Source: Ktedonospora formicarum (GTDB taxonomy: Bacteria; Chloroflexota; Ktedonobacteria; Ktedonobacterales; Ktedonobacteraceae). Taken from it: a stretch of DNA of 64,000 bases. How positions within the stretch are numbered: the first letter of the stretch is position 1; each line of letters starts with the position of its first letter. Under the pieces are notes generated by a model. The model made no database searches. It worked only from the letters and a program-made list of their open reading frames with translations, and was not told the origin of the DNA. The DNA is taken from the NCBI RefSeq assembly GCF_016587355.1, contig NZ_BNJF01000002.1, forward strand, positions 744,001 through 808,000. Direction: 5' to 3'. Shown here piece by piece: positions 1-64,000 of the stretch. A program made the translations under genes and the position numbers.

Positions 1-122
1 CAGGTCATCGACGCACCCGACTTGCGCATGGTCGTCTATACCCCTTGCCGGAATCCGACTCCGCCAGCAAGCTAGCCAAGCTCGCGGCTTTTGGAGATCA
101 GGCTAAACAAGCCGCTAGCTAG
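1..122 (+). pseudogene. C-terminal fragment of an MmyB-like XRE regulator, frameshifted
   Basis: The first 40 bases read QVIDAPDLRMVVYT in frame 1. From about base 45 the continuation is in frame 3 (LPESDSASKLAKLAAF and on), ending at the TAG at 120-122. Joined, this resembles the last strand and helix of the MmyB-type ligand-binding domain that ends many XRE-family transcriptional regulators (pattern 'APD..LVVYTP.PGS.S...L..LA'). The frames join cleanly if one C is added to the CCCC run at 41-44. The gene starts upstream of the window, so its DNA-binding half cannot be seen. The MmyB assignment rests on about 38 residues and is tentative. Confidence 0.5.
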
Positions 123-312
123 GATATCTCGATCTGTTTGTCTTCTCCTAGCACTACGCCTGGAGTCTTACTCTAAACAGGGCTCCCGACGCATTACAGA
201 ATACCCTTTCTGCTGTATCCTCTTCCTAATACAACAAAGCAACAAAATATTGAACCTCATATATGTACAGCCTCATCGCATCGAAAGCGGCAGGCTTTGA
301 ACAAAAGGAAGA

Positions 313-1407
313 ATGACAGTGATACGAGCAGATGATAAACACGCAACCACTTCACGCTCCTGGATAGCACAATGGCCTCGCTGGATTGGCTATGCGGCGG
401 CACTCTGGTCACTGATCTACGGCGCAATGGGCCTCTACTGGATGCTAGGAGGCCCAGGTTTCCCTTTCGGAAAGGCGAATGATACAGGCGCCATAGAATC
501 ACTGCTAGGATCAGCACAGGTGGAGAGTGGAGCTCCTATCATAGTTACTCTGGGGCTGGTTGCGACACTGATCGCACTGATTATAGCCGGAGCGCACGGA
601 CGAGGCCTTACGCGAAAACTATTCTTCATCTTTGCCTGGCTATGCGCAGCGACGCTCCTGATAGTAATTCCCGACCGGCGCGTCCTCATGGCAGTGGCCT
701 ACGCGCCAATTTTCATTATCGGCGCTCCTTTTCACTGGCCCCCTGTCAGCTTCTCTAAAGCCATACCGTGGCCTGTCATCAACCAGCTTATTCTCATGCT
801 TGGCGGTCTGTTGTGGGCCTTTACAGCCCTCTCCTATCAGCGCCGCACTCGCAAAGCCTGCGTTCACTGTGGCCGCCTCAATACAAAAGCGGATGCAAAG
901 CCAGCGCAAGGAGCTATGGTATGGAGCAAATGGAGCGTCGCGGTTGCGGTTGCGGCGCCGGTACTCTACGCCGCCACGCGCTGGGCCTGGGCTCTGGGCA
1001 TTCCACTTGGTATAAGCGAAGAATTTCTGCGAGAAGGGCAAGCTAGCGGGCTCTGGCTAGCAGGAGCAGGTTTAGCATCTGTAGCAGTTGGCGGGGCCAT
1101 CCTCACGCTTGGATTAGTTCAGCGCTGGGGTGAGATCTTTCCCCGCTGGATGATAGGTCTGGCTGGCAAGCAAGTACCTCCCATGCTGGCAATCATACCC
1201 GCCTCACTCGTCTCTCTTATCGTCACCTCGGCTGGGCTGGAATATGTACGCCTCGTTGTGACCAGCGCGTATGGTGATTTTATGTCCAACTGGACAACTA
1301 TGGGTCCTGAGCTCCTCTGGCCGATCTGGGGGGTCGCTTTAGCGATAGCAACGGCTGCCTACTACTACCGCAGGCGCGGTAGCTGTAAACACTGCGGACA
1401 GCACTAG
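313..1407 (+). CDS. Polytopic membrane protein with internal duplication and two CxHCG knuckles
   Basis: 364 residues with about eight to ten hydrophobic segments. The ATG follows a purine-rich AAAGGAAGA. The protein looks like two homologous halves: residues about 18-195 and 205-364 each begin with a W-rich helix, contain a GxPxG loop and several membrane helices, and finish with a basic stretch and a zinc-knuckle-like motif (KACVHCGR in the first half, GSCKHCGQH at the very C terminus). The knuckles probably lie on the cytoplasmic face, given the preceding arginines. I do not recognise a named family and no function is assigned. It is monocistronic, with hairpins downstream. Confidence 0.8.
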   Translation: MTVIRADDKHATTSRSWIAQWPRWIGYAAALWSLIYGAMGLYWMLGGPGFPFGKANDTGAIESLLGSAQVESGAPIIVTLGLVATLIALIIAGAHGRGLTRKLFFIFAWLCAATLLIVIPDRRVLMAVAYAPIFIIGAPFHWPPVSFSKAIPWPVINQLILMLGGLLWAFTALSYQRRTRKACVHCGRLNTKADAKPAQGAMVWSKWSVAVAVAAPVLYAATRWAWALGIPLGISEEFLREGQASGLWLAGAGLASVAVGGAILTLGLVQRWGEIFPRWMIGLAGKQVPPMLAIIPASLVSLIVTSAGLEYVRLVVTSAYGDFMSNWTTMGPELLWPIWGVALAIATAAYYYRRRGSCKHCGQH

Positions 1408-1511
1408 TGAAGCCCCCATCGCGCATCGCAACGTATATACTATTGTGAGCATACAAGTTGTAGTGGTGGTCACACATGCGACTACCACATCACATATGTG
1501 AACATTTAACT

Positions 1512-1546
1512 GAAGACTCCTCGCTGCTTTTGCGCGAGGAGTCTTC
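1512..1546 (+). terminator. Hairpin terminator candidate
   Basis: Perfect 12-bp stem (GAAGACTCCTCG and its complement) with an 11-nt loop, about 105 bases after the stop of the preceding gene. There is no strong T-run, so it may act as a 3'-end stabiliser rather than a classical terminator. Confidence 0.45.
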
Positions 1547-1616
1547 AAACTTCCCTCGCCTCCACCCAGACCCTAAGAGAGACAGCTGCCTCCCCGATTA
1601 CTAAACGCATTTTCTT

Positions 1617-1653
1617 ATAGATAGGGCACCGCTTGAGTAGGTGCCCTATCTAT
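1617..1653. repeat. 14-bp perfect inverted repeat
   Basis: Arms 1617-1630 and 1640-1653 pair perfectly around a 9-nt loop. No T-run follows on either strand. It could be a second terminator-like hairpin or an operator. Confidence 0.5.
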
Positions 1654-1863
1654 GGTTCCATCATGTTCTCATATAAGTTGAAGCTAAATATTTCTAGCTT
1701 GCTTTAAAAGTGTGACAAAAGTGAGAATTTTCCCGACGGTATATTGTAGATACGCAAATTGAGGCCGAAAGCCATCGCAGAGATGTCTATAGAAACATCT
1801 AAAACAACGCAACAAATAGAAAAATAATCTTATCAACTAAATAATCGAGGAGATCCCATTATT

Positions 1864-2451
1864 ATGCGCTTTAAGAACGTCGCTTTTCATCTCTTACTCG
1901 CGCTTCTGCTAACCGGGCTTCTAGCCGCATGTGATTCTTCAGGTACAGCAGGGAGTGTGAGCACTCCTACGACCACTAATGAGAGCACTCCCACAACAAC
2001 TCTAGAGGTTAATACGCCAACTGCGACCAGTGGAAACACTCCTGCCGCTACGCCAACGCAGCCAGAGAGCGATTCTTCTGTTGTTGTCTCGGTTGGGAAG
2101 GTCCCTTCCCATCAAGCGGTCGGAGTGATGATGACAACTTTGACCACCAGACAGGGCATGACACTCTATATTCGTAAGTGGCGGGGCGCAAGTGGTTTTA
2201 CCTGTGACGCGGAATGCCGTAAAACCTGGACTCCATACGCATATCATGGTCAAGGACAGCCCACTTCGACAACCAGGCTTCCAGGCAAATTAAGCCTGGG
2301 GACCGATGAACAAGAGGGCACAGTCGTTCTATATCAGGGATATTACCTCTTCACCAATGTTAATGACAAAGCCCCTGGCGATTTCAAAGCACCTCTGGCT
2401 GATAACTCCGTCTGGGATCTTGCTACTCCCGATGTCCCAACTGGCTTATAG
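1864..2451 (+). CDS. Secreted lipoprotein with PF03640-type (Lipoprotein_15) repeats
   Basis: 195 residues. A lipoprotein signal peptide (residues 1-23) ends in the lipobox LLAAC, so Cys23 should be lipid-anchored. A Ser/Thr/Pro-rich spacer (about 24-70) leads to the conserved domain. In that domain GMTLYI, a CxxxC pair (TCDAEC) followed by a KTW segment, LGT, and a YQGYYLFTNVNDK..PGD segment match the COG4315/PF03640 'secreted repeat of unknown function' pattern. GAGG lies upstream of the ATG. It is followed 280 bp later by a close paralogue that lacks the lipobox Cys. The family's function is unknown. Confidence 0.85.
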   Translation: MRFKNVAFHLLLALLLTGLLAACDSSGTAGSVSTPTTTNESTPTTTLEVNTPTATSGNTPAATPTQPESDSSVVVSVGKVPSHQAVGVMMTTLTTRQGMTLYIRKWRGASGFTCDAECRKTWTPYAYHGQGQPTSTTRLPGKLSLGTDEQEGTVVLYQGYYLFTNVNDKAPGDFKAPLADNSVWDLATPDVPTGL

Positions 2452-2730
2452 GATATTCCAAATTCAAGTTACGAACACAGCGATAATGCATATGTGTTCA
2501 CCTAAGACAATAAGCAATTGTATCTCTTAATAAAACATTTCATGAATTTCAAAATTTGCTTCCAAAATAGCGTGACGAAACAGCTAAGCCTTACGACAAA
2601 GTAAATAGAACAGTAAATAAATTGGAGGTGATAACAAGAAAAAATAGGTTATGCTTCATGGCCAGTATAATGATAGAATAGATACTTTTATAAATTAAAA
2701 CCCCCTAAATAAAAGAGGAGAATATAATCA

Positions 2731-3258
2731 ATGCGTTTAAAAACTATCGCGCTCAACACTTTGTTCGCGCTCTTGCTGGCTGGCATCCTGGCGGCGTTTG
2801 GTACTACAGCTTCGGCCAAAGAAGTTTCCGCGACGAGCCTAAAAGCTGTAAATGCTTCACAAAGTCATAAATCTGGCAACAGCAATGTGGTCGTCTCAGT
2901 CGGGCTGGTTCCTTCGCATCAGGCGGTGGGAGTCATGAATCCCACTCTGACTACCATACAAGGCATGACGCTCTATATCCATGAGTGGCATGGTACAAGC
3001 GGCTTCTCCTGTGATGGAGCATGCGCACTTACCTGGAAGCCATTTCTCTATAATGGGCATGGAGCGCCTAAAGCTAACACCAAACTTCCTGGTAAGTTAA
3101 GCCTTGGTACCGACTACCTGGGCCGTACAATGGTCTTCTATCAGGGTTACCCTCTTTATACCAACGTCAACGATAAGGTACCCGGCGATTATAACGCGAT
3201 GGAGGCCGACAACTCTCCCTGGCAGCTTGCCTATCCTAGTGTCCCCACTGGCCTATAA
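2731..3258 (+). CDS. Secreted PF03640-type paralogue without lipobox cysteine
   Basis: 175 residues, paralogous to the preceding gene over the C-terminal ~115 residues: VVVSVG..PSHQAVGVM, GMTLYI, CDGAC, KPFLYNGHG, LPGKLSLGTD, YQGYPLYTNVNDK. The signal peptide aligns with the lipoprotein's, but the lipobox position reads ILAAFG instead of LLAACD. Cleavage after ASA, about residue 29, by signal peptidase I is therefore expected, giving a released rather than anchored protein. AGAGGAG lies upstream of the ATG. The two genes look like a duplication followed by a change of localisation. Confidence 0.82.
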   Translation: MRLKTIALNTLFALLLAGILAAFGTTASAKEVSATSLKAVNASQSHKSGNSNVVVSVGLVPSHQAVGVMNPTLTTIQGMTLYIHEWHGTSGFSCDGACALTWKPFLYNGHGAPKANTKLPGKLSLGTDYLGRTMVFYQGYPLYTNVNDKVPGDYNAMEADNSPWQLAYPSVPTGL

Positions 3259-3324
3259 AGTGTCAAATGATGAGAATACCTGGTCAAACATAATCCTCGC
3301 ACATTGTTGATCGGGTAATACATA

Positions 3325-3360
3325 AAGGGTAGTGAGCATTTCTTCTTGCTCACTACCCTT
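3325..3360. terminator. Bidirectional hairpin terminator
   Basis: Perfect 14-bp stem (3325-3338/3347-3360) with an 8-nt loop between convergent genes, followed on the plus strand by a CT-rich tail. It serves the secreted paralogue (+) and the molybdenum hydroxylase operon (-). Confidence 0.75.
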
Positions 3361-3378
3361 CTCTTTACTCTTAACACA

Positions 3379-5472
3379 TCATGCGAGTAGCTTATCAAGC
3401 GTGATGGGGAGATCACGGACCCTAATACCAGTCGCATGGTAGACAGCATTGGCGATGGCGGCGGCGGTACCAACAATGCCAATTTCGCCAATACCCTTGG
3501 CTCCTAGCGGATTCACATGCGGATCTTCCTCATCAATCCAGCTTATATCTATCTCCCTCACATCGGCATTGGTCGCGATATGATACTCAGCGAAATCATG
3601 ATTGACGTAATCTCCGAAGCGAGGATCTAATATGCTCTCCTCATGGAGCGCCATTGAGAGGCCCATGGTCATACCACCCATGAACTGTGAGCGTGCCGTT
3701 TTAGCATTCATGATACGCCCTGCAGCGAAGACTCCTAGCAAGCGCGGTACGCGCAACTCACATGTGTCTTGATTAACATGCACCTCAGCGAAATGAGCGC
3801 CATAGGCATGCATAGCAAAGCGTTTTGCCTGGGGATTCTCCTTTGTAGTGCTGGTAGCCTCAAGCCCCTCAACAGGTATTACATTATGCTCCTCACTGAG
3901 GCGAGCACGAAGCTTGCGAGCAGCCTCCACAATAGCCGTGCCCCATGAAGCGGTTCCGGTTGAGCCACCCGCGACATAGGCGCGCGGAAGACGAGAATCG
4001 CCGATCTCAAGGTGAACTCGCTCCAGTGGAGCGTCCAATGCGTCAGCAGCTATCTGCGTCAGGATTGTCCAGGCTCCCGTCCCAATATCCGTAGCGTCGA
4101 TAAGCACGGTATAGTATCCATTCTGTTCCGCGCGAATGAGTGCGTTGGCAGGAATGAGATTGGATGGATACGTCGCGGCTGCGACGCCAGTGCCAACGAG
4201 CCAGCGATCTTTCATGCGCTTTCTCGGTGTTTGTTCGCGTGGCTGCCAGCCAAAGCGCTTCGCGCCTTCGCGCAGGCAGGTGACGAGTCCACGGCTACTG
4301 AAGGGGTTGCCAGTCTCCGGGTCTTTCTTAGGCTCATTACGCACTCGAAGCTCTATTGGGTCGAGTCCACAAGCATAGGCCAGTTCATCCATCGCGGATT
4401 CTAACGCAAACATTCCAGGGCATTCACCAGGCGCTCTCATCCAGGATGGTGTGGGAACATCGAGCTTTGCCAGGCGGTGCGATGTCAAACGATTAGGGGC
4501 CGCATACATCGAACGGGTAGCAACGGCAGTCTGCTCAGCAAACTCATGAAGCGTTGAGGTCTGCGAGATCGCATTGTGGGCAATAGCAGTCAGGTGCCCA
4601 TCTTTATCCGCCCCCAGACGAATACGCTGAAGGGTTGGTGTGCGATATCCTGCTAGAGCAAACATTTGCTGACGGGTGAGCGCGTACTTCACAGGGCGCT
4701 TGACAACCTGAGCACCCATGACCGTAAGAATAACATTAGGGTGAATCTGACCTTTGGAACCAAAGCCTCCACCTACATACGGTGAGATGACATGAACGCG
4801 TTCTAGATCGAGCCCAAACGTCTGTGCAATTGCATCCTGAACGGAGTGCGCCCCCTGACATGAATCATATAGAGTGATGCCTCCATCTTCCCAGATAGCG
4901 ATAGTTGCATGCGGCTCAAGTGGGTTGTTATGGTATGCTGGCGTAGTGTAGGTCTGATCAACTCGAAAGGTAGCCGAGGCCAGGGCGGCCTCAACATCAC
5001 CTGTCGCGGTATCTGTCGCAAAATCGGGATTGACTCGATCTGGCTTGTACAGGTTCTCGCTATCCGCGCTCAGAACGACATCATGCTCACTCTCTTCATA
5101 CTGAATAACAATAGCCTCAGCTGCCTCGCGCGCTAGCTCTTGCGTTTCCGCGATAACCATCGCCACAAATTGCCCTCGATATGCCACTTTGTCGGACTGT
5201 AAGACCGCGAGTTCAGGCTGGGGAGGCTTTACCAAATGCGGCGCATTCTCATGTGTGATGATACCAAGTACCCCTCGCAGGGCGCTCGCCTTACTGGTAT
5301 CAATGGATGTGACGCGACCCTTCGCAATGGTACTCTGAACAGGGAAACCGTAAACTACTCCCTTGACCTCATGCTCATAGGCATAAGGCGCGCTACCTGT
5401 GACCTTCTTGGGGCCATCTATCCGGCTTACCGGTGCGCCAATTAATGTTTTACGAGTTGTTTGTACTACCAT
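3379..5472 (-). CDS. Xanthine dehydrogenase-family molybdopterin-binding subunit (YagR/PaoC-like)
   Basis: 697 residues, the large catalytic subunit of a three-subunit molybdenum hydroxylase. Two domains are visible: an N-terminal 'a/b hammerhead' domain (VSRIDGPKKVTG through about residue 125) and the Moco-binding domain, with GGGFGSKG at about 235 and GAKGIGEIGIVG near the C terminus, where the conserved Glu acts as catalytic base. Substrate is likely an aldehyde or N-heterocycle; it cannot be told from sequence. The start overlaps the stop of the FAD subunit (TAATG), so translation is probably coupled. It is last of three genes. Confidence 0.9.
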   Translation of the reverse strand: MVVQTTRKTLIGAPVSRIDGPKKVTGSAPYAYEHEVKGVVYGFPVQSTIAKGRVTSIDTSKASALRGVLGIITHENAPHLVKPPQPELAVLQSDKVAYRGQFVAMVIAETQELAREAAEAIVIQYEESEHDVVLSADSENLYKPDRVNPDFATDTATGDVEAALASATFRVDQTYTTPAYHNNPLEPHATIAIWEDGGITLYDSCQGAHSVQDAIAQTFGLDLERVHVISPYVGGGFGSKGQIHPNVILTVMGAQVVKRPVKYALTRQQMFALAGYRTPTLQRIRLGADKDGHLTAIAHNAISQTSTLHEFAEQTAVATRSMYAAPNRLTSHRLAKLDVPTPSWMRAPGECPGMFALESAMDELAYACGLDPIELRVRNEPKKDPETGNPFSSRGLVTCLREGAKRFGWQPREQTPRKRMKDRWLVGTGVAAATYPSNLIPANALIRAEQNGYYTVLIDATDIGTGAWTILTQIAADALDAPLERVHLEIGDSRLPRAYVAGGSTGTASWGTAIVEAARKLRARLSEEHNVIPVEGLEATSTTKENPQAKRFAMHAYGAHFAEVHVNQDTCELRVPRLLGVFAAGRIMNAKTARSQFMGGMTMGLSMALHEESILDPRFGDYVNHDFAEYHIATNADVREIDISWIDEEDPHVNPLGAKGIGEIGIVGTAAAIANAVYHATGIRVRDLPITLDKLLA

Positions 5473-6463
5473 TAGTGAGCCTCCCCCTGTGCCAGATCGA
5501 GCAGGGCACGCACAATCATGTTCCGGGCCAGTGACACCTTAAAGGCGTTATCGCGCAGGGGACGCGCATCAGCCAGTTCGGCCTCAGCGGCGCTCCTCAA
5601 TACCTCTTCCGTCATGGGTTTGCCTCGGAGAGCATTCTCGGCTTTCGTCGCGCGCCAGGGCATATGTGCCACTCCACCCAGACCCAGGCGCGCATCACTT
5701 ATGACACCATCAGCCATATCAAGCGCTGCGGCAACCGAGACAAGCGCGAAAGCATATGAAGCACGGTCGCGGGCCTTGCGATACAAAGAGTACTTCGCGA
5801 ATCTCAGTGGTGGCAGATCAACACTAGTAATCAATTCCCCATGCTTTATCACTGTATCACGGGTGGGATCATCACCAGGCAGGCGATAAAAGCTAGTAAG
5901 CGGAATAGCTCGCTCCCCGTCTGGTCCCTGCACCCGTACAACAGCGTCTAGAGCGACCAATGCTACTGCCATATCTGAGGGGTGGGTAGCAATACAGGAT
6001 TCGGAGGCACCCAGGATCGCCAGGTTACGGTGATACCCCTCACGCGCTGGGCAGCCACTACCCGGCACTCGTTTGTTACACGGCTTGGAGGTATCTTGAA
6101 AGTAGACGCAGCGGGTGCGCTGCAAAAGGTTACCACCAGTTGTCGCCATATTTCGTAATTGACCAGAGGCACCCGCCAGCAATGCTTGTGCTAGCATCGG
6201 GTAGCGCTCACGAATGACACGATTACCCGCTAGCTCGCTGTTACGCACAGCAAATCCAATGCGAACGCCACCATCAGGAAGCGCTTCAACCCGGTCATAT
6301 GGTAGATGCGAGATATCTATAAGGGCCTCTGGCTGTGCTACCCCTAGCTTCATAAGATCGACGAGATTTGTTCCTCCCGCCAGGAAGGTCGCCTCTGGCT
6401 CTTTTGTGAGCAACGCAATGGCAGAGGGGCATCGCTCGCACGTTCATACCGGAATGGCTTCAT
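5472..6463 (-). CDS. Molybdenum hydroxylase FAD-binding subunit (YagS-like), N-terminal frameshift
   Basis: FAD_binding_5 / CO dehydrogenase flavoprotein C-terminal family, carrying electrons from the Fe-S subunit. FLAGGTNLVDLM is the FAD loop, and TGGNLLQRTRC with a following four-Cys stretch is typical of the YagS group. The open frame starts only at 6413. The genuine start is the ATG at 6463, overlapping the stop of the Fe-S subunit as ATGA and preceded by GGAGGTGCGACG; it encodes MKPFRYERASDA, the family's usual N terminus, but in the wrong frame. Adding one C/G to the run at 6426-6429 gives ERASDAPSAIALLTKEPE and an intact 330-residue protein. Confidence 0.88.
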
Positions 6464-6966
6464 CGTCGCACCTCCGCAATAGCAGGCACAATATTCGCAT
6501 AGGCAGCACAGCGACATAAATTGCCACTCATGCGCTCTCGAATCTCATTCTCGTCAAGCGTTATTCGTGGGGCATTGAGGTCCGCGCTCACCACGCTGGG
6601 CCAGCCAGCTTCAACCTCATTAAACATCCCAGCCGCCGAACAGATTTGACCCGGTGTGCAATAACCACACTGGAAGGCATCATGTTCAATGAAGGACTGC
6701 TGTAAAGGATGCATCTGTCCATTGCTGACAAGCCCCTCAATCATCACAATCTCACGTCCCTGCTGAGCTACCGCCAGAGCGAGGCAACTATTAACGCGTC
6801 TGCCATCTAGCAGGACGGTACAGGCTCCACACTGCCCATGATCACACCCTTTCTTCGCACCTGTCATACCAAGGTGCTCACGCAAAACATCCAGTAGCGT
6901 CGTACGGGTATCAATAGTTAGCTGATGAGCCTTACCATTGATGCGTAGAGTAATGGGAAGATCCAT
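6460..6966 (-). CDS. Molybdenum hydroxylase 2Fe-2S subunit (YagT-like)
   Basis: 168 residues from the ATG at 6966, chosen because AGAAGGAGAG precedes it and the family begins here (MDLPITLRINGK). The N-terminal plant-type 2Fe-2S ferredoxin domain has Cys ligands in GCDHGQCGACTVLLDG and SCLALA. The C-terminal helical domain binds the second cluster through CGYCTPGQI and GNLCRC. It passes electrons from the Mo centre to the FAD subunit. The stop overlaps the next gene's start (ATGA). First gene of the trio, 147 bp downstream of a co-oriented AraC regulator. Confidence 0.92.
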   Translation of the reverse strand: MDLPITLRINGKAHQLTIDTRTTLLDVLREHLGMTGAKKGCDHGQCGACTVLLDGRRVNSCLALAVAQQGREIVMIEGLVSNGQMHPLQQSFIEHDAFQCGYCTPGQICSAAGMFNEVEAGWPSVVSADLNAPRITLDENEIRERMSGNLCRCAAYANIVPAIAEVRR

Positions 6967-7113
6967 CGTGACGTTCTCTCCTTCTGGTATTTTCCTCAAC
7001 TCAGGGTAGACACGTTTAATGCGGAGCAATTGTGCCACCTGACACACCTCATACACCAACAAGAATGTGAAGCCCAACATAGCTTAGCAATAGATAAGAC
7101 AAGCCAGGTAGAA

Positions 7114-8016
7114 TTAAGGGTGAGTAGTATGGAAATAGCGGTAAGCAGTGGGGCTGAGGCCATAGTGGTTGCTAAATTGGCGGCTGAAATAAAAAGGAGA
7201 ACGAAAGCCTACTTCGGTGGCTATTTGCTCAATGTTGTGATTTGTGAAAGCCAGCAAACGTGCGGCTTGCTTGAGGCGTAGTTCTAAGATTGTCTGGATG
7301 AGGGGGCTTCCAACCTCTTGTTTGAAGAGGTGAGCCAGGCGCGAGGGAGAGAGAGCAACCATCTGCGCCAGCGCTTCGACTGTATGCCATTCGCGTAGGT
7401 CGTCGGTAATTCTCTCAAGCACTTGCTGAATACGTGGATCATAGCTTCGGCGCTCCTCAAACCGATTTTCCATTATCGCAAGTAGTAGAATCTCTTCCAG
7501 GCGATTCAGAGCAAGCTTCCGCTGTAATATGGCGAGTGAGTCAGAGGGGGAAGTTGGTGGGTTGTGAGAGACGAAGAATGAGTTGAGGTCCGCGTTCAGT
7601 TGGAGAAAGGCTTGCTGCACCCGATCTCTAGTCGCTGTGGCGTGTAGCGAAATCTTACAGAGGCCAGGGCACAGTTCAGGGAGATGTAACCAGTTAGTCC
7701 AGTCAGCAAGCGGGAGAAAGTGAGCCCAGAGGAATTCCCATGTACCATCGCGCGGAACCGAATAGTCGTGGGATGCACCGGTCTTGAGGATTACAAGATC
7801 CCCAGGTTCGGCAAGGATTCGTTCTTTGTGGAGACGATACAATCCTTGTCCAGCGATGGTATAGGTAATAAGCCAGTTGCCAGAGCCGCGTGAGCGCTGG
7901 ACCGCATAGCCATAGTGCTCCTGCAGGTAGCCGCTTACAAAAATGTCGGGTGGTGGCGCGGGCGTCTCAAAGTTAACCATAGCAGGATTATATAGGTTTA
8001 TAACTGTTCTGTCCAT
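7114..8016 (-). CDS. AraC-family transcriptional regulator
   Basis: 300 residues. The N-terminal half looks like an AraC_binding cupin (residues about 40-110, including GQGLYRLHKERILAEPGDLVILK). The C-terminal ~100 residues form the double helix-turn-helix: VEALAQMVALSPSRLAHLFKQEVG and NIEQIATEVGFRSPFYFSRQF, followed by GLSPTAYR. It lies divergent from the PhyH gene and upstream of the molybdenum hydroxylase operon in the same direction, so it could control either. An alternative start at 7979 would drop 12 residues. Confidence 0.9.
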   Translation of the reverse strand: MDRTVINLYNPAMVNFETPAPPPDIFVSGYLQEHYGYAVQRSRGSGNWLITYTIAGQGLYRLHKERILAEPGDLVILKTGASHDYSVPRDGTWEFLWAHFLPLADWTNWLHLPELCPGLCKISLHATATRDRVQQAFLQLNADLNSFFVSHNPPTSPSDSLAILQRKLALNRLEEILLLAIMENRFEERRSYDPRIQQVLERITDDLREWHTVEALAQMVALSPSRLAHLFKQEVGSPLIQTILELRLKQAARLLAFTNHNIEQIATEVGFRSPFYFSRQFSNHYGLSPTAYRYFHTTHP

Positions 8017-8095
8017 TCTCCTACGCCAATTTTCGGGTTAGCATTGAAGCATACACACATTGTCGTGAGTTTCAGTCAGCGAAAGGATGCGAACT

Positions 8096-8905
8096 ATGAC
8101 GACAGGGACAATGCATCTTGCTCCTGAGCAACTGGTGGCCTTCCATAAACAGGGGTTTCTGGTCGTAGATGATGTTTTCAAGCAAGAAGAGATAGAAAAG
8201 CTACGTGAACGCTTTATGCAGATTCACGCGCACGGTCCTGTACCGGGCTACTTTGAGCCTGTCTCGTCCGATGAAGCCAAAGGTGATATTCTTAAGCAAT
8301 ATCCACGTATCATGCACCCTCACCGTTTCGATGAGCTAGCACGCCGCTATTTACTGGATCAGCGACTAGCTGGTATATTATGGGACCTCTTTGACGAAGA
8401 GCCACTCGCGGCGCAAAGCATGCTCTACTTCAAACCCGCTGGCGCGCGCGGTCAGGCCTTACATCAGGATAACTTCTATCTGCGCGTAGAGCCTGGAACC
8501 TGCATAGCGGCCTGGGTACCACTTGACCCGACTAATCGCGAGAACGGGGGTCTAGAAGTCGTACCAGGAACGCATAAGATGGATATCTTCTGCCCTGAAG
8601 AGGCTGATAGTTCGGTTTCTTTCACGCGCGACTTTGTGCCAGTGCCAGAAGGGCTCGCGGCAATTCCAATTGATATCGCGCCTGGGAGTGTGCTTTTCTT
8701 CAATGGCAGTTTAGTGCATGGATCTCAACCGAATACGACAAAGGATCGCTTTCGACGCTCCTTTATCTGCCACTATATCGGTCGCTCATCCGAACGCATG
8801 TCAACATGGTATCGCCCCATCCTGACTACGCAGGGAGAAGAGGTAGAGATCGACATAAACGAAGGGGGTGGCCCCTGCGGCGTCGAGGTAGCTGGACCGC
8901 ATTAA
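8096..8905 (+). CDS. Phytanoyl-CoA dioxygenase (PhyH) family protein
   Basis: 269 residues from ATG 8096, picked over an in-frame ATG at 8087 because AAAGGA lies 8 bases ahead of it. Fe(II)/2-oxoglutarate dioxygenase: the metal-binding HxD appears in ALHQDNFYL, the distal His in SLVHGSQPN, and the 2-oxoglutarate-binding Arg in the following KDRFRRSF. PENGGLxxVPGTHK-type loop is present (ENGGLEVVPGTHK). The substrate is unknown; family members hydroxylate lipids, ectoine or secondary metabolites. Divergent from an AraC regulator across an 80-bp gap. Confidence 0.9.
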   Translation: MTTGTMHLAPEQLVAFHKQGFLVVDDVFKQEEIEKLRERFMQIHAHGPVPGYFEPVSSDEAKGDILKQYPRIMHPHRFDELARRYLLDQRLAGILWDLFDEEPLAAQSMLYFKPAGARGQALHQDNFYLRVEPGTCIAAWVPLDPTNRENGGLEVVPGTHKMDIFCPEEADSSVSFTRDFVPVPEGLAAIPIDIAPGSVLFFNGSLVHGSQPNTTKDRFRRSFICHYIGRSSERMSTWYRPILTTQGEEVEIDINEGGGPCGVEVAGPH

Positions 8906-8912
8906 GAAAGAT

Positions 8913-8983
8913 AGAGGCGTGGATATAGAGTCACGTACCTATGTTGCTTCAAGCAACGCATAGCGCTCTATAGCCACGCCTCT
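8913..8983. terminator. Bidirectional stem-loop between convergent genes
   Basis: Outer arms 8913-8922 and 8974-8983 pair perfectly (AGAGGCGTGG), continuing inward with ATATAGAG/CTCTATA-type pairing. An inner hairpin, GTTGCTTCAAGCAAC, lies in the loop. It sits between the PhyH gene (+) and the BNR gene (-). Confidence 0.6.
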
Positions 8984-8989
8984 CAATGC

Positions 8990-10060
8990 TTAGATTGTGC
9001 TTAACGCGAGTGCCTGATGGTGCTGCCCAAGGAAGGCTGTTTTCCAGGGAAGAGGCAGAAGTCTCCAATGCAATCCCGCGTCAGATGAACGATATACACC
9101 ATGATTGCAGAGCGCGTAAAAGACGCCAGGCTCCTCGGCATGGCTCCCAAGAACTGGTATCACTGTCCCTTGAAAATCAGGTAGACCAGCAGTAACGCGC
9201 TGCCAGGGCTTACCAGCCTGTTTGAGATAGATGGCGGATTGAGCATCTTCACGATGATGATGAGCGGCATAGGGGCTGGGGGAAGCAGAAGCAACGATGA
9301 TATCGGGATTTACAGGATCAACAGCCAGACCCCACAGGTAATGGTGCTCAAGCCCCTCGTCGGGTCGCTGCCAGGTTTGACCACCATCAAAGCTCTCGCT
9401 ATAGCCTCTACCATGAATAGAGAAGCCATCGCCAGCCGATGAATACAAGCGCTCAGGAGCCTGAGGATGCATAATAAGGGTATGTGTATCGAAGGGAGCA
9501 TCGGACACACGATCCTCCCAGGTTTGACCACCATCGAGGCTGCGAACGAGCGCTCCAGCCTCAATGGCAACAAAGAGTCGACCGGGCATATTAGGGTCGG
9601 GTGTTATCCAACGCACATGGCTGGTATGAGGACGTGGAGGAAAGCTCCAGGAGGAGGAAGATGGAAGCGCACGAAGTTTTTCGAGTTCCTGCCAGGTACT
9701 CCCTCCATCCTCTGAACGAAATAGAGTACTCGGCTCGGTTCCAGCATAGACGACACCATATCCATTGCTTTGTTCAGTTGAGCTAACCGCGAGCGCCGTA
9801 ATATACGGCTGATAGATGCCGTCACCCTTATATGGCTTCATAGCCTCCCCAATGTCCCCTATCGGCTGCCATGAATGACCAGCATCTTCACTACGCCAGA
9901 GACCACGCCCAAACGTTCCACAATACACCCGTTCAGGATGAAAAAGGTCTACTGCGAGACAGGTGGTTTGCAATCCTTCCAGGTGGGAATGCGCCTGCCA
10001 TTGATCACCATGTTGTTCAGCGACAAGTAGCTCTCTCTCCATAGCAAGATATATCTTCAA
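8990..10060 (-). CDS. BNR/sialidase-like beta-propeller protein
   Basis: 356 residues with no signal peptide. It contains repeated Asp-box motifs of the form S.DGG.TW or SEDAGHSW (LWRSEDAGHSWQ, LFRSEDGGSTWQ, LVRSLDGGQTWE, YSESFDGGQTWQ, VYRSSDAGLHWR), one per propeller blade, as in WD40/YVTN/BNR and Ycf48-like proteins. The start is TTG 10060, preceded by GGGAGG at 8-base spacing. No catalytic sialidase residues can be claimed, and many relatives are annotated only as exo-alpha-sialidase-like. Role unknown; probably a binding scaffold. Confidence 0.82.
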   Translation of the reverse strand: MKIYLAMERELLVAEQHGDQWQAHSHLEGLQTTCLAVDLFHPERVYCGTFGRGLWRSEDAGHSWQPIGDIGEAMKPYKGDGIYQPYITALAVSSTEQSNGYGVVYAGTEPSTLFRSEDGGSTWQELEKLRALPSSSSWSFPPRPHTSHVRWITPDPNMPGRLFVAIEAGALVRSLDGGQTWEDRVSDAPFDTHTLIMHPQAPERLYSSAGDGFSIHGRGYSESFDGGQTWQRPDEGLEHHYLWGLAVDPVNPDIIVASASPSPYAAHHHREDAQSAIYLKQAGKPWQRVTAGLPDFQGTVIPVLGSHAEEPGVFYALCNHGVYRSSDAGLHWRLLPLPWKTAFLGQHHQALALSTI

Positions 10061-10599
10061 GTTGTTTACCTCCCTGGCTCAGAGCCAATGAACTAAAACG
10101 ATGCGCCAATGGATCAAGCTGTGAGAATCGAAACTTAGCACCTCTGTATAGAGTTGTTCACCTCTCAGGCACATGGCTATAAACGATTGGTATTTTCCAC
10201 TACTTGTACTACTAATAAAATACCCGATTAAGATACACTATTTCCTCTATTAAATATTATGTCTACGGGCGCGACATGCGATAGCTGTGTATCTATCACG
10301 CGGGGATGCTACGTATACTGACTATAGTCACATTAATGGCTTGCTCACTTTGGTTCTGCTTTGCATTTGTCTGAACGGGTCGGTGGATAGGTGAATCTTG
10401 GTGGTTATCTTTCCAAGCAATTCGCTGAGCAAGCTGAGTACAAGGCTACATACAGTTACGCTAAGGATATAGCACATCTTCTCGTGATGATCTTATACGA
10501 AAACCGACCCTCATACGAGGGCACGGCGCCGCTATTCGCTGCTAGCGCTGACGCGCTCAGGTTTTCGCATTAGGAGGATACAAGCAAAGGGGAAAAGAT
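10061..10599. other. Intergenic region upstream of the aldo/keto reductase
   Basis: No convincing gene. A 60-codon frame opens with GTG at 10391 but has no ribosome-binding site and no recognisable product. A GAGGATAC...AAAGGGGAAAAG segment just before 10600 provides the ribosome-binding site of the next gene. Confidence 0.5.
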
Positions 10600-11553
10600 A
10601 TGCATACTCGTCGTTTTGGTAAAAGCGACTTACAAATTACACCCATTGGAATTGGCGCATGGGCAATTGGCGGAGGCGAGTGGGCCGGAGGCTGGGGATC
10701 GCAGGACGATCAAGAATCTATAGCAACCATCAAACGTGGTCTAGATCTAGGCATCAACTGGATTGATACGGCGGCTGTCTACGGCCTTGGACGCTCGGAA
10801 GAAGTTGTTGGAAAAGCTATCAAGGGGCGCGAACGCCCGCTGATCTTCACAAAATGCTCTCTGGTCTGGGACGATAACCGCAAGGTAGGAAACAGCCTGA
10901 AGAAAGACTCCCTCAAGCGCGAGGTAGAATCCAGTCTCAAGCGCCTGGGCATCGATTACATTGACCTCTACCAGATCCACTGGCCCAACCCCGACCCGGA
11001 TATTGAAGAGGGTTGGAGTACACTAGCGGAACTGAAGAAAGAAGGCAAAGTGCGCCATATTGGCGTCTCAAATTTCAGCATTGACCAGATGGAGCGCGCC
11101 GAGCGTATCGCGCCCGTCGAGACACTTCAGCCCCCCTACTCATTAATCCATCCCGAGGCAGAGAAGGATATCCTGCCCTATTGTGAGAAGCACGATATCG
11201 GTGTCATAGTCTACTCACCTATGGCATCAGGTCTATTAACAGGCCAGATGACCGAGGAGCGCATTCAGCAGATGCCCGAGGATGACTGGCGCAAGCATGA
11301 TGCCGAGTACCAGGGCACACGCCTGAAGCGCAACCTGGAACTGGCGCATACCCTACAAGAGATTGGACAAATGCACAACGTCACAGCAGGCGTCGTCGCC
11401 GTCGCCTGGACGTTGCGTAATCCAGGGGTTACCGCCGCGATTGTCGGCTCACGCCAACCAAAACAGATCGAAGACATGGTCATGGCCGCAGAATACCGCC
11501 TGAGTGAGAGTGAACTCCAGGAGATTGAGAAGTTTGTACTGACTCATCCCTAG
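10600..11553 (+). CDS. Aldo/keto reductase
   Basis: 317 residues, a NADPH-dependent TIM-barrel oxidoreductase. The catalytic tetrad is visible: Asp56 and Tyr61 (WIDTAAVYG), Lys85 (IFTKC) and His127 (YQIHWP). The cofactor-binding loops SNFS and GSRQPKQIE are in place. The sequence style (ITPIGIGAWAIGGGEWAGGWG) matches the YajO/AKR11-12-like 'general stress' subgroup. Substrate not predictable. Monocistronic, with its own hairpin terminator. Confidence 0.93.
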   Translation: MHTRRFGKSDLQITPIGIGAWAIGGGEWAGGWGSQDDQESIATIKRGLDLGINWIDTAAVYGLGRSEEVVGKAIKGRERPLIFTKCSLVWDDNRKVGNSLKKDSLKREVESSLKRLGIDYIDLYQIHWPNPDPDIEEGWSTLAELKKEGKVRHIGVSNFSIDQMERAERIAPVETLQPPYSLIHPEAEKDILPYCEKHDIGVIVYSPMASGLLTGQMTEERIQQMPEDDWRKHDAEYQGTRLKRNLELAHTLQEIGQMHNVTAGVVAVAWTLRNPGVTAAIVGSRQPKQIEDMVMAAEYRLSESELQEIEKFVLTHP

Positions 11554-11942
11554 GTCTGTAGCTAGCAAGAGAGCGGAGATGTGCTTTATGAGCGCACCTC
11601 CGCTCTCTTGTTATCTGGTCATGTCCCAACCCCAACAACTGTTCCCCCTAGAAGTCCTAAACGGGGTAAGGTCTGAGTCCACATCATACACTTAAGCAGT
11701 GACAGTAGTATGGGCGTATTGTGTGCTTAGAGGTAGCAACTATCGTAGAAAAGCCTTCATGCTTGAGTGAAAGAAAATTTAGTGCATATCTCCAGAAAAG
11801 CTAGAAGCTTAGAAATTGCTTAGTATTTAAACTTCTAAGTTAGCATATCTCGACAGTAGAACAATAGATATGCTATCATCAATATGCATTCATGCAGGAT
11901 TTCTTCTGTGGAAAGCGTGTATTTGTAGATGGAGTTTGCATC
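11554..11942. other. Intergenic region before the sensor kinase
   Basis: Apart from the hairpin at 11566-11610, no gene was recognised. The AT-rich stretch 11770-11890 is the likely promoter region of the kinase, but no box pair can be assigned with confidence. Confidence 0.4.
11566..11610 (+). terminator. Rho-independent-type hairpin
   Basis: A 20-bp stem with two mismatches (11566-11585/11591-11610), loop TTATG, 12 bases after the aldo/keto reductase stop. TTAT follows. Confidence 0.7.
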
Positions 11943-14183
11943 GTGGCGCGACCTAAACTTAGATCAACATCAAAATCAATACAGCAACTAAAGCAGAGTT
12001 TGCTGAGACAATTAAGGGGTCGCTTAATCATCTGCATTAGCTGCCTGGTATTCTGTTTACTGTTCAGTGTCTCCGCAGGCTTATTTGTTTCCACTAATCA
12101 ACAACAACTTGGCGAACACAAAGTCAATGTACATGATGATACCAATGGTATTCTGCAAGCACTTGTTGATCAGGAGACAGGCTTGCGTGGTTATATCGCG
12201 ACAGGAGACGCAACCTTCCTGGACCCCCTGAACACTGGTGAGCAGCAATATACAAATTACATTCAGAAGCTCAAAGTAGATCTAGCCACGAATGGATATA
12301 GCGTAACCTCTACAGCACTCTCGCAACTAGAGAATAGCGTCAACGAGTGGGCAACTACCTACAGAGAACCGCAGATCGCGAATATGCATGCTGATCGTCT
12401 AGATGCTGCTCGAGCCGAAACGATTAACAACCAGGGAAAACGTCTATTTGATGCGGTTCGCAATAACATCAACCGCCTACAGTTAAGCGCCGACAGAGAT
12501 CTATTAACTGCGCAGAGCAATACAAATACCCTCAATTTGAGCATTATTGTGTTCGCGTTGATATTGACAGTGCTGGTCGTAACCTGGTTAGCATTTACCT
12601 TCAGCCTCTTCACACGTGTACAGCGCGAGCAAATGGATAGTCTTAAAGCCGCTTCGGCTGCCTTTGGTGAAGGGGACCTCACAGTACGAGTCTCAGAGGG
12701 CGCGGATACCGAGTTTAACGAACTTGGGAGAACCTTCAACACGATGGTAGCACGCCTCAGAACACAGCAGCGAGCGTTGAAAGATCGCGATATTCTTGAA
12801 AATGTGTTGCAGTTAAATTCGCTGATGACTGAGAGCCTGGATTTACAAACCCTGATACAGAACACGCAACAACATCTTCTAAATCTGCTGGACGTGCAAG
12901 TGTCGGCTTTCTATCGCTTCGATGCCCAAACGCAGACATTAAACCTCTTCTCAGCGGTAGGCAGTAACAACGCTGAATTGCTAACAAGCATCGCCCTAGG
13001 CGAAGGTTTGATCGGACGCGCGGCCAAAGGGCGCAAACCTCTCATGATTAGCAATCACGACCAGGAAGACCAAACATTCCAGGTGCAGACGATAATGGGG
13101 ACGGTACTCCCTTCAAGCCTCTATCACCTCCCATTACTCCAGGGCAAAGAGCTACTAGGTGTCTTTGTCCTTGGCTCAATCTATCCTATGAGCGAGCAAG
13201 CACGCAACGTACTCAATGTCATCAGTAGCAATCTGGCGGCGGCAGTGCATAACGCTGCCTCTTATGAGCGTATACAGAATCAAGCCCTTGAACTGGCGGA
13301 ATACGCGCATCAGCAAGAGCAGAGCAATAAAGCACTTGTGCAAAAACATGAGGAAATGACCGTCCTGAACGCCGCGCTGGTGGAAGCGAACCGGGTGCGT
13401 AGTCAGTTCCTCTCAACCATGTCCCATGAGCTACGCACACCATTAACCTCAATCATCGGTTTTGCTCAGATGGTCCTTCGCTCCGCAAATAAGAATCCAT
13501 TGAATGAGCGCCAGACCAGCAATATAGATCGCATCCTGAAGAACTCACAACATCTGCTAAGTCTCATCAACGACGTACTCGATCTGGCGAAGATCGAAGC
13601 AGGGCGTATGGATATCAACGCCGATGAGATCATCTTGCAGAACCTGATCTCAAGTGTCGTCGAAGAGACAAGGTCAATGGCAATAGAGAAGAGGCTCAAC
13701 CTGACTAGCCAGTTTGAAGAAGGGCTGGGTGGCATTGAAACCGATCCACGCAAGCTGAGGCAAATCTTACTTAACTTGATCTCAAACGCGCTAAAGTTTA
13801 CGGAAAAGGGCGCGGTCGAGGTTAGTGCTAAACACTATTCACAAGCAACAGAAGAGCTTGATGAGATTGAGCAGATTATCATCACTATCAGGGACACAGG
13901 TATCGGCATCCCATTAGAGAAACAGGAGCATATCTTTGAGGCCTTCTATCAGGCCGATAACAGTAATAGCCGCAACTATGGTGGCACGGGTCTGGGCCTC
14001 TCGATAGTACACGAGTTGACCACCTTGATAGGTGGCAAGCTGGAGTTTCAAAGTGTACCGGGCACAGGTTCAACCTTCAGCATTATCTTGCCTGTCCATC
14101 TACGCGACCAGCGTTTTGCACAGAACATGCGCTTGAATAGTATCCAGCCCCCACGACGGAAATCTTCTACAAACCGGATATAA
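11943..14183 (+). CDS. CHASE3-HAMP-GAF sensor histidine kinase, probably the front of a hybrid kinase
   Basis: Start set at GTG 11943 (MARPKLRSTSK) because GGAG precedes it by 8 bases; an upstream in-frame ATG at 11892 has none. Domains: membrane helix about 26-49, extracytoplasmic CHASE3 (DQETGLRGYIATGD) to about 190, second helix about 196-222, HAMP, GAF about 298-435, coiled coil, HisKA with His495 in MSHELRTPL, and HATPase_c with NLISNALKF, DTGIGIP and GGTGLGLSI. The frame runs out at 14183 in an RRKSSTNRI tail. Adding one C to CCCCC at 14148-14152 fuses it to the receiver frame, giving a hybrid protein of about 1010 residues. Confidence 0.88.
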   Translation: MARPKLRSTSKSIQQLKQSLLRQLRGRLIICISCLVFCLLFSVSAGLFVSTNQQQLGEHKVNVHDDTNGILQALVDQETGLRGYIATGDATFLDPLNTGEQQYTNYIQKLKVDLATNGYSVTSTALSQLENSVNEWATTYREPQIANMHADRLDAARAETINNQGKRLFDAVRNNINRLQLSADRDLLTAQSNTNTLNLSIIVFALILTVLVVTWLAFTFSLFTRVQREQMDSLKAASAAFGEGDLTVRVSEGADTEFNELGRTFNTMVARLRTQQRALKDRDILENVLQLNSLMTESLDLQTLIQNTQQHLLNLLDVQVSAFYRFDAQTQTLNLFSAVGSNNAELLTSIALGEGLIGRAAKGRKPLMISNHDQEDQTFQVQTIMGTVLPSSLYHLPLLQGKELLGVFVLGSIYPMSEQARNVLNVISSNLAAAVHNAASYERIQNQALELAEYAHQQEQSNKALVQKHEEMTVLNAALVEANRVRSQFLSTMSHELRTPLTSIIGFAQMVLRSANKNPLNERQTSNIDRILKNSQHLLSLINDVLDLAKIEAGRMDINADEIILQNLISSVVEETRSMAIEKRLNLTSQFEEGLGGIETDPRKLRQILLNLISNALKFTEKGAVEVSAKHYSQATEELDEIEQIIITIRDTGIGIPLEKQEHIFEAFYQADNSNSRNYGGTGLGLSIVHELTTLIGGKLEFQSVPGTGSTFSIILPVHLRDQRFAQNMRLNSIQPPRRKSSTNRI

Positions 14184-14236
14184 TAGGAGTCCCTAGCTCA
14201 GGTGAACTGACTACGCTCGATCCAGCATCTGATGGG

Positions 14237-14974
14237 GTGGAAGACCCCTATCTGGTCGTTGCTGTTGACGACAATCCCGATGTACTGGAACTAATCACAG
14301 CATCTCTTGAACAGACACCATACCGCGTAGTTGGAGTACAAGACCCGGCGCAGGCTGTTGCTGTAATTCAAGAGCTCAAGCCAAACGCGATCACATTGGA
14401 TATCATGATGCCGCAGATCAACGGCTGGCAGATCCTACATCAGTTGAAATCAAATCCAGCGACTTCTACCATCCCCGTCATCCTACTAACAGTGCTTGAA
14501 GATCGTTCGGCAGGCTACGTGCTCGGCGCCGACGAATATCTAGTGAAGCCTGTCGCACGTGATGCTCTTTTGCGCGTACTGCACCAACTTACTAACCGCT
14601 CAGACGCGCCCAGAGAACTTCCCACAGACGAAATCAATAAGAATCAACAGGGGTCCGCTATACACGATGCGTTGCGCCCCATAATGCTGGTACATGATGA
14701 ACGTGATATCCATAAATTGATAGAAAAGATCGTTCATAATAGGGATCTTGAACTTCTGAATACCAAAAATGGGCAAGATATGATGGCGATCATCGAGAAG
14801 GCCCATCCTGAAATGCTCATGCTCTTCGTCAAAGTAGGAAAAAACAATGAAAGCGGCGAGCATAGGAATATAGCCATCAATGCAAATGTCCCTAACACAC
14901 CACATCCCCTTCTAGAGGGAAAGGTAACTGAAAGCACTCTCAGAGACGATTCAGAGAGTGAGAGCAGAGGGTAG
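14237..14974 (+). CDS. Receiver domains, probable C-terminal part of the preceding hybrid kinase
   Basis: Open upstream from at least 14153 with no convincing start: GTG 14237 has no Shine-Dalgarno and lies inside conserved-looking sequence (ELTTLDPASDGVEDPYLVV). The first receiver is canonical, with Asp pair VDDN, phosphoacceptor Asp in LDIMMP, Thr in LLTV and Lys in VKPV. A second receiver-like stretch (about residues 148-210) has lost the acidic pair (LVHDE) and carries Phe at the phosphoacceptor site (MLFVKV), so it is probably a pseudo-receiver. A single missing base at 14148-14152 separates it from the kinase frame. Confidence 0.82.
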   Translation: MEDPYLVVAVDDNPDVLELITASLEQTPYRVVGVQDPAQAVAVIQELKPNAITLDIMMPQINGWQILHQLKSNPATSTIPVILLTVLEDRSAGYVLGADEYLVKPVARDALLRVLHQLTNRSDAPRELPTDEINKNQQGSAIHDALRPIMLVHDERDIHKLIEKIVHNRDLELLNTKNGQDMMAIIEKAHPEMLMLFVKVGKNNESGEHRNIAINANVPNTPHPLLEGKVTESTLRDDSESESRG

Positions 14975-15081
14975 CAGACTCAGAAATGCAAGGCTGGGAT
15001 GATGGTAGGGTATGCAATATTCGATGCTGAAGCGCGACATTGGTCAACTTTCAAGGACCTAGATTGAGACACAGACATACT

Positions 15082-15477
15082 ATGGGTAGCACCGCGGCCA
15101 TGAGAAAGCGTATTTTGATTGTCGATGATAGCGAAGATATGCGCCAACTCCTGACCCAGATTCTTGAAGAAGAAGAGCTATACGACTTATATCTGGCAGA
15201 GAGTGGAGTCGAAGCCCTTGCGCAGGCATTACGTGTGAAACCAGATCTCATTCTGATGGACATGTCCCTACCGGGTATGACTGGTTGGGAGGCCGTAAGC
15301 CAGTTACGCAAACTGGACGACTTTAAAGAAACGCCTATCGTGGCTGTCACTGCACACGTCTCACCAGCGGATCAAAAACGAACCCGCGCCATTGGGTGCA
15401 ATGAACATCTGGGTAAACCCTTCGATGTGATACATGTGCTTGATATAGTCGAACGTCTCTTAGAAGAGAGTAGGTAG
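15082..15477 (+). CDS. Single-domain response regulator
   Basis: 131 residues from ATG 15082; ATG 15100 (MRKRILIVDDS) is equally possible and neither has a strong ribosome-binding site. CheY-like receiver: VDDSED acidic pair, phosphoacceptor Asp in LILMDMSLPG, Thr in VAVTAH, Lys in LGKPF. There is no output domain, so it probably relays phosphate from the kinase immediately upstream. Terminated by a strong hairpin. Confidence 0.9.
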   Translation: MGSTAAMRKRILIVDDSEDMRQLLTQILEEEELYDLYLAESGVEALAQALRVKPDLILMDMSLPGMTGWEAVSQLRKLDDFKETPIVAVTAHVSPADQKRTRAIGCNEHLGKPFDVIHVLDIVERLLEESR

Positions 15478-15491
15478 CCAACGTGCAAGTT

Positions 15492-15546
15492 GAGCTCCAG
15501 TAGTGATGATTATTGCAGAGATCATCACTACTGGAGCTCGTTTGTT
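15492..15546 (+). terminator. Strong rho-independent terminator
   Basis: 19-bp perfect stem (15492-15510/15521-15539), 10-nt loop, followed by GTTTGTTTTAT. It closes the kinase/regulator cluster and faces the convergent cellulase gene. Confidence 0.85.
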
Positions 15547-15587
15547 TTATAGGCGCATAAAATGACTTTTCGTGCTATCCAGGTATG

Positions 15588-17410
15588 CTAGAATGCTGGA
15601 TAAGCGTTCTGAACCAGGATTTCAAACTCGGCTTCAAACCAATGACCAGCCAAAGGTGCATTAGGAATGGCCTCTGTTAGATTGCCACCATTGGCCTGCT
15701 GACTACCATGGAAGGTAGGATCGCACATGCGATCAAAGCCTTTACCCTCATCATTTGACTCAGCCTGACTCGCGCCATCGGACTCGCCTGGAGGCTTGAC
15801 CCATACATAGGCATCGAAGCCAGAGGCGGGGCTGGCTGTTGGGCGCACACCAATGCCTCCATACTGGTTACACCAGTTGCCTCGATGTACGCGCCGATCA
15901 ATCTTCGACTCCTTCACAAATGTGTTCAGGTCCGTCGATGTGCTCGCGCTGGTTGGGCGTGACCCCTGAGGACCGGACCCTCCCCAGCCATTGCGCGAGG
16001 TATCAATCAACATACCAATGGTCGTGGGAAAGCCACGACTGATGAACGCGCTCCGCATCGCTGACGCATAGCTTGCCTCGTCAATATAGTCGTTATATTG
16101 ATAGAAATTGGCCGAACGTACAGGTTGACCACCAACCGTCTGATTCGCAGTCATGAAGGGCTCGGTGGTTGGCGTATAGTTCGCGGTATTGCTGATAAAA
16201 CCATCCACGCTGTTGACGCCCCCGGTAGCGCCCTTGATAGTGTTCGCGATCAGATCGGCTGCGGGTCCAAAGTTGCTGCTCCATCCGAGCCAGCCAGAGT
16301 GAGCGATGTCAACGTAATTGTAGACATTACTCAACGCGTGCAACTTGCTTAACGCGTACTGCACTCCCTGAACATAGGCACCGCTGGAATTGGCCTCGGA
16401 GCACAGCGACATTGAGAGATTCGTCACCAGGTTAGGAAGTGAATCTGGCTCAATAATGGCAGCAATCCGCAGATTTTTGTACTTCGCCTGGCTCAGGACT
16501 GCGACAAGTGGATCGATATACTGGGTCTTGTACTTATTTAAGCCGTCCTGTGCGACGAGCAATTCACCGTTTGATGCCAGGGCCGCACAGTCTCGGTTTG
16601 GAAGGTCGTAGACAACGATGGTGATAACCACTGGAGTGCTTCCATTCGCAGCGTCTTGCTGTACCGCAGCGTCCAGATGTCCTGCGAGCGTACGTGTCAC
16701 ACCTGGTCCGCCCGTAACGGCCGCGATACGATCCAGCCAGACAGCAGTTGGATAGTTGGCAACCTTCGCCATTTGCGCCCCAAGGGTTCCACCTTTGGCA
16801 CTCGCAGCATCAGTAACCTCCGCCTTGTAGTCAGGGTTAATGTAGCCATCGGCGCCTGCGAACACATTGTCCACATGGGAGCCTGCCGGGGGCTGCGTGG
16901 GGGTTGGTGTTGGTGTGCTAGGCGTCGAGGTAGCAGTAGGAGTGGAGGAAGGCGTGGTTGGCGTTGGTGTTGGTGATGTTGATCCGTTGCAGGCATTACC
17001 ATTCACGCTAAAGCTTGTGGGTATGGGGTTACTGGTTGTCCAGGAACCATTGAAACCGGGGTTGACCGTCGCGTTTGCCGCTACATTCCCGTTATAATCC
17101 ATGTTCACCACTGTGACATTTTGACCTGATTGGCTAAACGAGCCATTCCAGCCTTGCGTGACAGCCTGACCACTGGCAGGAAAGGTAAACGCCAGTCTCC
17201 AGCTAGTCCATGCTGTGGAACTGGTATTCTGAATTGTAATGTTTGCGCCAAATCCCCCTGCCACTGATTGGTGATGGTATAACTCACCTGGCAATATGAG
17301 GCAGCATACGTAAGTTTTGCACTGAAGAATAGGCTGCCAACCGCGAGTCCACACAGTAGCAGCGTGGTGATAGGGATTGTAAACAGACGAAAGCGTCCTT
17401 TGCTTTTCAT
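15588..17410 (-). CDS. Secreted cellulase: CBM2 plus glycoside hydrolase family 6, frameshifted near the N terminus
   Basis: Reconstructed as 607 residues from ATG 17410 (GAGGAGAAGCTG upstream). Residues 1-37 are a signal peptide. A family 2 cellulose-binding module follows (CQVSYTITNQW, then TSWRLAFTF, GWNGSF, NPIPTSFSVNG). A Pro/Thr/Ser linker of about 40 residues leads to the GH6 domain: the acid Asp lies in VVYDLPNRDC, and DIAHSGWLGW, MIDTSRNGWGG and KPPGESDG are family hallmarks. It cleaves beta-1,4-glucan from chain ends or internally. The frame breaks inside the CBM; adding one C/G to CCCCC at 17254-17258 gives NQWQGGFGANITIQN. As sequenced, signal peptide and catalytic domain are in different frames. 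Confidence 0.88.
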
Positions 17411-17560
17411 CAGCTTCTCCTCGTACATTGCTGTCAAAATGTGCCTTTTGCTCAGGCACACACGATGAGATACAATATTGGTTGAGATCTTCGTTGACCG
17501 CTAATTTGCTCTCCTTTCATGCGTTATACACCTATCATTGTGAGGCCATCAAGCAGATTA

Positions 17561-17574
17561 GGGTAAGCTTACCC
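17561..17574. promoter_or_regulatory. Palindromic operator candidate upstream of the cellulase
   Basis: GGGTAAGCTTACCC is a perfect 14-bp palindrome about 150 bp upstream of the cellulase start. A half-like GGGTAA recurs at about 17590. Size and symmetry fit a dimeric sugar-responsive repressor, but no cognate regulator lies in the window. Confidence 0.4.
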
Positions 17575-17803
17575 GCAAGATAACATGCAGGGTAAGGCCA
17601 CACTTTAAGCCGATCCACGCCATATGGGGCTCCCTAATTTATGGCTCCTCGCCCTTCCCCATGAAAGCACCTAATCAATAGTGATATGCCTCTCTCAGCA
17701 AAACAGGCTAATTATGGCATACCATGCCGGAATGGCAGCGTCAATGGAATACGTGCAACTGATGAAAAAGTGAAGTGTTTTTGGAAGTGCCGCTATCGCC
17801 TTC

Positions 17804-17832
17804 TTGACAACTAACGATAGTTACGTTATCTT
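17804..17832 (+). promoter_or_regulatory. Sigma70-type promoter of the GIY-YIG gene
   Basis: TTGACA at 17804-17809, a 17-bp spacer and TATCTT at 17827-17832. The spacer and -10 carry TAACG-ATAGTTA-CGTTA, an inverted repeat that may be an operator. Confidence 0.6.
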
Positions 17833-17913
17833 AAACCTATAACTAATTACCGTTCTATCCATGTCAGAAGTACCTCTTTCTGGCCTGGCAACTCACAATG
17901 AAGCAAAGCAGAC

Positions 17914-18257
17914 ATGGCAAAAGGTAAACGCAAGGAAATTATCAACGCCTTCAAAGAGCGAAAACTCAGCGGGGAATCTATCGGATCATCAACAGGCAGA
18001 GTGGGCAATATCTGCTAGGCCATGCCGCGAATCTTGAGAGTGTACAAAATCACTTTCAGTTCGCGCTCACTACGGGCTCGGCTATCCATCCCAGACTGAA
18101 AAAAGAGTGCCGCGAGCTAGGTTCAGAGGCATTCGCGCTTGAGATTCTTGAGGTGCTTGAGCAAAAGTCAGAGCAAACTCAGGCAGAATTTATGGACGAT
18201 TTGCAAACGTTAGAGCAGCTTTGGCGCGCGAATCTTGATGCGTCAAAGGAATACTAA
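17914..18257 (+). pseudogene. GIY-YIG nuclease-family protein, single frameshift
   Basis: ATG 17914 opens MAKGKRKEIINAFKERKLSG and stops early at a TAG near 18016. With one G added to GGGG at 17971-17974, the frame continues as GGIYRIINRQSGQYLLG, then HAANLESVQNHFQFAL, HPRLKKECRELG and LEQLWRANLDA, ending at TAA 18255-18257: a complete protein of 114 residues. The GIY and Y-L-G strand motifs and overall length match the small GIY-YIG family proteins (UvrC N-terminal-like fold) of unknown role. Both halves are too short to be noticed separately. Confidence 0.75.
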
Positions 18258-18296
18258 TTCCCTTAACGCATCGTATGTAGTCATGGTTTGGCTTCG

Positions 18297-20846
18297 CTAG
18301 CCTGTGACAATATTTATCAGACGGTTAGGCACATAAATGACGCGCTGAACAGGCTGACCCGCGATAAAGTGTTGAACGCGTTCGTTCGCCTGAGCCTGAC
18401 ACTGAATCTCCTCAGCGCTATTCGACGTGGCGACCTCAATGCTGGCACGCACTCGACCATTTACCTGTATAACAATGGTCACGCGGTTCGTCTGAATCAC
18501 CTCGGCATCATACACAGGCCAGGGAGTGATATGCACTGATTCCGTGTGCCCCAATTGCTCCCATAACTCTTCCGTGATATAGGGCGCATAGGGTGCCAGT
18601 AACAGCAGCAACGTCTCCAGTTCTGCCCGTGAGGCGTCGCCACGCTCCACCAGACCATTCAAGTACTCCATGGTGGCGGCAATAGCGGTATTATACTTGA
18701 GATTCGCAGTGTCCTCTCCCACGCGCTTAATAGCCAGATGCATCGCGCGTGTGGCTTCCGAAGAAGCTGGATTTGCCTTTGTGCTCTGACGCTGTTGTGT
18801 GACCAATCGCCAGACCCGGTCCAGAAAACGGACAACACCACCAATGCCCCGGTCGCTAAAATCACCACCAGCCTCATATGGACCCATAAACAGCAGGTAG
18901 ACACGAAAGGCGTCCGCGCCAAAGTGGTCTATATAATCATCAGGAACGATGATATTACCTCGCGATTTAGAGATCTTCGCTCCATCTCGCGTGATCAGGC
19001 CGTTAGCACGAAACTGCTTGAATGGCTCTTCGAAGTCCAGCAAGCCCAGGTCATGGAGGGCCAGGGTAATAAAGCGTGTATACATCAGGTGTAACACGCT
19101 GTGTTCCGCGCCGCCTATATACATATCTACGGGTAGCCATTTGCGCGCCAGTTCGGGATCCCATGCTTGGATATCGTCATGCTTTGAGAGGTAGCGCAGG
19201 TAATACCAGGCCGAATCCAGAAAGTTATCATTAACATCCGTTTCTCGACGCGCGGGCTTCCCACAGATGGGGCAGGTTGTATTCACGAACGACTCGATAT
19301 TCGCTAGCGGCGAGGCACCACTTCCTGTCGGCATCCAGTCTTCTACATCGGGCAACAAGACTGGTAGCTGCTCATCTGGCACCGGCACAGCCCCATGCTC
19401 AGGGCAATAAATTATCGGAATAGGTGGTCCCCAATAACGCTGGCGACTAATCAACCAGTCGCGCAAGCGATATGAGACGCGATGTCTCCCCAAACCCTGT
19501 ACAGAGGACCAGCTAATTATAGCCTCGCGGGCTTGCGCGCTGGTCAAGCCCGTGAACTCGCCTGAGTCATAGAGAATGCCGTCCTCTTCGTTGGCTTCTG
19601 CCTGTGCCGTGTTGGAAGCGGGGGTTCCATCACCTGAGCGAATAACAAAGCGTACAGGCAGACCTTGAGCGCGCGCGAAGACCATATCGGTCTGGTCATG
19701 CGCGGGAACTCCCATAATCGCACCCGTTCCATACCCTTCCAATACATAGTCTGTGATCCAGATGGGCAGCGACTCGCCTGTCAGAGGATGCCTCGCATAG
19801 GCACCAGTGAAGACTCCCGTCGCTCCTCGTTCTGCATCGACTGGCAGTTTGCTCACCTGTTCCTGGTAGACATGCACTTCTGTGCGCTGCTTTTCGCTCG
19901 TAATCACATCCACTAATGGGTGACGTGCGGCAAGCGCGACAAAGGTAACACCATAGATGGTATCAGGCCGTGTCGTATATGCCTGAATGCGCGTGCCCGG
20001 TATATTCACGACCTCCATCTCAAATTCCAATCCTTCGGAGCGACCAATCCAGTGACGTTGCAGGCTCTTTACTCGCTCGGACCAATCCAGAGTATCCAGA
20101 TCATCCAGCAGCTTCTGCGCGTACTTGGTGATTTTGAAGAACCACTGCTCCAACCAGCGTTTCTCTACGATAGTGTCGCAGCGCTCACAGTGCCCATTGA
20201 TTACCTGCTCATCTGCCAAAACTGTTTTATCCCTGGGGCACCAGTTTACGCTTGCGGCCTTGCGCTCGGCCAGCCCTGCTTTGAAGAGTTGCGTAAAGAT
20301 CCATTGCGTCCAGTGATAGTAGCTCGGTTCAGTGGTGTGGATTTCGCTTGACCAGTCGAAACGGTTACCGATACGCTTCAATTGCTGCTCACGGAAGTGC
20401 TCGATGTTGCGCCGAGTCAAAGCTTTTGGGTGTACACCTTGCTTAATCGCAAAATTCTCGCTATGGATGCCAAAGGCATCGAAACCTATCGGCTCAAAAA
20501 CATCGTAGCCCTGCATCGCCTTATAGCGCCCCTGAATATCCGCGCCGATATAGGAATACATATTGCCTACGTGCAATCCCTCGGCGGAGGGGTAGGGAAA
20601 CATCATCAGGTTATAGAATGGCTTGCGTGCGTTGCGCAGATCGACCTGATAAAGTTTGCTCATCTCCCAGCGCTCACGCCACTTTGCCTCAAAGCGCGCG
20701 AAGTCATAGCCTGGCTGGCGCACATGCGTGAATACTGAGGGAATAGTACCTGATTTAATTTCTTCAGACTCAAAATTTGTTCCAGGCTCTACTGACTGGG
20801 GTATGGCTTTACCCGAGACGCCTTCTGGGAACCGCGCCTGTGACAT
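18297..20846 (-). CDS. leuS: Leucyl-tRNA synthetase
   Basis: 849 residues; charges tRNA-Leu in the cytoplasm. Class I signature: HVGN in YPSAEGLHVGN at about residue 95 (the last position is Asn rather than the usual His) and KISKS at about 625. A zinc-binding-like CPRDK...CERC insertion is present, followed by the CP1 editing domain (TTRPDTIYGVTF; GTGAIMGVPAHDQTD). The anticodon-binding and C-terminal domains (PYAPYITEELWEQLGH; VQVNGRVRA-type strand) are complete. AGGAGG precedes the ATG. The leader carries a T-box. Confidence 0.97.
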   Translation of the reverse strand: MSQARFPEGVSGKAIPQSVEPGTNFESEEIKSGTIPSVFTHVRQPGYDFARFEAKWRERWEMSKLYQVDLRNARKPFYNLMMFPYPSAEGLHVGNMYSYIGADIQGRYKAMQGYDVFEPIGFDAFGIHSENFAIKQGVHPKALTRRNIEHFREQQLKRIGNRFDWSSEIHTTEPSYYHWTQWIFTQLFKAGLAERKAASVNWCPRDKTVLADEQVINGHCERCDTIVEKRWLEQWFFKITKYAQKLLDDLDTLDWSERVKSLQRHWIGRSEGLEFEMEVVNIPGTRIQAYTTRPDTIYGVTFVALAARHPLVDVITSEKQRTEVHVYQEQVSKLPVDAERGATGVFTGAYARHPLTGESLPIWITDYVLEGYGTGAIMGVPAHDQTDMVFARAQGLPVRFVIRSGDGTPASNTAQAEANEEDGILYDSGEFTGLTSAQAREAIISWSSVQGLGRHRVSYRLRDWLISRQRYWGPPIPIIYCPEHGAVPVPDEQLPVLLPDVEDWMPTGSGASPLANIESFVNTTCPICGKPARRETDVNDNFLDSAWYYLRYLSKHDDIQAWDPELARKWLPVDMYIGGAEHSVLHLMYTRFITLALHDLGLLDFEEPFKQFRANGLITRDGAKISKSRGNIIVPDDYIDHFGADAFRVYLLFMGPYEAGGDFSDRGIGGVVRFLDRVWRLVTQQRQSTKANPASSEATRAMHLAIKRVGEDTANLKYNTAIAATMEYLNGLVERGDASRAELETLLLLLAPYAPYITEELWEQLGHTESVHITPWPVYDAEVIQTNRVTIVIQVNGRVRASIEVATSNSAEEIQCQAQANERVQHFIAGQPVQRVIYVPNRLINIVTG

Positions 20847-20904
20847 AAGGTCCTCCTACTGACTAAGCAAACTGTAGAACGGAACAGAGAATAGGCGCGG
20901 AGGG

Positions 20905-21180
20905 CATAAAAAAGCACCTCCGCCTATGCAGGGCGAAAAGTGCGGACAGGCCCACCTTCGCGGTACCACCATGCTTCACCATTATCTTGCGATAATGGCC
21001 TTAAAGGGTATGGATATTACCCATGCTCAGTAACGGGAGCATCCCGGCAGGAACTACCAGCGTTCGCATGAACGTTTCACTCCTGCGGCTTGCGAGGGAG
21101 CTTCAGACAACACTCTGATGCTGGCTCACAGCTGCCGCCAGCTCTCTGAAATCGCTATGTGCCCTACTTTCCTCGTTCTT
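20905..21180 (-). promoter_or_regulatory. T-box leader of leuS
   Basis: Read on the minus strand, a Stem I segment carries GAAAGTAGGG, AGAGAGCTGGCGG and GTGAGCCAGC. The antiterminator bulge GGTGGTACCGCG is at 20959-20970, and a terminator stem (GCAC...GTGC) ends in six T's near 20907-20912. The UGGU of the bulge would pair with the ACCA end of a tRNA with discriminator A, as tRNA-Leu has. A CTC triplet at 21098-21100 in the specifier region fits leucine. Uncharged tRNA-Leu should therefore allow read-through into leuS. The specifier choice is inference. Confidence 0.92.
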
Positions 21181-21396
21181 GACCTTTTCCTTCTTGGAAA
21201 ACCTGAGCGCATTCAGGTTGATATTAAACATGTATTACTCTTAGTATAGCTAGCGTAACCTAGATGTTGCGATTTGTCAATCCTTTTTATTAGATACCCT
21301 CTTAACTTTCCAATTCTCGCTGACACTGAAATCGGTGTGCCGAAGACGCGAAAGTTCGCTTGGGAGCTGAGGGTTGTTAAGAGCATATCTAAGCTC

Positions 21397-21425
21397 TTGA
21401 CAATCACGCTTTTCGCTGCTATATA
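21397..21425 (+). promoter_or_regulatory. Promoter of the PadR operon
   Basis: TTGACA at 21397-21402, a 17-bp spacer and TATATA at 21420-21425. The -10 lies inside the left arm of the downstream palindrome. Confidence 0.7.
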
Positions 21426-21456
21426 TATGAGTATAATATATATTCCATATATATAG
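21419..21456. promoter_or_regulatory. Inverted-repeat operator, probably for PadR
   Basis: Perfect 11-bp arms, CTATATATATG at 21419-21429 and its complement at 21446-21456, 16 bp apart. They overlap the -10 box and end next to the ribosome-binding site of the padR-like gene. AT-rich dyads of this kind are typical PadR targets, so autorepression is likely. Confidence 0.6.
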
Positions 21457-21465
21457 GTGAAAGAA

Positions 21466-22020
21466 ATGGGAAAAGAAAATAAGAGCCGCTTTGCATTGTT
21501 AGGCATTCTAAGCCTCGCACCAGCTTCTGGCTATGACATAAAGAAGACCGTTGAATATAGTGTGGGCAACTTCTGGAGCGAGAATTATCCGCAGATTTAT
21601 CCCATGCTTAAGCAATTGGAGCAGGAAGGCCTGACGCATAGTTCTGTTGAGAAGCAGGAAGGTCGCCCTGATAAGCATATCTATACACTAACAGAAGCGG
21701 GTTGGGAGGCTCTCAAAGCCTGGTTAAGTGAGCCCTTCGAATATCAACGCGAACGAAATGAATTGCTACTCAAGCTCTTCTTTGGCTATCTCAATCCTAC
21801 AGCTATCAGCTTGGAACATGTACGACGTCACCGCGCTATGCAGGAGCAATTACTGGCTCATTATCAGAGCATCGAGGATGAGCTTCGAGCTAATGATAGC
21901 GAGAGCTCACATTTCTCCTACTGGTTGATTACTCTGAGCTATGGTCGCCATATTTCCAGAGCTTTGCTCGCATGGTGCGATGAGACGTTAGAGATCCTTG
22001 ACAAGTTACAAAAATCTTAA
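21466..22020 (+). CDS. PadR-family transcriptional regulator
   Basis: 184 residues from ATG 21466 (AGGTGA upstream); an in-frame GTG at 21457 is less likely. N-terminal winged helix: ALLGILSLAPASGYDIKK, then YPQIYPMLKQLEQEGL and GRPDKHIYTLTEAG, the PadR hallmark. The C-terminal half is a helical dimerisation region of the PadR-s1/VirR type. First gene of a three-gene operon with a membrane protein and a carotenoid oxygenase; it probably represses all three in response to an unknown small molecule. Confidence 0.93.
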   Translation: MGKENKSRFALLGILSLAPASGYDIKKTVEYSVGNFWSENYPQIYPMLKQLEQEGLTHSSVEKQEGRPDKHIYTLTEAGWEALKAWLSEPFEYQRERNELLLKLFFGYLNPTAISLEHVRRHRAMQEQLLAHYQSIEDELRANDSESSHFSYWLITLSYGRHISRALLAWCDETLEILDKLQKS

Positions 22021-22057
22021 CCTATAGCTGGATTTTACAGAGAAGAAGGTTCTAAAA

Positions 22058-22744
22058 ATGAATGACAGCGCGTTTTCTAAACAATCCACAGCCCCCACGA
22101 GCCCAACCCTTAAAGGGGCTCTCAGAAGCCTGATTTTGAGCCTGCTCATTAATGTAGGCTTTCCGCTCTTGCTCATCTATATATTGACCACGTATATGCA
22201 TACCAGCGAGTTTATCGCGCTGAGCCTCGCCTCGCTGGTGCCAATTGTGGATAGTGTAGTGGAGATTCTACGGCATCGTCGCCTGGACTTGATTGCTGTC
22301 TTTTTTCTACTGGGGACCTCAACCAGTATTCTGGCCCTTGTGCTGGGCGGGCCTATTCAGTTGTTAATCATCCGCGAATCATTCTTCTCTGGTGCGCTCG
22401 GATTGATCTGCCTCCTCTCGCTGATTGTTTTCCCGCGCCCACTGATGTTCTATGTTGGTCGGCAAATGCTTACGGGCAATGATCCCGTACGCCTTCAGCG
22501 CTTTAATGAGAATTGGCAAAATCCTACAATGCGCGCTAGTCATCGTCTTGTGACCTCTGTTTGGGGAGTAGCACTCATAGGTGAATTTCTGGTTCGCATT
22601 GTGTTGGCCCTGACGCTTCCTACAACCATAGCATTCTCACTCGGTAGCACTATCCTTACCATCACACTGGCTGCTACATTCTTTTGGACCTTTGTCTACA
22701 TTGCTCGAATGCGCCGTAAGCTAGCAGCAACTGAAACAAAGTAA
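22058..22744 (+). CDS. VC0807-like integral membrane protein
   Basis: 228 residues with about six membrane segments. SLLINVGFPLLLIYIL, SLASLVPIVDSVVEILRHRRLDLIAVFFLLG and PRPLMFYVGRQ resemble the VC0807-family membrane proteins, whose role is unknown. It lies 37 bp after the PadR gene, with AGAAGAAGG before the ATG. Such proteins often sit beside PadR or TetR repressors. A transport or stress function is only a guess. Confidence 0.78.
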   Translation: MNDSAFSKQSTAPTSPTLKGALRSLILSLLINVGFPLLLIYILTTYMHTSEFIALSLASLVPIVDSVVEILRHRRLDLIAVFFLLGTSTSILALVLGGPIQLLIIRESFFSGALGLICLLSLIVFPRPLMFYVGRQMLTGNDPVRLQRFNENWQNPTMRASHRLVTSVWGVALIGEFLVRIVLALTLPTTIAFSLGSTILTITLAATFFWTFVYIARMRRKLAATETK

Positions 22745-22780
22745 TATATAGTTTCATTCAGGCTAAGGAGATTTCCAATT

Positions 22781-24217
22781 ATGTCTCAGACGCTATCACA
22801 AGCCTCTTCATTTTTTGCCCCTGGATACTCTTCTCTGGAACAAGAGGTGGTTCTGGATCGCCTGCCAGTAAGCGGCACCATTCCACATTGGTTGGAGGGC
22901 TCACTACTCCGCAATGGTCCCGCTAAGTTCGAGATGGGCCAACAAAACTTTCGCCACTGGTTCGACGGCTTCGGTATGCTACATCGCTTTACCTTTCAAC
23001 AGGGTCAGATCTCATACGCGAACAAATTTCTACGCAGCGATAGCTATGTCCAATCAATGGAAGAGGGGCGCATTGTTGGATCATCCTTTGGTACCGATCC
23101 TTGTAAGGCCGTGTTTAAGAAGACACAGAGCGTCTTAATCAATACCAATGTGAGCGTTGATCAGATGGTAGGGCAATTTGTAGCGATGACTGAATCCCCC
23201 ATTCCTGTACGCTTTGATCCTCATACCCTGGATACTTTAGGCGTTGTTGAGTATGACGACCGTCTTACCGGACATCATGGCTGCGCGCATCCTCATCACG
23301 ATGGCACAGCGCGCATTCTGAGCTTTATGACAGAGTTTGGCCCTCAATGCGAGTTTAAGGTCTTCGCCATTGAGAATGATAGCGCGCCACATCGTACCCC
23401 GATTGGCTCCTATCCAGTCACAATGCCACCTTACATCCATAGCTTTAGTATTAGCGAGCATTACATCATCATTGCCGAATATCCGTATCGGCTAAATCCG
23501 TTGAGCTTGCAGTCAGGCAAGGCATATGTCGAAAACCTCCAATGGTTGCCAGAGGAGGGAGCACGCTTTGTTGTCATGGATAAGCAAGATGGGAGTATAG
23601 TGCGTATTTTTAGCACTGACGCTTTCTTTTGTTTCCATCACATCAACTCATTTGAGCAAGATGGTGACATCTTTGTGGATCTTGTGGCATATTCAGATGC
23701 CACGATTGTAAAGGGTCTCTATCTAGATCAGTTGCGCGGTATCTCACAAGAGATTCCAACACAGCAACCCAGTGAATTCAGACGCTATCATTTACCCCTG
23801 AGTAGTAAGACTGAAGTGGCTAGCTATGAGCACATAACAAATGCCAGGATTGAGCTTCCAACGATCAATTACCAAAGCTACAATGCTCGTGACTATAGCA
23901 TAGCTTACGGAGTTTGCACTGATTGGGAGCATCCCGAGGTCGTCTCCAATCAGCTTGTCCGTATAGATGCTCGTCAGAAAAAAGCGCTTACCTGGTCTGA
24001 GGAAGGCTGCTATCCGGGCGAACCAATCTTCGTTGAGGCGCCAGAGGCTCGGGCTGAAGATGATGGTGTCGTACTCTCTGTCGTTTTAAACGGCAAGAAA
24101 GGCAACTCATTTCTGCTCGTTTTAGACGCCCACACCTTCCATGAGATTGGTCGCGCCGAAGTCCCACATCATATTCCCTTCGGCTTCCATGGGCTCTTCT
24201 TCCCAGGTATCCATTAA
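22781..24217 (+). CDS. Carotenoid oxygenase (RPE65/CCD family)
   Basis: 478 residues, full length for the family. A non-heme iron enzyme that cleaves polyene double bonds with O2. The four iron-binding histidines are recognisable at about 171 (CAHPHHDG), 219 (YIHSFSIS), 285 (FHHINSFE) and 469 (GFHGLFFPG). The N-terminal PVSGTIPHWLEGSLLRNGPAKFE and WFDGFGMLHRF blocks are typical. Third gene of the PadR operon (AAGGAG upstream of the ATG), so cleavage of a carotenoid or related polyene is regulated by that repressor. Substrate unknown. Confidence 0.94.
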   Translation: MSQTLSQASSFFAPGYSSLEQEVVLDRLPVSGTIPHWLEGSLLRNGPAKFEMGQQNFRHWFDGFGMLHRFTFQQGQISYANKFLRSDSYVQSMEEGRIVGSSFGTDPCKAVFKKTQSVLINTNVSVDQMVGQFVAMTESPIPVRFDPHTLDTLGVVEYDDRLTGHHGCAHPHHDGTARILSFMTEFGPQCEFKVFAIENDSAPHRTPIGSYPVTMPPYIHSFSISEHYIIIAEYPYRLNPLSLQSGKAYVENLQWLPEEGARFVVMDKQDGSIVRIFSTDAFFCFHHINSFEQDGDIFVDLVAYSDATIVKGLYLDQLRGISQEIPTQQPSEFRRYHLPLSSKTEVASYEHITNARIELPTINYQSYNARDYSIAYGVCTDWEHPEVVSNQLVRIDARQKKALTWSEEGCYPGEPIFVEAPEARAEDDGVVLSVVLNGKKGNSFLLVLDAHTFHEIGRAEVPHHIPFGFHGLFFPGIH

Positions 24218-24226
24218 TAGAGAAAC

Positions 24227-24266
24227 AAAGGAAGAGCAATCGACGTGCGCCGATTGCTCTTCCTTT
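24227..24266. terminator. Bidirectional terminator
   Basis: 16-bp perfect stem (24227-24242/24251-24266) between convergent genes; CATATTTG follows on the plus strand. Confidence 0.75.
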
Positions 24267-24299
24267 CATATTTGAAGTGGCTAAAGCCAATCAAAAACG

Positions 24300-24710
24300 T
24301 TATTTTCGCTCAAGAATGAAGACAGGAATCTCGCGACTCGTCTTCTCTTCGTAATCGCCGTAAGGAGTAAAAATCTTCTTTGCCGCCTCAAAAGCCTTCG
24401 CGCGCTCCTCGCCTGACAACTCTCTGGCCGTAGCCGCAAACTTCTCTTTACCAACCTCAATCGTTATATCAGGATTGGCCTTCAGGTTGTAATACCACAG
24501 TGGATGTTTGGGCGCGCCACCCTTGGAAGCCACGGCAAGATAACTCTCCCCATAAGGAACGGACATCAATGGGAAGATACGCTCCTGACCCGATTTCGCG
24601 CCCTTCGTTGTGATTAGGATCAGGGGTGCCCAGCCTGGAACCTGTCCCCCATTCGCACGGAACTCCTTAATTACATTTATGTTTCGTTCAATAAAATCTT
24701 TATCTTCCAT
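24300..24710 (-). CDS. Deazaflavin (F420)-dependent nitroreductase-family protein
   Basis: 136 residues, a split beta-barrel of the DDN/F420H2-dependent reductase family. Family motifs: LILITTKGAKSGQERIFPL, GESYLAVASKGGAPKHPLWYYNLKANP and EVGKEKFAATARELSGEER. It uses F420H2 or acts as an F420-dependent quinone reductase. Its neighbour is a luciferase-like enzyme that probably also uses F420. Confidence 0.9.
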   Translation of the reverse strand: MEDKDFIERNINVIKEFRANGGQVPGWAPLILITTKGAKSGQERIFPLMSVPYGESYLAVASKGGAPKHPLWYYNLKANPDITIEVGKEKFAATARELSGEERAKAFEAAKKIFTPYGDYEEKTSREIPVFILERK

Positions 24711-24794
24711 ACTGAATTTCTCCTTTTGTTGAAATTAAAGGTGTACATGATGCACCCTATCTTTACATTGCTCCTATATCTATTATTAGAAGTA

Positions 24795-24858
24795 AGCAAA
24801 AGGGAATAATGCACATCTCATATTAACACACACAAGATGTGCATTATTCCCTTTTGCT
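24795..24858 (-). terminator. 24-bp perfect hairpin between two F420-type genes
   Basis: Arms 24795-24818 and 24835-24858 pair without mismatch around a 16-nt loop, 28 bases after the stop of the luciferase-like gene. There is no T-run after it on the minus strand, so it may be an RNase-resistant 3' end rather than an intrinsic terminator. Confidence 0.65.
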
Positions 24859-24885
24859 ATGATACTTTTTTGGAGATAAATCAAG

Positions 24886-25830
24886 TTAACGCATACATGT
24901 CTCGGCAAAGAGGCGCAGAGACTCAAGCTTTGTAGCATCCTCAAAGCGAATGATCAGCTCTTGAATTCCCGCCTCCTCATACTCGGCAATGCGTGCCCGA
25001 ATCGCGTCTGGTGTGCCAATCAAAGCACGCTGGCGCACCTCATCAACATTCTGCTGCAAGCGCTCCGGTAGCTTCGCTACAGCCTCGGCGTCGGTAGCCG
25101 CGATGGCACAGTCATCTACAATTGCGGTGCGCTTAATACTATTGTAATCGCGACCCAGAGACTCACAATGCCCTTTGAGCACCTCTAACTTATGCTTGAT
25201 ATTCTCGATGGTTCCACCCAGGTTGCAGGCATCACCATATTGGGCAACCAGCTTGAGGGTGACCTTTTCGCCACTACCACCTATAAGAATAGGAATGTGT
25301 GGCTTCTGCACACCTTTAGGCTGGTTAATCGCTCCGCGCACCTGGTAGTACTTGCCCTCGAAATAGGCCTCTTCCTGGCTCCACATGGCATGGATTACCT
25401 GGAGAGCCTCGCGCAGGTGGCGCAAGCGATCTGGAGCTGAAGGATAGGGATAGCCATACGCATTATACTCATGCTCGTACCAACCCGCGCCAATGCCGAG
25501 CACCAAACGACCGTGACTCATCACATCCACCGTGCTCGCCATCTTGGCTAGCAGGGCAGGATTACGATAGCTATTGCAGGTGACAATTTGTCCCACACGC
25601 ACCCGCTTGGTATCACGTGCTAGCGCCGCTGTGCTCGTCCAACACTCGAAGGTTACCTCTTGTGTTGGCGTGGGAACCGTGTGAAAGTGATCATAGAGCC
25701 AGATAGATGAAAAGTCGAGCGCCTCAGCCTCTTGCGCCACACGCGTCATCGCTTCATACGCCTCAACAGGATCGGGAATATCCACTAAATCCATCTTCCA
25801 ACCTTGAGGCACAATTACACCAAACTCCAT
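24886..25830 (-). CDS. LLM-class F420-dependent oxidoreductase
   Basis: 314 residues, a luciferase-like TIM barrel. FSSIWLYDHFHT, RVRVGQIVTCNSYRNPALLAKMASTVDVMSHGRLVLGIGAGWYEHEY and PILIGGSGEKVTLKLVAQYGD are the standard F420-binding blocks of this class. It oxidises or reduces an organic substrate using F420 (possibly FMN). Monocistronic, adjacent to the DDN-type gene in the same orientation. Confidence 0.93.
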   Translation of the reverse strand: MEFGVIVPQGWKMDLVDIPDPVEAYEAMTRVAQEAEALDFSSIWLYDHFHTVPTPTQEVTFECWTSTAALARDTKRVRVGQIVTCNSYRNPALLAKMASTVDVMSHGRLVLGIGAGWYEHEYNAYGYPYPSAPDRLRHLREALQVIHAMWSQEEAYFEGKYYQVRGAINQPKGVQKPHIPILIGGSGEKVTLKLVAQYGDACNLGGTIENIKHKLEVLKGHCESLGRDYNSIKRTAIVDDCAIAATDAEAVAKLPERLQQNVDEVRQRALIGTPDAIRARIAEYEEAGIQELIIRFEDATKLESLRLFAETCMR

Positions 25831-25953
25831 AGTTTTTGCTCTCCTTTTGCTTCAACCACCATGTAATTCATGTTGGCAACTTCATTATACGCTGAAAAAG
25901 CGAAGCTATCAGATAGCTATAGGAGAATGGGGATATATTCGGAAGCTGCAAAC

Positions 25954-26622
25954 TCATGCCCGCAGGCGAGCCAGCCGTGCCATACGTCGCTGATGACGCC
26001 GCTCTTGTTGACGACGCTTTCTAAGTTGCCAGATGCCAAAGAGGATAATAAGCACCGCGACGATCACAATACCCATACGCTGAAAGATTGTTTCCAGCGC
26101 TTCCACTTCGACGGCAATAAAATAGCCCACCAGACTATAAACGGTATTCCAGGTCAGAGCCGCTATCACTTCAAAGACAAGAAAGCGCGCATAGGGCATC
26201 CTCGTCAGGCCTGCGCTGATGGCGACAAACGAGCGGAGATGACCTACTACGTGCGAAAAGAGAATAGCCTTACCACCATGCTTATAAAGCAAGATTCGTG
26301 CGAGACGTAAACGCCCACCAATTCTCAAGCGCCGCCCTAAAGCGCTCGCGCTCAAGCGCTGCAACGGACGTTCAAGCGCGTAACGTCCCAACAGGTAATC
26401 AATATGATAGCCAACGATTGTTCCCAGGGTCGCCCAGAAAATGACCAGGCCAAGGTTTAACGTACCAAGACGCGCGTAGAAAGCTCCGAGCAGTGCCAGC
26501 GAGTTACCCGGCATCACCAGCCCCAACAAAGCAGTGTTCTCAGAGAGCGTGCTTAAGAAGACGATCAGGTAACCATACTGGTTATAGAAGAGCTTCAACC
26601 ACTCTATCACACTTTGTAGCAT
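25954..26622 (-). CDS. DedA/VTT-family membrane protein
   Basis: 222 residues with four to five membrane segments. The DedA/SNARE-associated core is clear: NTALLGLVMPGNSLALLGAFYARLG, GYHIDYLLGRY, and HGGKAILFSHVVGHLRSFVAISAGLTRMPYARF. The C terminus is strongly basic. Family members move or scramble phospholipids or undecaprenyl phosphate. Its ribosome-binding site (GGAGGAGATTT) lies inside the end of the upstream Gly/Gln-rich gene, 5 bp away, so the two are probably translated together. Confidence 0.9.
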   Translation of the reverse strand: MLQSVIEWLKLFYNQYGYLIVFLSTLSENTALLGLVMPGNSLALLGAFYARLGTLNLGLVIFWATLGTIVGYHIDYLLGRYALERPLQRLSASALGRRLRIGGRLRLARILLYKHGGKAILFSHVVGHLRSFVAISAGLTRMPYARFLVFEVIAALTWNTVYSLVGYFIAVEVEALETIFQRMGIVIVAVLIILFGIWQLRKRRQQERRHQRRMARLARLRA

Positions 26623-26627
26623 ACGCT

Positions 26628-27473
26628 TTAGAAATCTCCTCCGCCGGAGTCACCAAAGTCCCCCTCACCTCCGAAATCTCCCCCTCCAAAGTCACCTCCC
26701 CCAAAACCTCCAGCGTCACCATGATCCATCGGTACTGCCCCATAATCATGAGACGAGAAGAGATTTCCCAATCCATAACCCATAATCGCGCCTAGACCAC
26801 CCGCGATCCATGGATTCATGCCACTCCTCTGCTGGGGAAATGGTTGCTGCGGGTATGGACCTTGAGGACCATAGGGCGGCTGATAGGGTTGACCCTGCGG
26901 GCCGTACTGCGGCTGTTGAGGTGGAGGATACCCTGGACCATAACTCTGTTGCTGCTGAGAATATGGGCTATAAGGTTGCTGATAGGGCGGCTGGCTCTGC
27001 TGCATTGGTACCTCATATTGACTTTGAGGCTGATTATACTGTACCGAACCTGGGTTAGCATGCTCTCTGTTGCTCGCCCCTTGCTGATAGTAATCGGTAT
27101 CATAGTTGCCAGGTCGCGTCGAGCGCACGCGTTCCGCCTCATATGCCGCCGCTGCTTCATCCGCGCGTGGCATGGTACCCGGATCAGAACGTGAGGTGTA
27201 ACCAGCGTAGCCCTGCTCATATCCTCGCTCAAACGCATTAGCCTCTTTGGGTGGAGGCGTCCCACTACCTTGTTGAGCATATTCTCCAGATTGGTAGTAG
27301 CCTGTATCACTATATGGGTCTGTATACGTTGACTGCGGAGGCATCTGCTGTGGCATTTGGGGCGCGTTGGGATAACCATCTGGGATGCGCTGTGTCGTTT
27401 GCTCCGAAAGTGCGCGCGCGAAGAGTACCACAAGCATAATGACAAAGAATAGGAGCACTAAAGCCAAGAACAT
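26628..27473 (-). CDS. Membrane-anchored Pro/Gln/Tyr/Gly-rich low-complexity protein
   Basis: 281 residues. One N-terminal membrane helix (residues about 1-20) is followed by about 190 residues dominated by Pro, Gln, Tyr and Gly (YQQPYSPYSQQQQSYGPGY), a short hydrophobic Gly-rich segment (NPWIAGGLGAIMGYGLGNL, about 220-240), and a tail of GGGDFGG repeats with acidic residues. The composition is prion-like and suggests a disordered, possibly self-associating surface or cytoplasmic-face protein. A helix-like block (EANAFERGYEQGY) interrupts it. Translationally coupled to DedA. No family recognised. Confidence 0.78.
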   Translation of the reverse strand: MFLALVLLFFVIMLVVLFARALSEQTTQRIPDGYPNAPQMPQQMPPQSTYTDPYSDTGYYQSGEYAQQGSGTPPPKEANAFERGYEQGYAGYTSRSDPGTMPRADEAAAAYEAERVRSTRPGNYDTDYYQQGASNREHANPGSVQYNQPQSQYEVPMQQSQPPYQQPYSPYSQQQQSYGPGYPPPQQPQYGPQGQPYQPPYGPQGPYPQQPFPQQRSGMNPWIAGGLGAIMGYGLGNLFSSHDYGAVPMDHGDAGGFGGGDFGGGDFGGEGDFGDSGGGDF

Positions 27474-27748
27474 AACAAGCTCCTTGTAAAGATCAAGACC
27501 AGTCAGCCCCTTCGCTCAAGGCGGAACTAGCCAGAGTTGCTCTAAGCCTACGTTACATCGTGAGCAGACTGCCCACAACTTCTTCAGCTTAAACGTGCGT
27601 AGTAAATCCAATCTTACACGTTTGTGCGAGCCCATAAGTATCTCTTTATGAAGAATGACTTTCATCCTCTTTCATTATGCAGTCCATTATAAGCCGCGCA
27701 AATGAGAAGACACTGAAGCATAACTGAATCTACTCTGAAAAGAATTCA

Positions 27749-27789
27749 GGGAAGTGTCCAGAGAAATTATATTGTTCTGGACACTTCCC
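27749..27789. repeat. 14-bp perfect inverted repeat
   Basis: Arms 27749-27762 and 27776-27789 (GGGAAGTGTCCAGA and complement). No T-run next to it. Confidence 0.55.
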
Positions 27790-27852
27790 ATATATAGATT
27801 TCACACAATATAACATATACGTTAGAGCCACACTCTCGTTCATTTTCAGGTC

Positions 27853-27890
27853 AAAAAATGAGAGATGTACGCGATCACGCACATCTCTCA
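27853..27890 (-). terminator. Intrinsic terminator of the SGNH hydrolase gene
   Basis: 10-bp stem (27859-27868/27881-27890) followed on the minus strand by six T's. Confidence 0.8.
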
Positions 27891-27967
27891 CACCTGTTCC
27901 TATTGAACACCATTGGCATGAAGTATTATTTTATTAGAGGCAACAGTTTACAAAGCATTTATACAAA

Positions 27968-28804
27968 TCAATATTCTTTAGCTAACAGATCAGCAATCAG
28001 TTTGTAGCCCTTGTCATTGGGATGAATGTCAGGAGAACTGGCACACATCCAGGTCAAATTACAAAGGTGTGAATTGGGCGTCCTGACCCCACCAAAGGCT
28101 GAGTATACATCAACCAGCTTACCATACCCTCTAACATCATGCGAGAGATGCTCATTGAACACCTTAATATAGGCATTCGACTGAGGGCAAATATTCTGGA
28201 AGGGATTGTAGGCGTTAGTTACCAGAAGCTTGCCATGTGACTTCTTGAGGGCGCGTGAGAGTTGCGGCAAGATAACCGTTGTCAAGTTGGTATCTAACGT
28301 CTTCAGGCTTGCTGTAAAGCCTGCCTCATCAATCATACATGTAGCAGGATTGATCTTGGGAAGCAAATCATTAGCCCCAATGCTCAGCGTCACCACGGAG
28401 ACTGGGCCCCAGTTGTTGATGTAATCCAGAGCCGCTGCAAGTTGTGACCCCTGATAGGGATACTTGCGCATTTCAGGATGTGGACATTCTCCATTGATCA
28501 GCGTGCTGGTTGTCTCACCAGGACACCCCTCATTGGCATAACTCATGATACCCTGACGCGTCACAGCATGAGCACGCGCAAAATAGTCCGCGTACCCATC
28601 TATGAAATCACCGTCTGGCTGAAAACCAAATGCCAGCGAATCGCCCAGGGCAAGATAATGTTTGCCAAAGGAAAATGAGAACTCCTGTTGAGGTGTTGAA
28701 TGGGCCTCTACTCCATTGAATGGTGTCAATACAAGAAGCATAAAAGTGGCTAGAAGGGGAGCCAGTAAGAAACGACTGAGAGAGGCATGTGCCGTCCTTA
28801 ACAC
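27968..28804 (-). CDS. Secreted SGNH/GDSL hydrolase
   Basis: 278 residues from GTG 28804, supported by AAGGAG at 7-base spacing. Signal peptide about 1-34. SGNH blocks: ALGDSLAFG (nucleophile Ser), the Gly in block II (ANEGCPGETTS), SIGANDL (Asn of block III) and DIHPNDKGY (catalytic Asp-xx-His). It resembles extracellular esterases and lipases with disulfide-prone cysteines. The substrate may be a lipid or an acetylated polysaccharide. Monocistronic. Confidence 0.92.
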   Translation of the reverse strand: MLRTAHASLSRFLLAPLLATFMLLVLTPFNGVEAHSTPQQEFSFSFGKHYLALGDSLAFGFQPDGDFIDGYADYFARAHAVTRQGIMSYANEGCPGETTSTLINGECPHPEMRKYPYQGSQLAAALDYINNWGPVSVVTLSIGANDLLPKINPATCMIDEAGFTASLKTLDTNLTTVILPQLSRALKKSHGKLLVTNAYNPFQNICPQSNAYIKVFNEHLSHDVRGYGKLVDVYSAFGGVRTPNSHLCNLTWMCASSPDIHPNDKGYKLIADLLAKEY

Positions 28805-28930
28805 GCAGTAACTCCTTCCATGAAATAAATGAGCATATTACATCTGCCACAATTGTAGCGGTTACACAATCTCTCAGTCTGTGACTTACCTCACACTCTC
28901 ACTTCTCCCAACCAGGGACTCTCCGCATTA

Positions 28931-29884
28931 CTACACTTCTGATGCCAACTTCTTTAGCTTTTCGTTCGCCAGAGCGATACCGAAGGCGTTATTAAACTCA
29001 TTTGCCATAGTGAGAGCTTGCTGATAATAATCACGAGCCTGGTCGACTTGCTCGCGCTTGCTGGCGATATCGCCATAGGTGAGCAATCCCCAGATAGCAT
29101 GGATCTGCAATCCCATTTCAGTAGCTAATTGTTCTGCTTGCTGGCAGTACTCCAGAGCACGCTTCAGGTCACCAAGATCCAGATAGACATCACTCACCAA
29201 CAATTGGGCTGGCGGAAGACCACGTTTAAAGCCCATTTCTTCACGCAATTCCAATGAGCGAAGAGCATAGTGTAAGCGCTGCTCCCCCTCTGTATGATCT
29301 GTCAGGTGGCGTAATGCCTCGGATGCCGCCCATTTATTTCCGTGCTGTTCTGCTAATTCCAGAGCGCGCTGATAATAACTCTGGGCCTGCTCACTGTGAC
29401 TCTCTCTATCGTAAGTCAAGCCCGTATAAAAGAGTGATTCAGAAAGTTTGAACAGATCACCAATCTGCTCGCTAAGTGCTGAAGCACGCTCTAAATATTC
29501 ACGAGCCTCTCCATAATCACTTACGCCCACATACAAATTGCGATAGTAGTGGACTTGCCCTAGCAGATAGAGAGCTATCGCAAGCGCGGCTTTGTCCTGA
29601 CTAGCTTCAGCCGCTTGCAGAGCCTGCCGCACTACTGAGGACATAATCTCTTCCATCTTATTAGTAAGGAAGTAGTAGTGTATCAGGAATTGCCCATATT
29701 TGAGCAGGAAGTATAACTTATCGCGCGATGCCGCCTCCGGGGCAGCAAGCCATTGCTCGCCTCCCTGGAACAGACGTAATGCCTCATCAATCCGACCCTG
29801 AAAGTAGTAAGCGTTGGCAATCTCGCTTATTGTCTGTAGAGAACTGGCATAGCGCTCGCTTAAAGCCTCTGAAGATAGGGACAT
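28931..29884 (-). CDS. Tetratricopeptide-repeat protein
   Basis: 317 residues from ATG 29884 (GAGG upstream); an in-frame ATG at 29947 would add 21 residues. At least five TPR units are visible (SESLFYTGLTYDRESHSEQAQSYYQRALELAEQ..., then KRALEYCQQAEQL and QARDYYQQALTMA). It is entirely helical and has no enzymatic motif. It follows the large TPR-containing LuxR regulator in the same direction, and may sense or scaffold for it. Confidence 0.85.
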   Translation of the reverse strand: MSLSSEALSERYASSLQTISEIANAYYFQGRIDEALRLFQGGEQWLAAPEAASRDKLYFLLKYGQFLIHYYFLTNKMEEIMSSVVRQALQAAEASQDKAALAIALYLLGQVHYYRNLYVGVSDYGEAREYLERASALSEQIGDLFKLSESLFYTGLTYDRESHSEQAQSYYQRALELAEQHGNKWAASEALRHLTDHTEGEQRLHYALRSLELREEMGFKRGLPPAQLLVSDVYLDLGDLKRALEYCQQAEQLATEMGLQIHAIWGLLTYGDIASKREQVDQARDYYQQALTMANEFNNAFGIALANEKLKKLASEV

Positions 29885-29994
29885 TGCATAAACCTCATTT
29901 CTGACGTGCTTGTTTGAACTATGTTCGAAGTGTAGGGTCTGAAGCATTAAAACACATCACCTGAAAGGAGGATTGCAGTAGTCGGAGGATATAA

Positions 29995-32900
29995 CTACAA
30001 TAAATCTTGGGCTCGGGCCTGAGCAATAGCCTGGGTACGATTGTGAGCTTCTAGCTTCCCATAAATGTTCTTTAGATGCGTCTTCACTGTGTTTACTCCA
30101 ATGACAAGAGCACTAGCGATCTCAGCATTGGAGTTACCAGCGGCAAGCAGGCATAGCACCTCTACTTCACGCGCACTCAACTCTTCGACAATGAGGGCAG
30201 AGTTATATAATGTAGGCTGCTCACACTCAGAGATAGAGAGAAGCCTTTTCAGGTATTTAAGTAAGCGAGAGCGCTCTTGCTGCTTCCCTGATTGATAAGT
30301 CCTGCACAACTGTTTGAGCAAGCGCAAGATACGAATACCTCCATCAAGAAACGAGCGCATATAGGCCTGTGGTTCAGCCAGGGCTATGGCCTCTGCCATA
30401 GCCTCTAAGGCCTGCTTCTTAGCACCCTGGGCTTCATAAGCACAAGCTAGACTCAAACAGATGGCAATCTTAAAACCTGATCGCTCTGTTCGCTCGGCTC
30501 TCTCTAAAAGGCAGCGCAAGATAGGTAGAGCGACTTCAGGCTCCTCACGTACAATGAAAGCCCTGGCCAATTGATGGTATTCTTCCTCATAGAGCGCATC
30601 TGGCTCCCTGGCAGGATCCAGGCCGCATTCCTGAGACCAGGTTAGCAGTGGCTCCTCATCGCCCAGCAAGGCGCTCAGGCGTGGGCGGATAAGTTCTAGC
30701 CAGGCAAGGCCACGTGTAAAAGTTACCTGTTGTGCCAGGCGCTCCGCTTCCTCGAAGAGAGTCCAGACTTGATTACGGTCTGCGTGCGCCTGCGCTACAA
30801 ACATCAGGCCCACATACCCCAGAAGCCAGATCTTGACATCACCTCCACGCTGACCCAATCTTATTCCCTCACGCAAATAGCGCTCAGCAGCCTCCAAATC
30901 ATTTCGCTCATAACACAACTCACCCAGGCCCAGATACATAAAGCCCACAGGAGGCAAATCCTCCTGCTTTATCTGTAGTGCGTACTCAAGGCCATCTTGA
31001 TAGAGCCTGTGAGCCTGATGTAAACGCCCCTGATGGCTAAAGAGTATTGCCAGTGAACGGGTCGCTAGCATAGTCGCACGCAGGTTGCTACAAGCCTTGC
31101 TCAGATCAATAGCAGCGCGGTAGGCCTGCTCTGCTACCTTTGTCTCTCCTAGCACCTCTTTTGCCGTACCCAGGCCCAGAAGCACTTCACCACGTGTCAA
31201 GCTATTCTCCTCATCAAGCCATTGTAATGCCTGATGAGCAAGAACTACGCTCTGTTCAATTTGATCCTGGTAGATTGCCATACGCGCTCTAATGGCGACA
31301 ATCTCACCATACAATGCCCTCTGTTCGCCCTCTTCTATTACACCGTTGCTCAATTCACGCTCAGCAGCATTGAGATAGCGCTCAATAGAGAGGGTATGCG
31401 TCGTGTGTAAGAGCGACCAGGCAATATAGATACAGAGGTGGGGTCGGCTATCGACAACCGCCGCAGGCAAAGCACTTACCCATGCTCCTAGAGTAATTAC
31501 CTCATGCCTCATTAACATCTCTTTAGCCTGTGCCTCAATTAAACGAACTGCCAGGATATAATCACACGCTCGCAAAGCAGCCGCGATAGCCTCGCTCGGC
31601 ATACCATTCGCCTCGTACCAATTGGAAGCACGTCTATGCAACATTGAGGATTGACCTGGATAGGTTTGCTCCAGACGATCGCGTAAGAAGACCGAGAAAA
31701 GCTGGTGATAGCGATACCAGCTATGTTGATCATCAAGCGGAATGAGAAAAAGGTTCTCACGCTCCAATTGTTGTAAGAGCTCTTGGCTCTTCTCACGCTC
31801 TATGACAGTGTCACATAGAGTTGCGTGTAAGCTCTCAAGTACAGAACTACGCAAGAGAAAATCGCGCACTTCTTCAGGCTGTCGGGCCAGAACTTCACTA
31901 GCAAGATACTCAAAACTTGTATGGTTGCTTCGCCAACCCAAAGCGACAGTTTCGTTATTTTGCGCCTCGCGTAAGGCGAGTGCAACCAGGGTAAGACCCG
32001 TCACCCATCCTTCGGTATGTACTAATAATTCCGAGAGATTTTCAGGATGTAGCGAACCACATCCCAGTGTTTTAAGTAACGCCTCTGCTTCTTGTGGTGC
32101 AAAACGCAGGTCATTGAAGTCCAGCTCAACCAATGCTCCACGCGCTCGCAATCCAGGCAAGGGCAATGACGGAATGGTGCGACTGGAAACAACTAGACAT
32201 AACTGTTGTGGCGCGTGGGCCAACAGAAAGGTCACGCTATCATACACTGGTTGACTGGTCAGTACATGATAATCGTCAAGCACAAGCACCACCTTGCCAG
32301 GCAAAGTCGCCAGAGCGTTTATTAAGAGCACCAAGAACCCTTCTATTGTCTCGACCTGAAGAATAGGAAGTTGGTTGCGCAGGTGATCGGCAAAGCCCGG
32401 AGAACACTTTTGTAGCGCCGCAAGCACATAACTCCAGAAACGCGCCAACTCGTTGTCATTTTCATCTAGCGTCACCCAGGCCACTGAGCATGTCAGCTCA
32501 CGCACCCATGCATTTAGCAACGTTGTCTTTCCTGAGCCCGCCGGACCTGTAATCAGAATCAATTTACGATCAGTAGATGCATGCAGAGAGACAATTAAAC
32601 GGGATCGAGCAATCATCGAGGAAGGAAGGAATGGAGGAATAATTTTCGTCGCCAAGAGCAGATGTTGATCAGGCGCGCTAACAATAGGTTGTGCCGTCGC
32701 TGACGTCCTCTGGAGCTGAATAGCAATCTCGGCAAGGCGTAAAAATGTCAATTCATCTGTCTTACCAAGGTAGGCACTCCGCAAAACTCCATGCCGCCGC
32801 CGATAGGCATACCAATACCAGCCCGCCGCGCGCTGTTCCTTGCGCGCGGTAAAGTTGCCGTCCTGAGATCGAAAACTGAAGACGCGATGTTCCTGTAACC

Positions 32901-33006
32901 ACACAAACCATTCTGGAGAGCCAACCATTATTGTTAGAGCACCATCATGCACATCCTGAATATGCAATAACTCTTGCTCAACTCTGGGCGTCATACGAGA
33001 CATCAA
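29995..33006 (-). CDS. MalT-type ATP-dependent LuxR-family regulator (LAL)
   Basis: 1003 residues. N-terminal ~100 residues form an extra domain ([29 protein letters not shown]) common in ktedonobacterial LAL proteins. Then come the STAND ATPase with Walker [10 protein letters not shown] at about 155 and Walker [12 protein letters not shown], a winged-helix segment, a long TPR-like sensor region (about 470-880) and a LuxR helix-turn-helix at about 940-1003 ([37 protein letters not shown]). Such proteins activate transcription after ligand and ATP binding. The target is unknown; the adjacent TPR gene is a candidate. Confidence 0.93.
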
Positions 33007-33204
33007 TACTCACCTCTCAGGTAGACAAAGTTACACAAACACCCTTTTCAAATCACTCACTTAACCACACCTAGACTCATTTCGTTTCTTCAATTGATCA
33101 CACTTCTCATCGAGGCTCTAAGGAAAAACAGGCTACGGAATAGCATTTGCTAGATACATTAGCGATAATTAACATACAAGGATCAAAGAAAAGGGGTTAT
33201 ACTC

Positions 33205-33729
33205 ATGATTATCCTGGTTAATGGCTCTTTCGCGTCAGGTAAAACCACCACCGCCAACTTGCTCGTTGAACGACTCTATCATAGCATGCTCTATGATCCT
33301 GAGATTGTGGGTACAGGTCTGGCATACATCGTCAAACCAATCGAAACCTTTACCGATTTTCAAGATTTGACCGCATGGAGACCCCTTGTCATAGAGACCG
33401 CGCGTATCCTCAAGCGTGTTTATGGACGTACACTAGTCATTCCCATGACTCTCTGGCATCGCCCCTATTTTGAGGAGATCATTTCAGGTCTGCGTGAAAT
33501 TGATCCATGTGTCTATCACTTCTGTCTCACCGCCCGTAAAGAGATATTGCACCAGCGTTTAACAAAACGCTCACAGGAGCACACACAAGAAACGCTGAAA
33601 TGGATTGAAGAACGCTTTGACCGCTGTATAGAGGCCTTCGCATCCCCAGCCTTCGCCACGCAAATTGCCACGGATGAAATGAGCCCAACAGAGATTGTTG
33701 AAGAAATCATTAACCAGATCAATACTTAG
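33205..33729 (+). CDS. P-loop kinase-like protein, TmrB-like
   Basis: 174 residues. Walker A GSFASGKTTTA at the N terminus, then MLYDPEIVGTGL, VIPMTLWHRPYF and CLTARKEILHQRLTKR. This pattern parallels Bacillus TmrB, the ATP-binding protein for tunicamycin resistance, and more distantly chloramphenicol phosphotransferase-type small kinases. It probably binds or phosphorylates a small toxic molecule. GAAAAGGGG lies upstream of the ATG. Monocistronic. Confidence 0.82.
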   Translation: MIILVNGSFASGKTTTANLLVERLYHSMLYDPEIVGTGLAYIVKPIETFTDFQDLTAWRPLVIETARILKRVYGRTLVIPMTLWHRPYFEEIISGLREIDPCVYHFCLTARKEILHQRLTKRSQEHTQETLKWIEERFDRCIEAFASPAFATQIATDEMSPTEIVEEIINQINT

Positions 33730-33824
33730 CACCTTCAAATCACCAGCTTACCGGCAATAGCACTCAACGAGCAAGCTCAAAAGAAAAACACTTAACCCCA
33801 ATCATAAACTATAAGAAATAGAAT

Positions 33825-33868
33825 AGGGTTGGAGATAGAAAAGTGTGAGCGATTCCATCTCCAGCCCT
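33825..33868 (-). terminator. Hairpin downstream of the M3 peptidase pair
   Basis: About 12-bp stem with G-U pairs (33825-33836/33857-33868) after the second peptidase gene. Confidence 0.5.
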
Positions 33869-33906
33869 GAGTGTCTACGATCTATCGCTATGTTTAGCAC
33901 ATAACC

Positions 33907-35712
33907 CTATGAGCGAGCGAGGTGCTCGAAGAGATCAATATCCTGGCGTATGATATCCAGGCTAGAGCGCCAGAAATCCTCGCTGCGAATATTGATACCA
34001 AAGCGTTGGGCGAGTTCCGCAGCGCTCGCCATGCCTGTTGAAGAGAGCAGATCATCATAGCTCTGCTTGAACTCTTCTGGCTGTCGCTGATAACGCGCGT
34101 AGAGTCCTAGGCCAAAGAGCAAGCCAAACATATATGGATAATTATAGTACGAACGACCCGTGCTATAGTAATGCCCCTTGACTGCCCACATATAGGGATG
34201 CAGAGTCGCTTCATCTAAGCCATCACCATAGGTCTGGCGCTGTGAATCAAGCATCAGCTCATTTAGCTCATCAACTGAGAGCTCACGCTGCTGGCGCTTC
34301 TCGAAGACCCCCTGCTCAAAGAGGAAGCGGCTGGTAATATCCACAACGACCTGGCACGAACTCTGAAGGGAGGCTTCGAGAAGCGCGATCTGCTCCGAGG
34401 CTTCCACTTGACTCAGAGCCGCATGACGCACAATCGTCTCACAGAAGATGCTTGCTGTCTCCGCTAACGTCATCGGATGCATACGCTGTAGCGGCGTTCT
34501 TCCCGCCATGTTCATGTTGTGGTAGCCATGACCCAACTCATGCGCGAGCGTGCTCATTCCACCAAAAGCGGGCTTAAAGTTAGCAAGAATACGCGATTCA
34601 TCGGCACGCAAACCAGCGCAGTACGCGCCATCACGCTTGCCCGATCGCGGCTCCGCATCGATCCAGTTCTCGCGGAAGGCTCGCGCGGCATAATCTGAGA
34701 GACGTTGAGAATAACTTCCAAATTGCTCGACGATAAAGCTAGCAGCCTCATCGAACTCCCATACTTTACTCTCTTTGGCAACTGGTGCGGAGAGGTCATA
34801 CCAGGCTAGCTTCTCTACACCCAGTAGCTGCGCCTTGGTACGCAGATAGCGGCGAAAATCAGGGAAGGAAGCGTGTGCAGCCGCGAACATGGCGTTCAGC
34901 GTCTCGCGATCAATACTGTTATCGAAGAGCGAGGCTGCCAATGGCGTCTCCCAGTTGCGACGACGCGAGATCACATTGACTTCATTCTTGATGCTGTTCA
35001 GGGCAGCAGCTAAAGGCACCGCATTACGCTTCCAGGCGTCCAACTCAGCCTCATACGCGCGACGGCGCAGATCACGATCCTCGCTATAAGCCATATTACG
35101 AATAGCGCTCATAGGATAATCGCGCGTCTCACCATCCACTTCCAGAGCAACACTTAGCTGCGAACAGATATTGCCATGCAAGCGACTCCACGCTGAGCCA
35201 CCACTCGCGTTCAACTCGGAAGCCAGATTTTCCTCAGTAGGCGACATCAAGTGCTGAGCCTGCTCGCGGGCAGTCCGTAGAGGATAAGCATGCTCTCGCG
35301 CCACACTGGAAGCGGTTATCAGAGCTTCAACATCCAGCGAACCAACCCAGGCCGTGAAGCGAATACCCAATTGCGATAATTGAATCAGGCCACGTTGGAA
35401 CTCGCTATAGCGCGCCTGCGCCAGATTATCTTGCGAGTTAGTATTCACAAAGCAACCAATGTACACAGACATGGTTCGCACCTGATTCAAGACCGCGTTA
35501 TAACGATCTACCAGCCACTCAAAGTTTTGGACGAATTCGTTATCAAGCGTGGGCGGTGTTGGCGTCGCACCTATCTGGTCCTTATCAAAAAGCACACTAA
35601 GCTCTTTGATGTCACCTAGAATCTGGCTCAACCCCTGCTCAAACTCCGGGGAATCCAATCCTGGAAAAACAACGGACATATCCCAATGTGGCAAGCGTGC
35701 AGTCGTTGACAC
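33907..35712 (-). CDS. M3-family oligoendopeptidase (PepF-like), downstream copy
   Basis: 601 residues. Zinc metallopeptidase: HELGHGYH at about residue 391 supplies two His ligands and the catalytic Glu, and TLAETASIFCE about 25 residues later provides the third ligand Glu. The N-terminal helical domain and the C-terminal YPYMFGLLFGLGLYARY block are as in pz-peptidase/oligoendopeptidase F. It degrades short peptides in the cytoplasm. It follows an equally long paralogue after 33 bp, so the two form an operon arising by tandem duplication. Confidence 0.93.
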   Translation of the reverse strand: MSTTARLPHWDMSVVFPGLDSPEFEQGLSQILGDIKELSVLFDKDQIGATPTPPTLDNEFVQNFEWLVDRYNAVLNQVRTMSVYIGCFVNTNSQDNLAQARYSEFQRGLIQLSQLGIRFTAWVGSLDVEALITASSVAREHAYPLRTAREQAQHLMSPTEENLASELNASGGSAWSRLHGNICSQLSVALEVDGETRDYPMSAIRNMAYSEDRDLRRRAYEAELDAWKRNAVPLAAALNSIKNEVNVISRRRNWETPLAASLFDNSIDRETLNAMFAAAHASFPDFRRYLRTKAQLLGVEKLAWYDLSAPVAKESKVWEFDEAASFIVEQFGSYSQRLSDYAARAFRENWIDAEPRSGKRDGAYCAGLRADESRILANFKPAFGGMSTLAHELGHGYHNMNMAGRTPLQRMHPMTLAETASIFCETIVRHAALSQVEASEQIALLEASLQSSCQVVVDITSRFLFEQGVFEKRQQRELSVDELNELMLDSQRQTYGDGLDEATLHPYMWAVKGHYYSTGRSYYNYPYMFGLLFGLGLYARYQRQPEEFKQSYDDLLSSTGMASAAELAQRFGINIRSEDFWRSSLDIIRQDIDLFEHLARS

Positions 35713-35745
35713 GAAACTCTCTCTTTCGTCATGGAAACAATAAAA

Positions 35746-37551
35746 CTAGAACGTCTTCACCAACTCCTCAAAGCGGTCAATATCCTTGCGCAGGTTGTCC
35801 AGGCTGGAACACCAGAACTCCTTGGTACGGATATCAATGCCAAAGCGAGCAGCCAGAGTTGCAGCATCGACCATACCTGTTAAGGAAAGCAAGTCATCAT
35901 ATCCTTGCTTAAAGCCTTCTGGATCTTGTTGATAACGCGTATAAAGGCCCAGGCCAAAGAGCAAACCAAACATATAGGGGTAATTGTAGTAAGGGTAGTC
36001 ACTGTTATAGTAATGACCCTTCACCGCCCACATGTAGGGATGCAACGCAGCCTCATCCAGACCATCACCATAAGTCAGACGTTGCGTATCAAGCATTAAT
36101 TCCTTTAGCTCATCGACTGAGAGTTCACGCTGCTGGCGCTTCTCGAAGACCCCCTGCTCAAAGAGGAAGCGACTGGTGATATCAACCACGATCATGCAAG
36201 AGTTCTGCAACGAAGAAGCCAGAATAGCCAACTGCTCTTGCTTGCTAGCATTCTTCAAAGCGGCATTACGGATAATCGTCTCACAAAAGATGCTCGCGGT
36301 CTCTGCCAGTGTCATTGGAGAGCCACTCTGTAAGGTTGTGCGATCACGCATATTCAAGTTATGGTAGGCATGCCCAAGCTCATGTGCCAGCGTGCTCACA
36401 CTATCATATGATGGCGAATAGTTCGCCAACACACGCGACTCGCCAGGGCGAAGCCCTGCGCAGTACGCGCCATCAATCTTGCCTGGGCGAGGCTCAGCAT
36501 CAATCCAGCGCTCGTTAAATGCTTGTTCAGCCAATCCCGCCAGCCGAGGAGAATAGCTACCAAATTGCTCGATGATAAAGAGTTGAGCCTCCTCAAAGGA
36601 CCAACTCTTCTCACTCTGGCCTATTGGGGCCTGGAGGTCATACCAGGCTAATTTTTGCAAACCGAGCGCCCGCGCTTTTGCCTTGAGGTAACGCCGCATA
36701 TCTGGAAAAGACTCACGCGCCGCCTCCAGCATTGCCTCTAATGTCTGCTGATCAATGCTGTTCAGAAATAACGTTGCCTCCAACGCTGACGACCAACCAC
36801 GCTTACGCGCCAGAACATTCGTCTCATTTTTGATGCTATTCAGCGAGGCAGCCAACGGAACAGCCACGCGTTCCCACGCCGCAAGCTCGGCCTCGTAGGC
36901 ACACTTACGCATATTGCGATCAGGTGAATATCCCATATTGCGCACAGCACTGATGGGATACTCTTTTGTAACACCATCCACATCCAATGAGACCTTCAAC
37001 TGTGAGGTCATATTACCATGCAGTCGTCCCCAGGCCATACCACTGCTGATATTAAGTTCCGAGGCCAACATCTCTTCAGCGGAAGACATCAAATGACGGG
37101 CTCGAAATTGCGCCCGGCGCAGCATATGTTCATGATGGCGTGCCAGTCCTGAACGCGCAAGAAGAGCATCCACATCCATAGAGCCTACCCAGGCTGTAAA
37201 GCGAGTTCCAAGTTGAGTGAGCAAAACATACACATTCATCAGCTCGCTCAATTTGGCCTGAGCAAGTGTGTCTTCCGAGTTGGTATCTACGAAGCAAGAA
37301 ATATAAGTGTAGAGCGTTTCGATATGCTCCAACACCTCGTTATAGCGTGCGATAACCTCCTCAAACGCGGTTACCAGCGCATCATCAACCGTCAGAGCAG
37401 TGTGTTCTGCGACATGGTGTTGATCAAAAAGCGCACTCAGTGAATCTACCGCACGAATATTCGCGGCGAATCCTTGCTCAAACTCAGGCGCTTCCATGTC
37501 AGGATAGATTACAGTCATATCCCAACGAGGTAATTCTTGCGTGGTCAACAT
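35746..37551 (-). CDS. M3-family oligoendopeptidase (PepF-like), upstream copy
   Basis: 601 residues, the same length and domain plan as the copy downstream. HELGHAYH at about residue 391, TLAETASIFCE, and YPYMFGLLFGLGLYTRY. Overall divergence between the copies is substantial, but the segment around VVDITSRFLFEQGVFEKRQQ is nearly identical at the DNA level (36125-36171 versus 34283-34329). Different pocket residues suggest different peptide preferences. First gene of the pair; no terminator lies between them. Confidence 0.93.
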   Translation of the reverse strand: MLTTQELPRWDMTVIYPDMEAPEFEQGFAANIRAVDSLSALFDQHHVAEHTALTVDDALVTAFEEVIARYNEVLEHIETLYTYISCFVDTNSEDTLAQAKLSELMNVYVLLTQLGTRFTAWVGSMDVDALLARSGLARHHEHMLRRAQFRARHLMSSAEEMLASELNISSGMAWGRLHGNMTSQLKVSLDVDGVTKEYPISAVRNMGYSPDRNMRKCAYEAELAAWERVAVPLAASLNSIKNETNVLARKRGWSSALEATLFLNSIDQQTLEAMLEAARESFPDMRRYLKAKARALGLQKLAWYDLQAPIGQSEKSWSFEEAQLFIIEQFGSYSPRLAGLAEQAFNERWIDAEPRPGKIDGAYCAGLRPGESRVLANYSPSYDSVSTLAHELGHAYHNLNMRDRTTLQSGSPMTLAETASIFCETIIRNAALKNASKQEQLAILASSLQNSCMIVVDITSRFLFEQGVFEKRQQRELSVDELKELMLDTQRLTYGDGLDEAALHPYMWAVKGHYYNSDYPYYNYPYMFGLLFGLGLYTRYQQDPEGFKQGYDDLLSLTGMVDAATLAARFGIDIRTKEFWCSSLDNLRKDIDRFEELVKTF

Positions 37552-37644
37552 CTGTTATAAGACCCTTTCTCTCTTGACTGACACACCCTCCACTCCCTTA
37601 CCAGGTATGAAACCATTATTAGGCACTATTGTACCATAGCAGGT

Positions 37645-37715
37645 CGCTGTGCAGGCTGAAGCTCTATACCTACATATTGGGGCGCTGCGCAGGCTGAAAC
37701 TCTGTGCCTATATGT
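37645..37715. repeat. Imperfect tandem repeat, two 33-nt units
   Basis: Units 37645-37677 and 37683-37715 share 27 of 33 bases at a 38-bp period; all six differences are transitions. Each contains GCAGGCTGAA followed by CTCT. It lies about 95 bp upstream of the peptidase operon start, so it may be a regulatory repeat. Confidence 0.6.
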
Positions 37716-37929
37716 ACGAGGAGCCCAAATCCTCCGAGTGCCGTTGTAACGTAATGTCGCATTGAACATGCTAGTTGACGAATATAGATAACAATCCGAA
37801 GTGTAGAAGAAATTCTTTAAGAAGCTGAGCAACAATAACATGGAGCAAGACTTCATAACATTTTATAATCTACCAGACATTTTTACCTGGCTTCAATGTA
37901 ATATGGGAGTAACACGTAAATAAGAAATA

Positions 37930-37971
37930 GAAAAAGCGCATGGGCAGAGTGCCCATGCGCTTTTTCTGGAG
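37930..37971. terminator. Strong bidirectional terminator
   Basis: 17-bp perfect stem (37930-37946/37950-37966) with a 3-nt loop and A/T tracts built into both ends. It terminates msrB on the minus strand. Confidence 0.88.
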
Positions 37972-37974
37972 AGG

Positions 37975-38397
37975 TTATTTCTGTTCCTCAACCTTCTTTT
38001 CAGGGTTGAAGTTAAGTGAAACTGAGTTGATACAGTAGCGTAAACCAGTTGTGTCGCGTGGGCCATCATCAAAAACATGACCCAGGTGCGAACCGCAGTT
38101 CTTGCACAGCACTTCTATACGATGCATACCAAACGAATTATCCTCATGAAACTCAACAGTATCTTTGCTCATGGGATCATCAAAGCTCGGCCAACCACAA
38201 CCTGAATCAAACTTGGCGTCTGAAGAGAACAGCGAATTTCCACAGGCGGCACATTCGTACAATCCCTTCTCATGATTGTGGTATAGGGAACCGCTAAAGG
38301 GGCGCTCAGTGCCCTTCTGACGCAACACATGATATTGCTCAGGGGTCAGTTTCTCTCGCCAGAATGACTCCGGCTGATTGCGCATATCGCTACCCAT
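37975..38397 (-). CDS. msrB: Peptide-methionine (R)-S-oxide reductase
   Basis: 140 residues; repairs methionine-R-sulfoxide in proteins. Zinc site CAAC (Cys49, Cys52) and CKNC (Cys98, Cys101). Catalytic Cys122 lies in [16 protein letters not shown], [19 protein letters not shown] blocks ([17 protein letters not shown]) are all present. A GGAGAG ribosome-binding site precedes ATG 38397. Monocistronic with a strong terminator. Confidence 0.96.
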
Positions 38398-38939
38398 AAA
38401 GACTCTCCTTTATCATGATACTTCGTGTCTTTACACGCCTTCTTTCAAACATATAATAATACTTCAAGGTATACAAACCAAGCATATTGTAATTGATACT
38501 CTTGTAAAATTGCATCAGGTAACTAAAGAGGGTTCTTCTGAAACGTTTCAGGAGAAGTTTAAGCATCGATGTGACACGCATTCCACTGCCAACAGCATTA
38601 GCAAAACAATCCGAGCGGAGTTTTGCCTACATCCCACCAAAATTCCTACATATCCTCCACTGATATAAACAATACTTCGAATACAAAAATTTCAGACGTC
38701 TCTTTATATAAGAGTAAAAGGGTATGGTACTTCAGGCCCAAAAAGCCCATAAGAGTTGAGGAAATAAAAAAGAGTATATAAAGTCATTCAAAGAAGCAAG
38801 TTCGAACTATTGCATACATCCTGTTCGTTAGCTCGGATCAGAATTGTCCTCTTTCCGCAACACTGCCGGCAGCAGCGAGAGGGCACGGATCTCGTCGCGG
38901 AGTATGTTGTTAATTGTTTGAAAATACAGGAGACTCAAA
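38398..38939. other. AT-rich intergenic region
   Basis: No convincing gene; short frames lack ribosome-binding sites. It holds the divergent promoters of msrB (-) and the small acidic protein (+). Confidence 0.45.
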
Positions 38940-39107
38940 ATGAATCTAGAGCAGATCAAGTATCGAACCTGCCCGAATGATGACGAAGATGGAATATTGC
39001 TCGTTGATCTGGATGAAGACATGCCTGCCACCGATGAAGACGGTGACCTTCAGTACTATTGCCCTGGCTGCCACAGCACCTTCTCATCAGATGAGGATGA
39101 CGACTAA
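38940..39107 (+). CDS. Small acidic CxxC (zinc-ribbon-like) protein
   Basis: 55 residues. ATG 38940 is preceded by CAGGAGAC at good spacing. The sequence has a lone Cys at 11 (YRTCPND) and a CPGC pair near 41, with His next to it (YYCPGCHS). The rest is very rich in Asp and Glu (DEDGD, ending SSDEDDD). The arrangement suggests a small zinc-binding domain with an acidic tail. A terminator hairpin follows at 39184-39226. Lying between msrB and an rRNA operon, it may be stress- or translation-related, but no family is recognised. Confidence 0.72.
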   Translation: MNLEQIKYRTCPNDDEDGILLVDLDEDMPATDEDGDLQYYCPGCHSTFSSDEDDD

Positions 39108-39183
39108 GGCGCCTTCATAATAGTGCAAAAATATCTTGTCCTTAAAGGAGAATATCTATACATTCCCTTCTCCCGACACTTTG

Positions 39184-39226
39184 GAATGCCACGGCCCCCT
39201 ACCGGCTCATCCGTGGCATTCTTTTA
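39184..39226 (+). terminator. Terminator of the small acidic gene
   Basis: 11-bp perfect stem GAATGCCACGG (39184-39194/39211-39221) followed by TTTTAT. Confidence 0.8.
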
Positions 39227-39265
39227 TCTCTACGCCATACACATCTTTTAAATCTTCCAAAATAC

Positions 39266-39308
39266 AAAAAAGAGTTCGCGATGTCGCGCTGCGACCTCGG
39301 AACCCTCT
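39266..39308 (-). terminator. Terminator of the rRNA operon
   Basis: On the minus strand, 39308-39291 pairs with 39287-39271 with few mismatches around a 3-nt loop, followed by six T's (A-run 39266-39271). It lies about 140 bp after the 23S 3' end. No 5S sequence lies between. Confidence 0.78.
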
Positions 39309-39444
39309 TGTCTCCTCGAACCAACTCAATCATGTTTCCCTCAATTTTGCTGAGCCACGCTCCTGCCTGCCTCCCACACGTGCGCCTCTCCCTTCACAGC
39401 AGTCCATGAGAACCACTCCCACACAGGGATCACACACACATACA

Positions 39445-44263
<4,819 letters not shown>

Positions 44264-44578
44264 TTCAAGTTGTGAATGTATCTCGACTCACCTCACGCGG
44301 AGATGAGCGAAGGTGTAAATGAGTTTGCGTCCAGGCTGAAAGAAGTGCTTGGCTTCTTTGTTTGCTTGTTCGCAGAATTGACAGGATTGTGTGCCTTCCT
44401 CTCATGGCTCCCTTGCGAGAGCGCTGGAAGAAGGGCCAATGTCCATCTGCATTCCACTCTTGAGTTGTTCAGGTACGTCTTGTGAGTCCTCGACGCTCGG
44501 AAGCGTCGCCCCCGCCGACCGCTGTGGGTCTGGCGTGTCATCCGGGAGATTCGTTCGTCCTCGCCGGTGACAGGTGTC

Positions 44579-44607
44579 ATTATCGCATAGGCTTTGCGCT
44601 TTGTCAA
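44579..44607 (-). promoter_or_regulatory. rRNA promoter P2
   Basis: TTGACA (44602-44607), 17-bp spacer, GATAAT (44579-44584) on the minus strand, with GACACC following the -10. Confidence 0.82.
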
Positions 44608-44729
44608 GCCTTTTTCTCAGGAGTTTTTCGGTTTCTCGAAAAGTTCTTTTCGGAACTCTTGCGAAGAGATCGCTCCTCCTGAGGCTCACGGTGGTGAGCT
44701 CGATCCGCAGCTCTTGTGGAGCGAGGGTC

Positions 44730-44758
44730 ATTATCCCACAGCCTCCTATCCCTGTCAA
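44730..44758 (-). promoter_or_regulatory. rRNA promoter P1
   Basis: TTGACA (44753-44758), 17-bp spacer, GATAAT (44730-44735), 151 bp upstream of P2 and with the same GATAATGAC core. Confidence 0.8.
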
Positions 44759-44838
44759 TATGTGGATTCCTGGTAGGACCACGGTACTGTTTCATAACAA
44801 TACCGCTCGCTCACGCGCATTCCCTCTACCTTTAGAAT

Positions 44839-44900
44839 AGCAGTAAGGTATAGCAGAAAGGCCTCTATATACAGAGGCCTTTCTGCTATACCTTACTGCT
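44839..44900 (-). terminator. 28-bp perfect hairpin at the reductase stop codon
   Basis: Arms 44839-44866 and 44873-44900 pair perfectly around ATATAC. The stem begins within the stop codon (44899-44901) of the reductase gene. There is no T-run. It would insulate the rRNA promoters from upstream transcription. Confidence 0.65.
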
Positions 44901-45906
44901 ACAAATCAGCGAGCTTGACCAGTTGCTTGCCAAAGTTCTCACCTTTCAGCATTCCAATGAAAGCCTTTGGCGCGTTTTCCAGCCCTTCCGCGATACTCTC
45001 ACGATATTTCAAGCGACCGGACTTGTATAGCTGTGCCAATTCCTTATTTGCTTGCGGCCAGAGATCCATATGTTCGCCCACAATAAAGCCTTGCAGCTTG
45101 ACACGGCTGATCAGGAAAGCGTCAAAGTGGCGCAGAGCGTATGGTTGGTCCACATTATATTGCGAGACAAATCCACAGAGGGGAATACGGGCATGGGGAT
45201 TGAGTTGCGGGAGAACCGTGTCAAGTATCTCGCCGCCTACATTCTCGAAGTCGATATCGATACCATTTGGAGCCGCTTTAAGGAGGTTCTCTTTAAGATT
45301 ACCAGCCTTATAATCTACACAGGCGTCAAAGCCAAGCTCATCGACCACATAATCACATTTAACCTTGCCTCCAGCAATGCCTACAGCGCGACATCCCTTC
45401 TCCTTCGCTAGTTGGCCAACAACGCTGCCAACGGCTCCAGAGGCAGCGGATACAACAACCGTCTCTCCTGCTTTAGGCTCGCCTATCATATTCAAGCCTA
45501 CCCAGGCTGTAGTACCTGGCATACCCAGTACTCCCAGGTAAGCGGACAAAGAAACATCAGACGTTGGTATCTTGAGCAAGCCACGACCATGTGAGAGGCC
45601 ATATAGCTGCCACCCAAAATAACCCAAGACAATATCGCCTACTTTGAAGTCGGGACTCTTTGATTCAACAACAACCCCGATTGTCCCACCAACCATGACA
45701 TCACTGATCCGCATCGCTTCAGCATACGATTTTCCTTCATTCATACGACCACGCATATACGGATCAAGTGAGAGATACAGATTTTTGACCAGTACTTCAC
45801 CATCGCTTACTTGAGGTATGTCACTCTCAACAATCTTAAAATTACTCTCTTGCACCCAACCTTCTGGTCTACTTGCTAGCAATACCTGCTTATTCTTGCC
45901 GTTCAT
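44899..45906 (-). CDS. Zinc-independent NADP-dependent oxidoreductase (MDR family, CurA-like)
   Basis: 335 residues, medium-chain reductase of the leukotriene B4 dehydrogenase / curcumin reductase group. NLYLSLDPYMRGRM at the N terminus is diagnostic; GTTAWVGL and SAASGAVGSVVGQLAKEKGCRAVGIAG form the NADPH fold, and DIDFENVGGEILD is typical. The zinc ligands of alcohol dehydrogenases are absent. It reduces alpha,beta-unsaturated carbonyl compounds. Monocistronic. Confidence 0.94.
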   Translation of the reverse strand: MNGKNKQVLLASRPEGWVQESNFKIVESDIPQVSDGEVLVKNLYLSLDPYMRGRMNEGKSYAEAMRISDVMVGGTIGVVVESKSPDFKVGDIVLGYFGWQLYGLSHGRGLLKIPTSDVSLSAYLGVLGMPGTTAWVGLNMIGEPKAGETVVVSAASGAVGSVVGQLAKEKGCRAVGIAGGKVKCDYVVDELGFDACVDYKAGNLKENLLKAAPNGIDIDFENVGGEILDTVLPQLNPHARIPLCGFVSQYNVDQPYALRHFDAFLISRVKLQGFIVGEHMDLWPQANKELAQLYKSGRLKYRESIAEGLENAPKAFIGMLKGENFGKQLVKLADL

Positions 45907-46101
45907 CCTTTCATTAACCTTTCTAATGTGTATATAGTACAGAGAGATTCTAGCCTCTGTATTCGCTGCTTTACATTAGATATGGTTCCAGGTAGCTTCA
46001 CTTTCCTCACCCAATAAATAGAAGGGAGCTAATAAACACTTTATCACCTTCATGTAAACGCGACTATACGCCGCGATAGCCACAGAAAGAGGTACTACAA
46101 T

Positions 46102-46977
46102 ATGAAAGTAGCTTTCACTACACTCGCCTGCCCTTCATGGAACCTTGCGCAAATTATTGCAGCAGCCCAGCAGTTCGGTTATGACGGCATTGAACTGCGC
46201 CTGCTTGATGGTGATGTAATGGAATATCATCGAGATCGTGAGAAGATCGTGAACGCGGTCAATCTCATTCGCGAGAATGGGCTAGAAGTCTGCGCGTTTG
46301 ATACGTCATGCACTCTCAATCAGGCAACCAAGCAGGGGCAACAAGAGCAGGTGGAATCTATGCGCTCCTGGATACAGCTCGCAAGCGAGCTACAGGTTCC
46401 TGTTATTCGCGTATTCGGTGGTGTAAACCAATCAGGTTCTGAGACTGAGCCTTCAGAGGAAGAAGTACATATTTGGATGGCGGGCGAGCTTAACGCTGTC
46501 GCTGAAGAGGCGCAGCAGGCGGGGGTGGTTGTTGCCTTAGAGACACATGATGCCTTTTCCTCGGCTTACCGGGTAGCGCGCCTTCTTGATAAGGTCAACA
46601 AACCAGCAGTAGGTGCCCTTTGGGATGGCATGCATACTTACCGCGCAGGTGAGCCAGATGAGGAGGTCTCGCGCGTTCTCGGTTCGCGCATCATGCATTA
46701 TCATGTAAAGGATGCTACACACCTGGCTGATGGTAAGTGGGAATTCAACCTGCTTGGTGAGGGAGAAATTCCAGTTGACAATCAGCTCTTGCAGCTTGCG
46801 CAACTTGGCTATGATGGCTGGGTTTCGGTAGAGTGGGAGAAGAAATGGCATCCAGAAATCGCCGAGCCTGAAGTGGTGCTACCACAATACGCGGCCTGGT
46901 TAAAGACATATCTTCCCACACTCAAGGAATCTCTCAGTTCTCAGGCGGAGACCTATCAAGATCATAAACCGGAATAA
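46102..46977 (+). CDS. Sugar phosphate isomerase/epimerase family protein
   Basis: 291 residues, an AP-endonuclease-2/xylose isomerase-like TIM barrel. Likely metal ligands: Glu in VALETHD, Asp/His in LWDGMHTY, His in HYHVKDAT and the C-terminal Glu in WVSVEWEKKW. The sequence resembles inosose dehydratase or hydroxypyruvate isomerase relatives; the exact reaction cannot be assigned. AGAGG lies upstream. Convergent with an SDR gene that could act on the same sugar acid. Confidence 0.9.
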   Translation: MKVAFTTLACPSWNLAQIIAAAQQFGYDGIELRLLDGDVMEYHRDREKIVNAVNLIRENGLEVCAFDTSCTLNQATKQGQQEQVESMRSWIQLASELQVPVIRVFGGVNQSGSETEPSEEEVHIWMAGELNAVAEEAQQAGVVVALETHDAFSSAYRVARLLDKVNKPAVGALWDGMHTYRAGEPDEEVSRVLGSRIMHYHVKDATHLADGKWEFNLLGEGEIPVDNQLLQLAQLGYDGWVSVEWEKKWHPEIAEPEVVLPQYAAWLKTYLPTLKESLSSQAETYQDHKPE

Positions 46978-47000
46978 AATGTGAGTGGTGGCTGCGTGGG

Positions 47001-47825
47001 CTACACTCCACTAAATGCCGCGAAGCCACCATCGACAGGCACAACGATCCCTGTCACAAAGGACGCTGAGGGACTTACTAACCAAAGAAGCGTGCCCGCC
47101 AGATCCTCCGGTGTTCCGTAGCGCCCGGCGGGAGTATGAGCCAGAATAGCTTTACCTCGCGCGGTCTGCCCACCATTGACGTCCGTGAGCAGAAAACGGT
47201 TCTGCTCAGTCAGGAAAAAGCCGGGCGCGATGGCATTGACCCGTATATGCGTGTTGTACTCCTGTGCCATATGCGAGGCCAACCATTGCGTGAAGTTGTT
47301 GATGGCGGCCTTCGCCGCGCCATAGGAGACAACACGTGTGAGAGGGCGCAAAGAAGCCATTGATGAGATATTCACAATGCTTCCATGGCCCTGTTTCGCC
47401 ATTACTCCACCGAAAACCTGGCAGGGGAGCAGTGTTCCCTGAAAATTAAGACCAAAAACGGTATTCACGGCCTGCTCATCCAGTTCAAAAAAGCTTCGTT
47501 CCTGAGAGACGGTGGCTGCTGCCTGATTACCACCAGCCCCATTGACAAGGATATCGATAGTGCCATAGCGCTGCAATATTTGATCGCGCGCACGCTCAAG
47601 GTCAGCTTTGTTGGTCACGTCGCAAGAGATCGCTATCGCCTCTCCGCCACTGGATTGAATACTGCTCACAACCTCTTCACATGCCTCCAGGCGTCGACCA
47701 ATGACAACAACCCGTGCGCCAGCTTGAGCCAGAGTACGTGCCATTTCGCTACCCAGTACCCCACTTCCACCAGTCACAATCGCAATCTGCCCAGTAATCG
47801 CGAATAAAGATAGAATCTGTGACAT
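47001..47825 (-). CDS. SDR-family oxidoreductase, D-mannonate/gluconate-type
   Basis: 274 residues. Rossmann TGGSGVLGSEMA, NGAGG, catalytic Ser in NISSMAS and YxxxK in YGAAKAA. The long insertion NQAAATVSQERSFFELDEQAVNTVFGLN-type region and the C-terminal FVTGIVVPVDGGFAAFSGV match the group often annotated as D-mannonate oxidoreductase or gluconate 5-dehydrogenase. NAD(P)H-dependent. The start is the ATG at 47825 with GAGAGGTG ahead. Confidence 0.92.
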   Translation of the reverse strand: MSQILSLFAITGQIAIVTGGSGVLGSEMARTLAQAGARVVVIGRRLEACEEVVSSIQSSGGEAIAISCDVTNKADLERARDQILQRYGTIDILVNGAGGNQAAATVSQERSFFELDEQAVNTVFGLNFQGTLLPCQVFGGVMAKQGHGSIVNISSMASLRPLTRVVSYGAAKAAINNFTQWLASHMAQEYNTHIRVNAIAPGFFLTEQNRFLLTDVNGGQTARGKAILAHTPAGRYGTPEDLAGTLLWLVSPSASFVTGIVVPVDGGFAAFSGV

Positions 47826-47897
47826 TAAAACACCTCTCCAGTTCTGATTTTCTTCTCTGGAGTATAATCGATAAGCGAAAATGGAAGCAAGCGATCA

Positions 47898-48737
47898 TCA
47901 CTCTTCGCGCAAGCGAGAGCCACAGTTAGAGCAGTATTTAAAGTGATCTGGACAAAACTCGCCACAATTAACGCAGGGCAGACCTTTCCCCTCGTCGTTG
48001 AGGAGAAGTTGACGTGCCTCTTCTACTCCAGCATATTTGCCTTGAGTCTCTCTACGTAATTTAGCCTTCTGTATAACCTCCTCTGACAATTGCGTATATT
48101 TCTCCTCACTCATTAGCTCTTTAAGGATTCCACATGCCAGTCCTTCACCTTCACGCAAGATACTCAGCAGGAGATGTTCGGTACCAATAAAAGCATGCCC
48201 CAGACGCTTCGCTTCATCGACACTCAATTTGATGACCTTTTTTGCCCTGGTGGTCAAACCAACTTTGTTCAAGTCACTTTGAGACTCGCTATTAATGCCC
48301 TTCACAAGCTCATACACCTGTTCATAGCTAACTCTCTGCTCACGCAAGGCTAGCGCGGCAATTCCCTCTCCTTCTTTCAACATGCCCAATAGGAGATGCT
48401 CAGTACCAACATAATTGAGCTCTAATTCAAGGGACTCCTCGTAAGCAAGGCTGATGACTTTGAGGGCACGCTTTGTGAAATTGAAACGATCCCCCTGACC
48501 TGCTCCACCTAATATCTTTCGCAAGAAGCCAGAGAAGCGCCCGGGGAGGTTATTTCCCTCCTCTCTGGCAGGGAGCCTCTGCCTCTGAAGATAACCTTCC
48601 AGGTCAGATTCCGTGAAACGAAATTCATTACCAATACGATAGGCCGTGATCTCCTGCCGGTTTACTAATCGGCGAATCGTGACAACATCAACCTTTAAGA
48701 TTTCCGCCAATTCATCAGAGGTTAATAGTGGTTTCAT
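47898..48737 (-). CDS. HTH - double Clp N-domain - zinc-ribbon fusion protein
   Basis: 279 residues from ATG 48737 (GAGGGAAG upstream); an in-frame start at 48755 is less supported. Residues about 1-55 are an excisionase/MerR-type helix-turn-helix (LTSDELAEILKVDVVTIRRLVNR, YRIGNEFRF). About 85-155 and 160-235 are two Clp_N repeats as in ClpC/ClpA (ALKVISLAYEESLELELNYVGTEHLLLGMLKEGEG; AKKVIKLSVDEAKRLGHAFIGTEHLLLSILREGEG). The C terminus is a zinc ribbon (CVNCGEFCPDHFKYCSNCGS). There is no AAA+ domain. It may link DNA binding to protein quality control; function unproven. Confidence 0.85.
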   Translation of the reverse strand: MKPLLTSDELAEILKVDVVTIRRLVNRQEITAYRIGNEFRFTESDLEGYLQRQRLPAREEGNNLPGRFSGFLRKILGGAGQGDRFNFTKRALKVISLAYEESLELELNYVGTEHLLLGMLKEGEGIAALALREQRVSYEQVYELVKGINSESQSDLNKVGLTTRAKKVIKLSVDEAKRLGHAFIGTEHLLLSILREGEGLACGILKELMSEEKYTQLSEEVIQKAKLRRETQGKYAGVEEARQLLLNDEGKGLPCVNCGEFCPDHFKYCSNCGSRLREE

Positions 48738-48796
48738 GACTTCCCTCACTCTCAAGTAACATCATATTACTATAAAATATTTTGTACTACTATACA

Positions 48797-48827
48797 GTAA
48801 TTAACATTACCAAAAGCGATTTGTCAA
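48797..48827 (-). promoter_or_regulatory. Promoter candidate of the HTH-ClpN gene
   Basis: TTGACA at 48822-48827 and TTAATT 17 bp downstream on the minus strand. TTACTATA and TATACAGTAA further down form a loose dyad. Confidence 0.5.
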
Positions 48828-48899
48828 TACTTTAGAAGATATAATAAGATGAAGCCCGATCTGTAGCATTCAACCTCATAATCGTGGTAAAATTTCCCT

Positions 48900-49292
48900 A
48901 TGTTTACACTCGAGCAACTTAACGAAATACATGATCGTCTCGGCACCATAGAGGATTTCTCTCAATACGTGCGAGCACTTCAATTGTTAGGTGTTGAAAA
49001 ATATGACTCATATCTCGCTGATGGGCATTCGGAATTTTTCAGCAAGGAGGGATATAAGGTTGTCTCCCCTTCCGTCCACGACATGCTTCAGATTAGCGAT
49101 ATCAGCGATAGAGAGAAAGCTCAAGAACACCTTGACCTTCATAACCAGGGAAAAACAAGCTATCTGGAAATGTCCAAAGGACTGGCGGATAGCGGTATAG
49201 AGAAATGGACTGTGGATACAAGCAGCATGACGTTTGCTTGCTATGATAAACAAGGGAACATATTGCTGACAGAGGATGTAGACAGCAACTAA
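48900..49292 (+). CDS. DUF1398-family protein
   Basis: 130 residues. LNEIHDRLGTIEDFSQYVRALQLLGVEKYDSYLADG and GIEKWTVDTSSMTFACYDKQGNILLTE match the DUF1398 (YbcV-like) family, whose function is unknown. Cytoplasmic, with no signal peptide. The ATG lacks a strong Shine-Dalgarno. Convergent with the following phosphotransferase gene. Confidence 0.85.
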   Translation: MFTLEQLNEIHDRLGTIEDFSQYVRALQLLGVEKYDSYLADGHSEFFSKEGYKVVSPSVHDMLQISDISDREKAQEHLDLHNQGKTSYLEMSKGLADSGIEKWTVDTSSMTFACYDKQGNILLTEDVDSN

Positions 49293-49318
49293 CCTATTCT
49301 TGTGCTAGATAAGAAGGA

Positions 49319-50347
49319 CTACAAGGCTAGATAAGCACGTACCTGTTCCGCTACAAGTTTGAGTTCATGTATAAGGACAGTTCGGGCCTGTACGCTGTGC
49401 GACCACATATTTCTTAAGAGAGGTTCTAGTATATAGATAGCAGTGAAGAGGCTTAGACGCTTCTCATGCTGTTCAGGGAGAACACGAATTTGAGTATAAC
49501 CGCTAAAAAAGGCTTCGCGTAATATCTCCTCACTGGCACGTCCACACAGTGAATATAATGCCACAGCCATATCATAGAGATAATACCCAAACTGACATTT
49601 TTCAAAGTCGATGGCACGCACCTCGTCTTTGTAGAAAAGGTAATTCGAGGGTTGAAAATCGCTGTGGATCAATCCATAGTGCGCCTTATTGGTTGTCAAT
49701 TGAGCAAACATTTCCTCCATTTGCTCAAAGAGAGTGGTGAAGGTCGCAGCCTCACGCGCTGAAAGTCCTAGATCTCCTGCAATCTCGGTAAGCTCGGGCT
49801 TTATAAGCTCTTGCCAATCCCAGCGAGGGCGCGTGAAATCAGATGGAAGCATGTAGTTTTCCGCGTGCTGGTGTAAGCGCGCCATAAACATTCCAGCACG
49901 CTCCATGCGACTCACGTTCAATAGAGATTCTGAGAAACGCCCTTCGACCCAGCGAAAAAGGCCACAGCGAGGAGTTTCGGGGATATCTTCAATCTCAACC
50001 TGTATTAACAGGGAACCAGTTCGCGTTGCAACTGGTTCCGGCACTACCAATTCGGTATCGCGCCTCAACGCGAGCAGCCAGCGCATTTCAGATAAGATAG
50101 ATTCTGTACTTACCTCATCCCCATACAGCCGCAGTGTATAGCGTCCCTTTTCAATATGTACATTCAAGCTATCCTCATCTGAGGCGATACGTCGTTGAGC
50201 CATAACTTGAAACAAAGTATCCGCGCCGGAGTTGAGCAGGCTTAGACGCGCATTACCAATATCAAAGTAGGTGAGGGCCGCTTCCGCCAGTTCTCGCAAA
50301 CGTCTGATCTGCCCATTGTAGCTTAACCCAGAAATCGCAATCTCCAT
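49319..50347 (-). CDS. APH/SrkA-type phosphotransferase
   Basis: 342 residues, an aminoglycoside-phosphotransferase-fold kinase. The Brenner motif is HSDFQPSNYLF (catalytic Asp, Mg-binding Asn) and the DFG-equivalent is IDFEKC. The N-terminal lobe VHIEKGRYTLRLYG supplies the ATP-binding strand. It resembles homoserine kinase/SrkA-like enzymes that phosphorylate small molecules or proteins. Substrate unknown. Confidence 0.88.
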   Translation of the reverse strand: MEIAISGLSYNGQIRRLRELAEAALTYFDIGNARLSLLNSGADTLFQVMAQRRIASDEDSLNVHIEKGRYTLRLYGDEVSTESILSEMRWLLALRRDTELVVPEPVATRTGSLLIQVEIEDIPETPRCGLFRWVEGRFSESLLNVSRMERAGMFMARLHQHAENYMLPSDFTRPRWDWQELIKPELTEIAGDLGLSAREAATFTTLFEQMEEMFAQLTTNKAHYGLIHSDFQPSNYLFYKDEVRAIDFEKCQFGYYLYDMAVALYSLCGRASEEILREAFFSGYTQIRVLPEQHEKRLSLFTAIYILEPLLRNMWSHSVQARTVLIHELKLVAEQVRAYLAL

Positions 50348-50590
50348 CCACCTTTACCCATACAAACTGATTGAACGCACTTTCCGATCTTACATATATT
50401 ATCATACGATTGGCCCATAGCGAGCGCGAACAGCCAATTTTGCTACTGATCTGATGTGATACCATAAACATAAGTACAGTCTTTCGCGAAACCACCCCAC
50501 TCCAAAGGGCATGGTCGCCTCTGTCAAAAAGCAGAATGAAATCATTTTCAATGAGTATGCCGCAAGCAATGAACTAGATGGAGCCATAGA

Positions 50591-51043
50591 ATGTCTAGTG
50601 TAACATTCCAACTAGCCACTCCTACCGATCTTGAGACCATTATTTTCTTTATGCAACAATTCTACGCAATGTATAGCTATCAACTAAGCGAGAGGAAACG
50701 AGAAGTAGTTGACCACTTACTTCGGACACCTGCGTACGGTCGTATATGGTTGATCCAATACAACCAGCAGCCAGTTGGTTATGTCATTCTTACCTTTGGC
50801 TATAGCATTGAGTTCTATGGGCGAGACGCGCTGGTTGATGAGCTATATATTAGTGATGATGCGAGGGGAAAGAAGGTAGGGACTCAGACGCTCGCCTTTC
50901 TCGAAAAGGCCTGCCAGGAAATGGGTATTCGCGCTCTACATCTTGAAGTCGAGTATGATAACGAGGTTGGACAACACTTATACCGCAAAGCTGGTTTTGC
51001 AGAGCATAAGCGTCACTTTATGACCCGCTGGCTTCCTGCGTAA
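50591..51043 (+). CDS. GNAT-family N-acetyltransferase
   Basis: 150 residues, full-length acetyltransferase fold. The acetyl-CoA-binding motif A is LVDELYISDDARGKKVGTQTL (R/Q-x-x-G-x-G/A variant) and motif B is ALHLEVEYDNEVGQHLYRKAGF. A putative acceptor cannot be named. Followed after 110 bp by a HAD hydrolase in the same direction. Confidence 0.92.
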   Translation: MSSVTFQLATPTDLETIIFFMQQFYAMYSYQLSERKREVVDHLLRTPAYGRIWLIQYNQQPVGYVILTFGYSIEFYGRDALVDELYISDDARGKKVGTQTLAFLEKACQEMGIRALHLEVEYDNEVGQHLYRKAGFAEHKRHFMTRWLPA

Positions 51044-51153
51044 GAAGGTAAGGGTACCAGGTAATTTGGCCCTCTGGGGCGCGTTGTCATATGATATTGA
51101 GAGGATTTAGCACATGCAACCAGCGTCTTTCATAAAGGAATAACCATAAATTT

Positions 51154-51846
51154 ATGCTTAAAGCCATTATTTTTGATTTTGATGGACTTGTCATTGATAC
51201 TGAGATGCCCGATTTCCTCTCATGGCAGGAGATTTATCAAGAACATAATGCCCCCTTCGCCCTCGAAGACTGGCTACCACTGGTAGGTACTGGACCAGGC
51301 ACTAGCCCTTTTAATATCTTTGATCACTTTGAGGAGAAGAGTGGGAAGACCTTCGACCGTGAGGCCATACGCCAGCAGCGCATTAAACGCCACCTGGAAC
51401 TTATAGCCAATCAGCCAATCCTGCCTGGGGTGGAGGATCTGATACATGAGGCTAAGAGAAACGGGCTTCTGCTCGCTGTCGCCTCAAGTTCCCCCCGCTC
51501 CTGGGTAGCGGGACATCTCAAAGAGCGTGACCTTTTAAGCTACTTTGATGCTATTGCCTGCGGTGACGAGGTACGGCATGCCAAGCCCAGACCCGATGTC
51601 TACCAGTCCGCATTAGCACAACTTGGGGTAGAGCCTCATGAAGCTATCGCATTGGAAGACTCTCTCAACGGTATGCGAGCCGCTCTCGCGGCTGGTATTT
51701 TCTGTGTTGCTGTCCCCAATCCCCTTACCAGCCATTTCGACTTCTCTGAAGCCAGTCTACGCCTGACCTCGCTCACAGAACTTTCCCTTGCTAACATCCA
51801 CGCTCTTATTGAGCGTGCCGGGACAAGCACATCCGAAACACATTAG
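51154..51846 (+). CDS. HAD-superfamily hydrolase, beta-phosphoglucomutase-like
   Basis: 230 residues. Motif I FDFDGLVIDTE (nucleophile and acid Asp), motif II Ser in VASSSPRS, motif III Lys in HAKPRPD and motif IV LEDSLNG. The helical cap between motifs I and II is of the phosphoglucomutase/phosphatase type. It dephosphorylates a small phosphorylated metabolite, possibly a sugar. A hairpin terminator follows. Confidence 0.93.
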   Translation: MLKAIIFDFDGLVIDTEMPDFLSWQEIYQEHNAPFALEDWLPLVGTGPGTSPFNIFDHFEEKSGKTFDREAIRQQRIKRHLELIANQPILPGVEDLIHEAKRNGLLLAVASSSPRSWVAGHLKERDLLSYFDAIACGDEVRHAKPRPDVYQSALAQLGVEPHEAIALEDSLNGMRAALAAGIFCVAVPNPLTSHFDFSEASLRLTSLTELSLANIHALIERAGTSTSETH

Positions 51847-51856
51847 TAAAAGAAAT

Positions 51857-51898
51857 AAAGAGAGCCAGAGTCCAGATTTTCGGAATTTGGCTCTCTTT
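51857..51898 (+). terminator. Terminator of the HAD gene
   Basis: 11-bp stem AAAGAGAGCCA (51857-51867/51888-51898); the T's are part of the closing arm. Confidence 0.7.
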
Positions 51899-52034
51899 GT
51901 GCCAGCCTTCAGAGGCGCATAGCCCTGTATACATCTTGTGCTCTGTACCCATTCGCATTTTCAGATTGTGATAGCATTTATACTGTAGCTTAAAGTGAGT
52001 ATTTGGTGACTAGTGGTTGGAGGGGTTAATATCC

Positions 52035-52487
52035 ATGTACATACTCGAAAACATGAAGGCGCTCGTTAATCTACCTGTGCTTACCTGCTTTTTGCTTCTA
52101 GTAATTACGCCACTTGCTCTGAGCTATCGATACCTCTTTCGTCTAAAGACTCACTCGTATCAAATCCCAGTGCATCCTCACAAAATGCTCTATGGCATCC
52201 TCATAGGGTTGGTTATAAGTAATAGTGCAGCCTTCTCCCTGGACCGCTATCTGGGATCGGATAGCGCCTTCTCCAATCACCCAATGCTCGTGCTATTCTT
52301 GCTCTTCCTCATTGACCTCCCCTTCTTGTTCCTGCTATTTGATTCTTTCGCGATCTACCACGCCTCCAAACGAAACACACAGGTTGACATAGCAGACGAG
52401 ATCACACAACACTTACAGCAACATCGGGCTAATCCTGTATTCGCAGCGGACTCTGAGACTTTGCCCTTCCCAAGAGGAAATATATAG
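52035..52487 (+). CDS. Small membrane protein
   Basis: 150 residues from ATG 52035, with GGAGGGG 11 bases upstream. Three membrane segments (LPVLTCFLLLVITPLALSY; LYGILIGLVISNSAAF; MLVLFLLFLIDLPFLFLLF) are followed by a hydrophilic tail. No family recognised. Monocistronic, between the HAD terminator and a convergent thioesterase gene. Confidence 0.75.
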   Translation: MYILENMKALVNLPVLTCFLLLVITPLALSYRYLFRLKTHSYQIPVHPHKMLYGILIGLVISNSAAFSLDRYLGSDSAFSNHPMLVLFLLFLIDLPFLFLLFDSFAIYHASKRNTQVDIADEITQHLQQHRANPVFAADSETLPFPRGNI

Positions 52488-52516
52488 CGCATTCAAGGGT
52501 CTCGACCGTGGGTAGT

Positions 52517-53011
52517 TTATAAGTATGTCTCGCGTGCGGATACACGGGAATTGGTAGACTCGCCATACTGATGCACTACATATCGGCCAGTGAAGGAAAC
52601 AATGGTCTGCCCATCCTCGATAATACTGACCTGTAAGGTCAGGCGAGCCTTACCATACTTGCGCAATGTGCTCGCGAAACGTTCGATGTCATCCTCCCGA
52701 GGACGCACGCAGGATGACATAAAATCGTGAGTGACCGGGGCAACGTAGCGACAACTGCTATCCTGAATTACAATCTCGCCATCAAGCTCTAGTTCGCGTA
52801 AAATTAACCAGAGCATACCCCAACCAGTAAGAGTTAGCAGCGCATTCAGACTACCTGCGAAGGCGGTACCAGCATGATTGATATTCGTGGTCAGAGGTGC
52901 CTTAAGGCACAGGTGAGTACCATCATAGCTCTCGCCTTTAAGGCCAAGCTTGCGAGTAATAGGAATATTCGTCCAGAGAGTACGTTGCAATTCAGCCAGG
53001 AGTGCATCCAT
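52517..53011 (-). CDS. YiiD C-terminal-type thioesterase (hot-dog fold)
   Basis: 164 residues. LGLKGESYDGTHLCLKAPLTTNINHAGTAFAGSLNALLTLTGWGMLW is the diagnostic N-terminal part of the thioesterase domain found at the C terminus of YiiD (PF09500), and FTGRYVVHQ closes the sheet. It probably hydrolyses an acyl-thioester. It stands alone here, without the acetyltransferase domain of YiiD. Confidence 0.86.
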   Translation of the reverse strand: MDALLAELQRTLWTNIPITRKLGLKGESYDGTHLCLKAPLTTNINHAGTAFAGSLNALLTLTGWGMLWLILRELELDGEIVIQDSSCRYVAPVTHDFMSSCVRPREDDIERFASTLRKYGKARLTLQVSIIEDGQTIVSFTGRYVVHQYGESTNSRVSARETYL

Positions 53012-53100
53012 GTTATGTACCTTCTATCTTTCCATCAAACTTAGGTACCTCTTTTTATAGCATAAATAATTGGAATTGCAATCGCTTTGATCCCTTTCAT

Positions 53101-53151
53101 AAAAAAGAGATGCGAGTGTTGCAGTCAAACACAAACAACATTCACATCTCT
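53101..53151 (-). terminator. Intrinsic terminator of the small HTH gene
   Basis: 16-bp stem with two mismatches (53106-53121/53136-53151), followed on the minus strand by six T's. Confidence 0.8.
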
Positions 53152-53201
53152 AATTGTTTCTGGATAAATCCAGAAGCAGAGACTACGCAATAGCCTCAGG
53201 T

Positions 53202-53438
53202 TTATGCTGGCATCGTTGAATTGTTCAGCAACGTATCTAAAGTCATCTTACGCACACGATACCCACGACGCTTGCCCCGATGTGGCAGCGTGACGGCCTC
53301 TAGCGCGCCACTCTTGATCCAGCGCCGCACGGTTGTATCATCTACACGCAAATGACGAGCAACCTCATGTACCGTCAACAATTCATCACTCTGACCGGTC
53401 TTATTCATCTCTTTTCCTTCTTGCATGGTAGCTTTCAC
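53202..53438 (-). CDS. Excisionase-type helix-turn-helix protein
   Basis: 78 residues from GTG 53438, chosen because AGGAGG lies 7 bases ahead; ATG 53408 (AGAAGG, 7 bases) is the alternative. LLTVHEVARHLRVDDTTVRRWIKSGALEAV and the wing GKRRGYRVRKMTLD form a MerR-like/AlpA-type winged helix. No catalytic domain and no integrase nearby, so a host regulator is more likely than a phage excisionase. It shares its fold with the N terminus of the HTH-ClpN protein. Confidence 0.86.
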   Translation of the reverse strand: MKATMQEGKEMNKTGQSDELLTVHEVARHLRVDDTTVRRWIKSGALEAVTLPHRGKRRGYRVRKMTLDTLLNNSTMPA

Positions 53439-54055
53439 TGACATACCTCCTAAATTTGGTATAAAAAGATATCGCGCGAGGCGCATATCCCTCAAGATAG
53501 TAAGTGCCGGTGCAACTATTCATAGCACACTCTATCTAACGCCTTACATAAAATCCATGCCACTAGCGTAGCAGGCGCTTCAGCGCTCTGTTTGCCGATA
53601 GGTAGTACATACACTTAATTCGTAGCACCTTTATTCATCTATGCCTTTTATATCGGTTACACTACTCCGACACTTTATAGCATAGCGATATCGCATGAAC
53701 TGACACTTAAAAGTAACTGAAGTCGTCCTGAGTGCATCGCTAACGTAGCCAACGCTCAGATCAGTTGAGACTCCTCGGTTGTATCAATCTACAATGATAC
53801 ATTCTGTTTCCAGTATAAGGGTATGCCATATTCGCTGAAATACATATGTGATAATGTTACGTACCCAATTAGGCATATAAAATATACAAAGCTTGCCAAT
53901 GTGAGAAAAAGTACCTAATGTTCTCCGATTAGAACTTCCCCGTAAATCTGGCTATGCTGGCTCACTCTGGCACTTTGATATAGGATTACGACAGCAATTT
54001 TCCCCTCTCAGTTTGAGTTCAGCTTCTTCACAGTGTGCTTTCATCTTCTTGCGCT

Positions 54056-54216
54056 ATAGTATCGACAGTAAGGAAATGGTGAATCACCCCTGCCGATAAG
54101 AACGGATTCCTGATTTTACATACGTTTAAAGATTCCTACATATATACCCAACATACACATTCACCCTTCTCTCGTATCGAGGCCGCTGCTCCGCACCAAG
54201 CAGCGGCCTCGGTCTT
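54056..54216 (+). ncRNA. Candidate small RNA ending in an orphan terminator
   Basis: A TATAGT box near 54056 is followed by about 120 bases with short self-complementary segments and then a terminator. No open frame with a ribosome-binding site is credible. The call rests mainly on the terminator. Confidence 0.3.
54183..54216 (+). terminator. Strong orphan intrinsic terminator
   Basis: GAGGCCGCTGCT pairs with its complement around a 9-nt loop, then a T-rich tail with six T's. Confidence 0.85.
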
Positions 54217-54602
54217 TTTTGGCTCTCTCTCAAACCAGAGGCCCTTATCACCTTTAATGGGAAAAATGGATTTTAATACAAAAAAAATTGCCCTGAAGAG
54301 GGCAATTCCATAAAAGGCATCCCTTCAAGAGCAAAGACATCGATCAGCCCCTTTAGCGTATCGACACATAACAGAACACCCGCCAGGGATACCTTGCTTT
54401 TTATTCTAATCCGTCGTACTGAGACTACACTGAGATGTTCCTGAATTTAGGCTGAGATCTTATTTCTCACTAACACCTGACCTTTATGCGGAACATCTCA
54501 CTTTATCGGCACACTCAGCATTGGCTCTCTATTTAACTCAGGCTTCAGCTCGCGCAACCCAGCGTAGCTCATACACTGTAAGTTTAGGGCATAGATTGCC
54601 TG

Positions 54603-55580
54603 TTACAAAGTAAAGCCAAACGAGGCAGCACCAACCAAGGCTGTATTTGGATACTGGATGACAGACACTGGATAATCAGCCAGCATCTTACCCATACGCC
54701 CTTTCGCCACAAATGTCTTCATAAATGAGCCATCGGAAAGGTAAGGCAGGATACGCGGTGGCAAGCCTCCGCCGATGTAGACACCTCCCGTTGCGAGCAC
54801 TTTAAGCGCCACATTGCCCGCTTCAGCCCCAAGAATTGAAGCAAACATCCTCACAGCCTCTACACAAATCGGCATAGACGACTCTTTCGCGCCTTTAATA
54901 ATGGTTGGGGTTTGCATTGTCTCCTGAGCCAGTTGCTCACTTAACCACTTGGGAACCTCATAAATACCAGTTGACTCTAGGTAGGCATAAATATTTGGGA
55001 GACCAATACCCGAACACACATGTTCATAACTCACGTGCGAAGTACGCTCAAGCATGAAACGGAGCAAGCCAATTTCTTTCTCATCTAGCGGCGCGAAATC
55101 AGCATGTCCACCTTCACTTCCATAGGCCACATAGTGCGAGCCGTTATGGACCAGGTATGCCTCCCCTAAGCCTGTGCCAGGCGCGACCACTGCGATGGGC
55201 CCTTGAGGATTAACCACGCCCTTGTTAAGGATATATGTCTCCTCCTCACTCAAGAGAGGTACGCCATATGCCATCGCGGCTAAGTCATTGAGAAGACGAA
55301 CCTTCTCAATGCCCAGGTTCCTTTGGAGCTCGACTTCATCCATAAGCCAGGGCAGATTCGTGATCTTGGCCTTTCCCTGGACAATGGGTCCCGCGACCCC
55401 AAAGCAGGCTCGGTCAATATTCGCATCTACTTGCATGAGGAATTCTTTAACCATAACCTCAAGGCTCGAATAACGTGCACTCGGAAAGGTTTTATCAACC
55501 ACGGGCGTTCGCAGTTCGCGTGGTGATGAATAAATAGCAAGGTGTGTCTTTGTACCACCAATATCACCCGCAAGTAACAT
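54603..55580 (-). CDS. glk: Glucokinase (Glk family)
   Basis: 325 residues, ATP-dependent phosphorylation of glucose to glucose-6-phosphate. GDIGGTKTHLA forms the phosphate-binding loop; GVAGPI, LPW and LLNDLAAMAYG follow. APGTGLGEAYL and the glucose-binding GSEGGHADFAP are clear, and GGVYIGGGLPPRI is the C-terminal adenosine motif. It has the Proteobacterial/cyanobacterial Glk type rather than the ROK repressor-like type (no CxCGxxGC zinc motif). Confidence 0.95.
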   Translation of the reverse strand: MLLAGDIGGTKTHLAIYSSPRELRTPVVDKTFPSARYSSLEVMVKEFLMQVDANIDRACFGVAGPIVQGKAKITNLPWLMDEVELQRNLGIEKVRLLNDLAAMAYGVPLLSEEETYILNKGVVNPQGPIAVVAPGTGLGEAYLVHNGSHYVAYGSEGGHADFAPLDEKEIGLLRFMLERTSHVSYEHVCSGIGLPNIYAYLESTGIYEVPKWLSEQLAQETMQTPTIIKGAKESSMPICVEAVRMFASILGAEAGNVALKVLATGGVYIGGGLPPRILPYLSDGSFMKTFVAKGRMGKMLADYPVSVIQYPNTALVGAASFGFTL

Positions 55581-56008
55581 AATAAGCTCTCCGCTCTATC
55601 TAAAAGTTCTCACTTATAATTTCGTAGTATGGTCCATCCGACCTTACATAGTTTAGAGCATAGACACCAAAAAATATAGGGGTCACAATTATTTGCTCTC
55701 GACGAGCCGGGCTCGACAACTCTTATTCTATCCTAGAAATAGCTCTGATATCCAAGACTGGCAGAAACACAACGCCAACCTGGCTACTTCTCGCAGACAG
55801 TAATGCTCCATTCATACCAAACCTACCAGCTACGGCAACCTACGATATGAGGCAGTTCGACGCTCAAATGCTTCTTATATATTATTATAAGACTTAGATG
55901 ATTTTTATTATAAATGTATAATTTAGATGTTAGAAGACTATATAGGAGGCTAGCATGCTTTGTATTACCATATTAGGAATGGAGAGGAAGGAAAGGGAAG
56001 AGAGCATT
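55581..56008. other. Divergent intergenic region
   Basis: No gene. The 3' part (55870-55930) is very AT-rich, with two TTAGATG direct repeats around TATAAT, and is the probable promoter zone of the lipoprotein gene. Confidence 0.45.
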
Positions 56009-56818
56009 ATGCCAATCTCTATACACAATATTTTCATTAAATGCTTGCGTCGAATCGCCCCCTTTGGCTGGCACTTACTTTTGCTAGCACTCACATTACT
56101 CATGTTTAGTTCTTGTAGTGGTGAGACATTCACGCAAACCTTTTCCTATGACAAAACGCCTGACACATTTCAAAAAACGTTCGCGATTATTGGACGAACG
56201 GTATTGAACATCGATAGCGATGCTGCTAGAATCCATATTCACCGAGGCACGACACAGCAAGTCCATATCCAGGGCAGCAAACATACCGCATACAATGACA
56301 CTATCATTGTCAATTACGCTCAACAAGGCTCGATCATTCACATTACCTCACGAATTAACCACATTGAGAAGACAAATGATTTTGATGCCAATGAAACATC
56401 TAACGGCGATTCTACGTACATAAATTTCGACATAACAACGCCACTTGCGACCGATACTTACATCAGAAATGTCGCAGGCACAGTTGATATTGCTGATCTT
56501 TCGGGACAACAGGACATTTCAACCGAGGGAGGCTCCATTGATCTTCAGTGCACAACTCTTGAGCGTTCATCACATCTGGAAACGGTCGCAGGCATGGTAA
56601 CATTTGATGGTAGCATCGCTCCTCAAAGCGAAAATATATTCAAAACAACGGCTGGAAGTATCGATGCCACATTGCCCAGTAACGCGCCCGTTGATGTCTC
56701 TATCTCCTCTATGTTAGGGCAGGTACAAAACGACTTTGATGCGCCTTCGACAAGCTCTTTCACTGCTAGTCTGCATATCGAGAACACAACTGGCTCTATC
56801 CTCGTCCATACGCGCTAA
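56009..56818 (+). CDS. Adhesin-like (DUF4097-type) putative lipoprotein
   Basis: 269 residues from ATG 56009 (GGGAAGAGAG upstream); an in-frame ATG at 55955 is less likely. A signal sequence with a hydrophobic core (HLLLLALTLLMF) ends in SSC, an atypical lipobox because Phe precedes SSC. The rest repeats the beta-helix-like pattern of DUF4097 proteins: DSDAARIHIHRG, RNVAGTVDIADLSGQ, STEGGSIDLQ, ETVAGMVTFDG and KTTAGSIDATLPS. Presumably an extracytoplasmic, surface-attached protein of unknown function. Confidence 0.8.
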   Translation: MPISIHNIFIKCLRRIAPFGWHLLLLALTLLMFSSCSGETFTQTFSYDKTPDTFQKTFAIIGRTVLNIDSDAARIHIHRGTTQQVHIQGSKHTAYNDTIIVNYAQQGSIIHITSRINHIEKTNDFDANETSNGDSTYINFDITTPLATDTYIRNVAGTVDIADLSGQQDISTEGGSIDLQCTTLERSSHLETVAGMVTFDGSIAPQSENIFKTTAGSIDATLPSNAPVDVSISSMLGQVQNDFDAPSTSSFTASLHIENTTGSILVHTR

Positions 56819-57015
56819 TGCAAAGTCTTACAACCCCTGCATATACGTTATGAGGCGTCTAGCTATCTTCATAGTTCGGAGTCATTCGGGTCATTCGTAC
56901 AGACCTCCTGTATAAACGTCCTGTTCATTTGACATAAAACTGAGCATAACATAAAATCGAAAGAGAGAAATGTAAGTGGTGTAGGGTTCATTTTGCGGGA
57001 TTGACAGTGGAACTA

Positions 57016-57900
57016 ATGATCGACAAGCATAGCCTGAGCCGTGAGATTGAGGGCTATCGCCTACTGAGTCTACTAGGACACGGTAATGGCTCCGAGATCT
57101 ACCTAGCCGAATATGCAAGCAGCCACTCTCCAGTAGCGGTAAAGATCCTGCCTGGGCACCGGGCAGGGGATAACCTTACTCGTTTCTTCATCCATGCTAC
57201 TCGCCTCAAACGCCTGGAGCATCCCTATATTGTGCGCGTTCGTGCGTTCGGTACACAGGATGACTTCACTTATCTTGTGATGGACTACCTTCCCAACGGA
57301 AACCTACGTGAGCGCCATCCCAAGGGGCAAGTGGTTGAATCCTCGACTGTTGTCCGATACGTCAGGCAAGTTGCCGATGCTATTACCTATCTTCATGAAC
57401 AGCAACTTATTCATCGCGATATCAAGCCTCATAACATGCTTATCAACGCTCAAGGCAATGTTCTCTTAAGCGATTTTGGAATCTCCGTTGTCTCACACAG
57501 TCTCGATCCTCTTGCACCTCAACAGCATGACTTCGAGGGCACAGTCATTTATGCGGCACCGGAGCAGTTGTTAGGCACACCACGACGTGCGAGCGATCAG
57601 TATTCTCTCGCGGTTACAATCTATGAATGGCTGAGCGGAACATGGCCTTTTAGCGGCACATTTGATGAACTGGTTGAACAACATCTTCACCATATGCCGC
57701 CACCTCTGCGAACAAGAAATTCCGCGCTCTCGCCCCTTATTGAACAGGTCGTCATGAAGGCACTTGCCAAGAGTCCTGAGAAACGCTTCCCCAGCATGCA
57801 TGATTTCGCTCAAGCGTTCACCTGGGCGGTTGAACAAAGTACTCCGGACAGGCAGACACCACGCCCCACACGCCAATTCCGGACCCCGTTCTCCTTCTAA
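57016..57900 (+). CDS. Hanks-type serine/threonine protein kinase
   Basis: 294 residues from ATG 57016; in-frame TTG 57001 and GTG 57007 are possible and no start has a strong ribosome-binding site. Complete kinase domain: glycine loop LGHGNGSEIY, Lys in VAVKILPG, catalytic loop IHRDIKPHN, DFG, APEQ and SDQYSLAVTIYEWLSGTWPF. No membrane helix or sensor domain, so it is cytosolic. Its stop overlaps that of the convergent DUF4132-like gene by three to four bases, with no terminator between. Confidence 0.93.
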   Translation: MIDKHSLSREIEGYRLLSLLGHGNGSEIYLAEYASSHSPVAVKILPGHRAGDNLTRFFIHATRLKRLEHPYIVRVRAFGTQDDFTYLVMDYLPNGNLRERHPKGQVVESSTVVRYVRQVADAITYLHEQQLIHRDIKPHNMLINAQGNVLLSDFGISVVSHSLDPLAPQQHDFEGTVIYAAPEQLLGTPRRASDQYSLAVTIYEWLSGTWPFSGTFDELVEQHLHHMPPPLRTRNSALSPLIEQVVMKALAKSPEKRFPSMHDFAQAFTWAVEQSTPDRQTPRPTRQFRTPFSF

Positions 57901-59861
57901 ATATGGCTTCTAATCTGTCGCAAGATTGATTCGTCCTTAATACGATCATCTTCCAGGAGTAGGAGTATCTTACTCACAATCTCGCTAAGCCGGGTGTCCT
58001 CTTTATCAGCAAAGGGAAGAAAGAGTTGAGGATGGCTCCCACCCCAGTTCTGTGGGACAATGCACAGATAGTGCCCTGGCTCTATATGGATCGCGCCACT
58101 ATTGAGGTGAACACGATAACGAGCGAGCTTTCCTTGTACATACGCGAAATGTCCATCCAGCGTGACACCTGCCAGACTCAGGTCATCCAATAACGCTTGT
58201 AGCAATTCACGGCGCCGCTCGTAGACTTCGCTTGAGCAAAAGAGCATTTGCTGATCCTCTATCTGCGCTACAGATACGACGAGATCAATATTGCGCATAG
58301 CTTCCGAGAAGACAAGTGGAGGCACCTCTCCGAGTGGTATGTATTTTTTTGACTCTTCCCACATACGCTCATATGAGCGCACTGTGGACCGAAAATAGAT
58401 ATTTCCCACCAACATAGGCTGACCAACAATAAAGCCTTCATAGTAACTGGCTTGTGATAATTCAACGCACGCCTGGATGGTGCCAAAAGTCTTGAAACAA
58501 ACATCATATTCTTGCAGCCGCCATTGACGAGAACCAAGAAGGCTTCCAGCGATATTCCCACGCACCCAGTGTCCAGCAAAGCGCCTGGAGAATGCAACCG
58601 CCTCTCGTTCAGCAGGGGTCAGAATATACAGCTCACGAAATACTTGTTTGACGGGCTGCACAATCTTCCGGCAAATGATCTCACGTTGCCACGCGGTCAG
58701 AACGCCAGCCTGAAAAAGTGAGTAGGAGTGCGCCACTCTTACTGGTTGCGTAATAGGATGCAAGGAGCCATCAAGGTCTTGTAGCACGAAGCGCTCACCA
58801 TCGAAAAGCCCAAACATATTCTCACCACTCACCATCACAAGACGCTCTAATAATTTTCGCGCAAGAGGAAGCCTCACAAGGTTCTGTAATTCGCCAACGG
58901 TGAGTATCTTCTCGCTCGCAACCAACATCTCTAGCAGGTTAGTGCGCAGGCGCTTCAACTGGTCACGCAAAAGCTGTACAGCCTCCTTCGCCTCCTGATA
59001 TACCGCACTAGCACGAACCTCTTTTGGTACTGATTTGAGTAAGCGCCCATCACGCTCAATATCAAGTGAGATGTCGATGCCATCTAACCGCAATGTAATA
59101 CTATACGCACTAACCTGCCAACGCCTCCCTTCGGGAGAGCGATCCCGAGCTACGCGCGCCTCCATCTCCCATTCCATTAATGTCGTGTCAGCATAATCCG
59201 CTAGCCTGGCAAGATTCCTCATACCTTCATAGGCAGCTTGCTTATGGGTGACTCGCCGTTGCGGGCCAAATTTGTGTGCCATACCTTCGATTTCTCGCAG
59301 GCGCAGGTACCGTTCTAGCACTTCCTCATCGCCTCGTTCCAGTGGCAGTAGACCTAGACATGCTATCGCGACCTGGCTATGATGTTTGATCCCCTTTGCC
59401 ACGCGCTCTCGATTCCAGCCCGCAATGGCGCTCACTTGATAACAAATCTCTTTGTGGATGCCAGCCTCCACAAAGAGGCTCAGCATCATACGCGCTGATT
59501 CCTTTGGCACTCTCGCCAGTAATGCTCTCACCTCCTCAATATCCACCACCCCGAACATACTACTCTCATCCAGCATCTGCCCGACTGACTGCAAACAATT
59601 TGTATGAGATTCAATATAATTGAGGAGTGGTTGCGCCTCATGCCAGCCAAGCGCATCGGCTATGAGTCTGTGGGCATGTGGTGTCAGGGGAAACAGCACT
59701 TTGAGCGTTTCCCCTGGAAACTGACTTAGTTCCTGCACACTTCTCTCGTACTGAATTGGGTTGGTTGGCTCCAGGTCATCTCTCGACAATTGTTCCCAGA
59801 TGATTGTGGCATTTATAGCATCTATCTGATGGTGTGCGGCCTGCAACTCGCTTATGGACAT
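57897..59861 (-). CDS. DUF4132/DUF7737-like protein
   Basis: 654 residues from ATG 59861 (MSISELQAAHHQ); a TTG at 59915 would add 18. Mostly helical N-terminal half. The C-terminal part, RRFAGHWVRGNIAGSLLGSRQWR, VGNIYFRSTVRSYERMWEESKKYIPLGEVPPLVFSEAMRNIDLVVSVAQIED and LFLPFADKEDTRLSEIVSKILLLLEDDRIKD, matches the conserved end of DUF4132/DUF5724 (MolR-related) proteins. These are usually longer (about 1000 residues or more), so this is a short version. Biochemical role unknown. It is downstream of, and probably co-transcribed with, the beta-grasp protein. Confidence 0.82.
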   Translation of the reverse strand: MSISELQAAHHQIDAINATIIWEQLSRDDLEPTNPIQYERSVQELSQFPGETLKVLFPLTPHAHRLIADALGWHEAQPLLNYIESHTNCLQSVGQMLDESSMFGVVDIEEVRALLARVPKESARMMLSLFVEAGIHKEICYQVSAIAGWNRERVAKGIKHHSQVAIACLGLLPLERGDEEVLERYLRLREIEGMAHKFGPQRRVTHKQAAYEGMRNLARLADYADTTLMEWEMEARVARDRSPEGRRWQVSAYSITLRLDGIDISLDIERDGRLLKSVPKEVRASAVYQEAKEAVQLLRDQLKRLRTNLLEMLVASEKILTVGELQNLVRLPLARKLLERLVMVSGENMFGLFDGERFVLQDLDGSLHPITQPVRVAHSYSLFQAGVLTAWQREIICRKIVQPVKQVFRELYILTPAEREAVAFSRRFAGHWVRGNIAGSLLGSRQWRLQEYDVCFKTFGTIQACVELSQASYYEGFIVGQPMLVGNIYFRSTVRSYERMWEESKKYIPLGEVPPLVFSEAMRNIDLVVSVAQIEDQQMLFCSSEVYERRRELLQALLDDLSLAGVTLDGHFAYVQGKLARYRVHLNSGAIHIEPGHYLCIVPQNWGGSHPQLFLPFADKEDTRLSEIVSKILLLLEDDRIKDESILRQIRSHI

Positions 59862-59995
59862 AGGATTCTCAGTCAAGAGTTGCGCCGCCCGTCGCAAACA
59901 ATTGAAACCACACAAGGTCTCACTCTACCCTTACTTAAATATCCTTCCAATAAAATATATCTGACATTCTGGCAAACTACTTCTTCCAGTAAGCA

Positions 59996-60442
59996 TTAGC
60001 CTCCAACAAGAGGAGTCAGACGTAAGAAGGTTACCTTGCTTCCAGGCTGAAACGTCAGCTTTTCGTCCAGTTTATTCATTCGCTGCCCATCCACAATCAG
60101 CAGATACGAGCGCCGTATGAATGCCTCCTGTGCTGTCTTCACCGCCACCTCTATGTTCACCTGCTCTTCACGTTCCGCCCGATCAGATGGCATATGTATT
60201 GCTCCCTGCTGAGTCTGCTCGCGAACATTTTCCTCACTCAAGTAATATCTATTAAGCATACGTTTAGCAGCCTGAGCCTGAAGCTTGCGTTCAGCAAGCA
60301 CACGTACTTGCTCTTTTACCGTGCGCTCGATTAATTCACTTACCGCTAACACTTCACTCCCTATCTGCACATGCACCACTGGCATGCTTGCATCAGCGTA
60401 CACACCAGGCATCAAACGTGTACTCACCTCAACCGTCGTCAT
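59996..60442 (-). CDS. Ubiquitin-like (beta-grasp) protein candidate with C-terminal Gly-Gly
   Basis: 148 residues. The N-terminal strand MPVVHVQIGSEVLAVSELIERTV looks like beta1-beta2-alpha1 of a MoaD/ThiS/ubiquitin fold. A charged helical insertion (about 55-100) follows. The end, SYLLIVDGQRMNKLDEKLTF then QPGSKVTFLRLTPLVGG, resembles the last strands and Gly-Gly tail of sulfur carriers and ubiquitin-like modifiers. No E1, E2 or JAB gene lies in the window. It is 135 bp upstream of the DUF4132-like gene (80 bp if that gene starts at TTG 59915), in the same direction. The fold assignment is inference from pattern. Confidence 0.6.
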   Translation of the reverse strand: MTTVEVSTRLMPGVYADASMPVVHVQIGSEVLAVSELIERTVKEQVRVLAERKLQAQAAKRMLNRYYLSEENVREQTQQGAIHMPSDRAEREEQVNIEVAVKTAQEAFIRRSYLLIVDGQRMNKLDEKLTFQPGSKVTFLRLTPLVGG

Positions 60443-60576
60443 ATTTCCCTCTCTTTCACCTAAAACTTCTCACAAATAAGGACCCCTTCCACCCTTGTCA
60501 CTCCTCGCGATTAACTTACTATTCCTAACGAGAGCGGCAATGATGGAAGGGAAATGGGTAATGTGCTTACTGAAGA

Positions 60577-61419
60577 CTAGTCAACGGCTGAGCGGATACG
60601 TAAGAAAGCCACTAGAGCCAGGACAAATGAGACAATCAACAGGAGAGCAGTGCCCGCGAATTGCGTAGGCCAGAACTGGTCCGGCGTCAGGTAAACGCGC
60701 TTCCATTGCAGATCAAGATCTTTCACACATTGGTTGACATTGGTTGTAAAGGCAGGGTCATGCGCACGACAATAACTATCAATATCCCCGGTCTCATCGC
60801 CCTGGCGGTCGGCAAAGCCCGCGTAGATCCCAAATTGGTCATTCGTCCCCCAGAGCGCTTTGTCCCCCTGGTATTCTGTGTACTGTATATGCGGTGGAAT
60901 GAGCCTATGTTCAACTTGAGAATATACGACATAACAGATCAGGAGCAGGACAAATGTGAGTGCCATAGCAACAATGCTCTTTCGCGTAAAGCTTCCCACC
61001 ATGACACCAAGCATCAGTCCGAACAACGTGAGACCTCCAAGAACGATACCCGGCCTCCCCCAGTAGCTAGTATAGTTATATGTGACCTCGAGCCATCCCG
61101 TCATTGCGTTAGCTGACCAGCAGAAGAGCCCCGCGATGGCAATGGTGCCAAGTGTAACCCATGCCAGTCGTGACAGAAACCAGCGCCCACGCGAGGTTCC
61201 CTGCCCCCATACGACATAATGTGTCTTCTGTTCGCGTTCTTGCGCCACGAATGGAGCGCCCACGAAGACCGCGACGACCTGGGGCATAAAAAAGGACAAA
61301 TCGAACAGAGAGTGAACGCTTGCGAACAACTCAGCCAGAAACAAGAGGCCATAGAGCACTAACAACAAGGCACCTATCAGTAAGGCAACGCGATATTGTC
61401 GCCAGGTTAGCCAGAGCAT
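60577..61419 (-). CDS. ABC-2-type transporter permease
   Basis: 280 residues, six membrane segments with a large extracytoplasmic loop (about 175-245). MLWLTWRQYRVALL at the N terminus is typical of permeases next to YtrA-type regulators. Partner of the ATPase encoded just upstream. A remnant of a second permease lies between them. Confidence 0.88.
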   Translation of the reverse strand: MLWLTWRQYRVALLIGALLLVLYGLLFLAELFASVHSLFDLSFFMPQVVAVFVGAPFVAQEREQKTHYVVWGQGTSRGRWFLSRLAWVTLGTIAIAGLFCWSANAMTGWLEVTYNYTSYWGRPGIVLGGLTLFGLMLGVMVGSFTRKSIVAMALTFVLLLICYVVYSQVEHRLIPPHIQYTEYQGDKALWGTNDQFGIYAGFADRQGDETGDIDSYCRAHDPAFTTNVNQCVKDLDLQWKRVYLTPDQFWPTQFAGTALLLIVSFVLALVAFLRIRSAVD

Positions 61420-61440
61420 AGCTTAAAATTCCCTTCTATA

Positions 61441-61518
61441 TTAGTGGCACACATTTACTCGATGGCAGACCGCACACAGGATAGCGGTCCGATGCTGCCG
61501 CCAGGTTAGCCAGATCAT
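61441..61518 (-). pseudogene. Vestigial permease N terminus
   Basis: ATG 61518 overlaps the ATPase stop as ATGA, with GGAGGTGAGACA ahead. It encodes MIWLTWRQHRTAIL and then nonsense, stopping at TAA 61441-61443 after 25 codons. The start nearly repeats the intact permease's MLWLTWRQYRVALL. This looks like the remains of a duplicated permease gene deleted after its first 15 codons. Confidence 0.65.
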
Positions 61519-62417
61519 TGTCTCACCTCCTCGCGCTCACTATTACTCTGCTCTGGCTGAACATTCTGCGGATCGAGGTAGGCCAATACAATATCCTCTA
61601 GCGAGAGATCTTGAATGGTCCAGCGCGAGTCGGCAAATGGCGCAGATAGGCGCACAACAATATTGCTTTGCCGTCCAGTATGCCCCGCCTGTAGGACAGT
61701 ATGCCGGGCTGCGATCTGCTCGAAGTCGTCGCGTGGGCCAATCAGCAGCTTATGCTCAGACATGAAGTGATCCATGTCGTCTTCAAGCTTCACCTGCCCT
61801 TGTGCTAGTAAGATCAGATGATCGCAGGTGTTCTCCAGGTCCATGATATAGTGAGAGGAGATCAGGATACTGGTACCTTCACTGGCGGCGGTTTCCATTA
61901 AGAGGCGCGTGAGATCACGGCGCGCGGCGGGATCAATGCTGGCGAACGGTTCATCTAGCAGGAGCATCTGTGGACGTTTCGCCAATGCCATCATCAGGGA
62001 CAGTAAAGCTTGCTGTCCACCTGATAACTTACCGACGCGCATTTTGAGTGAGATGCGTAGCCGCTCCAGAGTCTTTACAGCCAAATCCTGGTCCCACTGT
62101 GTATTCAATTTGCGCCCAAGCGTTAACATGTCCTGTACAGAGAATGACTTGTAAAGCGGTCGCTCTTGCGCGATAAAACCCAGGCGCGAGATCAGTGCCG
62201 TCGCGTTTGGCCCTGTTATCTCTCCCAATACGCGAATGCTGCCCTCGTCGGGTTTCAGCAGGCCCATCGCCAGGTGCATCAGGGTCGTCTTGCCTGCTCC
62301 ATTGAGGCCCACAAGCCCAGTTACACTCCCCTCGGGGACGCCCAAATCACAGTTCCGAAGAGCCCAGCGCTTACCATACCTCTTGCCAAGTTGACTTGCT
62401 TCCAATGCCAATGTCAT
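61515..62417 (-). CDS. ABC transporter ATP-binding protein
   Basis: 300 residues. Walker A GLNGAGKTT, Q-loop in GFIAQERPLY, signature KLSGGQQALLSL, Walker B MLLLDEPFASID and H-loop ISSHYIMD. The C-terminal extension of about 80 residues is typical of drug or lipid exporters of the YtrB/NatA type. Works with the adjacent ABC-2 permease and is regulated by the GntR gene upstream. Confidence 0.94.
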   Translation of the reverse strand: MTLALEASQLGKRYGKRWALRNCDLGVPEGSVTGLVGLNGAGKTTLMHLAMGLLKPDEGSIRVLGEITGPNATALISRLGFIAQERPLYKSFSVQDMLTLGRKLNTQWDQDLAVKTLERLRISLKMRVGKLSGGQQALLSLMMALAKRPQMLLLDEPFASIDPAARRDLTRLLMETAASEGTSILISSHYIMDLENTCDHLILLAQGQVKLEDDMDHFMSEHKLLIGPRDDFEQIAARHTVLQAGHTGRQSNIVVRLSAPFADSRWTIQDLSLEDIVLAYLDPQNVQPEQSNSEREEVRQ

Positions 62418-62468
62418 ATACGTTTCTCCTCTTGAGATTTTCTTAAACGCGCATCCAGCGCGTTTCGC

Positions 62469-62861
62469 TTACGCTGTAGGAGATTTTCGCTTTTGCAAGG
62501 TGTCGGCTAATAAGTCAGCGATGCCATCGTCATCCAGACCTGCCTGATATGCCTGTTCCAGCCATTGCGAAAGTGTTTCGCGTAATTTCTCCAGGTTCGC
62601 GATATCGGGAACCCTGACCGAGGCGCGCACAAATGTGCCCAATCCAGGACGGCTCTCGACCAAGCCATCACGCTCAAGCTCCCGATAGGCTTTAAAGACC
62701 GTATTGGGGTTGATTGTGATCCTGCTGACAACTTCGCGCACGGTAGGTAGCTGATCCCCTGGCTGAAGCAAGCCTAGTCGCAAAGCGCGCTTGACCTGCT
62801 GGACCAGTTGCATATACGGGGATACACCCGTGCGCTGCTCCACGTAAAACTCAATCATCAT
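62469..62861 (-). CDS. GntR-family regulator, YtrA type
   Basis: 130 residues. Winged helix: GVSPYMQLVQQVKRALRLGLLQPGDQLPTVREV, INPNTVFKAYRELERDGLVESRPGLGTFV. A short helical C-terminal tail (about 45 residues) in place of a ligand domain is characteristic of the YtrA subfamily, which controls adjacent ABC exporters. AGAGAGG precedes the ATG. First gene of the operon. Confidence 0.93.
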   Translation of the reverse strand: MMIEFYVEQRTGVSPYMQLVQQVKRALRLGLLQPGDQLPTVREVVSRITINPNTVFKAYRELERDGLVESRPGLGTFVRASVRVPDIANLEKLRETLSQWLEQAYQAGLDDDGIADLLADTLQKRKSPTA

Positions 62862-62890
62862 TAGCCTCTCTCGACCATGAGAATCTTGTG

Positions 62891-62916
62891 CTAAATAACT
62901 AATATACTAAATAACT
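62891..62916. promoter_or_regulatory. Direct-repeat operator candidate of the GntR operon
   Basis: CTAAATAACT occurs at 62891-62900 and again at 62907-62916, 16 bp start to start, between the -10 box and the GntR start. This position suits autorepression. Confidence 0.5.
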
Positions 62917-62930
62917 ATGAATATAGTAGA

Positions 62931-62959
62931 AGTATAGAGAAAGAAGGATTCGTTGTCAA
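62931..62959 (-). promoter_or_regulatory. GntR-ABC operon promoter
   Basis: TTGACA (62954-62959), 17-bp spacer, TATACT (62931-62936) on the minus strand. Confidence 0.72.
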
Positions 62960-63187
62960 GCATTGTGGGAATTAAGAACAGGAAGGACCCGCAAATTGAG
63001 GTCAATCGGAAGTACTTGAGTATCAAGCCGTGGTTGAGAAGAAGATATGGTCTAAAAAATTATTGGCTACAGCAAAACGGAGAGCCTCATTTCTGAGACT
63101 CTCCGCCACAGTTTTTATGCAATCAAATTGAGATGTCTGCTCAAGCAGGCTGGAAACATATTCCTTGCGCTTGTTAAGCCACCAGGT

Positions 63188-63484
63188 TTAGAGGTGACGT
63201 GGGCGACCACCAATACCACCCATTACAGCCTTCGCGATCAACAGAATGATAACTGCACCAACAAGACAGGTTATGAATGTCCAGAAAAGGCCATTATCAC
63301 CAATACCGAACAAGCCAAGGACGGCACCACCGAGCACGCCACCGATGATACCAAGTACAATGTTACCAATGATACCCAGGCGATCACCCTGCACCAGACG
63401 GTCAGCGATTGCGCCAGCGATACCGCCAATAACTATCCAGACAATCCAGGCCCAGAGTGTACCAAGAATGCTTGCAGTAACCAT
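63188..63484 (-). CDS. GlsB/YeaQ/YmgE-family membrane protein
   Basis: 98 residues with three membrane segments and Gly-rich turns: IVWIVIGGIAGAIADRLVQGDRLGIIGNIVLGIIGGVLGGAVLG is the family signature (Transgly_assoc). Associated with general stress responses in several bacteria; molecular role unknown. Its leader holds a 10-bp inverted repeat at 63512-63537. Confidence 0.9.
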   Translation of the reverse strand: MVTASILGTLWAWIVWIVIGGIAGAIADRLVQGDRLGIIGNIVLGIIGGVLGGAVLGLFGIGDNGLFWTFITCLVGAVIILLIAKAVMGGIGGRPRHL

Positions 63485-63818
63485 ACCTCAATTAATCCTT
63501 TCTGACTCTCTTGAAATGTCTGTGCAAAGACATTTCATACTATTGGATTGCTACTCTGAGAGGAGCAATAATTCCCTCTATTACGAGAGTGGCATCTAAT
63601 AGCTTTTTTGCGGCAAAGTCCTTGAAGAATGTTGATTCCTTTTTCATATGTACAATGAGATTTAACAGCTCTCACTCTTTTCACTGTATCTTCTCTTGTA
63701 TCTATGTAGTTATTGTACGAATCAACAATCCAAATAGCTTCACATTCTTCATTGCTGATTACGATAACAGCTCGGGAGCGAGTAGAGACAATAAAATGGC
63801 GCTTGCATTCCCTTCTGA
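63485..63818. other. Leader of the GlsB-type gene and intergenic region
   Basis: No gene. The inverted repeat TGAAATGTCT at 63512-63521 with complement at 63528-63537 sits about 30 bp upstream of the GlsB-type start. Confidence 0.45.
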
Positions 63819-63831
63819 GAATGCAAGCGCC
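63790..63831 (-). terminator. Terminator of the gene at the window's right edge
   Basis: 13-bp perfect stem (63798-63810/63819-63831) followed on the minus strand by ATTTTATT. Confidence 0.75.
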
Positions 63832-63845
63832 GGGATATCTCCTGG

Positions 63846-64000
63846 TTATTGATCAACAGTAACTGTTCCGTCAGTGTTGACAATCAACGGGATCTGCTTT
63901 CGCGGAGTTGTCGCGGGTCCACTTACGACGTTGCCGCCATTAGCGGGATCGAAGATCGATCCATCGGCTCCACAGATCAACTTATTGTTCACCGCGTCAT
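63846..64000 (-). CDS. C-terminal part of a hypothetical protein
   Basis: The last 51 codons are visible, ending VNTDGTVTVDQ at TAA (63846-63848); the N terminus lies beyond the window. The segment LICGADGSIFDPANGGNVVSG looks like an extracytoplasmic beta-rich protein. It is too short to assign. Confidence 0.6.
   Translation of the reverse strand, partial: DAVNNKLICGADGSIFDPANGGNVVSGPATTPRKQIPLIVNTDGTVTVDQ

Follow-up and report, generated by a model that had tools for sequence, protein, structure and literature searches.

A gene for a small protein ending in Gly-Gly lies beside a DUF4132-type gene in the 64,000-nucleotide stretch of Ktedonospora formicarum DNA analysed here (the window), raising the question of whether the two encode a ubiquitin-like (UBL) modification module. 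A preliminary description had read the small protein as ubiquitin/ThiS-like with a charged helical insertion, and had suggested a conjugation-like or signalling role for the pair. The relevant features are as follows.

59996..60442, minus strand: gene for the small, predicted UBL/MoaD-like protein, 148 aa (open reading frame, AF2, Foldseek, and an alignment of 48 relatives)
59999..60004, minus strand: Gly147-Gly148 codons, GGAGGC, abutting the TAA stop; invariant family-wide
60155..60301, minus strand: codons 48-96, charged helical insertion (AF2 model and alignment)
57897..59915, minus strand: DUF4132-DUF7737 partner, up to 672 aa (open reading frame and Pfam)
58521..59048, minus strand: DUF4132 domain of the partner, residues 290-465 (PF13569, E = 8.3e-32)
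57912..58220, minus strand: DUF7737 domain of the partner, residues 566-668 (PF24879, E = 4.9e-32)
58062..58064, minus strand: Cys618 in the motif HYLCIVP of DUF7737, kept with a Gly-Gly-ending small protein

The 148-codon frame starts at ATG and ends in the residues ...VTFLRLTPLVGG (tail LTPLVGG), with the TAA stop following without a gap. In a 48-member alignment drawn from several phyla, Phe139, Leu145, Gly147, and Gly148 are invariant. A chance or mis-called reading frame is ruled out by this conservation in relatives, and the Gly-Gly end, described beforehand as lying at the C-terminus, sits directly at the stop as LVGG and is conserved in all 48 aligned orthologues. The insertion separates the first helix from the C-terminal half, and varies in both length and sequence within the same alignment.

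The AF2 model of the small protein, built from a 38-row alignment, has a pLDDT of 80 and a pTM of 0.69. Its N-terminal half comprises strands at residues 2-10 and 23-27 and a long helix at 34-67, and its C-terminal half comprises a helix at 97-109 and strands at 113-117, 120-122, 128-130, and 136-141, with a free tail at the end. The pLDDT is low at residues 61-90. As first described, the charged insertion (residues ~48-96) is helical, at lower confidence in the model. A Foldseek search against the PDB returned human MOCS2A/MoaD as the top match (probability 0.94, E = 0.06), followed by mycobacterial MoaD, ubiquitin, SUMO, SAMP1, NEDD8, and ThiS, interspersed with unrelated proteins. Each match alone is weak and none is significant; because the top group is consistent, we assign the small protein, as a prediction from the model, to the beta-grasp fold class, in agreement with the ubiquitin/ThiS-like character originally suggested. 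Neither of the two outcomes named beforehand as refuting that reading occurred: the model has a beta-grasp core, and orthologues keep the Gly-Gly end. In an hhalign comparison with ThiS/MoaD, the C-terminal strands and the Gly-Gly fell in register with a non-significant score of 19.7 (P = 0.01), the controls (one reversed and ten column-permuted) scoring at most 14.4. The protein is covered by no family in Pfam and NCBIfam searches. It has no match to PF02597 (ThiS/MoaD) that reaches the cut-off, and the best PF02597 score among the 48 relatives is E = 0.0067; a plain ThiS/MoaD identity was rejected on these profiles.

In the 10.67-Mb host genome (G000), the small gene occurs exactly three times, as does DUF4132, and each small gene is paired with an adjacent DUF4132 gene. 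Both paralogous small proteins end in FKLVPLVGG, and the second paralogue has near-identical relatives in Ktedonobacter records. A scan of one-genome-per-species contigs identified 43 small-gene loci in Cyanobacteria, Planctomycetota, Acidobacteriota, Armatimonadota, Actinomycetota, and Chloroflexota, and every complete small protein among them terminates in L[VI]GG. Plasmid and megaplasmid records provided further members in Deinococcus, Novosphingobium, and Nonomuraea and a divergent one in Bacteroides, so that the family range also takes in Deinococcota, Alphaproteobacteria, and Bacteroidota. With few exceptions, the Gly-Gly is followed immediately by the stop codon. At two Chloroflexota loci (L122:4380-4835 and L123:1353-1859), one or two residues come after the Gly-Gly (LAGGA, LAGGSA), and the partners' Cys is kept; both small genes overlap the start of the partner.

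Weak relatives of the small protein that end in FMRLYQR, without Gly-Gly, adjoin recF at L118:5618-6058 and L126:5887-6438, in Chloroflexota genomes without DUF4132. Neither the small protein nor the partner matches any PADLOC model of anti-phage defence, and a known defence system was ruled out on these zero matches. A phage or viral origin was likewise rejected: phage records have no match to either protein, and profile searches of viral contigs yielded no confirmed relative, the single Bacteroides-seeded match covering only 20 residues.

The neighbouring gene had been placed in the DUF4132/DUF7737 family, and the Pfam matches (E = 8e-32 and 5e-32) bear this out, with scores of 111 bits for PF13569 and 110 bits for PF24879 against a cut-off of 27. 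To our knowledge, neither domain has an assigned function. The start of the partner is uncertain (TTG at 59915 or ATG at 59861). The protein is shorter than most homologues, yet both domains and the Cys are present; because the frame starts later, its N-terminus may be truncated in comparison with those of L066 and L122. An ATG overlapping the stop of the small gene (TAATG) opens a frame of ~21 codons at window positions 59931-59996. In the tree, the window partner clusters with DUF5724-type proteins. The AF2 model of a Ktedonobacter homologue (L026, 827 aa; pLDDT 82, pTM 0.63) is helical up to ~residue 355 and mixed alpha/beta beyond. Foldseek with this model gave generic armadillo/HEAT-like matches to the helices only, and profile searches found no convincing PDB relative for DUF4132 or DUF7737. 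Since the partner shows no recognisable enzyme fold, it is conservation only that points to a possible catalytic role for the Cys.

The small gene and the DUF7737-bearing DUF4132 gene co-occur almost strictly. At 35 scanned loci, the partner frame starts between -23 and +126 bases relative to the stop of the small gene; at L054, L059, and L071, the partner is upstream instead. Within 28 genomes picked for having the small gene, ~31 of 36 small-gene matches lie next to DUF4132, as either an entire gene or a fragment, four are truncated at a contig end, and one (L036, genome G054) is unlinked. Because of this selection, the unbiased test of pairing is a Chloroflexota set of 251 genomes drawn evenly, regardless of the small gene. 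DUF4132 was found in eight of the 251, with the small gene adjacent in seven; in the eighth (G013), the domain lies at a contig end and its upstream side is missing. One further genome (G272) carries a degenerate small gene (LVGD) and no DUF4132. In a survey of DUF4132 neighbourhoods, which the preliminary description had proposed, almost all DUF4132 genes that carry DUF7737 had the small gene next to them. DUF4132 copies without the small gene include those of the YehI type, which sit with MoxR, DUF5682, VWA, and SWIM genes, those of the WGR type, those of Acetobacter and Burkholderia, and L129. The distance matrices of the small protein and the partner correlate at r = 0.89 over 48 pairs (maximum of 2000 permutations, 0.33), a value that includes a contribution of shared species history.

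At L066:4086-7631, an in-frame 1181-aa UBL-DUF4132 frame has the junction ...ATAGGGGATAAG (...LIGDKLMNESE). A natural fusion was rejected; because the junction fits a one-base change in the G run at LIGG-stop, L066 is taken as a frameshift and not as evidence for a dispensable Gly-Gly. At L053:6370-11550, two tandem DUF4132-DUF7737 genes follow one small gene, and the Cys is present in both.

The Gly-Gly tail and the DUF7737 Cys are retained and lost together. The Cys (Cys771 in L026 numbering) is found in all 48 aligned partners of Gly-Gly proteins, which represent ~36 lineages at 70% identity. The usual motif is YLCIVP, and the Cys is kept in the very diverged forms GALCIIPVH, GFLCVIPIH, and GSVCIVPVH. 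The co-loss rests on two independent losses of Gly-Gly: L069, a Ktedonobacteria paralogue that is the third copy in G026, has the tail ...LAPLASQPICLWIKLTD and Pro at the Cys site of the partner, and L139 (Bacteroides finegoldii) has the tail ...LAMLSGRLW and Ala at that site. No nearby frame restoring the Gly-Gly was seen in the L069 DNA. Among 46 near-invariant core positions, the Cys and one Leu are the only ones at which both partners deviate; L069 alone is altered at several further near-invariant positions, mostly C-terminal, as a diverged paralogue. The two lie in separate, distant clades of the tree. This pattern was spotted in the data and not predicted in advance. Among DUF4132 proteins with no small gene, the YehI and WGR types have no DUF7737, and those of Acetobacter and Burkholderia retain a DUF7737-like end whose Cys site is occupied by Phe and Ala. 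The Cys is still present beside the damaged small genes of L066 (frameshift) and L075 (stop), and also in L129, L132, and L143, which have no small gene next to them although their genomes encode it elsewhere.

The lack of a nearby E1, noted in the preliminary description, extends to the whole of the window's contig, on which ThiF/E1 and ThiS genes were not found; the matches in the host genome (five ThiF and three ThiS) are all on other contigs. The host operon has no E1-like gene of the kind found in E1/E2/JAB systems, a scan of the window neighbours at 54-64 kb gave no E2 or JAB match, and in the loci read, genes for adenylation, E2, JAB, or sulfur transfer were not seen alongside the pair. 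A ThiF-type E1 is encoded in 32 of 32 module-bearing genomes, which makes a check for genomes lacking an E1, as a possible refutation, uninformative.

Deinococcus radiodurans DR_A0165 is a member of the small-protein family (profile E = 1.4e-18; 134 aa, tail LTALAGG). It ends two bases before DR_A0166, a 1626-aa DUF5724-DUF4132-DUF7737 protein carrying the Cys. The pair was matched to the published tags DRA0165 and DRA0166 by position, with trxC upstream and DUF4132 downstream. The DRA0165-DRA0166 operon is strongly upregulated on DdrO depletion and has been placed under DdrO, and mitomycin C raises DRA0166 in an IrrE-dependent manner (PMC8533742). DRA0165 (SEP068184) is induced by radiation and H2O2, and its deletion leads to higher H2O2 survival, which identified it as a negative regulator of H2O2 resistance (PMC9650054). 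The same study reported the binding of Trx1 by DRA0165 and a pull-down set of 157 proteins, and found no RDRM motif at DRA0165, in conflict with PMC8533742. Published in 2022, it independently predicted a MoaD-like protein with matches to 5MPO, 3PO0, and 6JBZ, and termed it Deinococcus-specific, ubiquitin and glycine being unmentioned (PMC9650054). By analogy, stress in the form of DNA damage or oxidation is probably the setting of the module, a role that beyond Deinococcus is extrapolated from one organism. New with respect to the published Deinococcus work are the connection between Gly-Gly, DUF4132, and Cys and the range beyond Deinococcus.

We propose that the two genes constitute one module, comprising a Gly-Gly beta-grasp protein and a dedicated large partner with a helical-repeat N-terminus (as modeled for the full-length homologue), a DUF4132 core, and DUF7737. 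The tail would be activated in trans by a housekeeping ThiF/MoeB-type E1, and the terminal glycine would be handed to the DUF7737 Cys as a thioester. The partner could then move the modifier onto targets or, in reverse, cleave it off, in which case DUF4132-DUF7737 would be an E2/E3-like or isopeptidase-like enzyme with an unrecognised fold. Judging from the sequence patterns, it is quite possible, if short of probable, that the module works by such thioester or transfer chemistry between tail and Cys. More tentatively, the module may represent a phylum-spanning UBL modification, with DUF4132-DUF7737 as a new class of Cys-dependent UBL transferase that shares a housekeeping E1 and has a role in DNA damage and oxidative stress. 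The conjugation-like or signalling module of the preliminary description is strengthened by the co-retention and co-loss of Gly-Gly and Cys, and we keep it as a proposal. No report of conjugates of the small protein came up, and searches of open-access literature for DUF4132, DUF5724, and DUF7737 turned up no description of the pair.

The tail might instead dock non-covalently in a Cys-lined pocket of the partner, analogous to the MoaD tail in MoaE, and thereby regulate or stabilise it. The strict pairing, the joint evolution, and the short or overlapping gene junctions suit such a subunit, as do the extra residues on some tails. However, docking needs less than two invariant terminal glycines and the specific loss of a Cys, and the 157-protein Deinococcus pull-down is at odds with a dedicated subunit, although co-IP background may contribute to it; we consider this explanation somewhat doubtful. 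A sulfur carrier, whose tail would become a thiocarboxylate like that of ThiS/MoaD while the DUF7737 Cys donated or accepted a persulfide in a dedicated thiolation, appears unlikely: the loci read showed no recurrent neighbour that stood out as a rhodanese, a cysteine desulfurase, or a biosynthetic enzyme, and the large helical partner is unlike a small-molecule enzyme. Consistent with it are the closest fold match being MoaD, the hhalign placement of the C-terminal strands and Gly-Gly on ThiS/MoaD (above controls, non-significant), the E1 in every genome checked, and the thioredoxin bound by the Deinococcus protein (PMC9650054). Finally, DUF7737 could be a protease whose Cys trims or releases the small protein with no transfer. 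The conserved Cys has a conserved His (His755) nearby, and tails with one or two extra residues occur, but trimming would be unnecessary in nearly all members and the His persists in the pairs that have lost Gly-Gly and Cys, making this role highly improbable.

Beyond the preliminary description, the present analysis adds the two paralogous pairs in the genome, the conserved Cys of the partner, and the published Deinococcus stress member. The pairing supplies DUF4132/DUF7737 with a partner and singles out two residues for mutation, the terminal Gly and one Cys. An unexplained published Deinococcus stress gene is now tied to a family spanning many phyla. If the proposed tail-Cys chemistry is true, a further class would be added to the UBL enzymes, with the E1 absent from the operon.

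Among known systems, the E. coli YehI/MolR-type proteins have DUF4132 in common with the window partner, and differ in having no small Gly-Gly protein, DUF7737, or Cys. The Proteobacteria loci L138, L142, and L144 combine YehI-type DUF4132 with DUF5682, VWA, and SWIM, and two of them also have a MoxR-type ATPase; with the small gene absent, this set is a different system. Bacterial Ub-like conjugation operons, among which Bil is counted, offer a second comparison. The Ub-like tail chemistry of these operons (PMC1779556; CBASS Cap2, PMC10097602) is the principle proposed here, whereas the window operon is without an E1, no E2 or JAB was seen beside it, and the fold of the partner is unrecognised. 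The terms MolR and WGR are absent from PMC1779556. ThiS/MoaD (PF02597), SAMP1, and Urm1 combine a beta-grasp fold with a C-terminal Gly-Gly, as predicted for the window protein, which is about twice their length and has no Pfam match over the cut-off; unlike ThiS/MoaD, it has a DUF4132-DUF7737 partner and no E1, ThiG, or MoaE partner. In comparison with the window pair, DR_A0165 has a shorter helical insertion and DR_A0166 an extra DUF5724 region, and the two pairs agree in family, Gly-Gly tail, adjacency, DUF7737 Cys, and MoaD-like prediction.
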